Positions 1 to 44,463 of a DNA stretch of 44,463 bases are shown piece after piece. This DNA is from Verrucomicrobiota bacterium (GTDB lineage Bacteria > Verrucomicrobiota > Kiritimatiellia > Kiritimatiellales > Tichowtungiaceae). The number at the start of each line of letters is the position of its first letter. Positions within the stretch are counted from its first letter, which is position 1. The position numbers and the translations under genes are program-made. A model generated the notes under the pieces. The model did no database searches, was not told where the DNA came from, and was given only the letters and a program-made list of their open reading frames with translations. Where the stretch lies: positions 1-44,463 of the forward strand of contig JASKKX010000005.1 in assembly GCA_030153935.1 (NCBI GenBank), in the 5' to 3' direction.

Positions 1-10
1 CTTCCGATCT
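1..10. other. Residual Illumina adapter sequence at contig start
   Basis: The first ten bases, CTTCCGATCT, equal the 3' end of the standard Illumina TruSeq adapter. An exact ten-base match at the extreme end of an assembled sequence is unlikely by chance, so this is most likely untrimmed adapter and not genomic DNA. It implies that position 1 is a true contig end. Confidence 0.75.
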
Positions 11-27
11 CGGATGCAGATTCCATC

Positions 28-310
28 TTAAATTTGCCGCTCCGTGGTCGAAGAATAGGGGTAAGCGTATTTGTCGAGAGCGTTGGCAGTCTTATGAACC
101 CGGCAGCGCTGCCAACGGGTTGTCGGGCTCATATCGGCTTGGGCCATGACCGCATTCTTTGAGGTGCCGAGGAACGTTTTGATCTTCAGGTTCTGCTTGA
201 TCCACTTGAAGAAGAGTTTGATCTGCCGGCGTTGTCTGCAGATGGCCGCGATGGCCGTCAGCTAGAAGTTGTTGGTGATGAACAGATAAATTTTCCCGGT
301 CTCTTCGTCT
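28..310 (-). pseudogene. C-terminal fragment of an IS4-type transposase
   Basis: Read on the minus strand from 310, the translation runs VKDEETGKIYLFITNNF, a stop, then LTAIAAICRQRRQIKLFFKW and IKQNLKIKTFLGTSKNAVMA. This is the C-terminal part of an IS4-family DDE transposase, including the ELFFKWIKQ-like region around the last catalytic residue. An in-frame TAG at about 260-262 interrupts it. After the GTSKNAV segment the sequence no longer resembles the family and reaches a stop at 28-30. The upstream part of the gene is missing because homology begins exactly at the left end of the neighbouring insertion sequence. It is an inactive relic. Confidence 0.7.
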
Positions 311-327
311 TTAACCCAAGTTTCTTA
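311..327 (+). repeat. Left terminal inverted repeat of the insertion sequence
   Basis: TTAACCCAAGTTTCTTA is an exact inverted match to 2346-2362. It marks the left boundary of the element and abuts the broken IS4 transposase reading frame. Confidence 0.8.
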
Positions 328-483
328 CAGCGGCGTCTAAAACTGCCCGAAATCGACTTTTTTGGTCTGATTCCGGCAGTTTTTTTGTGTAAGTCGTTGA
401 TTTTCAACGCGGGCTTTTCGATGTAGTGCCTAAAACGCTTCCGGGCCGGTTGACGATGCGCTTTTGCCTGCCACGCTTTTCGT

Positions 484-2286
484 ATGTTTTTCAGAGAAAA
501 GAGGGTGCGTGGATCAAGGGTTCTCCAGCTGGTTGAATCGTACCGCAATGCCGAGGGGCCACCGCGTCAGAGGGGACTTGCTTCGCTGGGTGATGCGAAT
601 ATTGCTCACTCGGAATATAAAGCGATTGCAAGGGCTGTTGAGCGGCGATTGCATCGCGAAGAGCTGATGCTGCCTGTTGAGCTTTCGACGGAATCGGCCT
701 CATGGGCAGTACGCATTGCAGGACTCGCCGAACAGACTCGATCCATTCCTTTGAAGGCCGCAACAACCCGACTTGATGGGGTGCTGGTCGATCAGATCCG
801 AACCGACGATGTGGTCGGCTTCGGGCCCCATCTGGCGGGACTCAGCGCATGGAATGCGCTGGGTCTTTCGGGTATTTTGAAACAACAGGGCAGGAGCGCG
901 GAGCGCATTGCTCTCGCCCAGCTGATGGTTATCAACCGGCTGGTGGAGCCGCTGAGCGAATGGGCGCTGGCGGACTGGGCCAACCGTACGGCATTGCCGG
1001 ACCTGCTCGACGTGCAGATCAGCCGAACCACGAAGGATCGGCTGTATAAAACCAGTGACGAGCTGCTTGGATATCGCCGGGAAATCGAACAGGCCCTGCG
1101 TTCCGGCGAGCAGGAGCTGTTCAGCCTGCGGCGCAGCATCGTCCTTTATGACGTGACCAACACCCACTTCGAGGGACTCTGCCGAAGCAACCCCAAGGCG
1201 AAGCACGGCAAGAATAAGCAGAAGCGCAACGACTGCCGTCAGGTGGCTGTGGGCATGGCATTCGACGAGCACGGCGTCGCTCTGGCTCATGAAGTGTTCG
1301 CAGGAAATATCGCCGACACGAAAACACTCACGGCCATGCTGGATCGTCTGGATCTTGGCGACGAAGACCTCAAGCCGGTCGTCATCCTCGACGCGGGCTT
1401 TGCCTCCGAAGCAAACATCCGCCTGCTTGAAGAGCGCGGCTGCTCTTATATCATCAACATCACCCGGGGCAGCCGCAGCCGCTACGCCGATTCTTTTCAA
1501 AACGAAACGTTCATTGCGTTGCCAGGTCGTGACCCGGGCAAGCAGGTCGAAGTCAAACAGATCGACGACCCTGAAAACAACGAACGCCGTCTGGTGCTCT
1601 GCCGTCGTAGCGCTCAGCGTCGCGAAAAAGAGCGGGCCATGCTCTCCCGTGCGGAAGAGTGCTTCCTTGCGGATGCACAGTCGCTGCGCAAACGCATCGA
1701 AACCGGGCGTCTCAAAAAACCGAAAGTCATCGAGCGCAAAATCGGTGCCTTGTTTAAAAAACATCCGCGCGTTACCCGGTTCTGCAAGGCGGAGCACAAA
1801 GACTGCTCGCTGCATCGGGTCCGTAACGACAGTAAACTCGACGAGGCCCTCGCTCTGTGCGGCGACTCTGTTCTCAAGACCGACAAAACGATAGAGGCCG
1901 AAACGCTCTGGGAACTTTACATGACTCTGCTCGAAGCCGAAAAAGGCTTTCGGATGCTCAAAGGCACCCTCGGGCTTCGTCCCAACTACCACCAGATCGA
2001 AAAGCGCGTTGACGGCCACATCTTCATCACCGTGCTCGCCTATCACCTCCTGCGCTGGATCGGCTATCGGCTCGAAACCGCCGGAGATGTGCGCGAATGG
2101 CAAACGCTGCGCCGGCTACTGGGAACCCATATCATTGCAACCACCCGGCTGCCGCTCGCTGACGGGCGCGAAATCTCCATCCGCAAACCCAGCGAAGCCG
2201 ATGAACAGCAGCAGCGGGTCTACAGGCTGCTCGGGATCGACTGGAGACGCGCCTATCCCGCGCGTAAAACAGAGCTAAAATCCTAA
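484..2286 (+). CDS. IS1634-family (IS4-like) DDE transposase
   Basis: This 600-residue protein has the usual length and motif order of IS1634-type transposases. The catalytic triad is recognisable: an Asp in LYDVTNTHFEG at about residue 225, an Asp in VVILDAGFAS at about residue 301, and a Glu in the C-terminal LLEAEKGFRMLKG segment at about residue 485. The family has a beta-strand insertion between the second Asp and the Glu. The C-terminus continues with GHIFITVLAYHLL, as in related enzymes. The gene fills most of the element between the terminal repeats and appears intact, so the element may be active. Start choice is uncertain: ATG 484 gives a slightly short N-terminus, and the true start may lie upstream in the same frame as a non-ATG codon. 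Confidence 0.85.
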   Translation: MFFREKRVRGSRVLQLVESYRNAEGPPRQRGLASLGDANIAHSEYKAIARAVERRLHREELMLPVELSTESASWAVRIAGLAEQTRSIPLKAATTRLDGVLVDQIRTDDVVGFGPHLAGLSAWNALGLSGILKQQGRSAERIALAQLMVINRLVEPLSEWALADWANRTALPDLLDVQISRTTKDRLYKTSDELLGYRREIEQALRSGEQELFSLRRSIVLYDVTNTHFEGLCRSNPKAKHGKNKQKRNDCRQVAVGMAFDEHGVALAHEVFAGNIADTKTLTAMLDRLDLGDEDLKPVVILDAGFASEANIRLLEERGCSYIINITRGSRSRYADSFQNETFIALPGRDPGKQVEVKQIDDPENNERRLVLCRRSAQRREKERAMLSRAEECFLADAQSLRKRIETGRLKKPKVIERKIGALFKKHPRVTRFCKAEHKDCSLHRVRNDSKLDEALALCGDSVLKTDKTIEAETLWELYMTLLEAEKGFRMLKGTLGLRPNYHQIEKRVDGHIFITVLAYHLLRWIGYRLETAGDVREWQTLRRLLGTHIIATTRLPLADGREISIRKPSEADEQQQRVYRLLGIDWRRAYPARKTELKS

Positions 2287-2345
2287 CGACTTTGTAGTGC
2301 CACAAAAAGTCCGGATGTTTAATCGCAACGACTTACGCCGCCAAC

Positions 2346-2362
2346 TAAGAAACTTGGGTTAA
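2346..2362 (-). repeat. Right terminal inverted repeat of the insertion sequence
   Basis: TAAGAAACTTGGGTTAA is the exact reverse complement of 311-327 and marks the right boundary of the element, about 60 bases after the transposase stop codon. Confidence 0.8.
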
Positions 2363-2409
2363 GCACCTCTCTGGTGCACCGGCCTTTTAATTTTAAAAGG
2401 GGAAGACAG

Positions 2410-2442
2410 AAAAAAGCGTTTTCGGGAAGAAAACGCTTTTTT
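2410..2442 (-). terminator. Rho-independent terminator after the PpiC-like gene
   Basis: A perfect 13-bp stem, AAAAAAGCGTTTT with AAAACGCTTTTTT, closes a seven-base loop at 2423-2429. The run of T on each strand makes it potentially bidirectional. It lies about 20 bases beyond the stop of the minus-strand peptidylprolyl isomerase gene, its most likely user. Confidence 0.85.
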
Positions 2443-2462
2443 CTTTAAAGGCATGACCTCGT

Positions 2463-3632
2463 TTATTCAGCCGGTTTTTTCTGCGGGTCAGCATCGAGCG
2501 TCTTATTCTGAAATTCGATGTCTGCTTCGGCTTTCAATTCGTCTACATATGCGAGCAGTTTTTTCTGTTTTTTCTGTTCGGTCAGGTAGGCCTTAAGCTG
2601 AGTCGATACTTCTGCCAGCGGGCGGATCCTAGCGGGCTGGTGATCGGTAACCTTAATAATATGATAGCCGAATTGAGTTTCAACGATGTCGGTGATGTCC
2701 CCTACGTTTGCGCTGAAGGCGGCTTCTTCAAACGTCGGAACCATCTGTCCGCGGGCGAATGTGCCCAGATCCCCGCCGCGCTGGGCGCTGGGGCAATCCG
2801 ACTGTTTCTTGGCGATTTCCTCAAAATTGCCGCCGGCAATAATCTGATCGCGAATGATCTCGAGTTTCTTTCTCTTCTCCGCTTTTATTTCGTCTGTATC
2901 TCCGGGATTAACGGCAACCAGAATGTGGCTGGCGGAAACGGTTTCAGGAACTTTGAATGAGTCAATGTTCTTTTGGTAAAAATCAGACACTTCAGCATCC
3001 GAAGCCTCGGCCACACCGGCTGTTTTTTCGTCCACCAATTTACGGACCAGCATTTGTTCCCGCAGGTTTTCCTTCCAGTCGTCGTAATCGATATGATTTT
3101 CTGCCAGCGCCTCTTCGAGGCTGGATCCTTCCGGAGCGTTTTCTTTAATCCGGTTTATTTCGGCATCCAGATCACTGTCACTCACCGCCAGGCTTGATTT
3201 TTTTGCAGCTTCTGTCAGGAGGATGTTGGCAATGAGGGTGTCCGTCACATTCTGATAAATCTGTCCCGTCATCTGGGCGAGCTGCTGCTGCGGGATCTGA
3301 CGACTCAACTGCATCATATTGAGTTGAACCCCCTGCATAATTTCGCCGTGAGTAATCTTTTCGCCGTCTACGGTCACGACGACATCATCATCCGCGTTCG
3401 CCAGCGGGTTGGGCTGAAGAGGTTCTTCGAACAGATTCGTCGATTGCGTCAGATCAAGATCCTCGGTTGCGGGAGCTTCCTGTGGTTCTTCGGCTGCGGG
3501 GGTTTCCTGCGTTACAACCGGTTTTTCAGTTTCAGGGGTTTCTTTGGAGCAGCTTGCAACGATAATCATTACAAAAGCCGTAAAAGCAGTAAGAAGACCG
3601 GCTTTTTTTGTCTTTTCAACGAATTTGGTCAT
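2463..3632 (-). CDS. SurA/PrsA-like peptidylprolyl isomerase lipoprotein (parvulin)
   Basis: The protein (389 residues) starts with a basic, hydrophobic signal ending in VASC at residues 25-28, a good lipobox, so it should be a lipoprotein facing the periplasm. An acidic, proline-rich linker (about 30-75) precedes a SurA_N-like helical region (about 85-215) beginning VTVDGEKITHGEI. A parvulin rotamase domain (about 230-330) follows, with the landmarks SASHILV, DCPSAQRGGDLGTF and FGYHIIKV. It probably helps fold secreted or outer-membrane proteins by cis-trans isomerisation of prolyl bonds. It is transcribed alone, divergent from the YkgJ-like gene, and ends just before a strong terminator. 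PrsA or a PpiC-type chaperone are alternative names for the same role. Confidence 0.88.
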   Translation of the reverse strand: MTKFVEKTKKAGLLTAFTAFVMIIVASCSKETPETEKPVVTQETPAAEEPQEAPATEDLDLTQSTNLFEEPLQPNPLANADDDVVVTVDGEKITHGEIMQGVQLNMMQLSRQIPQQQLAQMTGQIYQNVTDTLIANILLTEAAKKSSLAVSDSDLDAEINRIKENAPEGSSLEEALAENHIDYDDWKENLREQMLVRKLVDEKTAGVAEASDAEVSDFYQKNIDSFKVPETVSASHILVAVNPGDTDEIKAEKRKKLEIIRDQIIAGGNFEEIAKKQSDCPSAQRGGDLGTFARGQMVPTFEEAAFSANVGDITDIVETQFGYHIIKVTDHQPARIRPLAEVSTQLKAYLTEQKKQKKLLAYVDELKAEADIEFQNKTLDADPQKKPAE

Positions 3633-3757
3633 GTCAGAATTCTCCTCTATTTAATTTATTGTACCGCGCCTGACTTGCTTTTGCGGACAAGAGCAGGATA
3701 GTCGTATTTAAAGGAGTTGATGTCAATTCATTCACCTTCAAATAACCGTTTGTACCT

Positions 3758-4099
3758 ATGACCAGAAGTTCAGATAAACGTTCATTCAAATGCAGGCAAT
3801 GCGGCACCTGCTGCCGCTGGAGCGGCCATGTCCTGCTGACGAATGCCGATATTACCAGATTGGCGGATGCTGCGGGGCTCACTGAGGATCGGTTTATCGA
3901 GCGGTATACCGTTTTGGCAGGCAATCGGCGTCAGCTCAGTCTGGCGGATCAGGAGGACGGAAGCTGTATGCTGCTTCAGGACGGGCGGTGTTCTCTATAT
4001 GAAGCCCGTCCGGCGCAATGCCGTGATTTCCCGCACAGATGGTGGGTTACGGAAGGCTGTCCGGCACTCGACGAACTGAATGAAAGCGGTGGAGTTTAA
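3758..4099 (+). CDS. YkgJ-type cysteine-cluster protein (CxxCxxCC family)
   Basis: This small protein (113 residues) has the N-terminal pattern F-K-C-R-Q-C-G-T-C-C-R at about residues 10-20, followed by CMLLQDGRCSLYEARPAQCR at about 70-89. These are the two Cys clusters of the YkgJ/UPF0153 family, thought to bind zinc or an Fe-S cluster. The biochemical function of the family is unknown. A further Cys lies in TEGCPALDEL. It sits upstream of fabZ in the same direction with a gap of about 70 bases, so it could be cotranscribed with the lipid A genes. Confidence 0.85.
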   Translation: MTRSSDKRSFKCRQCGTCCRWSGHVLLTNADITRLADAAGLTEDRFIERYTVLAGNRRQLSLADQEDGSCMLLQDGRCSLYEARPAQCRDFPHRWWVTEGCPALDELNESGGV

Positions 4100-4168
4100 G
4101 CGTTGAACAGTACGCCGGTTTTTAAGATAATCCCGGCACTAATCATATGAACCAAGGAGCCCAATCGC

Positions 4169-4603
4169 ATGTCCGTAATTGAAACCCATGAGATTCTCAA
4201 TATTCTGCCGCACCGCTACCCCTTTCTGTTGGTTGATCGCATTATTGAATGTGACCATGAAAAGCGGATTGTCGGCATTAAGAACCTTACTTTTAACGAA
4301 TCGTTCTTTCAGGGACATTTTCCCGGACGACCGGTGATGCCGGGTGTGCTTCAGATGGAAGCCATGGCGCAGGTCTCCGGTATCCTGCTGAGTGAGCTTT
4401 TTGGTGGCAGCAATGGTCGGATATTCTTTTTTGCTGCGATTGATAACGCCCGGTTCCGCAGACCCGTTGTTCCGGGAGATCAGCTTCGCATGGAGGTGGA
4501 GGTTGTCAGTGCAAAGCTGCGTCTCTCCAAAGTGCATGCCAAGGCGTTTGTAGAAAACAAGCTGGCTTCAGAAGCCGACCTGATGTTCAGTGTGGTAAGG
4601 TAA
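4169..4603 (+). CDS. fabZ: 3-hydroxyacyl-[acyl-carrier-protein] dehydratase FabZ
   Basis: This 144-residue hot-dog-fold protein has the normal FabZ length. It shows the N-terminal LPHRYPFLLVDRI block and the active-site block GHFPGRPVMPGVLQMEAMAQ, with catalytic His and Glu. It dehydrates 3-hydroxyacyl-ACP in type II fatty acid synthesis in the cytoplasm. The start has a clear AAGGAG ribosome site nine bases upstream. It lies eight bases before lpxA, the classical fabZ-lpxA pairing that couples acyl chain elongation to lipid A supply. lpxD and lpxB are not in this window. Confidence 0.96.
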   Translation: MSVIETHEILNILPHRYPFLLVDRIIECDHEKRIVGIKNLTFNESFFQGHFPGRPVMPGVLQMEAMAQVSGILLSELFGGSNGRIFFFAAIDNARFRRPVVPGDQLRMEVEVVSAKLRLSKVHAKAFVENKLASEADLMFSVVR

Positions 4604-4610
4604 TGTTAAG

Positions 4611-5384
4611 ATGAGCAATATTCATCCTACAGCAATTATCGGCAAGGGCGCACTGCTGGGCGACGGGGTTGTTCTCGGGCCCTACAGCATTGTCGGTCCC
4701 GGAGTGAAAATCGGGGAAAACACCGAACTGATGGCTCATGCTGTCGTTGACGGGAATACCACGATCGGGGCTGAATGCGTAATTCATCCTTTTGCCCGTA
4801 TCGGAGGTCCGACGCAGGATCTCAAATTTAAAGGCGGTATTCCCGGTGTGATTGTCGGCGATAAAACGGTCATCCGTGAATGTGTTACCATCAACGCGGC
4901 AACGAATGATGGTGAAATGACGCAAGTCGGTTCCGGCTGTCTGCTGATGGCCTACAGCCATATTGCCCACGCCTGCAAAGTCGGTAACGGTGTGATTCTG
5001 GCGAACAGTGTCCAGCTGGCCGGTGATGTCGTGGTCGAGGACTTCGCCACTATCGAAGGACTCTGCGGAGTGGTTCAATTCCGCCGCGTCGGCAAAATGG
5101 CATTTCTCGGAGCTTACACCAAAGCAACCAAGGACGTGCCGCCATTTATGATTGCCGACGGACTCGATATTCAGATTCGCAGTTATAATAAAATCGGCTT
5201 GGAACGTCGCGGCATTTCTGAGAGCTCGCGGGCTGTGATCAAAGAGGCCTATCGTATACTCTATCGCCGGAAACTTCCGGTTGCCGAGGCACTCGAAAAA
5301 ATGAAAAACGAGCTGCCATCCACACCGGAACTGCAGCACCTGATTGATTTTATACGCACTTCGAAAATGGGTATTGTGCGTTAG
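4611..5384 (+). CDS. lpxA: UDP-N-acetylglucosamine O-acyltransferase LpxA
   Basis: The protein (257 residues) consists mainly of left-handed beta-helix hexapeptide repeats ([LIV]-G-x4), followed by a helical C-terminus from about residue 190. The catalytic His lies in YSHIAHACKVG at about residues 120-130, and the substrate-loop landmarks FARIGGPTQDLKFKG and VTINAAT are present. It transfers an R-3-hydroxyacyl chain from ACP to UDP-GlcNAc, the first step of lipid A synthesis. With fabZ directly upstream, it is strong evidence for a lipopolysaccharide-bearing outer membrane. Confidence 0.96.
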   Translation: MSNIHPTAIIGKGALLGDGVVLGPYSIVGPGVKIGENTELMAHAVVDGNTTIGAECVIHPFARIGGPTQDLKFKGGIPGVIVGDKTVIRECVTINAATNDGEMTQVGSGCLLMAYSHIAHACKVGNGVILANSVQLAGDVVVEDFATIEGLCGVVQFRRVGKMAFLGAYTKATKDVPPFMIADGLDIQIRSYNKIGLERRGISESSRAVIKEAYRILYRRKLPVAEALEKMKNELPSTPELQHLIDFIRTSKMGIVR

Positions 5385-5398
5385 CGCGGAGTGCCGCA

Positions 5399-7111
5399 AT
5401 GCAAACAAGCCAACTCGACAGCTTACTGCAGCAAACCGGTCTTTTTACATCGGAACAGGTAGCAGCACTGTTTCCCGCTCTGCTGGAAAGCGGTTCCGGA
5501 TTTACCGGTTCGGTAGTTGAACAGACCGGGGTCAGAGAAGAGCTTTTTCTCGAAAAACTGGCGGAGGTCATGGGGCTGCCCTTTATGCGCCTGGCCAAGG
5601 CGGAAATCGATGCCGGACTTCTTGCCAAAATTCCGCCCAAAGCGGTTTTTCAATATAATATCATACCGGTCAGTGAAGTGTCCGGGGCATTGTGCATTGC
5701 CACAGCCAATCCGCTGCAGCCCGGTCTCATTGACGCAATGCGTCTGGTTACCGGCGGTCGCATCAAGCTGGCACTCAGTTCCTCTGCTGATATTGCCGCT
5801 GCCGCTAAACGTCTGTATGGGGTCGGGGCGGAAACTCTGGACCGCATGATGCAGGACGATGACCGTATCAATCTCGATGAAGAAGGGCTTTTCAGGCAGG
5901 ATTTGAGTGAGCTCGACCAGGAGGCCTCTGTTGTCAAGTTTGTCAACCAGATCATCTGGGAAGCACACCAGAACCGCGCCACCGACATTCATATTGAGCC
6001 GATGGAAACCGACTTGCGTATTCGTTACCGGATTGACGGGGTGCTTCATCAGACCCCTGTGCCTGCAGCGCTTAAACGCTTTCAATCCTCGATTATTTCC
6101 CGCATTAAGGTTATGTCGAATATGGATATTGCCGAAAAACGCCTTCCCCAGGACGGTCGCATCAGCCTGCGGATTCAAGGGGAGGAAATTGATGTCCGTG
6201 TTTCCACTATGCCGACCGTTTACGGCGAAAGCGTCAGCCTGCGCCTGCTCCTGCGCGGCAGCGGGATGATCAATATGGATCAGCTTGGTCTGGGTGCCGC
6301 GGACGAAAAGATTCTCAAAAAAATGATTACCCGTCCGCACGGGATCCTGCTCTGCACCGGGCCCACCGGTTCCGGCAAATCCACCTCGCTGTATGCCTGG
6401 TTGCATACCATCAATTCCGTGGACATCCGGATCATGTCGGCCGAAGACCCGATTGAATACGAAATGGCCGGCATCAACCAGGTGCAGATGAAGCCCGAAA
6501 TCGGACTCACTTTTGCCCATGCATTGCGTACTTTTCTCCGTCAGGACCCCGACGTCATCATGGTGGGTGAAATCCGTGACCGCGAAACCGCTGAAATCGC
6601 CATTCGCGCCGCGCTGACCGGCCATCTTGTTTTCAGTACTCTGCATACCAACGATTCCGCCGCCAGCATCAGCCGTTTGCTTGACATGGGCATCGAACCG
6701 TTTCTGGTTGCATCTTCAGTCGAAGGCATTGTTGCGCAGCGCCTTGTGCGCCGCCTCTGCAAGGCCTGCCGGAAACCGGTTGATCTTGACGATCTCAAAA
6801 AAGAGGTTTTGCGGAAAGAAGGATTTCCAGTGGAAAAACTTGCTTCGCATACCATCTATGAACCGACCGGGTGCGATGAATGTCGAGGGTCCGGCTTTAA
6901 AGGCCGTACCGGTATTTACGAGATTCTCATCGTTGACGACCATATTCGTCCGCTCATCATTGACCGCTCCGCGGCCAGCGAGATCAGACACGAGGCCGCG
7001 CGTCACGGATTGCATCCACTGCGTGAAGACGGCTGGAATAAAGTTCTCGACGGAGTGACTACCGTGGAAGAAATCCTTCGCGTTACCGAAGAAAGCGAAG
7101 AACAGGTCTGA
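5399..7111 (+). CDS. Type II secretion / type IV pilus assembly ATPase (GspE/PilB family)
   Basis: This 570-residue protein has an N-terminal MshEN/T2SSE_N domain (about 1-150) and a secretion ATPase domain. The Walker A is GPTGSGKST at about 320-328. The Asp box and Walker B lie in DPDVIMVGEIRDRETAE at about 380-396, and the His box is TGHLVFSTLHTND. A four-Cys zinc module, CKAC at about 454 and CDEC at about 491, is typical of GspE/PilB and not of PilT retraction motors. It should power pilus or pseudopilus assembly at the inner membrane. It begins 14 bases after lpxA, and no other secretion gene is nearby, so GspE and PilB cannot be told apart from context. Confidence 0.9.
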   Translation: MQTSQLDSLLQQTGLFTSEQVAALFPALLESGSGFTGSVVEQTGVREELFLEKLAEVMGLPFMRLAKAEIDAGLLAKIPPKAVFQYNIIPVSEVSGALCIATANPLQPGLIDAMRLVTGGRIKLALSSSADIAAAAKRLYGVGAETLDRMMQDDDRINLDEEGLFRQDLSELDQEASVVKFVNQIIWEAHQNRATDIHIEPMETDLRIRYRIDGVLHQTPVPAALKRFQSSIISRIKVMSNMDIAEKRLPQDGRISLRIQGEEIDVRVSTMPTVYGESVSLRLLLRGSGMINMDQLGLGAADEKILKKMITRPHGILLCTGPTGSGKSTSLYAWLHTINSVDIRIMSAEDPIEYEMAGINQVQMKPEIGLTFAHALRTFLRQDPDVIMVGEIRDRETAEIAIRAALTGHLVFSTLHTNDSAASISRLLDMGIEPFLVASSVEGIVAQRLVRRLCKACRKPVDLDDLKKEVLRKEGFPVEKLASHTIYEPTGCDECRGSGFKGRTGIYEILIVDDHIRPLIIDRSAASEIRHEAARHGLHPLREDGWNKVLDGVTTVEEILRVTEESEEQV

Positions 7112-7211
7112 TCGTCCAGAGATTGGAACTTGTTTTTCAGCGGATTCTCCTTCGCAGGGACCTCCTGTAAGAGTGGTATGCAATTTGCTTATCTTTTTAT
7201 AAGCCGATCGA

Positions 7212-8186
7212 TTGCATTCAAATGAATACATATTTGGATTTTTGGTGGGAACAAACAACAAACATGTTGATTTTTCTGTGAGGGGTTGTCTCGAGCACGG
7301 CGTTTGCGATGCGCGCCATATTCGGGATCCGGAGGCGCTGTCGCTCGTTGCAATGATGCCGGCGACAAAGAGCGATCCGCATCAGATGCTGCGCGATGTG
7401 CTTTCTCTGCTGGAGCGGCGTCGAGGCATGCTCCATTGCACCATTATGCTTCTGACGCCCGATGACGAGGGGTTGGTTCTGGAAGCGGAAAGCGCCAGGG
7501 AGGTGGATGGCGGCACGCTTTTTCCGGATGAGCTCGGTGACTTTTCTCCGGCAATTCAGGTTAACCTGCTACGAGTGATCCCGCAGCGTGAATGCGAACG
7601 GGTCGGCAGCAATAAAACCTTGCAGGCTGATGGGAGTATTGTAACGGCAACCAACCGCGATTTGGAAACGGCCCTGCGGGATGGGGAATTTCGCGAAGAT
7701 CTCTATTACCGTATCAATGTTTTTCCCATTGTGCCGCCTCCACTGTGTGAGCGTCGCAGCGATATCCTGCTGCCGGCCAACCATTTTGTGGAAAAATACA
7801 CAGTGCGCCTCAGCCATCCGGTGCGCCGGATCAGCACGTCGGCCATCAATCTGCTGATGAGTTATCACTGGCCGGGCAATGTCCGTGAGCTGGAAAACTG
7901 TATTGAACATGCAGTGCTTCTCTGTTCAGCGGGTGTCACTTACGGACCCCATCTCCCTCCGGCGTTGCAGACTCCAACGATGGCCGATTGTCCGGCAGCG
8001 GGCAGTTTTAAAACGCTGGTGGATAGGCTGGAGCGTGATCTCATCATCGACGCATTGAAACGGAACCGGGGAAATGTGACAGCGGCGGCGCGCGAATTAG
8101 GCGTTACGGGCCGCATGGTTCGCTCCAAAATTGAAAGGGTGGGGGTGGTTTATGACCGATTCTTTACACGTAAACACAGACGTTGA
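7212..8186 (+). pseudogene. NifA-like sigma-54 activator with the central part deleted
   Basis: The N-terminal third looks like the start of a GAF sensor domain of a NifA-type activator (LSLLERRRGMLHCTIMLLTP). Around 7495-7503 it jumps directly to the middle of an AAA+ domain, VDGGTLFPDELGDFSPAIQV, which holds the Walker B. The rest of GAF, the Walker A (GESGTGKE-type) and the GAFTGA sigma-54 contact loop are absent, roughly 230 residues. The end of AAA+ (NRDLETALRDGEFREDLYYR, YHWPGNVRELENCIEHAVLL) and a Fis-type HTH (RGNVTAAARELGVTGRMVR) remain. The product could neither bind ATP normally nor contact sigma-54, so it is probably a pseudogene, though the frame stays open. The start is uncertain (TTG 7212 or a later codon). 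Confidence 0.8.
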
Positions 8187-8637
8187 AAAAGATGCGTTCT
8201 GGATCCGGCCGGCCGGATCCGATGACCTGGCCGCAATGACCCGGCTCCTTCAGGAATTATTTGCAATAGAAACGGAGTTTGAGGAGGATCCTGAGAAGCA
8301 GCGATGCGGTTTGCAGATGTTGCTGGATTCATCGCAGGCGGGCATTTGGATCGCTGAACGGCGGGGGCGGGTCGTGGGAATGGTGGCGATGCAATTGATG
8401 ATTTCAACTGCCGAAGGCGGACTTTCAGGATTGGTGGAAGATCTCGTTGTCTCATCGGCTTACCGTCGTCGCGGACTTGGCAAAGCACTGCTTGACGCGG
8501 CAGTGCAATGGGCCCGGGAACAGGGGGCCACACAGATTCAGCTGCTGGCCGACGGCCACAATGTTCCGGCTATTATTTTTTACCGCAAGCTGGACTGGAA
8601 ACAGACCAACAGGATCGCGTTGCGACGCTCAATCTGA
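8152..8637 (+). CDS. GNAT-family N-acetyltransferase
   Basis: From ATG 8152 the protein has 161 residues and a single GNAT fold. The acetyl-CoA loop is visible as LVVSSAYRRRGLGKALLDAA, the R-R-G-L-G-K form of the Q/RxxGxG/A motif, and the C-terminal part has NVPAIIFYRKLDWKQ. The acceptor substrate cannot be inferred. The start lies inside the last 35 bases of the truncated NifA-like gene in another frame, so the two are translationally close. This arrangement may predate the deletion in the regulator. Confidence 0.82.
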   Translation: MTDSLHVNTDVEKDAFWIRPAGSDDLAAMTRLLQELFAIETEFEEDPEKQRCGLQMLLDSSQAGIWIAERRGRVVGMVAMQLMISTAEGGLSGLVEDLVVSSAYRRRGLGKALLDAAVQWAREQGATQIQLLADGHNVPAIIFYRKLDWKQTNRIALRRSI

Positions 8638-8657
8638 AGATATAACGCGGGCGTTTT

Positions 8658-9698
8658 TCAGTGGCAGTGACAACAGGTCTTTGTTTTCCGGGGCAGAATC
8701 GCGGCAATGAGCAGTCCGACAAGAACGAGAGCACAAAGCTGCTCGATGTATCCGGCACCGGCGCTGTGCTTTTCAACATGTTCTACAACGGCCACCGCAG
8801 TGAGCATCCGATTGAGCAGCCAGCCGGCAAGCAGGGAGCAGCCGGCAAGTGTAATCAGATAAGTGACAATGACGCGCCGTCCCATGGTCTGAAGCACGGT
8901 TGCAATGGTGGCGGCATTGGTTGCCGGCCCGGTGATCAGAAAAACAAGAGCCGCGCCGGGTGAAAGCCCCATGCCGATCATCGCGAGAGCAATTGGAATA
9001 GAACCGACCGAACAGACGTAAAGCGGAATTCCAAGAGCCATAACAGCCAGCATAGAGAGCCACTCAGAACTTAGATAGCGGACAAAAAAGTCGCCGGGAA
9101 CCAGCGCGCCAAGCAAACCGGATACGAGAATGCCGATCAGAAGGGCACGGCCGATATCGCGCGGCAGGCTGACAAAACCATAAGCAAAAACCTGTTTCCA
9201 CTTGTCGGTTCCGATTTTACAGTTGCAGGAAGGGCAATGTTCGTCGTTGCAGCTGTTCCCGGATTCTTCGGATGGCGGGGTGAACATCTCGACCGCCGCC
9301 CCGCAAATACAACCGGTTACAAATGCGATCAATGTGCGGAAAATTGCGAAGACCGGTCCCAGCAACCCCCATGTGGCGGCAATGCTGTCCACGCCGGTCT
9401 GCGGTGTCGAGGCGAGAAAAGAGATCGTTGCGCCCTTTGTGGCTCCGTGTCTGCGCAGCGAAGTTGCAACCGGAATGACACTGCAGGAGCAAAGAGGAAT
9501 CGGAACGCCCAGCAGTGAAGCTTTTGCAATTTGCCACAGACCGCGTTTGCCCAGATGAGTCTGGATAAACGAAACGGGAACAAATGCGCTGAGCACTCCG
9601 GCAACAAAAAAACCAAGCAGAAGATAGGGGGCCATAATGGCCATGACATCCCATGATTTTATGAAAATTTCTACTGTTTTGCTGACGACTGTTCCCAT
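8658..9698 (-). CDS. Membrane permease of the DUF318 / SO_0444 metal or arsenical efflux type
   Basis: This polytopic membrane protein (346 residues) has about eight to ten hydrophobic segments in two similar halves (PYLLLGFFVAGVLSAFVP; IGRALLIGILVSGLLGALVP). Landmarks are IPLCSCSVIPVA, STPQTGVDSI and ITGPATNAATI, which recur in the predicted permease family that includes ArsP and the SO_0444 Cu/Zn exporters. A Cys-rich cytoplasmic loop (SCNDEHCPSCNCK) and a C-terminal CCHCH tail suggest a soft metal or metalloid cargo. The start is preceded by an AAGGA-type ribosome site. No regulator is adjacent. Metal, trivalent organoarsenical or antimicrobial metal export are all possible. Confidence 0.8.
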   Translation of the reverse strand: MGTVVSKTVEIFIKSWDVMAIMAPYLLLGFFVAGVLSAFVPVSFIQTHLGKRGLWQIAKASLLGVPIPLCSCSVIPVATSLRRHGATKGATISFLASTPQTGVDSIAATWGLLGPVFAIFRTLIAFVTGCICGAAVEMFTPPSEESGNSCNDEHCPSCNCKIGTDKWKQVFAYGFVSLPRDIGRALLIGILVSGLLGALVPGDFFVRYLSSEWLSMLAVMALGIPLYVCSVGSIPIALAMIGMGLSPGAALVFLITGPATNAATIATVLQTMGRRVIVTYLITLAGCSLLAGWLLNRMLTAVAVVEHVEKHSAGAGYIEQLCALVLVGLLIAAILPRKTKTCCHCH

Positions 9699-9915
9699 AA
9701 AAATCCTTTTTCGACAAACTTCGATGCAGATTGCGAATTATTTTATAAAAGGTAATCATAATACTCGGTATTCTTTGAACAAGTTTAAAGCAAAAGGATT
9801 TAAATGAGTACATTCTCCGTCAATCGGAAAACTTTACCGGCACCGTAACCCGTTCGGGACCTGTTGCTGGCAATCCGCTTTTTGTCAGAACGGGGAAATA
9901 TTTCCGGAACCGGAT

Positions 9916-10405
9916 TTATTCCGCACCGACTTGAGTGATTCGATAAAAAGTCAGGTTTGCAAGACTCAGGAAAACCTCCAGCCCGCCGACCCCGTTCCAG
10001 CGGGCATACGCATAGGCCTAAGCGGAAAGCAAAGGACCCGGCGCTCCGCTGATAAAACAGCAGGTCATATAGCTGGCCGTCAGACGGTTCCGCGCTTCCG
10101 GAAGAATTTAAAAAATAGCGTTCTGATGAGCAGCCTGAACCGCCTGCACCGCGAAATCGAGCAGAATAATCCCTACGATAATTCTTTTGCGTTCACAGAT
10201 ATCTGCCAGGGGAATGAGAAACATCAGATCGGTTGCATAGCCGATCTGGGCCACGGTAACAATCAGACCGGCCGGCCCCTGGGTCAGGTAAAACAGACGC
10301 AATCGTATCCAGAAGCGGCTGGGCAATAATAGGTACCGGCAACGGCCCGTCCGGTTGCCACCGCCATCAAATGGATCAGAAAAAGCGGAATTTATGAATC
10401 GGATG
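9916..10405 (-). pseudogene. Decayed major facilitator superfamily transporter
   Basis: Three minus-strand pieces belong to one MFS protein. The first, at about 10340-10385, reads LIHLMAVATGRAVAGTYYC, the TM1 motif. The second, at about 10110-10326, reads QGPAGLIVTVAQIGYATDLM and then FLIPLADICERKRIIVGII, the conserved TM2-loop-TM3 signature. The third, ending at 9916, reads AYARWNGVGGLEVFLSLANL then TFYRITQVGAE, a C-terminus. Frame changes separate them, and several hundred residues of the middle are missing. The original probably exported drugs or sugars. Nothing else is evident in the gap 9700-10615 apart from this relic. Confidence 0.65.
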
Positions 10406-10614
10406 AAGGATGAGATATCCGAGCGTCTTTTTCGGAAAAAAAAAGTCCGAATAAATCATATTGATCCTGAAGACCTGAAGAAAAGATGAGTAAAGAGCAT
10501 AAAAAGACGGCTTCTGATTTCACGGGAAACGGCTGATCATCCCTGTTCAAACCGGTAGTGTTTACCGTTCATTTTACGATTTTAACTTTTGCGGAAACCG
10601 TTAGACTCCGACAG

Positions 10615-11751
10615 ATGAAAATCGGTGTTTCAGCATTTGTAATGCAGGGAGGGCGTTCCGGCGTCGCCGCCTATATCCGCGAACTGGTCCGCCACCTTCA
10701 ACAGGTCGACCGCGTCAATCAGTATGACATTATGATGCCGAGACGTGAAACGGATCTGATTGAACTGAGCTCGTCGAATTTTCACAAATCCCTCTATTCC
10801 GGGTTTACCGCGAATCCGGTGATTAATATCGCGTGGCATAACACGGTTCTTCCCCTCCTTGGAAAAAGAAAAAAAACGGACCTTCTCCATGTGCCGAGCT
10901 ACCGGCGGATTCCGCTGATAAAAAGCTGTCCGGTTGTCGCAACGGTGCACGATGTCGCTGCACTGTCGATGGATGCAAAATATGATGCCGCGCGAATGGT
11001 TTACAACCGCCGGATTGTCCCCGCACAGATTCGCAATGCCGACCATATTATTACAGTGAGTCACTATTCGAAGAAAGATATTACGGAGCGGGTCGACGTG
11101 CCGGAAGAGAAGATTACGGTCATTTATTCCGGTATCAATCACCGGGTGTTCCACCCTTTGGAGAAATCATTTTCCCAGGCGCAGCTCGCTGAAAAGTACG
11201 GCTTGAACCAGCCGTTCCTTATCTATGTCTCCCGGCTGGAGCATCCGGCGAAAAACCACGTTCGGCTGATCGAAGCTTTTGAACGGTTTAAGGCGGAAAC
11301 CGACAGTGCACATAAACTGGTGCTGCCGGGGGCGGACTGGAACGGTGCAGAAATCATCCGCGAACGGGCGGCAGCCAGCCCGGTGCATGATGATATCCTC
11401 TTTCCCGGTTTTGTTCCGCTGTTCGATCTGCCGCTGTTCTACAGCGCCTGCGACCTGATGGTTTTTCCGTCGCTGTTTGAAGGATTCGGCTTTCCGATTA
11501 TCGAAGCACTGGCCTGCGGAGCTCCGGTGATCTGTTCAGATACGTCATCGATGAGTGAAATCGCCGGCGAAGCGGTGCCGAAGTTTGATCCGCATCATGC
11601 AGAAACTATTTTCCAGTCGTTGCAAGAAACGCTCTCCCGGGGATGGAGTGATGAAGAGCGCCGGCGCGGTCTTAAGTACGCCGAACAGTTTGACTGGAAT
11701 CACGCGGCGCGGCAAACTCTCGAAATCTACGAAAGGACCGCCGGATTGTGA
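10615..11751 (+). CDS. Glycosyltransferase family 4 (GT-B fold)
   Basis: From ATG 10615 (MKIGVSAFVMQGGRSGVAAY) this is a 378-residue GT-B enzyme with an N-terminal Gly-rich acceptor domain and a C-terminal nucleotide-sugar domain. The second domain shows LIYVSRLEHPAKNHVRLIEA at about 215-234 and the E-x7-E motif in EGFGFPIIEALACGAPVI at about 305. These are typical of retaining GT4 enzymes such as mannosyltransferases acting on surface polysaccharides. The donor and acceptor sugars cannot be told. It opens a five-gene operon in which every junction overlaps, here by GTGA at 11748-11751 with the following GT2 gene. A longer in-frame start at 10558 exists but lacks family similarity. Confidence 0.9.
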   Translation: MKIGVSAFVMQGGRSGVAAYIRELVRHLQQVDRVNQYDIMMPRRETDLIELSSSNFHKSLYSGFTANPVINIAWHNTVLPLLGKRKKTDLLHVPSYRRIPLIKSCPVVATVHDVAALSMDAKYDAARMVYNRRIVPAQIRNADHIITVSHYSKKDITERVDVPEEKITVIYSGINHRVFHPLEKSFSQAQLAEKYGLNQPFLIYVSRLEHPAKNHVRLIEAFERFKAETDSAHKLVLPGADWNGAEIIRERAAASPVHDDILFPGFVPLFDLPLFYSACDLMVFPSLFEGFGFPIIEALACGAPVICSDTSSMSEIAGEAVPKFDPHHAETIFQSLQETLSRGWSDEERRRGLKYAEQFDWNHAARQTLEIYERTAGL

Positions 11752-12587
11752 GTCGTGTCGCCGTCATCATGCGTTCAAAAAACGAGATGCCCTATCTTTC
11801 GAAGGCACTCGAAAGTCTGCGCCGCCAAACTTTTCAGGATTTTGAGCTGTGGGCCGTCGACTCCGGCTCGACGGATGGTTCTGTCGCGGTGCTCCGCGAG
11901 CAAATCGACTCAGAACATCTGATTCAGATCCCGCCGGAAGCGTATATCCCGGGCAAGGTGCTTAACGAAATGATTGCGCGTACCACGCAGGAGTTCATTG
12001 TCTTACAAAATGCCGATGCCGTTCTGCGGAGCGATGACGCACTCGAAAAACTGCTGCATCCGCTGCTGGAGGACGAAGCCGATGTCTCGATGTGCAAGCA
12101 GGTACCGCGCCCGGACGCTCTCTTTATTGTGACGTATGATTATCTGCGCGCCTACAATCCGAAAAATATCAAAGGCGGCAATGCTGATTTTTTCTCGGCC
12201 GTTACCTGCGCGTTTCGCCGGAATCTCTGGGAGAAAATCCGGTTCCCCGAGAACGGGTACGCGGAGGACGTTGCCTGGGCAAAAGCCTGTCGGAATCGGC
12301 GGGCACGCTTTACACTGGTTGCGGAATCCGGCGTTGAACATTCACATAATTACACGTTAAGAAGTCTTTACCATAAAAGGTTCCGACACGGAGTAACGTT
12401 CGCAAAAATATATGGACGGCGCGCCAACCTGTTTTTCCAGATGCTGGAACTGGGCAAAGAATGGACCCGGGATTTCCTTTATGCCGTCCGCAAAGGACGG
12501 TTTGATACAATTCCCTATAATCTGGCCTATCGCGCAGTGATTCATACCGCGCTTTACCGCGGTCTGAAAGCAGGTGCCCGTGGGTAA
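11748..12587 (+). CDS. Glycosyltransferase family 2 (GT-A fold)
   Basis: This 279-residue enzyme begins at GTG 11748, overlapping the stop of the GT4 gene. The GT-A fold shows VAVIMRSKNEMPYLSKALES at the start, the donor-binding Asp in WAVDSGSTDGSV at about residue 40, LQNADAVLR (DxD-like) at about 87, and the acceptor-side segment YAEDVAWAK at about 170 matching the ED catalytic-base region. No transmembrane segment is seen, so it should act at the cytoplasmic face on a lipid-linked or protein-linked glycan. It overlaps the next gene by 14 bases. Confidence 0.9.
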   Translation: MSRVAVIMRSKNEMPYLSKALESLRRQTFQDFELWAVDSGSTDGSVAVLREQIDSEHLIQIPPEAYIPGKVLNEMIARTTQEFIVLQNADAVLRSDDALEKLLHPLLEDEADVSMCKQVPRPDALFIVTYDYLRAYNPKNIKGGNADFFSAVTCAFRRNLWEKIRFPENGYAEDVAWAKACRNRRARFTLVAESGVEHSHNYTLRSLYHKRFRHGVTFAKIYGRRANLFFQMLELGKEWTRDFLYAVRKGRFDTIPYNLAYRAVIHTALYRGLKAGARG

Positions 12588-13689
12588 ATACTCTGTTAAC
12601 GGATCTGCCGCGTTTGACGCGCGTATTGATACAGATATGAGCCGCATTGCCGAGGCGGTGTATGCGTCCGAGTTTTCCAGATACTGGCGGGCACTGGTGC
12701 TGCTCGGCGGGTATGGACGCGGGGAAGGCTCCCCGCTGATTGGTCCCGGCGGGGAAGAACTGCCCTTCAATGATTACGATCTGATTGTGGTAACCGACTC
12801 CATGGATCCGCTTCTTAAACGGGATCTTAAAAAACTGGAAAAAAAACTCTCCGAAGAAATCGGCCTTCCTGTCGATCTCTATCCGTATCTGAAACAGAAA
12901 CTGCCCAAGTGCGAATTTTCGCTGTTGAACTATGAAATGAAATACGGTCACCGGGTGATTCGCGGCGACAAAGATATTCTCGATGCCATGCCGGATTATC
13001 CGCATGAAGGCATTCCTCTTTCCGAAGGAACCCGCCTGCTGATGAATCGCGGGAAACTGCTGCTCGATGTCAAATGCCGACTTGCACAGCCTGAGCCCTT
13101 AAATGCAGAAGAGCGGCAGTGCTGCCTGAAATTTATGTCCAAAGCCGATCTCGCCTTCGGCGACTGCGCCCTGCTGCTGCACCGGGCTTACGACCTTTCG
13201 TACACCGTGAAAAAAGAAAGAATTAAAACGATCAGCCTGAGTGGGCTGAAAGAACCGCACGATCTGGTACACGCCTATCGCGCCGCGGTCGCATTCAAGG
13301 AGCGCACCGATTTTCAAACCCTGGAAAACAGCAATGTCCACCAGCGGTTTGATGAGACGGTCAGACGATACGAACGGGTCTTCCTCTGGTATGAACAGCG
13401 ACGATTGAACCGGGAGTTCCAAACCCCGGAAAAATATGCAGGGAACTTTCCAAATCTCGGGAAAGAGGGATCGCCGCTGAAAAACGCCGTCCAGAACCTG
13501 CGTACATTCGGAGCGGGAGCTTTTCCCGGACTGTTTACCCATCCGCGGCTGCGGCTGTATGCCGCACTTCCGCTGCTGCTGACCAAACAGGCGGACCTCC
13601 GCAGGATCCGCCCGCTGCTCAATTCGTCGCAGGATCGCTTTGAAGAATTGTGCGCCGTGTTTTATTCTCTTCAAAAGAGATTTTCATGA
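12574..13689 (+). CDS. Nucleotidyltransferase-fold protein of unknown role in a glycan operon
   Basis: The protein (371 residues from GTG 12574; GTG 12580 is equally possible) has an N-terminal module with the DNA polymerase beta-like nucleotidyltransferase signature. LVLLGGYGRGEGS at about 47-59 is the G-G/S helix motif, and FNDYDLIVV at about 70-78 supplies a D-x-D metal site. A third acidic residue may be the Asp of LPVDLYPYLK. The rest is mostly helical and Arg-rich with no family I recognise. It could transfer a nucleotide or another phosphorylated group to a sugar or a partner protein, but the substrate is unknown. It is embedded between GT2 and the phosphatase-fold gene with overlaps on both sides. 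Confidence 0.6.
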   Translation: MPVGKYSVNGSAAFDARIDTDMSRIAEAVYASEFSRYWRALVLLGGYGRGEGSPLIGPGGEELPFNDYDLIVVTDSMDPLLKRDLKKLEKKLSEEIGLPVDLYPYLKQKLPKCEFSLLNYEMKYGHRVIRGDKDILDAMPDYPHEGIPLSEGTRLLMNRGKLLLDVKCRLAQPEPLNAEERQCCLKFMSKADLAFGDCALLLHRAYDLSYTVKKERIKTISLSGLKEPHDLVHAYRAAVAFKERTDFQTLENSNVHQRFDETVRRYERVFLWYEQRRLNREFQTPEKYAGNFPNLGKEGSPLKNAVQNLRTFGAGAFPGLFTHPRLRLYAALPLLLTKQADLRRIRPLLNSSQDRFEELCAVFYSLQKRFS

Positions 13690-14840
13690 AGAAATCGAAA
13701 CTGAGCCTGTTCCTGTTTATCGATGCCTTCGGGCGGGAGATTTTTCTCCGGCATCCGTTCTTTTTGAACAGCCGGGTGGTCGATAATAAAAAACTCGATA
13801 CGATTCTCGGCTATTCTTCAGCGTGCGACCCGTCCATTATTTCCGGGAAACTGCCTTGCGAACACCGGATGTGGTCGTCGTTCTATTACGACCCCGAAGG
13901 TTCGCCGTTTAAATGGACCCAAGCGCTATCAATTCTTCCCGATTCGATTTTCCGCCGTGGACGGGTGCGGCATTATCTGAGCAGAATCATAAAAAAATCG
14001 TTACGATTCACCGGTTATTTTCAGCTCTACGGCGTACCGTTTAAAGATCTTCCCCTTTTCAATTACGCTGAAAAAAAACGGATTTGGGAGCCGGGCGGCT
14101 TGCTGCGCGGGGAAAGCATTTTTGATGAACTCGCGCGCCGCGACATCCCGCACTATGTCCATGACAGCGCAGTAAATGATGAAACAAAACTGGCGCGCCT
14201 CACCGCCGAGATTGAAACGCAGCGGATTGATTTCGCCTACTGCTCCCTCGGCAGACTCGATGCACTGATGCATGCTGTCGGTACACGGGATGAAAAAGTA
14301 ACGGAACGGATCCGGTGGTATGACAAACAGCTGTCCCGATTGATTTCAACGGCGGAAGAGCAGTACGAAGAAGTCGCCTGGTATGTTTTTACCGATCACG
14401 GCATGCATGATGTTACTGCAGGATACGATCTGATTGCCGACATCGAAAAGACCGGACTTCAGTGGAACAGTGATTATGTCGCGTTTTACGACTCCACGAT
14501 GGCGCGCTTCTGGTTTCTTAAAAAAGGTGCGCGTGAAACCATCACCGCCGCACTTTCCGAACATCGGAAAGGCCGGATTTTATCGGATGAAGAACTCAAA
14601 CGGGAGGGGGTTCTGTTTGAAGACGGCATGTACGGAGAACTGGTCTTCCTGATGAATTCGGGAATTCAGATTGTGCCGAGTTTTATGGGGATTAAGCAGA
14701 TCAAAGGAATGCACGGATATGCCCCGGCCGATGCGGACTCCGCCGCATCAATCTGTTCCAACCGGAAACTGCCGCGGGACTTGACAAAGATTCATCAAAT
14801 CTATCATCTAATGCGGAAGGAGCTTGGCTGCTGTGACTGA
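13686..14840 (+). CDS. Alkaline-phosphatase-superfamily protein (phosphodiesterase/transferase-like)
   Basis: From ATG 13686, overlapping the previous stop by ATGA, the protein has 384 residues. It carries metal-site motifs of the alkaline phosphatase superfamily: FIDAFG at about 11-16, GYSSACDPSIISGKLP with a nucleophile-region Ser/Cys at about 46-60, a D-x3-H-x2-G segment in LDALMHAVG, YVFTDHGMHD at about 235, and MHGYAP near the C-terminus. This is the order in type I phosphodiesterase/nucleotide pyrophosphatase enzymes. No signal peptide or membrane segment is seen, so it is probably cytoplasmic, which is uncommon for the family. It may add or remove a phosphate-linked group on the glycan built by the two glycosyltransferases. 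Confidence 0.7.
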   Translation: MKKSKLSLFLFIDAFGREIFLRHPFFLNSRVVDNKKLDTILGYSSACDPSIISGKLPCEHRMWSSFYYDPEGSPFKWTQALSILPDSIFRRGRVRHYLSRIIKKSLRFTGYFQLYGVPFKDLPLFNYAEKKRIWEPGGLLRGESIFDELARRDIPHYVHDSAVNDETKLARLTAEIETQRIDFAYCSLGRLDALMHAVGTRDEKVTERIRWYDKQLSRLISTAEEQYEEVAWYVFTDHGMHDVTAGYDLIADIEKTGLQWNSDYVAFYDSTMARFWFLKKGARETITAALSEHRKGRILSDEELKREGVLFEDGMYGELVFLMNSGIQIVPSFMGIKQIKGMHGYAPADADSAASICSNRKLPRDLTKIHQIYHLMRKELGCCD

Positions 14841-15501
14841 AAAATCCCAGGAATTGTCTGTAAAAGATAAAGATGCTGTTTTGATCATCGATGATGATGC
14901 CTTCATGCTGAAGGTACTCTACCGGGTTCTGCAGAAAGAGTATACACTGTATCAGGCCGGTTCTTCAGAAGAGGCTATAGAAGTGCTGCGCGGACGGCAC
15001 GTCAAAGCGATCCTGTGCGATCACGTCCTTCCCGGACAAAGCGGGCTCGACTTTCTCATCACGTTGAAACAGCGTAATCCGCAGATCAAAAGTGTTCTTT
15101 TCAGTGCCGCACTGGAAGTCGAGCAGTTTATCAAGGCAATCAACGAGGGACAAATATTTCGCTTTATCAAAAAACCGGCGTCGCCGACCGATATCCAGCA
15201 GGCGGTTCGGGCTGCTGTGCGACAATACGATATTGAAGCTCTGCAGCAGCAGCTTTTGCGCGATCAGAAAGACATCGATAAGCAGGTTTACAGCGCCCCA
15301 TACTGGCTCTACCGTCTGCGTGTCGTTGCCCGGCAGTCATTCCGCTACGGCGCGCCTCTGTTCGGCAATATTCTGGCCCTTATGCTCGCGCTGGGCGTTA
15401 TCGCCCTGAGTGTCGGCATCTGCATTATACTCATCATCTATTTTGTAAAAAGTTATCTGGGCATCGACATTTTCCCCCAGAGTCATCTTCTGAGCCGTTA
15501 G
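14833..15501 (+). CDS. Receiver-domain protein with a C-terminal membrane anchor
   Basis: GTG 14833 is chosen because AAGGAG at 14817-14822 stands ten bases upstream. The TTG at 14824 is too close to that site. The 222-residue product has a CheY-like receiver (about 15-130) with the acidic pair in VLIIDDDAFML, the phospho-acceptor Asp in AILCDHVLPGQSGLDFL, and the conserved Lys in FIKKPAS. After a helical stretch rich in Gln (IEALQQQLLRDQKD) there is no DNA-binding or enzymatic output. A single strong hydrophobic segment of about 25 residues (LALMLALGVIALSVGICIIL) lies near the C-terminus. It is the last gene of the operon. Phosphorylation may control the membrane-associated glycan enzymes directly. 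Confidence 0.8.
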   Translation: MTEKSQELSVKDKDAVLIIDDDAFMLKVLYRVLQKEYTLYQAGSSEEAIEVLRGRHVKAILCDHVLPGQSGLDFLITLKQRNPQIKSVLFSAALEVEQFIKAINEGQIFRFIKKPASPTDIQQAVRAAVRQYDIEALQQQLLRDQKDIDKQVYSAPYWLYRLRVVARQSFRYGAPLFGNILALMLALGVIALSVGICIILIIYFVKSYLGIDIFPQSHLLSR

Positions 15502-15844
15502 TTTCTCGCGACTCCGTTTCGGACCTGATTCCGAGTACACCCGGGATCGTGCATTGTTCGAAGGTTCTGTCTGAATACTCCGCATAAAGAGGCTTCGAAT
15601 TTCTCCTGCGAATTCAGTTTAACAAAGTCCCCTCACCGGAAGCAGATGAGGCTCCATTGAACGGTTGGAGCGTCCCAATCAGATAGCGATCTGTTTTCCC
15701 AGCAGGATGGGCAGGGTGCTTCGGAAGAAAAAATGATCAGAAGGTATATTCGCGAGCAGAAGATGCAGCAGATTATGCAGAAGGCCGGAAGCCACGGGCG
15801 TTAGCCCGTGGATCTGTCCCTTTTCCGATAAAAGTAACAGAAAA
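15502..15844. other. Intergenic region with a GC-rich hairpin
   Basis: This gap of about 340 bases after the receiver gene has no convincing gene. Its one clear structure is a perfect hairpin at 15792-15811, CCACGGGC-gtta-GCCCGTGG. It resembles the foldback structures at the ends of IS200/IS605 elements and in REP-type repeats, but no transposase gene is recognisable beside it. The short in-frame peptide just before it (MIRRYIREQKMQQIMQKAG) could be a transposase scrap, though that is weak. Confidence 0.4.
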
Positions 15845-15872
15845 GCGGAATTTCCAACGTGGGAAACTCCGC
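15845..15872 (-). terminator. Terminator of the rubrerythrin gene, built from a TTTCCAA palindrome
   Basis: An imperfect inverted repeat runs from GCGGAATTTCC at 15845 to GGAAACTCCGC at 15872. On the minus strand it is followed by CTTTTCTG, making a plausible rho-independent terminator 22 bases past the rubrerythrin stop. Its core TTTCCAACGTGGGAAA (15851-15866) matches the palindrome family seen elsewhere in the window. Confidence 0.6.
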
Positions 15873-15894
15873 ATTTCCATTGGCAAAGGATCTT

Positions 15895-16467
15895 TTACCA
15901 GTTTTCAGCGAGCAGTTCAAAATGTGCCTGGGGATGATCACAGGCGGCACATTTGGCTGGTGCTTTTGTTCCAACGTGGAGATATCCGCAGTTCCGGCAG
16001 CGCCAGACAACTTTTTCTTCCCGCTGAAAGACCTTGCCTTCTTTGATATTGGCAGCCAGTTCAAGATACCGTTTTTCATGTTGTTTTTCCGCTACAACGA
16101 TGGCGCTGAACACGGAAGCAATCAGGATAAAACCCTCTTTTTTTGCAATCTCGGCAAAAGAGGGATACATATCTGTCCACTCATGGTTTTCACCCGCAGC
16201 ACTGGCCAGCAGGTTGTCGTATGTGGTGCCGACCGGGCCGGCAGGAAAGCGGCTGGCAATCTCGATTTCTCCGCCTTCCATCAAGTTGAACAGACGTTTG
16301 GCATGCTCTTTTTCCTGATTGGCTGTTTCTTCAAAAATGTCGGCAATCTGTACGTAGCCTTCTTTTCTAGCTGCACTAGCACAATAGGTGTAACGGTTGC
16401 GGGCCTGCGCTTCACCGGCAAATGCCGCCATCAGATTTTTTTCTGTCTGGCTTCCTTTAAGTTCCAT
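15895..16467 (-). CDS. rbr: Rubrerythrin
   Basis: This 190-residue protein combines an N-terminal ferritin-like diiron four-helix domain with a C-terminal rubredoxin-like domain. The diiron domain has E/ExxH ligands in AFAGEAQARNRY, ANQEKEHAKRLF, AAGENHEWTDMY and AEKQHEKRY. The rubredoxin part has CRNCGY and CAACDHPQ Cys pairs at about 155-180. It is the classical peroxide-reducing rubrerythrin of anaerobes, taking electrons through rubredoxin in the cytoplasm. The start has an AAGGAG site. It stands alone between the receiver operon and pdxJ and has its own terminator. It argues for an oxygen-sensitive lifestyle. Confidence 0.95.
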   Translation of the reverse strand: MELKGSQTEKNLMAAFAGEAQARNRYTYCASAARKEGYVQIADIFEETANQEKEHAKRLFNLMEGGEIEIASRFPAGPVGTTYDNLLASAAGENHEWTDMYPSFAEIAKKEGFILIASVFSAIVVAEKQHEKRYLELAANIKEGKVFQREEKVVWRCRNCGYLHVGTKAPAKCAACDHPQAHFELLAENW

Positions 16468-16690
16468 TTTAATTCTCCTTTTAATTTCAATTTAAGAGAT
16501 TATGAGTATTTCTTATGAATAGATCAAAGGCAGAACGCCTTCCCGCTATATTTATACGGAGTACAGAGAAGATTCCGACCCGGAACGGTTAAGCATAAAG
16601 GGCATATCCAAAACTGGAACAAAGCGAGTACTCACAGCAGGCAACTCTGCACATAACACCCTTGGATGATAATGCCTGCAGGTTGGCATT

Positions 16691-17404
16691 TTACTTTTTC
16701 ATCGAAAAAATCATTTCGCGAACGGCAGCTTCCAGTCCGCAGAAAACCGCGCGTGCGATGATACTGTGTCCGATATTGAGAGTATCCAGATGCGGAACAG
16801 TTAAAATGCCCGGCAGATTATTGAGATTGATGCCGTGGCCCGCATTGACCTGCAGTCCCAGGCTGTGCGCCTGTTCAGCGCCCGTAATCAGTTTTTTCAG
16901 CAGTGCTTCCGCTTTTTGCGGGTCGGTTGCATTGCAGAACGAACCGGTATGGAGTTCGATGACACGTGCGCCCGTTTTTGCGGATGCCTCAATGATTTTT
17001 TCATCCGGCTCGATAAAGAGGCTGACATCGGACCCGTTATCCTGAAGCTGTTTGACGGTTTTCTCCAACGCCTGGAAGTTTCCCGCCACATCAAGTCCTC
17101 CTTCCGTGGTGAGTTCCTGTCGTTTTTCAGGCACCAGGCAGACTTCGGCGGGTTTGACATCCAGCGCGATCTTCACAATTTCTTCCGCGTTTGCCATTTC
17201 AAGGTTAATGGGCAGGGGGCATTCCCGACTGAGACGATAGACATCGGAATCCTGGATATGTCGGCGGTCTTCGCGCAAGTGTACTGTTATGCTGACAGCT
17301 CCGGCTTTTGCACAGATTTTTGCTGCTTCAAGTGTATCCGGATAGGTAGTGCCGCGCACCTGCCGCAGGGTTGCAATGTGATCAATATTAACGCCGAGTT
17401 TCAT
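16691..17404 (-). CDS. pdxJ: Pyridoxine 5'-phosphate synthase PdxJ
   Basis: This 237-residue TIM-barrel protein has the normal PdxJ length. It begins KLGVNIDHIATLRQVRGTTYP and retains ITVHLREDRRHIQD, CLVPEKRQELTTEGGLDV, SLFIEPD, VELHTG and VNAGHGINLNNL. These carry the family's active-site His, Glu and Arg residues. It condenses 1-deoxyxylulose 5-phosphate with 3-amino-2-oxopropyl phosphate to give pyridoxine 5'-phosphate, the DXP-dependent route to PLP. Its start overlaps the end of the GGDEF gene by 17 bases, so it is the last gene of the long tol-pal operon. PLP is the cofactor of the transsulfuration enzymes encoded at 36770-42785. Confidence 0.96.
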   Translation of the reverse strand: MKLGVNIDHIATLRQVRGTTYPDTLEAAKICAKAGAVSITVHLREDRRHIQDSDVYRLSRECPLPINLEMANAEEIVKIALDVKPAEVCLVPEKRQELTTEGGLDVAGNFQALEKTVKQLQDNGSDVSLFIEPDEKIIEASAKTGARVIELHTGSFCNATDPQKAEALLKKLITGAEQAHSLGLQVNAGHGINLNNLPGILTVPHLDTLNIGHSIIARAVFCGLEAAVREMIFSMKK

Positions 17405-18599
17405 ATTCTGCTTTCATGGAATGTTGTGCGGGATCGTAAATCAGACAGGACGATGTATTCCAGCTGCGGACGACTTCGAGTGCACGGTAGGCTCCGCGAA
17501 ACAGATCCCGCAAGGTGCGCCCATGTTCAGGATATGCCGTGATCCCGATACTGAGAGAGGTTTTGATTCGTTTTCCCGCAGAAAGAAAGAGTTCTTTTTG
17601 AACGGCTTCGCGCAGACGCACGGCGATTTTTTCTCCGTTTTGAAGAGTGCAGGGGGCGAGGACCATGAAATCTCCGCGATGGTAGCGCCCGATCAGATCC
17701 GTATTGCGGATGAGACGCTGAATGACTTTGCTGACCCCGGCGGTTACCTCATCGGCGGCCGTTTCGCCGTACAGTTCGATGATGTCATGCAGGCGATTGA
17801 TTCCGATACAGAGCAATGCGGCCGATTCTTTTTTCCGCCGGATTTCAGAGAGATATTTGCGCATATAGGATTCAACAACTGCCGGTTTGAGCACGCCGGT
17901 CAGCGGGTCAATGGCCGAATTTTTATCTTCTTTACTGAGCTCGCCGATCTCTCCCGGGTCGGCTTCCCCCACTGCAGAAGAGGACTCCTCGCCGGGCCGG
18001 GGAGCAATATGAAACGGCCACGCACTTCCGAAATCAGCAGCCTGCAGTGCATTGAAAGCGGCGCTGATGAGCGTTTGCGTATTGAGCCCGTGCATGGGGA
18101 AACTTCCCACGCCGACACGAAACTGCCGCAGTCCATGGATTTCAGCAGTAAGGGTCTTCAGATCTTCCACGATACGTCTGGTTACCCGGGCAATGTGTTC
18201 TTCCTCTGTATCGATAATAAGCGCTACACAGTCTTCATGAAAAAGACAGGTTTGATCCGACGTGTTCCGGATAACTCCCTTGAGCCGTGAAAGCAGTTCT
18301 TTCTGTACTCGTGTCAGGTCGGAACTTTCGGCTGAAAGCTGTACGATGAACACTCCGAAACCCGAGGAGGTTCGATTGATTTTGCTAAGATAACGGGTGA
18401 TCTGAATGGCGAAGAAGTTGTCACGGTCTTCCGTTGTCACCAGATCTGTTTCCCGGAGTCGAACCATCCGGTGGAAACGGGTGGTGCTGATCAGCAGCGT
18501 GATTCCTGCAAAAGCGATCCCTGTCACGAGCAGCAGCAACCCGGCATCCGCCCAGAACAGCTGAGCGATCATTACAGGCTGAAGCGCGGCACTTAGCAT
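17388..18599 (-). CDS. Membrane protein with two degenerate GGDEF domains
   Basis: From ATG 18599 the protein has 403 residues. One membrane helix (about 15-37, LLLLVTGIAFAGITLLI) precedes a first GGDEF-like domain (about 55-190), where the signature position reads FHEDC. A linker then leads to a second GGDEF domain (about 235-385, starting DPLTGVLKP). The second domain has RYHRGDFMVL where active diguanylate cyclases have RYGGDEF, so the Gly-Gly pair and the Glu are gone. Both domains are therefore probably inactive and may bind GTP or c-di-GMP, or a partner protein. It lies between pal and pdxJ with tight spacing, as part of the cell-envelope operon. Confidence 0.8.
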   Translation of the reverse strand: MLSAALQPVMIAQLFWADAGLLLLVTGIAFAGITLLISTTRFHRMVRLRETDLVTTEDRDNFFAIQITRYLSKINRTSSGFGVFIVQLSAESSDLTRVQKELLSRLKGVIRNTSDQTCLFHEDCVALIIDTEEEHIARVTRRIVEDLKTLTAEIHGLRQFRVGVGSFPMHGLNTQTLISAAFNALQAADFGSAWPFHIAPRPGEESSSAVGEADPGEIGELSKEDKNSAIDPLTGVLKPAVVESYMRKYLSEIRRKKESAALLCIGINRLHDIIELYGETAADEVTAGVSKVIQRLIRNTDLIGRYHRGDFMVLAPCTLQNGEKIAVRLREAVQKELFLSAGKRIKTSLSIGITAYPEHGRTLRDLFRGAYRALEVVRSWNTSSCLIYDPAQHSMKAEYETRR

Positions 18600-18630
18600 G
18601 GGGCAATCTTTTTGAGCGGACAGAAGTCCG

Positions 18631-19158
18631 CTAGTAGTAAAGGACAAATTCAGCGCGCCGGTTCGCAGTCCAAGCCGCTTCGTCATGGCCGGGATTCGCC
18701 GGTTTTTCTTCGCCGTAGCTTTTCGTCTGGATGCGTTCCGCACTGATGCCCAGATCGATCAAATAGGTGCGGACAGCCAATGCCCGGCGTTCACCGAGGG
18801 CAAGATTATATTCACGGCTTCCGCGCTCGTCGCAGTGCCCTTCGATAATCACTGTGGCGGAATTGTTCTGCTTGAGATAATTCGCAATGGATTCGACTTT
18901 GGACCGTTCTGTTGCAGATACCTGTGAACTGTCGTAGGCAAAGTAAACCGGAGAAAACATTCCGGGGTGTTCCAAGCCGCCTGAAAAGCGATTTGCCATA
19001 GGGATGCTGCCGCCATCAAGTGCACCGTAAGAGGAGGTGCCCCCGTAATTGCTTCCATAAACGCCTGCCGGATTCGTCTCCGGGCTTTTGCAGCCGCTCA
19101 ACGATACAACGGCGAGAAGGAGACTTAATCCAAAGGTGAAAGAAACATTCTTTTTCAT
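18631..19158 (-). CDS. pal: Peptidoglycan-associated lipoprotein Pal
   Basis: This 175-residue protein has a lipoprotein signal ending LSGC at residues 20-23 and a Gly/Ser-rich linker. An OmpA-like peptidoglycan-binding domain (about 68-175) contains VYFAYDSSQVS, the signature IIEGHCDERGSREYNLALGE and NRRAEFVLYY. It tethers the outer membrane to peptidoglycan and interacts with TolB. It is the fifth gene of the tolQ-R-A-B-pal series, 30 bases after tolB. Confidence 0.95.
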   Translation of the reverse strand: MKKNVSFTFGLSLLLAVVSLSGCKSPETNPAGVYGSNYGGTSSYGALDGGSIPMANRFSGGLEHPGMFSPVYFAYDSSQVSATERSKVESIANYLKQNNSATVIIEGHCDERGSREYNLALGERRALAVRTYLIDLGISAERIQTKSYGEEKPANPGHDEAAWTANRRAEFVLYY

Positions 19159-19188
19159 GATGACATGACCTCTTCTTTTCGACTTGTT

Positions 19189-20385
19189 TTATTGTGGAGA
19201 AAAAGCCGGAAAATACCAACTTCCACTGCCTTGGAGCAAAGCTACCGGAGCGTCGCTGACTGTGTCAAGGAGGTAGATGGAGGATTGGTAGCCCACGGTA
19301 CGTGCTGCGACGATATGGCGCCCGTCCGGTGCCCACGATGGATCTTCATAATCAGCGTTGTCGGTCTGCAGGTAGGTGGTCTGTCCGGTCGAAGGGTTAA
19401 TTACCGCAATGACATAGCGACCTCCCGATCGGCTGGCACAGGCGATCAGTCCATTCGGTCCCCAATCCGGGGCCACATTTTCCGTCCCGCGACTGCTGAG
19501 ACGGCGCGGTCGTCCGCCGGAACGACTGATGATGTACAGCTGCGGGGTGCCGCTCTGATCCGAGACATAGACGAGATTCTGTCCATCCGGAGACCATGTC
19601 GGACTGGCTTCAGCCGCCCTTGTCATCGTCAGTCGGGTCAGCGTTCCGCTGGATAAATTCTTGATGTAAAGCTCTGGATTTCCATCTTTTGAGAGAATCA
19701 GCGCCACATCTCTTCCGTTCGGGGAGAACGTCGCTCCGGTGTTCAGTCCTCCGTACCCGGCGATCAGTTCGCGCCGACCGCGGCGCAGATCGGCGAGATA
19801 GACATCCGGAAACCCGCGTAAGAAAGAGGTATAGACAAGACGGTTGCCGTCCGGAGACCAGTTCGGACCGATGATAATCCGCCCATCGCGCGTAATCTGC
19901 GTTAGCCCGCCCCCGTCGGCATCACATATATAAAGCTCTTTGGCACCGGACAGATTGCCGACCAGTGCGATACGGGCCGAGGCGAAGCCTTTGTTGCCGG
20001 TAATGGCTTTTATCATATCATCCGCAACATGGTGGGCGAGTGTCCGGGCCCGTCCTGATTCAATGTTGTAGCTTTTGGAAAAAAGACGGGCCTGATCGCT
20101 GCGCCGATAGATCTGGCAAACCGCTTTGACATTGCCGCCGTCTCGTCCGGCGGTGCCGATCAGCCGCAGCTCGCCGGTACCCCGCACCGGTTTAAACCAG
20201 CCTGAGCGCTGCAGATCTCTTTCCAGGGTTTGAAAAAAAAGCGGAGAATCCGCATCTCTGGAGGCCCGGGCCGCAGAAAAATCGATACTGATTTTGCGGT
20301 CGGCAGATTTGACAACGCGGATTTGCGCTTCGGCACATAGGGCCGTATAAACCGCACAGAACAGAAAAATCATCACTTTTTTCAT
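19189..20385 (-). CDS. tolB: Tol-Pal system beta-propeller protein TolB
   Basis: The protein (398 residues) has a signal peptide (MKKVMIFLFCAVYTALCAEA). An N-terminal TolB_N domain (about 20-140) includes DMIKAITGNKGFASARIALV. A six-bladed PD40/WD40-like propeller follows, with repeated G-R-D/N-P-x-WSPDG-type units (GPNWSPDGNRLVYTS, SPTWSPDGQNLVYVS, EDPSWAPDGRHIVAA). It acts in the periplasm between Pal and TolA. Length and order are normal for the family. Confidence 0.95.
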   Translation of the reverse strand: MKKVMIFLFCAVYTALCAEAQIRVVKSADRKISIDFSAARASRDADSPLFFQTLERDLQRSGWFKPVRGTGELRLIGTAGRDGGNVKAVCQIYRRSDQARLFSKSYNIESGRARTLAHHVADDMIKAITGNKGFASARIALVGNLSGAKELYICDADGGGLTQITRDGRIIIGPNWSPDGNRLVYTSFLRGFPDVYLADLRRGRRELIAGYGGLNTGATFSPNGRDVALILSKDGNPELYIKNLSSGTLTRLTMTRAAEASPTWSPDGQNLVYVSDQSGTPQLYIISRSGGRPRRLSSRGTENVAPDWGPNGLIACASRSGGRYVIAVINPSTGQTTYLQTDNADYEDPSWAPDGRHIVAARTVGYQSSIYLLDTVSDAPVALLQGSGSWYFPAFSPQ

Positions 20386-20441
20386 GGCATTGCTTTTTAA
20401 CGAAATCCACCTGAAGTTAAAAGAGGATTCTTTAGGGGGTA

Positions 20442-21164
20442 TTAATCCGACAGGATAAATTCAATCGTGATGTTGCGGTCAGGCAGGTTGGCCGGTGGAA
20501 CGGGCAGGCGGGTTGTTGCATCCAATGCGGCCTGAACCGATTGGTCCAGGGCCGGATTCCCAGAGCGGCGACTGATGAATTTAGAGGAAACCGTTCCATT
20601 AGGCTCCACCCGGAGCACGGCCGTGACACTCAGTCCGGTGGGTGCGCCGATCGGCTGCTGCCAGACGGCGTACATTCTCTTTTTGACGCTCTCGTAATAC
20701 CATGCAAGGGGGTTCACGGTACCTCCTCCGGGGGTCTGCAGGATATTTTTCAGTTTGCTCAGATCAATCTGTGGTCTGGGCGGCGGTGAAGGAGTGTTGG
20801 GGTTGGCTATTCGTCGATCTTGACGTACCACCGGTGCCGGTTTCCACTTTTTCTTCGGTTCAGGCTTCGGCGCAGGTTTCGGTGCAGGCTTGGGTATGGG
20901 CTTGGGTGTGGGCTTCGGCATAGGTTTCGGTGTGGGTTCAGGAGCAGGTTCCGGCACGGCGGGCGGAGCGGGCTCGACCGGTGCCGGCTGGGGCATTACC
21001 TGTGCTGCCGGAGCGGGCGGGGAGGCGATATCAATAAAAGTGATGATCTCTTTGGGCTTGGGATGAAAACAGCTTTTTACCCACGGGATAAAAATCAATA
21101 GAAACAATACGGCTGCGTGTGTTCCGAACACCCCCCAGAAAACCCTGTTCGGAGTCTTCTTCAC
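20442..21164 (-). CDS. tolA: TolA/TonB-like energy transducer with a proline-lysine linker
   Basis: From GTG 21164, with a GGAGGA site, the protein has 240 residues. An N-terminal inner-membrane helix (about 10-28) leads to a long periplasmic linker (about 45-110) of repeated PKP/APKP units. A C-terminal TonB/TolA-like domain (about 140-240) contains YYESVKKRMYAVWQQP, LRVEPNGTVSS and RSGNPALDQSVQAAL. Position between tolR and tolB argues for the TolA role of coupling the proton-motive TolQR motor to TolB-Pal. The Pro-Lys linker is more usual in TonB than in the helical linker of proteobacterial TolA. The linker repeats also give a strongly repetitive DNA segment at about 20850-20990. Confidence 0.85.
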   Translation of the reverse strand: MKKTPNRVFWGVFGTHAAVLFLLIFIPWVKSCFHPKPKEIITFIDIASPPAPAAQVMPQPAPVEPAPPAVPEPAPEPTPKPMPKPTPKPIPKPAPKPAPKPEPKKKWKPAPVVRQDRRIANPNTPSPPPRPQIDLSKLKNILQTPGGGTVNPLAWYYESVKKRMYAVWQQPIGAPTGLSVTAVLRVEPNGTVSSKFISRRSGNPALDQSVQAALDATTRLPVPPANLPDRNITIEFILSD

Positions 21165-21168
21165 GTCG

Positions 21169-21573
21169 CTATTCCTCCGTTACCAGCGCCATGCGGGTGA
21201 TTTTGGCGTTGTGCAGGATGACCATTACATCGGCGACCGCCTCATACTTGATATTTTTATCTGCACGCACATAAACCGGAGTTTCAGAGCCGATGCCGGA
21301 AATAATCTCCATTTCCCGCGCCAGCTCTTCTTTGGTGATCGGCAGTTCATCGAGAAAGAGATTTCCCTTGGCGTCAATCGTGATGCTGCGCGCATTTGCG
21401 CTTTCGAGTTCAGCCGCCTTGCCGCTCGGCAGATTTACCGGGACACCCTGTTCAATCAGCGGGAAAGTAATGATGAATGTGATCAGCAGAATAAATGTCA
21501 AGTCCATCAGCGGAGTCATATTGATCTCGCTGATCTCCTTGAGAGCAATCAGACTGGTTTTTCGCCGGGCCAT
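21169..21573 (-). CDS. tolR: TolR/ExbD-family proton-channel component
   Basis: ATG 21573 is preferred. It follows the tolQ stop by two bases and has GGGGA upstream, whereas an in-frame TTG at 21579 would overlap tolQ. The 134-residue protein has one transmembrane helix (about 18-40) with the essential Asp in EINMTPLMDLTFILLITF. It then has a periplasmic ExbD domain ending VMVILHNAKITRMALVTEE. With TolQ it forms the proton-driven motor of the Tol system. Confidence 0.93.
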   Translation of the reverse strand: MARRKTSLIALKEISEINMTPLMDLTFILLITFIITFPLIEQGVPVNLPSGKAAELESANARSITIDAKGNLFLDELPITKEELAREMEIISGIGSETPVYVRADKNIKYEAVADVMVILHNAKITRMALVTEE

Positions 21574-21575
21574 AA

Positions 21576-22325
21576 TCAATCCCCGAAAATACTGTAATGC
21601 TGCTGCACAGAAGCGACAAACTCCTGAGAAAAATTATCCATCTGCACCGCAAGACGTCGGATGCGGGACGTGAGCATATTATAGCCGATTGAAGAGGGCA
21701 GCGCCACAATCAGTCCCACAACCGTGGTCAGCAATGCCCCGGAAATGCCCGGCGCGACGGCCGAGAGCATCGCCGCGCCGGAAGTGGCCATCCCGCCGAA
21801 AGCGTCCATGACCCCCCAGACCGTGCCGAGCAGTCCGAGGAAAGGACAGGCGCTTACCGCAGTGGCCAGCACCCCCATGCGGTCCTCAAGCTTCAGGGCT
21901 TCGTCCGCCATCGTGCGGTCCACCACGATCCGGATAGCTTCGATCTGGTGAGCTTCCAGCCGGCGGTATTCGCCGGTATCAAGCGCGCCTCTGAAAAGAT
22001 CGTCCGGGTTGATCCCGATCAGGGAAAACTCATTGGACATTGCTTTGCATCCGGCCTCGTAAAGCGCATGGAGCGGGGATTGAGGAAAGCGGGTCTGCTT
22101 AACAAACAGGCCGCTTGGCTGCCGTTCGATACGAAAATCGTTCAGAAAACGTTCCGAACTGCGGCGGGCGAGCGAGAGCTGTATGAATTTGGTGATCATC
22201 ACTGTCCATGCGCCGATGGAACTGGCAAAAAGGATCAGCACAATCACCTTCCCTGACAGGGTGCTCTGGCTGAACGCAAAAGAAACAGCGCCGGTGGTAA
22301 GGATGGGCAGCAAAAGTCCGTTCAT
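21576..22325 (-). CDS. tolQ: TolQ/ExbB-family proton-channel component
   Basis: ATG 22325 is chosen because a GGAGG ribosome site lies just upstream. It gives 249 residues. There are three hydrophobic segments: about 15-40, then a pair in the second half (VSACPFLGLLGTVWGVMDAF; ISGALLTTVVGLIVALPSSI). The conserved FLGLLGTVWGV and PGISGALLTTVVGL blocks are those of the MotA/TolQ/ExbB family. It is the first gene of the operon that runs to pdxJ. The probable promoter region upstream holds three copies of the TTTCC palindrome. Confidence 0.93.
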   Translation of the reverse strand: MNGLLLPILTTGAVSFAFSQSTLSGKVIVLILFASSIGAWTVMITKFIQLSLARRSSERFLNDFRIERQPSGLFVKQTRFPQSPLHALYEAGCKAMSNEFSLIGINPDDLFRGALDTGEYRRLEAHQIEAIRIVVDRTMADEALKLEDRMGVLATAVSACPFLGLLGTVWGVMDAFGGMATSGAAMLSAVAPGISGALLTTVVGLIVALPSSIGYNMLTSRIRRLAVQMDNFSQEFVASVQQHYSIFGD

Positions 22326-22341
22326 TCTCTGTTCCTCCGTT

Positions 22342-22423
22342 TTTTCCGAAATTCGGGAAAATCTGCGCCTATTTTTCCAGACCGTGGAAAAAATGCGAAC
22401 CCCATTTTCCAAACCTTGGAAAA
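22342..22423. repeat. Three TTTTCC...GGAAAA palindromes between tolQ and the GHL10 gene
   Basis: Three inverted repeats stand within 82 bases of the divergent intergenic region: 22342-22361 (TTTTCCGAAATTCGGGAAAA), 22372-22392 (TTTTTCCA-GACCG-TGGAAAAA) and 22405-22423 (TTTTCCAA-ACC-TTGGAAAA). Their centres are about 30 bases apart, close to three helical turns, so a dimeric regulator could bind all three on one face. They lie where the promoters of both flanking genes should be. A regulator-binding function is inference. Confidence 0.6.
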
Positions 22424-22473
22424 AATATGCGGAAAGTCTCTACTGATTGGAAAAAATGACTAAGCTCGATTCT

Positions 22474-23643
22474 ATGAAAAAATGCTTTTTGACTCTTCCT
22501 CTTGTCTGCATCCTTGCACTTTGTCTGACCGGGGCCGCCCGGGTTCAATTACCGGAAGTGCGCGCCGTCTGGGTAACGCGCTTTGATTATAAATCTCCGT
22601 CCGACGTGTCCGCCATCATTGCCAACTGCGCGCGGGCAGGTTTTACGGATGTCTTTTTTCAGGTTCGCGGCAACGGCACCGTGTTTTATCCCAGCCGGGT
22701 GGAGCCGTGGGCGTTTGAGCTTTCCGGAAAAGATGTTTCTGCGACGGGCCGCAATCCCGGCTGGGATCCTCTGCGGACGGCAGCTGATCAGGCGAAACAG
22801 GTCGGGGTTCGCCTGCACGCCTATATCAATGTGCTTCCCGGCTGGCGGGGCCGTGAAGATCCGCCGCGGGCGGCCGGACAGCTCTGGACCGCACATCCGG
22901 ACTGGTTTATGATCGATTCGACCGGAACTCGGATGAGAGCGACAAGCCGCTGGTATTCCTTTGTCAATCCGGCACGTCTGGACGTGCGCCAGCACCTGGC
23001 GCAACTGGCTGCGGAGCTTTCAGGTTATGATCTGGCCGGTCTGCACCTCGACTATATCCGGTTCCCTTACGACTATAAGGGCGTCGCGCGCGAAATTTAT
23101 CCGGATACTTCGCCGGAGGAGCTGAAGAAACACTCCGATTTTTCATACGATCCGACTTCGATTTCAATGGTCCATAAACAGTACGGACGGAAGGTTTCAC
23201 AAAAAGAGTGGAATACTTTTCGCCGAAAATCGGTCACTCAGGTTGTCACGGATCTGCGGCAGATATTCAAAAACCGGCGGGGTCCGCAGGCCGTCATTTC
23301 AGCCAGTGTAATGGCCGATTTCGATGACGGCTATAGCACGGCTTTTCAGGACAGCTGTCACTGGGCAAAAAAGCGGATTGTCGACTGGCTGGTGCCGATG
23401 AATTATAATGCGAGGCTTTTTGACGCCCGGCTGAAAAAAATGTGTCATGAACTCGGTCGGCGTTCGACCCGCCAGCAACTGGTGGTCGGGATCAACTGCA
23501 ATGCGCAACCGGAAGAAATCCGACGCCAGATTGCCGCGGTTCGCGCCGCCGGCTGCCGCGGCTTTGCGTTGTTCGCTTATTCTTATCTCTTCGAGAATCA
23601 TCGGCCGACCGACAAGGCACGTGCACTGATGCGGTCACGATAG
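22474..23643 (+). CDS. Secreted glycoside-hydrolase-like protein (GHL10 / YngK type)
   Basis: ATG 22474 gives a clean signal peptide (MKKCFLTLPLVCILALCLTG); in-frame ATG 22456 and TTG 22447 are possible longer starts. The mature protein (389 residues in all) matches the GHL10 family of predicted TIM-barrel hydrolases: EVRAVWVTRFDYKS, FTDVFFQVRGNGTVFYPS, HAYINVLPGWRG, FVNPARLDVRQHL, LAGLHLDYIRFPYD with the probable catalytic Asp, and VDWLVPMNYNA. Members are thought to act on peptidoglycan or other glycans outside the cytoplasm, but few are characterised. It is divergent from the tol operon and shares its palindrome-rich intergenic region. Confidence 0.85.
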   Translation: MKKCFLTLPLVCILALCLTGAARVQLPEVRAVWVTRFDYKSPSDVSAIIANCARAGFTDVFFQVRGNGTVFYPSRVEPWAFELSGKDVSATGRNPGWDPLRTAADQAKQVGVRLHAYINVLPGWRGREDPPRAAGQLWTAHPDWFMIDSTGTRMRATSRWYSFVNPARLDVRQHLAQLAAELSGYDLAGLHLDYIRFPYDYKGVAREIYPDTSPEELKKHSDFSYDPTSISMVHKQYGRKVSQKEWNTFRRKSVTQVVTDLRQIFKNRRGPQAVISASVMADFDDGYSTAFQDSCHWAKKRIVDWLVPMNYNARLFDARLKKMCHELGRRSTRQQLVVGINCNAQPEEIRRQIAAVRAAGCRGFALFAYSYLFENHRPTDKARALMRSR

Positions 23644-23644
23644 A

Positions 23645-23902
23645 TAGCGCCTGTCCAAAAAAAGATGGCACCCTCGTCGTGTACATGAGTGGTCCTCCGG
23701 CGGTCAGCGGTACATCTGCGTGGCAGTGTCGGCATTGCAGCATTCGAGATCGCGTCGCTCTCCGTTGCGCTTTATCGATCATACCGCATGAAGGGCAGGT
23801 GAATTCTTTCGGTCGCCGAATTTCTTCAAGATAGGCGATACGGTCACTTTCGCTGGGAAACATCCTCTGAAACTCAAGCAATGACTGCGGAGTTTTATGC
23901 AA
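23645..23902 (-). pseudogene. N-terminal fragment of an IS1595-type transposase
   Basis: Reading from ATG 23902, the sequence SLLEFQRMFPSESDRIAYLE, then FTCPSCGMIDKAQRR, then MLQCRHCHADVPLTAG matches the N-terminal zinc ribbon of IS1595-family transposases (two CxxC pairs). Similarity stops near 23660 at the junction with the end of the GHL10 gene. The DDE catalytic domain is entirely missing. It is an insertion sequence remnant. Confidence 0.75.
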
Positions 23903-24026
23903 TCCCTTCGAAAAAAGCTGGTTAACCGGATATGCAGCGTTAATAAATGCATCGCTTCAGGGGATATTGATTTGCATTGATATGACCTTTTAATTCACTC
24001 TGCCCCTCTTAAATCTGATTAGTTTT

Positions 24027-24626
24027 ATGGCCTCGATAAAAGAAACAACCGCTTCGGTTCCGGATTCACCGCAGCTTTGGGTGGATGATCATGGTGATGC
24101 ACTCTTTCGCTATGCGCTCAGCCGCCTGCGCGATCAAAGCGCGGCCGAAGATGTCGTGCAGGAAACCTTTCTGGCGGCGCTGAACTCAGAAAAAGCATTC
24201 AGCGGAAAATCATCGATACGAACCGGGCTGATTGGCATCCTCAAACACAAAATTGTGGATCATATCCGCAGGGAAAGCCGGATGAATCCGGTGGAAGAGG
24301 TGCTGCCGGAAGACGGACTGGATGCGGAACTGTTCGACACCGGCGGACGCTGGCGCAACGGCCTGCGCGACTGGGAGGTGCGCCCCGATCAGCTTCTGCA
24401 GCGCAAGGAATTTGCATATGTTTTGAACGGCTGTATTGAAAAACTGCCCGCAAAACCGGGGAGCGCCTTTTGTCTGCGCGAAATGGAAAATCAGTCTACG
24501 GATGAAATCTGTAAGGTTTTGGCGGTCACTCCGACCCACTTATGGGTCTTGTTGCATCGGGCGCGGATTCGCCTGCAGGCGTGCCTGGATCAAAACTGGT
24601 TCAACCCCGCACCCAAAGAGACATAA
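24027..24626 (+). CDS. ECF-type RNA polymerase sigma factor
   Basis: The protein has 199 residues. Region 2 (about 22-90) contains DALFRYALSRLRDQSAAEDV, VQETFLAAL and LIGILKHKIVDHIRRESR. Region 4 (about 130-190) contains YVLNGCIEKLPAKPGSAFCL and VTPTHLWVLLHRARIRLQAC. An enlarged linker of about 45 residues, rich in Asp/Glu/Arg, is typical of some ECF groups. The next gene, three bases downstream, encodes a small protein with a His-Cys-Cys motif that could be its anti-sigma partner. The group's target genes are unknown. The adjacent oxidative-stress genes are the obvious candidates. Confidence 0.88.
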   Translation: MASIKETTASVPDSPQLWVDDHGDALFRYALSRLRDQSAAEDVVQETFLAALNSEKAFSGKSSIRTGLIGILKHKIVDHIRRESRMNPVEEVLPEDGLDAELFDTGGRWRNGLRDWEVRPDQLLQRKEFAYVLNGCIEKLPAKPGSAFCLREMENQSTDEICKVLAVTPTHLWVLLHRARIRLQACLDQNWFNPAPKET

Positions 24627-24629
24627 GCC

Positions 24630-24914
24630 ATGTTAATGTGCAAAGACATTTCAAAACTGGTCTCCCGGTCGCTCGACTGCAAACTGCCGTTACGGCTTCG
24701 AATGGCGGTCCGCCTGCACCTGATGATGTGCTCCATCTGCCGAACCTACCGCAAACGGCTGCTTTTTATCCACAATCTGTTGCAGCGTCCGGAATCTCTG
24801 TCTACAGAGACCGACGACTCGCGGCACCTGTCTCCTGATGCCGAAAACCGCATCAAAGCGGTTCTTCGCGAAGCGGCCGACAAAAAACACTCTGGATCTG
24901 CTCAGAACCCATAA
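24630..24914 (+). CDS. Small zinc-finger protein, probable anti-sigma partner
   Basis: This 94-residue protein contains LRMAVRLHLMMCSICRTYRK at about 22-41, an H-x3-C-x2-C motif that with an upstream Cys forms the zinc-binding anti-sigma (ZAS/zf-HC2) signature. An N-terminal CKDISKLVSRSLD helix fits the same family. No transmembrane segment follows, so it would be a soluble regulator. It is translationally coupled to the ECF sigma gene, three bases apart. Sequestration of the sigma factor is inferred from this position and motif. Confidence 0.75.
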   Translation: MLMCKDISKLVSRSLDCKLPLRLRMAVRLHLMMCSICRTYRKRLLFIHNLLQRPESLSTETDDSRHLSPDAENRIKAVLREAADKKHSGSAQNP

Positions 24915-24954
24915 GTTTTCCAGCGAGCGAACATTTGTTGAAACTCCTGTTGTC

Positions 24955-25020
24955 TAATGATTTTGCTATCCATGATTTTGTCATCCTCCTTGTTCTGGAA
25001 TATTTTCAGCAAAATCATTT
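24955..25020. repeat. Inverted-repeat element of the AATGATTTTGC family, copy 1
   Basis: The left arm at 24955-24983 reads taatgattttgctatccatg followed by attttgtca. The right arm at 25009-25020 is GCAAAATCATTT, the inverse of the beginning of the left arm, so the element can fold into a hairpin. The left arm is nearly identical to that at 35135-35163. Related copies occur at 27121-27200, 28173-28185 and 32028-32080. Confidence 0.65.
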
Positions 25021-25031
25021 AGGAGAAGGGA

Positions 25032-25048
25032 TTTCCAATGGTTGGAAA
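25032..25048. repeat. TTTCCAA palindrome
   Basis: TTTCCAA-TGG-TTGGAAA is a perfect inverted repeat with a three-base spacer. It is twelve bases beyond the right arm of the preceding inverted-repeat element and belongs to the same palindrome family as 22405-22423 and 27049-27067. Confidence 0.65.
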
Positions 25049-25110
25049 CCTGTGTCGTCAAGGATGGCAAGCGCCCCGCGGAAAAAAACAAACCCGGCCT
25101 GTAAGGTTTC

Positions 25111-25292
25111 CTTGCTTCCGCTCAGTGTTGCGGCACCGCCGCAAAGAAAAGTGAAACCGCAAAGGTTAAAACCTGCGCCAAATGCGGCGAAGCAAAAGGC
25201 GCGGAAGCCTGCTGCAAAAAGATGCGGCCACGTGCGCGGCCTGCGGACTGCACGCCGGATCGCCCGGTTGCAACGCTGCCTGCAAGAAGTAA
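25111..25292 (+). pseudogene. Cys-rich small metal-binding-type protein, frameshifted
   Basis: In one frame from 25111 the translation gives LASAQCCGTAAKKSETAKVK, then TCAKCGEAKGAEACCK. From the A-run at 25216-25220 a shift of one base gives DAATCAACGLHAGSPGCNAA followed by CKK and a stop at 25290-25292. The two halves are a repeated CxxCG...CC/C pattern like small secreted Cys-rich proteins that bind metals. The run has five A where six would keep the frame. The upstream signal-peptide part is not intact either, with an in-frame TAA before 25111. The reading frame open across this whole region (24935-25348) is therefore not the real one. Confidence 0.5.
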
Positions 25293-25362
25293 AATTCAGC
25301 TCTCCGACGGAACCATCCGCCGGAGAGACTGACACCCCTGGCGCATAGAGAAAGGACGTATC

Positions 25363-26608
25363 ATGAAAAAAAGAACCCGGCTTGTTTTACCCGTGCTGCT
25401 GATTGCCTTGGTCGCATTCGGGGCTGAAAATCCGCTCCAAACCGGCGATCCGGTTCCTGCGGTTATCTTGCGTACGGTGGACGGAACTCCGTTTGATTTA
25501 AAGGCGGCGATTGCTGAAAAACCGGCGGTGCTGGTTTTCTACCGCGGCGGCTGGTGCCCGTACTGCACGGCGCATCTCTCGCAGTTGCAGAAGATCGAAT
25601 CGCAACTGGTCAATGCGGGCTGGCAGATTCTGGCCATCAGTCCCGACCGTCCCGAAAAGCTGGCGGAAGCCGATGCAGAACATAATTACAGCTACACACT
25701 GCTGTCCGACTCGAAAATGGATGCGTCCAAGGCATTCGGGTTGGCGTTCGAAGTGGATGCCGCCACACGGGAGAAATATAAGGGTTACGGTATTGATCTC
25801 GAAACGGCTTCCGGCGAAAGCCACCACCTGCTGCCTGTCCCGGCGGTCTATCTGGCCGGAACCGACGGCATCATCCGCTTCGCCCACAGCAACCCGGATT
25901 ATAAAGACCGCCTCTCTAACGAAGCCATTCTTGAGGCCGCCCGCGCCGCCGCTCCGGCAGCACAGAATTTGTTTGATCCGCTTTTCCGACGGCATGTTGA
26001 AAACGGGCGGGTGGACTACCGTGCACTGCAAGCCGATCGGTTACCGCTGACGCGGGCGCTGGCGGCGGCCACAGCGGTAACGGAGTCGCAGTTCAATGCC
26101 TGGGACAAAAGCCGGCAGCTCGCCTTTCTGATCAATCTCTACAACGCTGCCACGCTGGAGCTGATTGTCGATCACTACCCGGTCAAAAGCATCAAGGAGA
26201 TCGGCAACTGGTTCAAGGGTCCGTGGGATCAGCCTGCCGTTTCCTTGTTTGGAACAAAGATCACACTCAACGAGCTGGAACACGGGATTATCCGAAAACG
26301 CTACCACGAACCGCGCATTCACATGGCACTGGTCTGTGCCGCCAAGGGTTGCCCCCCCGCTGCGCAACGAAGCCTACACCGCCGAAAAACTCGATGAACA
26401 GCTCAACGACCAGTCAAAGACATACCTGACCAGCTCCAGGGGTATGCGAATAGAGGAAAGCAAAGGCAAGGTCTATCTGTCTGCGATTTTTAAATGGTAT
26501 AGGGGTGATTTTCCCTCAGTTAAAGCGTTTGCTGAAAAACACAGCGGAAAGCCGCTTCAAGGACTGAAGATAGATTATTTGAATTACGACTGGAGCCTTA
26601 ATGAATAA
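25363..26608 (+). pseudogene. Secreted peroxiredoxin-like / DUF547 fusion protein, frameshifted
   Basis: A signal peptide (MKKRTRLVLPVLLIALVAFG) leads into an AhpC/TSA-type thioredoxin fold (about 25-190) with the motif FYRGGWCPYCTAHLSQL, an AhpC/TSA-2-like CxxC site. A DUF547 domain follows (YRALQADRLPLTRALAAATA, NLYNAATLELIVDHYPVKSI, TLNELEHGIIRKRYHEPRIH). At 26352-26358 there is a run of seven C where six are needed for CCPPLRNEAYTAEKL. The frame is lost there, and the domain's last 85 residues continue in the next frame to 26608. The first frame closes early at 26397. Apart from this one extra base the gene looks normal, so the lesion is recent, an error, or a switchable tract. Confidence 0.8.
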
Positions 26609-26624
26609 CAAAAAGGAACATATC

Positions 26625-27014
26625 ATGAAACAACGGCTGGAATTAAAGGATGCGACGGGAAAATCAAAAGAGATTCTGCTGGAGATCGAAGAAACCTTCG
26701 GCATGGTGCCCGATCTTTTCAAGGCGCTGGCGGCGGTCGATGCCGACTGGCTGGAGCTCAACTGGAACCGGCTGAAAAAAATCATGCTCTCAGAGGGTGG
26801 GCTCGACCATAAAACCCGCGAGCTGATCGCGCTGGCGGTTTCACAGGTCAATCGCTGTGCGTATTGCTGTTCCGCTCACGAACGCACGGCGCGCGGCGCC
26901 GGTGCGACCGATCAGGAGATCGGCTAGGTGCTGCAGGTGGTCGATCTGTTCTCCAGCTTCAACGTCATTGCCGATTCACTCGGGCTGGAACCCGATATCA
27001 AACCGGAGGAGTAG
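26625..27014 (+). pseudogene. AhpD-like carboxymuconolactone decarboxylase family protein with an internal amber codon
   Basis: ATG 26625 has an AAGGA site. The product has the AhpD/CMD core KTRELIALAVSQVNRCAYCC with S-x-H (CCSAHERTARGAGATDQEI). The family uses the CxxC/His pair to reduce peroxiredoxins. At 26925-26927 a TAG interrupts the frame after ATDQEIG. The same frame continues with VLQVVDLFSSFNVIADSLGL, a normal family C-terminus, to a second TAG at 27012-27014. A single GAG-to-TAG change would explain it. It lies 16 bases after the peroxiredoxin-DUF547 gene, and together they look like an oxidant-defence pair. Amber reads as stop elsewhere in the window. Confidence 0.75.
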
Positions 27015-27048
27015 GCGGCAACCATTTTCCAAAGCAGGGCGAGGTGGG

Positions 27049-27067
27049 TTTTCCAAGCATTGGAAGA
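27049..27067. repeat. TTTTCCAA palindrome
   Basis: TTTTCCAA-GCA-TTGGAAGA, an almost perfect inverted repeat with a three-base spacer, shortly after the AhpD-like gene. A lone half-site (attttccaaag) lies about 25 bases upstream. Confidence 0.6.
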
Positions 27068-27120
27068 TTTTAACCGCGGATAAACCCAGCGCGGCAAAGC
27101 CGCAACCCAAAAGAGTGTTG

Positions 27121-27200
27121 GCAGAATCATGAATAGCAGAATCATTATCCCCGAACATCGTATTCATTCTCATGATTCTGCTGTCAATGATTCTGTCAAA
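27121..27200. repeat. Inverted-repeat element of the AATGATTYTGC family, copy 2
   Basis: The left arm 27121-27146 reads, on the minus strand, AATGATTCTGCTATTCATGA then TTCTGC. The right arm (about 27170-27200) carries catgattctgctgtcaatga then ttctgtca. Compared with copies 1 and 5, the T-to-C differences (TTCTG for TTTTG) are present in both arms, which points to stem conservation by compensating or copied changes. Confidence 0.6.
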
Positions 27201-27298
27201 AACTGCTCCTGTTTCGTTGTTGATGGAAATGGGGCTGCAAATTAAAACGTGCTAAAAAAACAAGAAAAATTACGGATAGTAGTACGGATGAACACGGA

Positions 27299-27317
27299 TT
27301 TTCCAGACATTGGAAAA
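27299..27317. repeat. TTTTCCA palindrome
   Basis: TTTTCCA-GACAT-TGGAAAA, an inverted repeat with a five-base spacer like that at 22372-22392. It lies in the gene-free stretch between the AhpD-like and antitoxin-like genes. Confidence 0.6.
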
Positions 27318-27488
27318 TGGGCAGGGCGAACCGTCCCGGTGAGCCGCCGCGCAGAATCAGCGGCTCCGCCCGAAAATTCCAACCGTTGTTGAGTTTGTAA
27401 CGCATTAAATTGTTATTGGTTATTCGCTATTGTCTATTGTCTATTGAATCATTTTTCCCTTACTTATTCTACCGTCCGTCTACCGGCC

Positions 27489-27710
27489 TCAGTCCTCCGA
27501 CTTCGTCTTATACCTCCCGCCCGGCTCTTCGGCGACGCACAGGGGTTTGGATTCAAGGCAACGAGGTTCACGAATAACAACCCTGCGTCCTTCCCGACCC
27601 TGCCGGGAGCGGATATCCTCAAAAATGGCATCGACATCATGCTGGAACGGAGCGGCATACTCCCGGCGGCGTTCGCGTGTTTCTTTTACAATCGGGTCTT
27701 CCCAGATCAT
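27489..27710 (-). CDS. Small antitoxin-like protein paired with the PIN remnant
   Basis: This 73-residue protein begins MIWEDPIVKETRERRREYAA and continues FQHDVDAIFEDIRSRQGREG. It matches a widespread small family (DPIVEEVR...HAAKFNYDLDAIFEDLK) that is regularly encoded next to PIN-domain toxins and is presumed to be the antitoxin. It follows the PIN gene by three bases, as expected of a VapBC-like pair, although here the antitoxin gene comes second. Since the toxin is truncated, it is probably no longer needed. Confidence 0.65.
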   Translation of the reverse strand: MIWEDPIVKETRERRREYAAPFQHDVDAIFEDIRSRQGREGRRVVIREPRCLESKPLCVAEEPGGRYKTKSED

Positions 27711-27713
27711 TTC

Positions 27714-27998
27714 CTATTCCTCCATCAGTTCCTGCGGGGTGCAAATAACAGGCGGTTCGTATCTATGATGACGACAGACTGCCTCCACCTTTGGCCGCAT
27801 GGCTGCGTTGGCAATATGCTTGCAATTCCATGTCAATAAATAATCCATTCCGTGAACAGTCGCTGCAGCCACATGGAATGCGTCCACTTCGGCATGGGCG
27901 GGAATCGAGCCTTCGGCAATCAGCCATCGTGCAAGATCACGAACGTTTTGCGTTACATCCAACTCCGGCACCCCGTCAAGAACCGCCATCGGCTTCAT
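27714..27998 (-). pseudogene. PIN-domain toxin, N-terminally truncated
   Basis: The 94 residues cover only the second half of a PIN nuclease: LIAEGSIPAHAEVDAFHVAA, ATVHGMDYLLTWNCKHIANA and PPVICTPQELMEE, with the Asp residues of the second and third acidic positions. Family members are about 160-170 residues and begin with the first catalytic Asp (YIETSVIS-like), which is absent here. A stop codon stands two codons before the first ATG. The N-terminal part has been replaced by unrelated, repeat-like DNA. It is an inactive toxin relic. Confidence 0.75.
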
Positions 27999-28172
27999 GC
28001 TTCAAAATTCGCGTTATACCATCGGCCTGTCATCCGTAAAATCCGAACTTTGGAAACAGAATATACCTCGGCAGTCCCGTCAGAACCCACCCCGCCTGTC
28101 GGCACCCCTCCGCTGGCGGGGAATCTGGGGCCGGTGTCGGCCTTTTCTATTATAAGGGGTCTTCTCCGGCTG

Positions 28173-28185
28173 AATGATTTTGTCA
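28173..28185 (+). repeat. AATGATTTTGTCA half-element, copy 3
   Basis: AATGATTTTGTCA equals the arm at 32028-32040 and is followed by a similar ACCCGTC/CTCGTC stretch, but no full second arm is seen. It lies just upstream of the arsenic module, and the matching copy lies just after the duplicated arsM tail. Confidence 0.5.
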
Positions 28186-28269
28186 CTCGTCAAAAAAACA
28201 GAGCATTTGACGGTTTTTTCTGTAAGGTTTTTGGAACCGATGCGACTTACGGTCAAACAAGGACATTTG

Positions 28270-28479
28270 ATGGACGAGACACCCACACAACACACCGTCA
28301 GGCGAATTGAGCCAATCGAGGACGGACTGTTCGTTCTCGCGCTGGAGCGAAACGGGCTTGATTTTTCGCCGGGCGATTGCGTGGCGCTGCATGCGCCGGA
28401 CGGCACGTCGCGGCCCTGCAGCATCGCCTCCGGTAACGGGGAGGACGAGCTCCGCTTTCTGAGAGGTCTTTTTTCATGA
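28270..28479 (+). pseudogene. N-terminal part of a ferredoxin-NADP reductase-type flavoprotein, truncated
   Basis: ATG 28270 is preceded by AAGGA at a suitable distance and gives 69 residues. LDFSPGDCVALHAPDGTSRP followed by CSIASG is the start of an FNR-type FAD-binding domain, where R-P-C-S corresponds to the RxYS flavin motif. After DELRFL the protein ends within five residues, while complete reductases run to about 220-250 residues with an NAD(P)-binding domain. The stop overlaps the start of the radical SAM gene as ATGA. An internal deletion that kept the last codons is the simplest explanation. In its full form it may have supplied electrons to the radical SAM enzyme. Confidence 0.65.
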
Positions 28480-29420
28480 ATAAAAACGAGCAATCCGCAG
28501 AACCTGTCTTTCATATCAATAAGCCGGACTGGCGCGTCACGCCGGAGGGAGAGCCGCGCGGATACATTCAGCCGCACACGCTCGATGAACTCTGGTTTCA
28601 CACCGGTACCCTCTGCAACCTGCGCTGCCCGTTCTGCTTCGAGGGCTCGCATCCGGGCAACAACCGGCTTCAGCCGATCACACTGGAGGATGCCCGTCCG
28701 TTCATCGCAGAAGCCGTCGAACTCGGCGTACAGCAGTTTTCCTTCACCGGCGGCGAGCCGTTCGTGATTCGGGACATGGCCGTCATCCTTGATTTCGCGC
28801 TCGATTTTAAACCATGCCTCGTGCTGACCAACGCCACCGAACCGCTGCTTAACCGCCTCGATCAGGTTGCTCCGCTGCTCGAAAAACCGTTCCCGCTGCG
28901 CTTCCGCGTCAGCCTCGACTACCCCGCCCCGGAACAGCACGATGCCGGACGCGGACACGGGAATTTTGAGCTCTCCCTGAAGGGGATGAGCGAGCTGCAC
29001 CGCCTCGGCTTTAAGGTCTCCATCGCCCGCCAGAGCGCGGAAAACGAAAACGTCGACGCGGTCAATCGCAAATTCATCCCCTGGTTCAAACGGGCCGGGC
29101 TGCCGGAAGACACCCAGGTTGTCTCCTTCAATGATCTGGCGCTGCCCGGCTCGCATCTGGACGTTCCACACCTCACGGAGAACTGCATGACGACGTATAA
29201 AACGCAGGAACAGCGCGAGCAGTTCATGTGCAGCTACAGCAAAATGGTCGTCAAAAAGGACGGACGCATGCGGGTTGTCGCCTGTACGCTGGTGGACGAC
29301 GATGAAGACTACGATCTGGGCGGCACGCTCTCCGAATCCATGCGGGTTCGGGTGATGCTGCGCCACCACCGCTGCTTCAGCTGTTTCGCCGCCGGAACCT
29401 CGTGCAGTGAAAACGGATGA
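28476..29420 (+). CDS. Radical SAM enzyme with a C-terminal Cys cluster, linked to ArsM
   Basis: The protein has 314 residues. The radical SAM cluster motif CNLRCPFC (C47-x3-C51-x2-C54) lies in LWFHTGTLCNLRCPFCFEGS, followed by the SAM-binding FSFTGGEPF at about residues 88-96. The C-terminal third holds several Cys (FMCSYSKM, VVACTLVDD, HRCFSCFAAGTSC), a SPASM/twitch-like arrangement that could bind an auxiliary Fe-S cluster. It is MoaA/SPASM-like in shape, but I do not recognise a specific family. It overlaps the reductase remnant by four bases and is 44 bases before arsM, so it may act on an arsenical or on a methylated product. The role is inferred from neighbours only. Confidence 0.8.
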   Translation: MNKNEQSAEPVFHINKPDWRVTPEGEPRGYIQPHTLDELWFHTGTLCNLRCPFCFEGSHPGNNRLQPITLEDARPFIAEAVELGVQQFSFTGGEPFVIRDMAVILDFALDFKPCLVLTNATEPLLNRLDQVAPLLEKPFPLRFRVSLDYPAPEQHDAGRGHGNFELSLKGMSELHRLGFKVSIARQSAENENVDAVNRKFIPWFKRAGLPEDTQVVSFNDLALPGSHLDVPHLTENCMTTYKTQEQREQFMCSYSKMVVKKDGRMRVVACTLVDDDEDYDLGGTLSESMRVRVMLRHHRCFSCFAAGTSCSENG

Positions 29421-29464
29421 AGGGCTGTTTATGACTGTAAAACCCAAGGATAAAGGAGAACCCC

Positions 29465-30514
29465 ATGGCAGGAAAAGTGAATCGAACCGATGTGCAGGAC
29501 TATTACGGCAAAGTGCTTAAAACCAAGGCGGACCTGAAAACCAGCGCCTGCTGCTCGACGGAGTCGATGCCGCCGCACATCCGCGAAATTATGGCGCAGC
29601 TCGACGAGGAAATCCTCACTAAATTCTACGGCTGCGGCTCGCCGATTCCGCCCGCGCTCGACGGCTGCACCGTGCTCGACCTCGGCTGCGGCACCGGGCG
29701 CGATGTGTTTATCCTCTCCAAACTGGTCGGCGAATCCGGCCGCGTGATCGGCGTCGACATGACCGACGAACAGCTCGAAGTCGCCCACCGCCACCGCGAC
29801 TCCATGGCAAAAAAATTTGGCTTTTCAAAATCCAACGTCGAGTTCAGGAAGGGCTACATCGAAGAACTCGATACGCTCGGCATCGCCGATGAATCCATCG
29901 ACGTCGTCGTCTCCAATTGCGTCGTCAATCTCTCCTTCGACAAGCCGAAGCTGATGCGGGAAATTTTCCGCGTACTCAAGCCCGGCGGCGAACTCTACTT
30001 TTCCGATGTCTTCACCTCGCGCCGTATTCCGGCGGAGCTGAAGGACGATCCGGTGCTGATCGGCGAGTGCATTGCCGGGGCCTTTTACATCGAAGACTTC
30101 CGCCGCGCCATGGCCGCCGTCGGCTGCCCCGATCCACGCATCGTCTCCACGCGCGAAATCGCAGTGACCGACCCCGAGGTCAAACGCAAAATCGGCCTCA
30201 CGCGGCTCTATTCGCAGACCGTGCGCGCCTTCAAGCTGAGTTCGCTTGAAGACCGCTGCGAGGACTTCGGCCAGCACGCCACCTACCTCGGCACCATTCC
30301 CGAAGAGCCGCACTGCTTCACGCTCGACGACCACCACTGCCTCGAAACCGGTCGCGCCATGCTTGTCTGCGGCAACAGCGCCTCCATGCTCGGCGAAACC
30401 CGCTTCGCCAAACACTTCAAGGTCGAAGGCGACCGCTCCGTCCACTTCGGACTCTTCGCCTGCGCCCCCGCCATGGATGAACAGGGCGACTGCGTCGGCG
30501 GAGGCTGCTGCTGA
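29465..30514 (+). CDS. arsM: Arsenite S-adenosylmethionine methyltransferase ArsM
   Basis: The start has an AAGGAG ribosome site. The 349-residue protein has the SAM motif VLDLGCGTGRDVFILSKLVG at about 75-94. The three arsenite-binding cysteines are recognisable: TSACCS near residue 36, VSNCVVNLS at about 145, and GECIAGAFYIED at about 194. The C-terminal domain ends with a Cys-rich GGGCC tail. Length and motifs fit bacterial ArsM, which methylates As(III) to mono- to trimethyl arsenicals. It follows the radical SAM gene. The last 129 bases are repeated at 31900-32028 beyond an ATPase gene. Confidence 0.94.
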   Translation: MAGKVNRTDVQDYYGKVLKTKADLKTSACCSTESMPPHIREIMAQLDEEILTKFYGCGSPIPPALDGCTVLDLGCGTGRDVFILSKLVGESGRVIGVDMTDEQLEVAHRHRDSMAKKFGFSKSNVEFRKGYIEELDTLGIADESIDVVVSNCVVNLSFDKPKLMREIFRVLKPGGELYFSDVFTSRRIPAELKDDPVLIGECIAGAFYIEDFRRAMAAVGCPDPRIVSTREIAVTDPEVKRKIGLTRLYSQTVRAFKLSSLEDRCEDFGQHATYLGTIPEEPHCFTLDDHHCLETGRAMLVCGNSASMLGETRFAKHFKVEGDRSVHFGLFACAPAMDEQGDCVGGGCC

Positions 30515-30621
30515 GCTAAGGTCTTGAATGACTAAATCATCCTATATCCGGCAGTTGAAATGCTGAAAACAGGGTAATATTTAACATTGCAAAATAGAAA
30601 CGAAAATTCTATTTAACAGGG

Positions 30622-31800
30622 ATGATTCATCGCATTGCACAGGATAAAATTAATCTAATGGCAGCGGAATTTCCGGCGGTATTGATCCTCGGGCCACGCC
30701 AAAGCGGTAAAACGACGATTGCCGGAACGGTACTGGATGGAAACTATTTTGATCTGGAAAGGCCTTCGGATTATGAGGTTTTTTCAGCCGATCCTGAGCG
30801 GGCGCTCGCACGTTTCGATGCACCGCTTATTTTGGATGAGGCGCAGGAGCTTCCGGCTTTGTTCAGTATTCTTCGTTCGGTGATTGACGAGAACAGAACG
30901 AAGAATGGACGTTTTTACCTGCTGGGGTCAGTAAACCCGACGTTGGTTCGCCAGGTTTCTGAAAGTCTGGCCGGGCGCGTCGGAATGGTTGAGCTGACAC
31001 CGTTTTTATATGCTGAAATCGCAAAACGTCTGGATGGCCGGCTGGATGCAAACTGGTTGCGGGGCGGATTCCCGGAAGTTGCTATGCTGGAAGATGATCG
31101 ACGGCGTACCCGTTGGCTGGAGCAATATGTTCAGTCGCTGGTACAACGTGATTTGGCAGGATATGGATTAAAAACATCACCGCAGGAGATGCGGCGGTTT
31201 ATGGGAATGCTTGCTCACATTCATGGCGGGCTTTTGAATGCCTCGGAGTTGGGCCGCTCACTGGGCGTGACATACCATACCATTGGGAAACATCTGGATA
31301 TTCTGGAAGGGCATTTTCTGATTCGTCGACTGCAGCCTTGGCATTCAAATATGGGCAAACGATTGGTAAAATCGCCCAAGCTCTATGTGCGGGACAGCGG
31401 CTTGCTGCATTATCTGCTCGGGATTCGTTCTGAAGAGGATCTATTCGTCTCCCCCAGGAGAGGGGCAAGCTGGGAAGGGTTCATTATTGAACAAATGATC
31501 GCATTGGAACAACTGCTTTATACCGGAAGTCAGTTCTGGTTTTACCGGACACAGGCCGGCGCGGAAATCGATTTGGTTCTTGAGCGCGACGGGCAACGGT
31601 TCGGGTTTGAGTTTAAATGCGCCGCATCGGTTTCGCATGGCGATGCCTCCGGCCTGAAGGCCGGACTGGCAGATGGCGTTATTTCCCGGGGATATATTGT
31701 TTATGCCGGCGACCGGCGCTATCCGGTGGGCGAGCATGTCGAGGCGATCCCTGCAGCAGACCTGCTGGTGAATTATCAGAATGAGATTCTTTTTGCTTAA
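30622..31800 (+). CDS. AAA-family ATPase with DUF4143 (AAA_14 type)
   Basis: This intact 392-residue protein has a Walker A GPRQSGKTT at about 24-32, the Walker B-like LILDEAQEL at about 72-80 and a sensor in FYLLGSVNP. A DUF4143 domain (about 190-390) contains LYVRDSGLLHYLLGI and the PD-(D/E)xK-like pattern EIDLVLERDGQRFGFEFKCA. Such ATPases are common, often laterally transferred, and of unclear role. A defence or selfish function has been suggested for them. It sits between arsM and a duplicated arsM tail, with no ribosome site of note, and appears to have been inserted there. Confidence 0.88.
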   Translation: MIHRIAQDKINLMAAEFPAVLILGPRQSGKTTIAGTVLDGNYFDLERPSDYEVFSADPERALARFDAPLILDEAQELPALFSILRSVIDENRTKNGRFYLLGSVNPTLVRQVSESLAGRVGMVELTPFLYAEIAKRLDGRLDANWLRGGFPEVAMLEDDRRRTRWLEQYVQSLVQRDLAGYGLKTSPQEMRRFMGMLAHIHGGLLNASELGRSLGVTYHTIGKHLDILEGHFLIRRLQPWHSNMGKRLVKSPKLYVRDSGLLHYLLGIRSEEDLFVSPRRGASWEGFIIEQMIALEQLLYTGSQFWFYRTQAGAEIDLVLERDGQRFGFEFKCAASVSHGDASGLKAGLADGVISRGYIVYAGDRRYPVGEHVEAIPAADLLVNYQNEILFA

Positions 31801-31899
31801 AACAGCCGGAAGGCCTGTCTCGCGCACCCTGCTTGACCTTTTGAAGCTTCTGGCCTTTCAGGTCGGTAAAGAAGTCTCCCTGAATGAACTGGCCGCGCC
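31801..31899 (+). pseudogene. Fragment of a second DUF4143-type ATPase
   Basis: In the frame beginning at 31808 the translation reads GRPVSRTLLDLLKLLAFQVG then KEVSLNELA. This matches the helical segment that opens the C-terminal part of DUF4143 ATPases (LLxLLAxQVGxEVSxNELA). The intact neighbour has a different version of this segment, so the fragment comes from another family member. At 31898 it fuses directly to a copy of the arsM 3' end. The bases around the joint (GGCCGCGCCATGCT) resemble a stretch inside arsM at 30349-30362, which may have served as a short homology. Confidence 0.65.
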
Positions 31900-32028
31900 A
31901 TGCTCGGCGAAACCCGCTTCGCCAAACACTTCAAGATCGAAGGCGACCGCTCCGTCCACTTCGGACTCTTCGCCTGCGCCCCCGCCATGGACGAACAGGG
32001 CGACTGCGTCGGCGGAGGCTGCTGCTGA
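31900..32028 (+). pseudogene. Duplicated 3' end of arsM
   Basis: These 129 bases match 30386-30514, the last 42 codons and stop of arsM, with only two differences. The translation starts MLGETRFAKHFKIEGDRSVH and ends GDCVGGGCC, while the true gene has KVEGD. Nothing of the methyltransferase core is present. The near identity implies a recent duplication or gene conversion. Confidence 0.85.
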
Positions 32029-32080
32029 ATGATTTTGTCACCCGTCCGCAGCAGAGAGTTTTGACAAAATCATGGATAGC
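32028..32080. repeat. Inverted-repeat element of the AATGATTTTG family, copy 4
   Basis: AATGATTTTGTCA at 32028-32040 faces TGACAAAATCATGGATAGC at 32062-32080, with 21 bases between them. The arms match those of copies 1 and 5 but in a different combination. It begins at the stop codon of the duplicated arsM tail. Confidence 0.6.
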
Positions 32081-32139
32081 CCCGAGCAAAGCGACGGATA
32101 ATTTACTGGAAGTAAATAACGAAGTGGTTCATATCATCT

Positions 32140-32382
32140 TTACAGAAGAGGAGAGATCGCGCTGCGCACCTCGACTGCCGATTCTTCATGAAGATTCTGG
32201 GTTCGCACTTGTATAACGCTGGGATCATCGGCATTCGTTGCGGCAAGAATGTCGCCGAAATCAAGGTCGTGCGTGAAAACCACATAACCGGCCCCACCGG
32301 CTCTGCGGGTGGGCGAGGTCTGCAAAATCCTAATCAAACCGGACAGGCTCTGTGTAGCGGTTTCCGATGTTCGGAAAATCAT
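32140..32382 (-). pseudogene. DUF5615 PIN-like toxin fragment
   Basis: The core YVVFTHDLDFGDILAATNAD then PSVIQVRTQN is the conserved second half of the DUF5615/COG4634 PIN-like family. The usual N-terminus (LLLDMNLSP-type, then the HW...G segment) is replaced by unrelated sequence. The C-terminus goes out of frame near 32150, where the remaining part (CKDDMNHFVIYFQ) reads in another frame. It is a broken toxin-like gene. A partner gene was not found. Confidence 0.65.
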
Positions 32383-32442
32383 TGCCGTTACTTTTTGTTG
32401 CGCCTAAACTGAATTTTTAAATAATTGAGGATTAGTCATCCA

Positions 32443-33357
32443 TTGGATATTTTTACCGGATTTATTATTTTGTTTGTTATCGTCGGAGGTATAATCGTTT
32501 TGCTTGTTGCTGCAAAACAGTCTCCTCCTCCTCAAAAAGATGATGGCGGACAAAAATGTCCTGATTGCGGTCTTTTTAATCCAAAAAATGCGATGCGTTG
32601 TGATTGTGGAAGAAGTTTGATTTCATCTTCAAATACGCCTCAGTTTTCATCGGAGCCTTGTAACGTGCGACCGCGAGCATCAAACGCTCAAAAGCTTGCC
32701 CAAGCAGGCTTTGTCCTTTCCTCGAATGAACAGATTATAAGGCAAGCGGGGATAAAGGCAGAACTGGAAGCGGCTGTTGCAACCATGGTACAGTCTATAC
32801 CGCGTCTCGGAAGCACCGATGCCGACAGTAAAATTATACAGTCAGAAGGTCTTGGCGCGGCTTTAGAAAACAGCTTGCTGCCTTTTTCAAAAATTGACGA
32901 AGATGCCTTGGCACTAATTCGGCAGGCCGTTCTTGATAATTATCTAACAAATAGGTTTGTGAGTAATGGTGGCATAATTGGCTTCTTAAAGAAGTCTTTC
33001 GGAATGAATCACCAGCAGGCCATGCTGGTTGCTCGGGACCAGTCCGGAAAAATTCATGGAATCGTTACGATGCTCCGAGCGCAGAAAGCCGACTCTGTCG
33101 GTTACCAGTGGAGCACCGCAAAAGATACCAGAGTTCGAGGAAATCCGCGAGGGGCGTGCTCGGACATGCCGGAAGCGGAAAATCATTGGAAAAGAGAGGG
33201 GCGATTTTATCTGTGGGCTTCATCAGAAAATCCGCCCATCGCCCCGGATGGGCATCCGTTTCGTCATCCGCCAGCAGATGGCCCCCCAGGTTTGTCAACG
33301 CTATGCCGCTGCACGGCAGCCCCGGTATTTGAAATAGGAGGGGAACTTGTATTTTAA
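32443..33357 (+). CDS. Chimeric membrane protein: zinc ribbon plus phage MuF-like domain
   Basis: There is no ATG. TTG 32443 (with GAGG at 32427-32430) or TTG 32425 are possible starts. An N-terminal helix (FIILFVIVGGIIVLLVAA) precedes a zinc ribbon (KCPDCGLFNPKNAMRCDCGR) and a disordered stretch. From about residue 140 it resembles the phage head-morphogenesis MuF/SPP1 gp7 domain: SFGMNHQQAMLVARDQSGKI, YQWSTAKDTRVR, PFRHPPADGPPG and the terminal CRCTAAPVF, the landmarks of the family. A membrane-anchored MuF protein is unusual. It may be a fusion of two gene remains, a MuF-type effector, or a decayed prophage gene. The last 57 bases overlap the convergent DUF2971 gene. Confidence 0.55.
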   Translation: MDIFTGFIILFVIVGGIIVLLVAAKQSPPPQKDDGGQKCPDCGLFNPKNAMRCDCGRSLISSSNTPQFSSEPCNVRPRASNAQKLAQAGFVLSSNEQIIRQAGIKAELEAAVATMVQSIPRLGSTDADSKIIQSEGLGAALENSLLPFSKIDEDALALIRQAVLDNYLTNRFVSNGGIIGFLKKSFGMNHQQAMLVARDQSGKIHGIVTMLRAQKADSVGYQWSTAKDTRVRGNPRGACSDMPEAENHWKREGRFYLWASSENPPIAPDGHPFRHPPADGPPGLSTLCRCTAAPVFEIGGELVF

Positions 33358-34248
33358 CCGACACAGAATACGCCAACAGTTGTTCCATTCAAGCGGATGC
33401 CAACAAGATTCAACAACACTCAGGTAAGGGGTCGAATACCACTCAACTTGAGCAAGGGCAACGCCCAATCTACTCGCTTCCTTAATGAAAAAATTATTTT
33501 CTTCGCGGGGAAAATTTGTTCCCAAGAGGATTCCTTTCAATGAATTCTTGTAGGGAATATGCACTACGTCTTCCGGACGAAACTTCTGGTTGTAAACCAG
33601 AGTGCGATACTCAGATTCGTCACGGTAGTCCTCACGCTTACAAAAATAATACCCTTCTGAATGGTGCTTGACCCTCTCTGCGAAAGGCTGAGCTTGAGTA
33701 ATACAGATCGCATTCTGCAGTTTTTTCAGCGTGTTGTCATACGCAACCGACCCTGAAAAGAAATCGAAACCTTTGGTTCGTGCCCATGCCTGTCCTGCCT
33801 CAAGTAATTTGCTTTTTGAGAATACAAGGTAAACTCCCTTGTGGGCATCCGCATACTGCGACCACATTCTGGATCGGAAACACCCCAAATCAAACCACCC
33901 GCCAATATCACAGGGGTCGTTTGATTTGCAAAAACAAGCTAATTTTCCTTTTTGACGCTCGTCGTTTAGGTTTTGCAGGCGTAACTCATGGGCAACCGAT
34001 GGTGCATCATTTGATGCAGGGACATTCCGAAGCCCGGTGTGCGAAAGTGGCTGGCATTCCAAAGGATCATTGGTGTTTCCTAATGCGTTAAACCTGATTT
34101 TTTCTGATCGTAAAATATATGCCAATACCGTTTCGGCTTTTGTGTAATGGAAAAGCAGATCCGAGTGATCAGTATAGGCAGGAGGACACCCTAGCAAGGC
34201 ATCCATTTTTGACTTCAACATATTCTCAACACTTCCTCGGTTTCCCAT
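33301..34248 (-). CDS. DUF2971-family protein
   Basis: ATG 34248 follows a GGGAGGGAG ribosome site and gives 315 residues. LLFHYTKAETVLAYILRSEK followed by FNALGNTNDPLECQ is the N-terminal signature of DUF2971. ACFCKSNDP, MWSQYADAHKGVYLVFSKS, YCKREDYRDESEYRTLVY and the LKGILLG region follow in the expected order. The function of the family is unknown; it is common in mobile and defence-rich regions. The last ten residues (FKYRGCRAAA) are antisense to the tail of the MuF-like gene, so the C-terminus may have been altered at a DNA joint. Confidence 0.8.
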   Translation of the reverse strand: MGNRGSVENMLKSKMDALLGCPPAYTDHSDLLFHYTKAETVLAYILRSEKIRFNALGNTNDPLECQPLSHTGLRNVPASNDAPSVAHELRLQNLNDERQKGKLACFCKSNDPCDIGGWFDLGCFRSRMWSQYADAHKGVYLVFSKSKLLEAGQAWARTKGFDFFSGSVAYDNTLKKLQNAICITQAQPFAERVKHHSEGYYFCKREDYRDESEYRTLVYNQKFRPEDVVHIPYKNSLKGILLGTNFPREENNFFIKEASRLGVALAQVEWYSTPYLSVVESCWHPLEWNNCWRILCRLKYKFPSYFKYRGCRAAA

Positions 34249-34455
34249 GTCTCCCTCCCTTCAAGGGTTAATTCCATGAACACAACTTCGCAGGATGTTG
34301 TTGTGTCAACAGAAAAAATCTTGTTTTTGTGCAAGGTCACTCAGGGCCGGTGTTGGTTCCCGGCCAAAGGGTGAGAATGCTTTTTGTCATTCGTTGGAAT
34401 GTGCCTCCCGCCGCCGCCTTGTAAGTTGTCCGCAAAGCGGATACCATTCCCTCTG

Positions 34456-35088
34456 ATGTACCACCGCTGTTTATTCCTGTTTTCATTCCTTGTTCTCCTG
34501 CTGACGACTGCGTTGGCCGATGCGGAAATGCGCGAGGCGTTTGACACGCTGGAGGCCTGGAACCCGCGAACCTTGGCTTCGGGGCTGATCATGAACGAGC
34601 CGTTTAATCCGTATGAAACACCACTGCCGAGCTGGCGCTGGCGGGTGGAAAACGTGCTGCAAAAAGGAGACGCGACCCGCAAGGCCGGCGACGACTATCC
34701 GCTGCGCGTCTATGTGCTCTTCACCTACGATCCGGAGAAGGCGTCGTTTGGAATGCGGGCAAAAGTTGCCGTCGCCAAAGCGCTCTATGGCGAAACTCCG
34801 CCGCACGCGAGTTTGAATTATCTCTGGGCCAACCGCACCCATAAAAAGCGGATACTGCCCAGTCCGTACACCGACCGCTCACAGCTGATTGTACTTCGCA
34901 CGGGCGAGGCGGAAGCCGGTCAATGGGTCGAAGAAGAGGCGAATATTCTCGATGACTACCGCACGGCCTTCGACGAAGACCCGCCGGACGAAGCGCGGCT
35001 GGCCGTTATGAGCGACGCCGACAACACCGGCGGATCGGCGACCGCCTTCCTTGATTTTATCGAAATCGAAAAGAATCACAACGAATGA
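34456..35088 (+). CDS. DUF3047-family secreted protein
   Basis: From ATG 34456 the 210-residue protein has a signal peptide (MYHRCLFLFSFLVLLLTTAL ending ADA). It then shows the DUF3047 pattern: PSWRWRVENVLQKGDATRKA, GDDYPLRVYVLFTYDP, LNYLWANRTHKKRILPSPYT, VEEEANILDDYRTAFDEDPP and LAVMSDADNTGGSATAFLDF. The family is predicted periplasmic and has no known activity. A longer in-frame start at 34384 lacks a signal sequence at its N-terminus and is less likely. Confidence 0.82.
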   Translation: MYHRCLFLFSFLVLLLTTALADAEMREAFDTLEAWNPRTLASGLIMNEPFNPYETPLPSWRWRVENVLQKGDATRKAGDDYPLRVYVLFTYDPEKASFGMRAKVAVAKALYGETPPHASLNYLWANRTHKKRILPSPYTDRSQLIVLRTGEAEAGQWVEEEANILDDYRTAFDEDPPDEARLAVMSDADNTGGSATAFLDFIEIEKNHNE

Positions 35089-35134
35089 CGTACGCAGCGA
35101 ATTTCGAGGTGTCGCGAGGTTTTACCCGGCTGTT

Positions 35135-35213
35135 TAATGATCTTGCTATCCATGATTTTGTCATCTCTCCAGCATCAGATATTTTTTGGCGAAATCATGG
35201 ATAGCAAAATCAT
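35135..35213. repeat. Inverted-repeat element of the AATGATTTTGC family, copy 5 (best preserved)
   Basis: The left arm 35135-35163 (taatgatcttgctatccatg then attttgtca) is answered by the right arm 35187-35213 (tggcgaaatcatggatagca then aaatcat). Over 26 positions only about two do not pair. The 23-base centre is free. The left arm differs from copy 1 (24955-24983) at a single base. Confidence 0.7.
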
Positions 35214-35320
35214 TTTTTTGACGAGGCAATCGCGGAGAGTCGCTGAACGAGTGCGTTATGTTTGTTTTCAAGTTGTAAGAAAACCGGCACTTCACCCGTC
35301 AGCAGCAAAGGACGAACAGG

Positions 35321-36124
35321 ATGGAATCAAACTGGATCAACACAATCGGCCTGCGGAACATTGCGGCAGCAATCGGCTTTCTGCTGTTCTTGGGATGGGA
35401 AACGTTCCGGCCCTTCTTTCCGTTTTTCAAAGAGGCTCCCGTCCGGCGCGGAAAACACCTGGCACGCAACATCGGCGTTGCGCTGCTGAACGGGGCAATG
35501 ATCGGTCTGCTGTTCCTGCCGCTGTGGAGCCGGGCCGCCGTGCCGGAATTCGGTCTGCTGCATCGCTTTTCAATGCCGGGCTGGCTGCATACACTGTTCG
35601 CCATTCTGCTGCTGGACTGCTGGACCTATTGGTGGCATCGCCTCAACCACCGGATTCCTTTCCTGTGGCGGTTTCATCGGATGCATCATTCCGATCCCTG
35701 GATGGATGTCACCACCGCCCGGCGCTTCCATCCCGGCGAAATTGCGTTTTCCTCGCTGCTGCGCCTTCCGCTCATTTTTCTGCTCGGCATCCATCTGTGG
35801 GAGTTGCTGCTCTACGGCGCTCTGATGGGCCTCGTGGTCGACTTTCACCACGCCAACATTGCGCTGCCCGAACGGATCGACCGCTGGTTGCGCGCATGGA
35901 TCGTGACGCCCGCCATGCACAAGGTGCATCACTCGCGCATCCAGGCCGAAACCGACTCCAACTACACGTCGCTGCTCTCCGTCTGGGACCGCCTCTTCGG
36001 CAGCTTCCGCCTGCGTCCCGACCTTGCGGCCATCCACATCGGACTCGACGAGTGGAGCGAACCGCCGAACCAGACGCTGCGGGGACTGCTCAACACCCCG
36101 ATCCATCGTGAGCCCGCTAAATGA
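35321..36124 (+). CDS. Fatty acid hydroxylase / sterol desaturase superfamily protein
   Basis: ATG 35321 follows an AGGA site and gives 267 residues with about four membrane segments. The histidine boxes of the diiron superfamily are all present: HRLNH (HX3H) near 108, HRMHH (HX2HH) near 122, and HKVHHSR (HX2HH) near 208, plus an additional HH in DFHHANI. These bind two irons in a membrane oxygenase. Bacterial members hydroxylate or desaturate lipids or carotenoids; the substrate here is not clear. Oxygen use contrasts with the rubrerythrin-type anaerobic signs. An inverted repeat, gaccccg at 36125 and cggggtc at about 36165, follows the stop. Confidence 0.88.
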   Translation: MESNWINTIGLRNIAAAIGFLLFLGWETFRPFFPFFKEAPVRRGKHLARNIGVALLNGAMIGLLFLPLWSRAAVPEFGLLHRFSMPGWLHTLFAILLLDCWTYWWHRLNHRIPFLWRFHRMHHSDPWMDVTTARRFHPGEIAFSSLLRLPLIFLLGIHLWELLLYGALMGLVVDFHHANIALPERIDRWLRAWIVTPAMHKVHHSRIQAETDSNYTSLLSVWDRLFGSFRLRPDLAAIHIGLDEWSEPPNQTLRGLLNTPIHREPAK

Positions 36125-36498
36125 CCCCGTAAAACCGGCGCACCGAATCGGAAGCACAGAAAAATGCGGGGTCGTTACGCGCCATGTTTCCAGGCTCGAC
36201 AACGAACGGTGCAAATCCCGGGGCGTCGAGATGGAAGGTTGTACCGAACGGCGGTGGTCGACGAGCTGGCCGAAGTCTTCGGTGAGAAGGCGGCGGCCTT
36301 CCAGCGCTCGTTGGCAAGGCGGGTGCAGACATTGAGGAGACGAACTTCCGAAGGTCGTCGCACACGTTGCGGTAGTATTCAAGCGGTTCGGCAGTTCCCG
36401 TTTTGGGCGACGCCGAAAAGCCTTGGTGAATAGTTCTGCCGGAATATCCGGACGCCGCAATGCCGGCACGCGCCCGTTCGCTCAGCGTAACAATACAA
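36125..36498. other. Region without a recognisable gene
   Basis: This stretch between the hydroxylase gene and the ArsC fragment has several short open frames on both strands but none that resembles a protein family I know. It may hold debris of another gene, for example a minus-strand frame with LNVCTRLANERWKAAAF at about 36260-36330. No repeat of the two window families is present. Confidence 0.4.
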
Positions 36499-36711
36499 TC
36501 AAAGGAAATTCAGCCGCAGTTCATCGAGCGGCTGGGGACGGTGCCGGGAAATGTCCACACCGGCTTCCGCCATAATTGAAACCGCGCCAGGATCAAGCGG
36601 GTGCAGCTCGACTCCCGCCGAACAGGGCTCCACCAGATATCCCAGTAGCATGCGCGGCCAGCCTTCCGCTATTTGACTGCGGCATGAATTTCCGGTGCAG
36701 ACGTATAGCAC
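36499..36711 (-). pseudogene. ArsC-type (low-molecular-weight phosphatase fold) arsenate reductase fragment
   Basis: From GTG 36711 the reading is VLYVCTGNSCRSQIAEGWPR then MLLGYLVEPCSAGVELHPLD and AVSIMAEAGVDISRHRPQPL. This is the N-terminal half of a thioredoxin-coupled ArsC, with the CX5R-like loop CTGNSCRSQ. The sequence ends at LDELRLNFL, losing the second half with the D-P motif and the redox Cys pair. It lies 58 bases beyond the cysK stop. With arsM it suggests a former arsenic gene set in this part of the genome. Confidence 0.72.
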
Positions 36712-36769
36712 CCGCCATTTTGCGGCTTGCGGGCAGAATAAACCCGCTTTTACCAAATCCGTAAACAGC

Positions 36770-37726
36770 TCACTCAATTCCTTCGAAGAGCACGGTGGAC
36801 AGATACCGTTCACCGGCGTCCGGAAGAACTGCAACGATCGTCTTTTCTGCAAATTCACTCTGTCGGGCGAGACGCAACGCTGCGGCAACTGCCGCACCGC
36901 TGGAGATGCCAACCAGCAGACCTTCTTCGCGGGCGAGCCGCCGCGCATGGTCGACGGCTTCCGCGCTGTCCACCTGTTCGACGCGATCCACAATCGACAG
37001 ATCCAGCGTATCCGGAATAAATCCGGCACCGATTCCCTGTATCTTGTGCGGCCCGGGCTTCAGTTCCTGGCCGGCGAGTTTTTGCGAGATTACCGGACTT
37101 TCTTTCGGTTCCACGGCCACGGAGATGATCTTTTTTCCTTTGGTGTTTTTGATGTAACGCGACACGCCGGTGATCGTTCCGCCTGTGCCAACACCGGACA
37201 CCAGCACGTCGATTCCGCCGTTTGTCGCCTCCCAGATTTCCGGCCCGGTCGTGTGTTCATGGATGGCCGGATTGGCCGGATTTTTAAACTGCTGCGGAAG
37301 AAAATACCGCGCCGTATCCGAAGCTGCGATTTCCTCAGCCCGTTGAATTGCACCAGGCATGCCTTCCGCACCGGGCGTCAGGATAAGATGTGCGCCAAAG
37401 GCCTGAAGAACCCGGCGGCGCTCCACACTCATCGTCTCCGGCATGGTCAGCGTCAGTTTGTAACCGCGCGCCGCCGCGACATAGGCCAGAGCAATGCCGG
37501 TGTTACCGCTGGTCGGCTCAATGATTTCAACCCCCGGCTTCAGCAGACCTTTCTTTTCTGCATCCCAGATCATGGCCGCACCGATACGGCATTTAACAGA
37601 GTAAGCCGGGTTGCGGGCTTCAATTTTAGCTAAGACCGTGGCTTTCGACTCAGCCGTCAGGCGGTTCAGTTTGATCAGCGGCGTATTGCCGATGGATTCC
37701 GGATTGTCTGCATATATGCGACTCAT
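36770..37726 (-). CDS. cysK: Cysteine synthase A (O-acetylserine sulfhydrylase)
   Basis: The protein (318 residues) carries [14 protein letters not shown], the PLP lysine in [20 protein letters not shown] at about residue 45, the substrate loop [15 protein letters not shown], the phosphate-binding [14 protein letters not shown] and [15 protein letters not shown]. The motif set and length are those of CysK, which makes cysteine from O-acetylserine and sulfide. An AGGAGG-type site precedes the ATG. It is the last gene of the sulfur cluster, 23 bases after the cystathionine lyase/synthase gene. Confidence 0.95.
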
Positions 37727-37749
37727 TTTGTACCTCCGTTTTTCTACTG

Positions 37750-38931
37750 TTAATAATTAAAATTTTCTTCCCGGTGTTGCCCTGCCGGCGCATCCGGTGA
37801 CAGCGCCCGGCGCAAATCCTCTTCCAGATCGGCCGCGTTTTCGATGCCGACGGATAGGCGAAGGAGGTTGTCTTTGATGCCGCGGCGGCGGCGTTCCGCC
37901 GGAGGAAACGACGCGTGGGTCATGCGCGGTGGATAGCAGACCAGCGATTCCACGCCGCCGAGACTTTCTCCCAGCGTGAAAAGCTTCAGCCGCGAAACCA
38001 CTTTCTCGACGGCCGCGAAACCGCCTTTCAATTCCAGACTGATCATCCCGCTGAATCCGGACATCTGCCGGGCAGCAAGTTCATGCTGCGGATGGCTCGA
38101 CAGTCCCGGATAAAAAACCCGTTCAATCGCCGGGTGGTTTTCAAGAAACCGGGCGAGATGCAACGCGTTGCGTTCATGTTCGCGCATACGCACCGCCAGC
38201 GTTTTCAGTCCGCGCAGAATCAGCCAGCTGTCCCACGGGCCGGGCACAGCTCCGGCGGCATTCTGATAAAACTTTATCCGGTTAAATTCTTCATTGAGAC
38301 TGGTGATCACTGCGCCGCCGATGACGTCGCTGTGCCCGCCAAGGTATTTGGTGGTGCTGTGGACAACGATGTGCGCGCCGAGTTCCAGCGGACGCTGAAA
38401 CCACGGACTGGCGAACGTATTGTCCACAACCAGCAGGACGCCGGCTTTTTCCGCGACTGCGGCCAAGGCACGAATGTCCGCGATTTTCAGCAAAGGATTG
38501 GTCGGCGTTTCGATCCAGATTAAGCGGGTTTCCGGCCGGATTGCGGCGGCAAAAGCGGACGGATCGCGCACATCGGCATAATTAATATCCAGTCCCCACG
38601 GACGGTAAACTTTTTCGAGCAGGCGGTAGGTTCCGCCGTAAATATCGTCCCCGGTGACCACGTGATTGCCCGGCGTAAGAAGCTGAAGAACCGCCGTAGA
38701 AGCCGCTACGCCAGAGGCAAACGCGAGACCGTGTGTTCCGCCTTCGAGTGAAGCCAGCGCTTCTTCCAATGCCTGACGCGTTGGATTGCCGGTGCGCGAA
38801 TATTCAAAGCCGCGCGGATGCCCGATCGAATCCTGTTCATACGTCGAAGTTTGGTACACTGGAACCGTCACCGCGCCGGTGATCAGGTCAGGTTTCTGTC
38901 CTTCGTGAATAGCCCGTGTTTCAAATTTCAT
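37750..38931 (-). CDS. Cystathionine gamma-lyase / gamma-synthase family enzyme (MetB/MccB type)
   Basis: This 393-residue fold-type I PLP enzyme shows [59 protein letters not shown] and the PLP lysine in [17 protein letters not shown] at about residue 207. GVESLVCYP and HASFP close the active site. The sequence is equally compatible with cystathionine gamma-synthase and gamma-lyase. With cystathionine beta-synthase directly upstream, 15 bases away, and cysK downstream, the lyase role in homocysteine-to-cysteine transsulfuration is favoured. Confidence 0.9.
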
Positions 38932-38946
38932 AGATCCATTTCTCCG

Positions 38947-40320
38947 TTATTTCTTCAGTTTCAATCTCAGGTAGTTCAGAAAATCGATTTGCGTCACCAG
39001 GCCGTAGAATCGCGTTTCCTTGGCCACGACGGCTACAAATCCCTTCTTGAGGATTGGTACGATACGTTCAATTGACGCATCGGGCGGAATCGTTACGAGG
39101 TCACGTGTCATAAACTCTTTCACCTTGCGATGGAAGGTCTGCTCGCCGCCGTCCGTGATGGACAGGAGAATGTCCGATTCATCCAGAATGCCGGCCAGTT
39201 GGTTATCCCGCAGAACCGGCAGTTGCGAGATTTCATAGAGGCGCATTCGGGAATAGGCGGTCAGCAGGGTGTCGTCTTCCTGAATGGATACCACGGCGTG
39301 ATCTTCTTCTCTGCGCGAGATCAGATCCGCGGCGCATTTTTTGAACGGATTGCCCATGAAACCGTGGTCGACCATCCAGTAATCGTTGAACATCTTGGAC
39401 AAGTACTTATTCCCGCTGTCGCAGGCGAACGTGACGATGTTTTTGGGCTGAGTCTGTTCGCGAGCATATTGGATCGCCGCATGCACCAGCACACCGGTGG
39501 ACGATCCCGCCAGGATGCCTTCCTTACGGAGCAGGGTGCGGGCAATTTCGAAGGCTTCGCCATCCGTTACCGTGTAGCCTTTCTTCACCATGGAAAAATC
39601 TGCAATGGAGGGAATGAAATCTTCGCCGATTCCCTCAACCAACCAGGAGCCGGGCGATGAATGCGTTCCGGTATTCACATAGTCCGCCAGAATGGATCCG
39701 TGTGGATCGGCCAAAATGAATTCGAGCGCAGGGTTTGTCTTCTTAAAAAAGGCGGTGAGCCCGGCGAGCGTTCCGCTAGAGCCACTGCCCACGGAGATCG
39801 CGTCAACGCGGTGGTTCATTTGGCTCCATATCTCCGGCCCGGTACCAGTCTCGTGTGCCAACGGGTTGGCAGGATTCTCAAACTGGTTGATGAAGTACGA
39901 ATTCGGGATTTCCCGCGAAAGGCGCTCCGCATAGTCCTGATAGTATTCGGGGTGTCCCTTTTCGACATCGGAGCGCGTCATCCTGATTTCGGAGCCAAGC
40001 GCTTTCAAATGGAGCACCTTCTCGCTGCTCATCTTGTCGGGGATTACCAGAATCAGACGATAGCCTTTTTGCGAAGCGGCAAGAGCCAGCCCAAGCCCGG
40101 TATTGCCTGCGGTCGCTTCAATCAGCGTGTCGCCGGGCTTGATCTTTCCTTCCTTCTCCGCCACCTCAATCATGGAGAGTCCGATCCGATCCTTGATGGA
40201 TCCGGCCGGATTCTGCGATTCAAGCTTCAAAAACAAACGGCAGAGCCCAAGGTCGAACGCCTTGACCTCAAGGACGGGCGTGTTTCCGATTATTTCAAGA
40301 ACAGATGAATAGACCATCAT
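38947..40320 (-). CDS. cbs: Cystathionine beta-synthase
   Basis: ATG 40320 (or the next codon, 40317) has AAGGAG upstream. The 457-residue protein has a fold-type II PLP domain (about 5-320) with IIGNTPVLEV, the PLP lysine in NPAGSIKDRIGLSM at about 44, EATAGNTGLGLALAA, GSGSSGTLAGLTAF and GSSTGVLVHAAIQYA. Two CBS domains (about 340-457) follow, the regulatory tail of authentic cystathionine beta-synthases. It condenses serine and homocysteine to cystathionine. It starts about 85 bases after the upstream PLP gene and is closely followed by the gamma-lyase type gene. Confidence 0.92.
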   Translation of the reverse strand: MMVYSSVLEIIGNTPVLEVKAFDLGLCRLFLKLESQNPAGSIKDRIGLSMIEVAEKEGKIKPGDTLIEATAGNTGLGLALAASQKGYRLILVIPDKMSSEKVLHLKALGSEIRMTRSDVEKGHPEYYQDYAERLSREIPNSYFINQFENPANPLAHETGTGPEIWSQMNHRVDAISVGSGSSGTLAGLTAFFKKTNPALEFILADPHGSILADYVNTGTHSSPGSWLVEGIGEDFIPSIADFSMVKKGYTVTDGEAFEIARTLLRKEGILAGSSTGVLVHAAIQYAREQTQPKNIVTFACDSGNKYLSKMFNDYWMVDHGFMGNPFKKCAADLISRREEDHAVVSIQEDDTLLTAYSRMRLYEISQLPVLRDNQLAGILDESDILLSITDGGEQTFHRKVKEFMTRDLVTIPPDASIERIVPILKKGFVAVVAKETRFYGLVTQIDFLNYLRLKLKK

Positions 40321-40405
40321 GGAACTCCTTACTAAGGCGTATCCGCGGCGTGTGTCCAACGGCTTCTGTTATAGTGCTGTAACGTGGCATAATTTGTGTT
40401 TCTTT

Positions 40406-41614
40406 TTAATTAATCCGGGCAAACGCCTGTTCCAGATCGGCAATCAGATCTTCCGGATCTTCCAGCCCGGCCGAGAACCGGAAAACGCCATCGCCGGCAT
40501 AGCGGCGCCATGATTTGAGCTGTTCTTCTGTGAGCTTGAATGTGGTTTGCAGCAGGTCATCTGTGCCGAGATAAAATATCAGTGAGCGGTGATGCCCGAG
40601 CGATACGGCGTAATGAATGATTTTTAAATGTTCTGCCAACGTACGGGCGGCGGCCGCATTTTTGTGCAGTTGAACCGTGAGCATCCCGGAAAAATTCTTC
40701 ATCTGCCGCCGGGCCAGTTCATACTGCGGGTGAGAAGGAAGGCCGGGATAAATAACCCGTTTGACCGCCGGATGGCCTTCGAGCCAGGACGCGACTTTTA
40801 AGGCGTTGTCTCCGTGTGCACGCATCCGCAGCGGAAACGTGGCAAGTCCGCGTAAAATGAGCCATGCATTAAACGGGCTCAATACGCCGCCAGCACGAAT
40901 GGCGGTTTTTCGGCGGACGTCTCTCAGCCTTTCTTCTGATCCGAGAATCGCGCCGCCCAGTGCATCGCCGTGGCCGCCGAGGTATTTAGTCAGCGAATGC
41001 ACTACAAAATCTGCGCCCAGTTCAAGCGGCCGGGTTGCAGCAGGTGTGGCAAAGGTTGAATCCACGGAAAGAAGCGCGCCACCCTGATGGGCGACCTCCG
41101 CCGAGGCGGCAATGTCGGTGATGCGAAGCAGCGGATTGGATGGCGTTTCGATATGCACCAGCCGGGTGCGGGGTGTCAGCACCCGCCGGATATTTTCCGG
41201 ATCGGACGTATCCACCCGTGTAATTGAAATGCCGAACTGCGGAAACATTTCGTTGGCGGTTTCCGAAAGCGCGGCATAGGCAACATCACTGATGACCGCG
41301 TGGTCTCCGGATTTCAGCGTATGAATCAGCAAGGTGAAAAGAGCTGCCATGCCGCTGCCAAAAGCCACCGCTGTTTCCGCGCCTTCCAGAGCGGCCAGCT
41401 TCGTTTCCAGCTGATGCACCGTCGGATTGCCCCATCGGGTATAGATCCAGCAAGTTTCATCCTCCATTGCTTCGGCCGAAAACGTTGCGTCAGCATCGGC
41501 CACAAAAGTTGTGGACATGACCAGATTAGGAGAGGAAGCTCCTGAAACCGGATCAGGCTCTTCTCCTGCATGAATGGCCACGGTGCGCATGCCGTATTGG
41601 TTTTTATCACTCAT
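40406..41614 (-). CDS. Cys/Met metabolism PLP-dependent enzyme (gamma-lyase/beta-lyase type)
   Basis: This 402-residue fold-type I enzyme is related to its neighbour at 37750 but distinct. It shows MRTVAIHAGEEPDPVSGASS, YTRWGNPTVHQLETKLAALE, FGSGMAALFTLL, ETPSNPLLRI and VDSTFATPAATRPLELGADF, with PLP lysine in HSLTKYLGGHGDALGG at about residue 214. The methionine gamma-lyase Cys near the active site is not evident (DVAYAALSE). Possible activities are cystathionine beta- or gamma-lyase, methionine gamma-lyase or homocysteine desulfhydrase. The ATG has an AGGAAA site and lies 16 bases after the HPr-like gene. Confidence 0.85.
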   Translation of the reverse strand: MSDKNQYGMRTVAIHAGEEPDPVSGASSPNLVMSTTFVADADATFSAEAMEDETCWIYTRWGNPTVHQLETKLAALEGAETAVAFGSGMAALFTLLIHTLKSGDHAVISDVAYAALSETANEMFPQFGISITRVDTSDPENIRRVLTPRTRLVHIETPSNPLLRITDIAASAEVAHQGGALLSVDSTFATPAATRPLELGADFVVHSLTKYLGGHGDALGGAILGSEERLRDVRRKTAIRAGGVLSPFNAWLILRGLATFPLRMRAHGDNALKVASWLEGHPAVKRVIYPGLPSHPQYELARRQMKNFSGMLTVQLHKNAAAARTLAEHLKIIHYAVSLGHHRSLIFYLGTDDLLQTTFKLTEEQLKSWRRYAGDGVFRFSAGLEDPEDLIADLEQAFARIN

Positions 41615-41629
41615 CGTTTTTTCCTGTTT

Positions 41630-41896
41630 TCAGATTCCTCCACCGTCGCTGAAAATTTCAGACAGCCGGGCGACCACCTGAGATTCGTTGGTGCCTTCCA
41701 CTTCCACTCGGATTGATTTTCCCTGTTCAATACCCAGTGTCAGCAAATCCAGCATCGAGCCGCCATCCGCCTGCCGGTTATGACTCCCGAAAAGGCGAAC
41801 CTTGACTCCGTGCTGCTTCACCAGATTAACAATTTCGGCGGCGGGCCGCATGTGAAGTCCGTGGGGATGGGTAAAGATCAGATTCTGTGTCTGCAT
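41630..41896 (-). CDS. HPr-family phosphocarrier protein within a sulfur amino acid cluster
   Basis: From ATG 41896 this is an 88-residue HPr fold. The phosphorylatable His is in HPHGLHMRPAAEIVNLVKQH, and the regulatory Ser region reads ADGGSMLDLLTLGI, matching the ADGKSI-type Ser46 segment. Both regulatory residues are thus present, so an HPr kinase could act on it. No other phosphotransferase-system gene is near. It lies between the metY-type and gamma-lyase-type genes with 70 and 15 base gaps, so it is cotranscribed with sulfur metabolism. It may be a regulatory signal carrier; the partner is unknown. Confidence 0.88.
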   Translation of the reverse strand: MQTQNLIFTHPHGLHMRPAAEIVNLVKQHGVKVRLFGSHNRQADGGSMLDLLTLGIEQGKSIRVEVEGTNESQVVARLSEIFSDGGGI

Positions 41897-41966
41897 GGGC
41901 TTCTCTTTCTTTCGGAAATCGGCCGCCAGCCGTGTTTGCGGCCAGTGGCACACTGTGTACAATCCG

Positions 41967-42785
41967 CTAAACAACAGCCTGTTTCAGCGCCTGATCAATG
42001 TCGGCTTTAATGTCTTCAACATCTTCCAGTCCGATGGATAGACGGATGTAGTCTTCCGTCACGCCGGTTTCCCGCTGTTCCTCAGGAGCAAGCTGCTGAT
42101 GCGTGGTGGAAGCCGGGTGAATCACCAGGCTCTTGGAGTCGCCGATGTTCGCCAGATGCGACAGCAACTTCACCGATTCGATGAACTTTTTGCCCGGTTC
42201 CAGTCCGCCCTTGATGCCGAAGCCGACACCGACCGTGTTATCCACCACCAGCGGAATATCGTTTTCGTGCGCGATTTTTGAAATCGCCTCGAAATCCGGC
42301 ACGTCCAGCTTCGGATTGCCGATCGTTTCGACGTAGACGGCGCGGGTCTTCGGCGTAATCGCTTTGCGAAACGCTTCCGGATCGCGCGAATCCACGAACT
42401 TCACCGTACGCCCGAGCTTCGGAAATGTGTGGTGAAACAGCTGATAGGTTCCTCCGTACAGGTTGTTCGCCGCTACAATTTCATCGCCCAACCGTGTGAT
42501 CGCCAGCAGCGCATAGGAAATCGCCGCCTGCCCTGACGCAACACCCAGCGCACCCGTTCCGCCTTCCAGCGCGGCCACGCGCTGTTCGAAGACGTCCGTC
42601 GTCGGATTCATCAGACGCGTGTAGATGTTGCCGAACTCTTCCAGTGCGAACAGGTTCGCCGCGTGCTCCGTGCTTTTGAACACGTAGGACGCTGTCTGAT
42701 AGATCGGAACCGTGCGGGATCCGGTGGTCGGGTCGGGCTGCTGCCCGGCGTGTAATGCCAATGTATTGATTCCTTTTGTAGACAC
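41967..42785 (-). pseudogene. O-acetylhomoserine sulfhydrylase (MetY type) with a central deletion
   Basis: GTG 42785 has AAGGAG eight bases upstream. The N-terminal 180 residues are normal Met[77 protein letters not shown] and PLVVDNTV. They then join [20 protein letters not shown] and the normal C-terminus ([20 protein letters not shown]). About 140 residues are missing at the joint near 42230, including the SLTKxxGGHG segment that carries the PLP lysine. The frame is intact, giving 272 residues instead of about 430. It cannot form the PLP Schiff base and should be inactive unless assembly collapsed a repeat. Confidence 0.8.
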
Positions 42786-42940
42786 CTTCGTTTCTCCTTT
42801 TTTTCGTGATTCTGTTGCTGTTGCTCTGTTTTTTCTGGCGAGCAAGTAGAACGTCCAGAAAGGCTTTCGGCCCGGAGTGTTCTGTCTGGCCGGAATGTTG
42901 ATAGCTCATATCACCACCACCTTTTCTTTCGGATCCGCAG

Positions 42941-43807
42941 TTAGAACGCATACTGTGCGCTCAAGGTAAAACCGTTTCCCAATCCGACCTTGGATGTGGA
43001 TGTTTCATCGCCGGTGTTGACGTAAGCTGCGGCCAGCGTCAGGTGTTCGTTTGCGAACCAGGCGGCGTGCGCATCCCAGTAGTCGGCATTCTTAAAGTCA
43101 TCGAGCTCCGCACCCTGTTTATATTCGAGACCCAGCGCAATGTTTGATGTCGGCAGAATATCGATGTTGCCAAAGAAGGTGACATCACGTTTGTCATTGA
43201 ACCCGAACACACCCGTTACCTGTTCCTTTGTCGACAGAACACCTCCCGAAACCAGCACAGGGCGGGGCAGTTGCGTGATCAGCTTGGTGGCCACCGCATA
43301 GTAGTCGAAGGCGGAATCATTGGCGGCTCCGCTAAAGTCGGTCGACTTATAAAGCGTACCCACCGATATCGCCGGAACCCAGGAGGTTCCTCCGGCGTTC
43401 TCGGAAATCAGAAGCAACTTGGCGCCTATACTCTTTTTATGAATCGTGGTGGCACCATCCTGTGCAATCGCTTCATACCCGTACGAGAGTTCAAGCCGGT
43501 TGAACAGCGTTTCTGAAGCGCCGATCGCCGTCCAGTCCACGTTTACCTCTCCCAGACTGACATACCACGCCCCGAATTGCGGTTTACTGAGTACATCATC
43601 CCAAGAATTTGTTGCCGTGGTATCCTTATTCTGTCCGGACGTATACGCCAGCGGGTTAAAAGCCACACCGCCATTCCCCTGCAAGCTGTTCAGCGGAACT
43701 CCTGCCTGTGTGCTGTGTGCCAGCAAAAGCCCAGCTACCACAGCAATCCACTCTGTTTGTTTGATCAATTTGATCAATCCATTTAACTGTTTCTTCACGT
43801 TTTTCAT
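42941..43807 (-). CDS. DUF3034-like outer membrane protein
   Basis: The protein (288 residues) has a long basic N-terminus and a signal peptide ending HSTQA at about residue 35. The mature start GVPLNSLQGNGGVAFNPLAY resembles the DUF3034 family. Alternating short strands and a terminal aromatic (LSAQYAF) indicate a small beta-barrel. It is the first gene of the minus-strand sulfur cluster, about 155 bases before the metY-type gene, and is preceded by a leader with an internal terminator. It may be an uptake channel. The substrate is unknown. Confidence 0.65.
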   Translation of the reverse strand: MKNVKKQLNGLIKLIKQTEWIAVVAGLLLAHSTQAGVPLNSLQGNGGVAFNPLAYTSGQNKDTTATNSWDDVLSKPQFGAWYVSLGEVNVDWTAIGASETLFNRLELSYGYEAIAQDGATTIHKKSIGAKLLLISENAGGTSWVPAISVGTLYKSTDFSGAANDSAFDYYAVATKLITQLPRPVLVSGGVLSTKEQVTGVFGFNDKRDVTFFGNIDILPTSNIALGLEYKQGAELDDFKNADYWDAHAAWFANEHLTLAAAYVNTGDETSTSKVGLGNGFTLSAQYAF

Positions 43808-43900
43808 TTTTATAACTGCTTCTTTCTATTTTCCCCTTCTCTGTCGGTACGGGCACTTGCCGAACCGTCCCCTGTTTCCAGACACCGTCTGAAAACAAAA

Positions 43901-43930
43901 AACCCGCCTTCCGTATTCCGGAGGGCGGGT
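43901..43930 (-). terminator. Intrinsic terminator in the leader of the DUF3034-like gene
   Basis: The hairpin is CCCGCC with GGCGGG, extended by a TTCCG-CGGAG inner stem and a five-base loop. On the minus strand it is followed by GGTTTTTTG, a good T-run. On the plus strand the T-run is weak. The hairpin therefore acts on transcripts moving toward the outer membrane gene, about 95 bases before its start. This suggests attenuation or riboswitch-like control. Confidence 0.7.
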
Positions 43931-44120
43931 TATGCCGATGATATCTGTTGAAACGTCAGCAGATACGCACAACTCCTCCTTCCGGACGGGCACAAGTGCA
44001 CACACACAGACACATTGCTGCGATGTGGTTTATTGCTGACTTTGTTCCAACAATCTTCATTTAAAACTGCGGCTTCCTGACGATTAGTTATATGCGTCTT
44101 TTATGATAATTTTTATCGTG

Positions 44121-44147
44121 TTTATAAAAACAAGAACCCGTTGTCAA
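44121..44147 (-). promoter_or_regulatory. Possible sigma-70-type promoter for the DUF3034-like gene
   Basis: On the minus strand TTGACA (44142-44147) stands 15 bases before TATAAA (44121-44126), a little shorter than the ideal 17. About 180 bases of leader then precede the terminator hairpin at 43901-43930. The motif match is good but the spacing is not, so this is tentative. Confidence 0.35.
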
Positions 44148-44164
44148 ACGGTTTTTGGAAAATA

Positions 44165-44463
44165 CTTTCGTTTTACGACCTGAAATAGACTGCGCCGAGG
44201 ACGCAGAGTCCGGCCCAGAGATGTCGTACATGTCTTGCGGGGTGAAAGTCCCCGTCGCGGTGAGTTAAGCTCCTCACCGTGTACCGAGTATTGAGCTTTC
44301 GGCGGAGCTTCCGAAGGAAAGTGAACAAAGAAGGATAAGCGTATACAGGGAAGTGTGCAGGCCGTGTCCGGTCCTGAAATAAGTTGTCACTTTGGAAAGG
44401 AGAAAGTCCAAAGTGAGTACAGCGATACGGTACAGTGAGGCGTTTAAGCGGGGGGTGGTTGAC
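44165..44463 (+). mobile_element. 5' part of a probable group II intron, cut by the window end
   Basis: The region is dense in short stems. GCGGGGTGAAAGTCCCCGTC at about 44238 is the GTGAAAGTCC-type loop common near the 5' end of bacterial group II introns. It is followed by GGTGAGttaagCTCaCC and by AAGGAGAAAGTCC...GTACAGCGATACGGTACAGTG, which fit domain I. No coding frame has begun by 44463. The maturase gene would lie beyond the end. The exact 5' splice site (GTGYG-like) could not be fixed. Contigs often break inside such repeated elements. Confidence 0.5.

Follow-up and report, generated by a model that had tools for sequence, protein, structure and literature searches.

Five open reading frames form a run at positions 10615-15501 of the window, the whole 44,463-nucleotide stretch of Verrucomicrobiota DNA analysed here (Table 1). 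All four junctions overlap, as had been claimed from the letters alone, by 4, 14 or 8, 4 and 8 bases in order, with a GTGA overlap between GT4 and GT2 and ATGA between the nucleotidyltransferase (NT) and the alkaline phosphatase superfamily protein (AP). The GT2/NT overlap is 14 bases from the NT start at 12574 and 8 bases from a GTG at 12580, which gives an NT of 369 aa; the latter start is favoured because NT relatives start with MGKY. The receiver gene, read from the GTG at 14833, overlaps AP by 8 bases, and a TTG at 14824 is an alternative start. The order GT4-GT2-NT-AP-receiver was the same in all four other genomes of the genus for which the region was fetched (L061-L064), which argues against a gene order made by chance. 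A scan of positions 9700-15900 found a lone sigma-70-like promoter site, inside GT2, which is fewer than in shuffled sequences (mean 5.4), and 10 terminator-like sites against 8.0 in shuffles.

Table 1. Genes of the five-gene run, with positions in the window.
Product	Positions	Strand	Length (aa)	Status	Pfam
GT4 glycosyltransferase	10615..11751	+	378	core	PF00534/PF13439
GT2 glycosyltransferase	11748..12587	+	279	core	PF00535
NT, polymerase-beta-type nucleotidyltransferase with C-terminal helical part	12574..13689	+	371	core	PF01909
AP, NPP-type phosphodiesterase of the alkaline phosphatase superfamily, predicted cytoplasmic	13686..14840	+	384	core	PF01663
Receiver domain with C-terminal membrane segment	14833..15501	+	222	accessory	PF00072

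The identities proposed by the sequence-only reading for GT4, GT2, NT and AP were confirmed by Pfam, with 99 bits for GT4 (PF00534), 72 bits for GT2, which may be rhamnosyltransferase-like, 24.1 bits for NT (cut-off 21) and 52 bits for AP (cut-off 23). The receiver domain scored 66 bits. None of GT4, GT2, NT and AP has a 19-residue stretch with a Kyte-Doolittle mean above 1.6, and the C-terminal hydrophobic segment of the receiver protein reaches a maximum of 3.0 over 19 residues. The membrane receiver described earlier has this hydrophobic C-terminus but is not part of the conserved core. Copies 83-89% identical lie downstream of AP in L061-L064, and strong matches were seen in the genus only, with one weaker match (118 bits) right after AP in a Lentisphaerae record (L121); the receiver was therefore rejected as a core member and is an accessory gene. 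Other types of signalling gene are found repeatedly in the vicinity of AP. A kinase that would provide a phosphorylated precursor was likewise rejected as a core member, as it occurs in 27 of 288 phylum genomes, 18 of which also have AP; in the window's own genome none was seen at E<=1e-30, which counts against the module proposed below.

NT carries the motif GGYGRGEG and the acidic residues D67, D69 and D101, the combination of a G-G/S motif and three acidic residues that marks the polymerase-beta-type superfamily. Across 36 sequences, D67 was kept in 32 (N in 4), D69 in 32 (E in 4 others) and D101 in 31 (E in 5). In the predicted structure (AF2, mean pLDDT 95.9), the top Foldseek matches were aminoglycoside nucleotidyltransferases, followed by HalB and MNT, at 10-16% identity and with TM scores of at most 0.44 over the query among the 50 matches listed. 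NT is therefore closest in fold to the aminoglycoside enzymes and MNT, and its likeness to the former is one of fold only. Like the aminoglycoside enzymes and MNT, it has an NTase domain, bearing G-G-Y-G-R-G-E-G and D-x-D, and after it a helical part; unlike them, it stands in a context of glycan synthesis and not of resistance or toxin-antitoxin function. Against PDB sequences the single NT sequence gave chance-level matches only and the NT profile none at E<=1, and an NCBIfam scan assigned no family.

The putative active site of AP is strictly conserved: D13, S44, D192, H196, D237, H238 and H343 were invariant in 43 of 43 sequences, and together they make up the two-metal set of NPP and ENPP enzymes (D, Ser/Thr nucleophile, D, H, D, H, H). 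The AP model (AF2, mean pLDDT 95.8) matched ENPP6 and Xac NPP best in a Foldseek search of the PDB (best E 3.8e-17), and rows 1-17 were all NPP or ENPP chains, with TM scores of 0.63-0.70 over the query at 13-15% identity. A profile search of PDB sequences led to ENPPs and Xac NPP as well, and placed S44 opposite a Thr of ENPP7, presumably the nucleophile, with AP positions 70-147 unaligned to ENPP7; searched singly, the AP sequence had chance-level PDB matches only, and NCBIfam gave one weak, chance-like match. NPP enzymes act on many nucleotide phosphodiesters. AP shares with Xac NPP and ENPP6 the fold, the metal ligands and the position of the Ser/Thr nucleophile, but differs from them in sequence, in its company of glycosyltransferases and NT and in its predicted location. 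A secreted or membrane-bound ecto-enzyme does not fit, as AP contains no hydrophobic stretch and its metal ligand D13 lies so close to the N-terminus that no signal peptide would fit. AP is thus predicted from its sequence to be a cytoplasmic protein with the NPP fold and a conserved active site, in agreement with its earlier description as cytoplasmic-looking; NT, too, is predicted to be cytoplasmic. For want of a membrane segment by hydropathy, a membrane phospho-group transferase of the EptA, LtaS or OpgB type, whose AP domain is periplasmic and anchored in the membrane, was rejected.

PorX is a receiver fused to a PglZ-type AP domain. The operon resembles it in bringing together a receiver and an AP-superfamily protein, but here these are separate genes, and AP had no match to PglZ at E<=1 in Pfam, matching PF01663 instead, so that a PorX-type identity was rejected. 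The AP relative of a Cloacimonadota locus (L172) has a weak PglZ match below the cut-off.

The view that the products belong together was borne out by the distribution of the genes across the phylum. Among 288 genomes, 74 have AP (E<=1e-10) and 74 have NT (E<=1e-8), 72 having both and 212 neither (Fisher 6e-63, with relatedness ignored); the genus-level tallies of this survey are 38 and 40 of 152. NT adjoins AP (<300 bases) in 22 of the 72. In nine, the two genes lie on the same contig at least 20 kb apart (for example 139 kb in G010 and 3.9 Mb in G083) and in 18 they are on different contigs, which indicates that the pairing is not explained by close linkage alone; separation is shown by the nine same-contig pairs only, since draft contigs set no distance. 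The glycosyltransferases follow the same distribution, the GT2 profile (A5) matching 70 genomes at E<=1e-55, of which 69 also have AP, and the GT4 profile (A6) matching 68 at E<=1e-90, of which 66 do, counts that depend on thresholds of our own choice. All four families occur in 62 of the 288 genomes and none of them in 211.

For AP loci outside Verrucomicrobiota, a whole-genome search found NT in 22 of 25 genomes; it covered 25 of the 30 outside-phylum loci (leaving out L138-L141 and L143), two of the 25 (L149, L156) being titled only 'bacterium', and L126, L132 and L160 are in neither list. The order of G317 counts against a strict pairing: among its 119 genomes, AP was found in 6 (E<=1e-40), NT in 11 (E<=1e-8) and both in 5, one of them via a weak partial NT match, so that 6 of the 11 NT genomes are without AP. 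Five of these six were fetched, and three of them (L183-L185) have a divergent NT within a row of rse/degP/lepA genes. One scan of viral contigs gave no stretch matching the NT patterns, and tblastn gave no match of AP in plasmids.

A scan of genome contigs confirmed 453 AP relatives among 511 pattern matches, and the best 80 of the 453 were analysed. NT was present at 45 of these 80 loci and adjoined AP at 30. It is conceivable that AP is a housekeeping enzyme that clears NDP-sugars or stray nucleotidyl by-products, with NT as a separate precursor step and the co-occurrence due to a shared pathway only. The closeness of its fold to Xac NPP and the ENPPs would suit such a task, and GT2 and GT4, which lack a chemical link to AP, show a co-occurrence with it nearly as tight as that of NT. 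However, the frequent adjacency of NT and AP, both in the phylum and at these loci, and the retention of NT in most AP genomes examined outside it speak against this, and we regard it as unlikely.

The surroundings of the relatives point to glycan assembly, the setting suggested by the sequence-only reading. Of the best 80 loci, 35 contain one or more clusters labelled as Wzx, Wzy, Wzz, Wza or an initiating transferase, and 45 contain none within the stretch examined; these cluster counts are approximate, as the clusters are BLAST communities of greedily called ORFs, annotated via single representatives. The ORF caller missed AP in 5 of 41 neighbourhoods (L074, L076, L079, L081, L090), which the BLAST map covers, and the AP proteins of the genome contigs, which fell into many small communities, were tracked by HMM instead. 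Neighbours of AP named by Pfam include pyruvyl transferase, flippase, Wza, WecG/TagA, sugar transferase, Wzy and Wzz, and assembly-gene neighbourhoods span several phyla. The L172 locus runs from a sugar transferase through STAS, an LbH fusion and a PRK-type kinase to NT and AP, after which come Wzz and Wza, both assigned by cluster label. AP relatives were also found in Pontiella sulfatireligans (L109), Lentisphaera marina (L125) and Thiohalocapsa halophila (L134). Within the phylum, the neighbourhoods examined besides the window come from 38 of the 74 genomes that have AP; a further AP locus in G225 and the G299 locus were added to these.

The operon might instead serve a different surface glycan, such as lipopolysaccharide or protein glycosylation. 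Beside it in the window no export, assembly or initiation gene was seen, and in the mapped Kiritimatiellales loci few or no assembly genes adjoin the module, which favours that reading. Nevertheless, Wza, Wzz, Wzx and Wzy accompany more distant relatives, and the window's own genome encodes initiating transferases (PF02397 on contigs C62 and C25) and Wza-type export proteins (PF02563 on C100 and C38), including a Wza pair on C100, which makes a different glycan improbable.

On C62, the sugar transferase lies beside an LbH/sugar-transferase fusion and a receiver-SpoIIE protein, and receiver, STAS or SpoIIE clusters occur, by approximate labels, at 46 of the best 80 AP loci. These genes raise the possibility of a protein switch, in which NT would nucleotidylate a glycosyltransferase or the initiating sugar transferase, lowering exopolysaccharide synthesis, and AP would reverse this, with the receiver and SpoIIE/STAS proteins as input. 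The chemistries of NT and AP are formally opposite, the window's operon ends with a membrane receiver, and the receiver-SpoIIE protein adjoins an initiating transferase. Against this, the two best fold matches of NT modify small molecules, though the protein-modifying MNT is also among the matches; moreover, regulators of the polymerase-beta type, such as GlnD, usually have sensor domains, and Pfam recognised none in NT. We therefore hold such a switch to be doubtful, slightly more so than the housekeeping role. We know of no NT-AP pair in the Vibrio fischeri syp locus. The recurrence of STAS and SpoIIE proteins near AP relatives resembles the STAS- and SpoIIE-type control of that locus by SypA/SypE (PMC4517449), and the receiver-SpoIIE protein of the window's genome adds to the likeness; the operon differs in having a membrane receiver in this place.

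Taken together, we estimate at about 50% the probability that the operon is the core of a conserved, undescribed exopolysaccharide module of the Wzx/Wzy type in which NT and AP carry out successive steps on a phosphodiester. We infer that the two enzymes share one phosphodiester; most likely they perform two successive steps that install a phosphate-linked substituent, although the pair could run as installation or as removal. GT4 and GT2 would assemble part of a lipid-linked repeat unit at the cytoplasmic face of the membrane. NT would use an NTP to nucleotidylate a hydroxyl, either of the repeat unit or of a small precursor, a transfer proposed because of its fold, which is like that of the aminoglycoside enzymes. 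AP would attack the resulting phosphodiester via Ser44, resolve it and leave or pass on a phosphate-bearing group before the repeat unit is flipped outward. The receiver may tune the module, as other signalling proteins beside AP may do elsewhere. Only tentatively do we propose the specific cytoplasmic route, in which a nucleotide is placed on a sugar hydroxyl of the repeat unit and resolution through an enzyme-bound phosphoserine yields a phosphate-linked exopolysaccharide substituent. The nucleotide- or phosphate-linked substituent suggested earlier is one of several mechanisms that fit the data.

The module resembles Wzx/Wzy-dependent exopolysaccharide systems in that many relatives have Wza, Wzz, Wzx, Wzy and initiating sugar transferases as neighbours, but the window's operon is set apart from assembly genes. 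Literature searches found no described system of this type with an NT-AP pair, nor a name or assigned function for the module, and the words 'nucleotidyl' and 'phosphodiesterase' are absent from the main text of the Pontiella exopolysaccharide paper (PMC7356697). Pfam, NCBIfam and PADLOC scans also gave no known pathway for NT and AP, and the two genes co-occur elsewhere, as the conserved-neighbourhood check proposed earlier has shown, so that neither of the refuting outcomes named by the sequence-only reading came about. Anti-phage defence was rejected, since in PADLOC GT4, GT2, NT and AP were unmatched at E<=0.01 and the receiver had one weak match (1.2e-05). If true, the two-step route would be a form of glycan decoration, or of nucleotide marking and unmarking, for which the literature searches gave no described counterpart, and the slime polymers of these bacteria would bear a phosphate- or nucleotide-linked group of a kind that may escape routine sugar analysis. 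The unnamed module is widespread, with AP in about a quarter of the sampled genomes of the phylum, nearly always with NT, and the set is also found in other phyla. The type I phosphodiesterase annotation of NpF5236, in a cyanobacterial scytonemin-associated cluster (PMC2726228), belongs to another context.

The four-gene set of GT4, GT2, the nucleotidyltransferase (NT) and the NPP-type phosphodiesterase (AP) is a real, conserved module. A single set of 288 Verrucomicrobiota genomes was used for all five profile searches, in which AP was found in 74 genomes (E<=1e-10), NT in 74 (E<=1e-8), GT2 in 70 (E<=1e-55), GT4 in 68 (E<=1e-90) and a PRK-type kinase in 27 (E<=1e-30). AP and NT occurred together in 72 genomes, AP and GT2 in 69 and AP and GT4 in 66; all four families were present in 62 and none in 211. 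AP was found without NT in two genomes, G150 and G153, where the AP matches are weak or partial, and NT without AP in two others, G061 and G202. The Fisher values for co-occurrence assume independent genomes and hence overstate the significance. Tallied by genus, AP and NT were present in 38 and 40 of 152, so their agreement extends beyond one genus. The two genes lay less than 300 bases apart in 22 of the 72 genomes, up to 3 kb apart in 3, up to 20 kb in 20, up to 50 kb in 7 and at least 50 kb in 2; in the remaining 18 they are on separate draft contigs, which do not set the distance between them.

Within the order, the arrangement GT4-GT2-NT-AP-receiver is conserved in all four fetched genomes of the genus (loci L061-L064). 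NT is present in 29 of the 40 nearest relatives, a count that includes the window's own genome and two weak matches, in G288 (1.7e-15) and at a second locus of G225 (2.9e-14). NT and AP remain adjacent in the neighbouring family, where several loci have a protein of about 1400 residues with receivers between GT4 and GT2, identified by Pfam in L066 as a PAS histidine kinase. The more distant locus L073 carries two Wza proteins, a flippase and a pyruvyl transferase followed by GT4-GT4-GT2-NT-AP; L078 resembles it, with no Wza within the fetched stretch. Besides its main copy, G225 has a second, divergent row of PRK-type kinase, GT4, AP and NT (L099:7434-11782), and in G194 the NT match is split over two separate frames (L077:8206-9332).

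The sequence-only reading had described five overlapping genes in the window, and these frames were borne out when reading frames and junctions were re-checked. AP has a single match in this genome (2.04 Mb, 93% complete; the window is its contig C92). The flanking genes look unrelated to the operon. Some upstream neighbours are listed in the table; from translations, we take others to be FabZ/LpxA-like and GspE-like genes, and those downstream, on the opposite strand, to be a rubrerythrin-like gene and Tol-Pal-type genes. In the NtrC-type gene, Sigma54_activat is matched over profile positions 90-167 of 168 only, which suggests that its ATPase domain lacks the front part, and judged from its sequence the gene is probably degraded. 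A short frame with zinc-ribbon-like cysteines, 23492-23902 (-), resembles by eye the start of an insertion-sequence transposase.

Genes upstream of the five-gene operon
Feature	Position	Strand	Basis
NtrC-type gene, degraded-looking	7212-8186	+	Pfam Sigma54_activat match
GNAT gene			Pfam search or translation
ArsP-type permease gene			Pfam search or translation

The folds are known, and no description of their combination was found in the literature searched. The AP model (mean pLDDT 95.8) has ENPP6 and Xac NPP as top structural matches. None of its seven catalytic residues varies among the 43 sequences compared. R95, Y111, Y115, E129, D263, D269, T271 and R274 are invariant as well, and this second group suggests a specific substrate. 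For the NT model (mean pLDDT 95.9), two PDB matches, at 3.9e-4 and 7.2e-4, passed E 0.001; both are structures of aminoglycoside nucleotidyltransferases with neomycin, and HalB, MNT and ANT-3,9 follow at weaker E-values. A second conserved set in NT (G125, H126, G131, N158, R159, K190, G196 and D197) probably belongs to the acceptor site. What NT and AP do together chemically is the testable question that the module raises.

In two Cloacimonadota loci, L154 and L172, a PRK-type kinase stands immediately before NT and AP, and in L085 and L186 it immediately precedes NT, a position that fits a sequence of kinase, nucleotidyl transfer and phosphodiester. However, just 18 of the 74 AP genomes matched the kinase profile, which would make the kinase no more than an optional supply step.

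To look beyond the phylum, genome contigs were scanned; 453 AP relatives were confirmed among 511 pattern matches, and the spread is described for the best 80 of them. Their titles include Thiohalocapsa, Shewanella benthica, Arcobacteraceae-type Campylobacteraceae, Cloacimonetes, Hydrogenedentota, Riflebacteria, Acidobacteria and Sumerlaeota. For 25 of the AP loci outside the phylum, the whole genome was searched for NT, which was found in 22, the misses being G320, G324 and G336. Within the fetched stretches of 30 loci listed as non-phylum, NT was present in 9, GT2 in 7 and GT4 in 11; by cluster label, Wzx was seen in 16, Wzy in 16 and Wzz in 14. The glycan context of the module is well supported, though with exceptions among the loci. 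In the order of G317 (119 genomes), AP was found in 6 genomes (E<=1e-40), NT in 11 (E<=1e-8) and both in 5, one of which, G419, counts by an NT match that is weak and partial; in G324 AP was found and NT was not. AP thus predicts NT widely, and the NT family is the wider one. Five of the six NT-only genomes of this order were fetched, leaving out G430. By cluster labels, the loci L183, L184 and L185 hold a divergent NT (109-118 bits) within a common gene row, and the search of this order found no AP in their genomes. Pfam names RseB in the L183 row and, in L184:6777-16829, RseB, RseC, NT, a PDZ-domain protease, LepA, signal peptidase, RNase III and an Era-like GTPase; this NT is an uncharacterised nucleotidyltransferase, and the row around it resembles an envelope-stress operon. 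In a Lentisphaerae record (L121:8938-10930), with no NT or GT2 match within the fetched stretch, a receiver directly follows AP and matches the profile of the window's receiver with 118 bits.

By approximate labels, 46 of the best 80 loci contain receiver, STAS or SpoIIE clusters, and in example loci Pfam verified receivers, STAS proteins, and SpoIIE together with HATPase. STAS proteins are reported to control exopolysaccharide in Vibrio fischeri (PMC4517449). On contig C62 of the window's genome, an initiating transferase comes after a protein of receiver-SpoIIE-HATPase type and an Hpt protein. A WecG/TagA/CpsF-type glycosyltransferase is fused to STAS domains in two module loci (L083:1198-2661 and L078:7677-9299). 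Single proteins in L172:5839-7230 and L194:7888-9324 combine a left-handed-beta-helix part with a weak bacterial sugar transferase match, just below the cut-off in L194. A full initiating sugar transferase lies nearby, and proteins of this kind recur in module loci and in the window's genome. Shortly before AP in L167 lies a DUF3485 protein (8182-8778), presumably of the exosortase-associated EpsI type, hinting at a link to exosortase-type exopolysaccharide loci.
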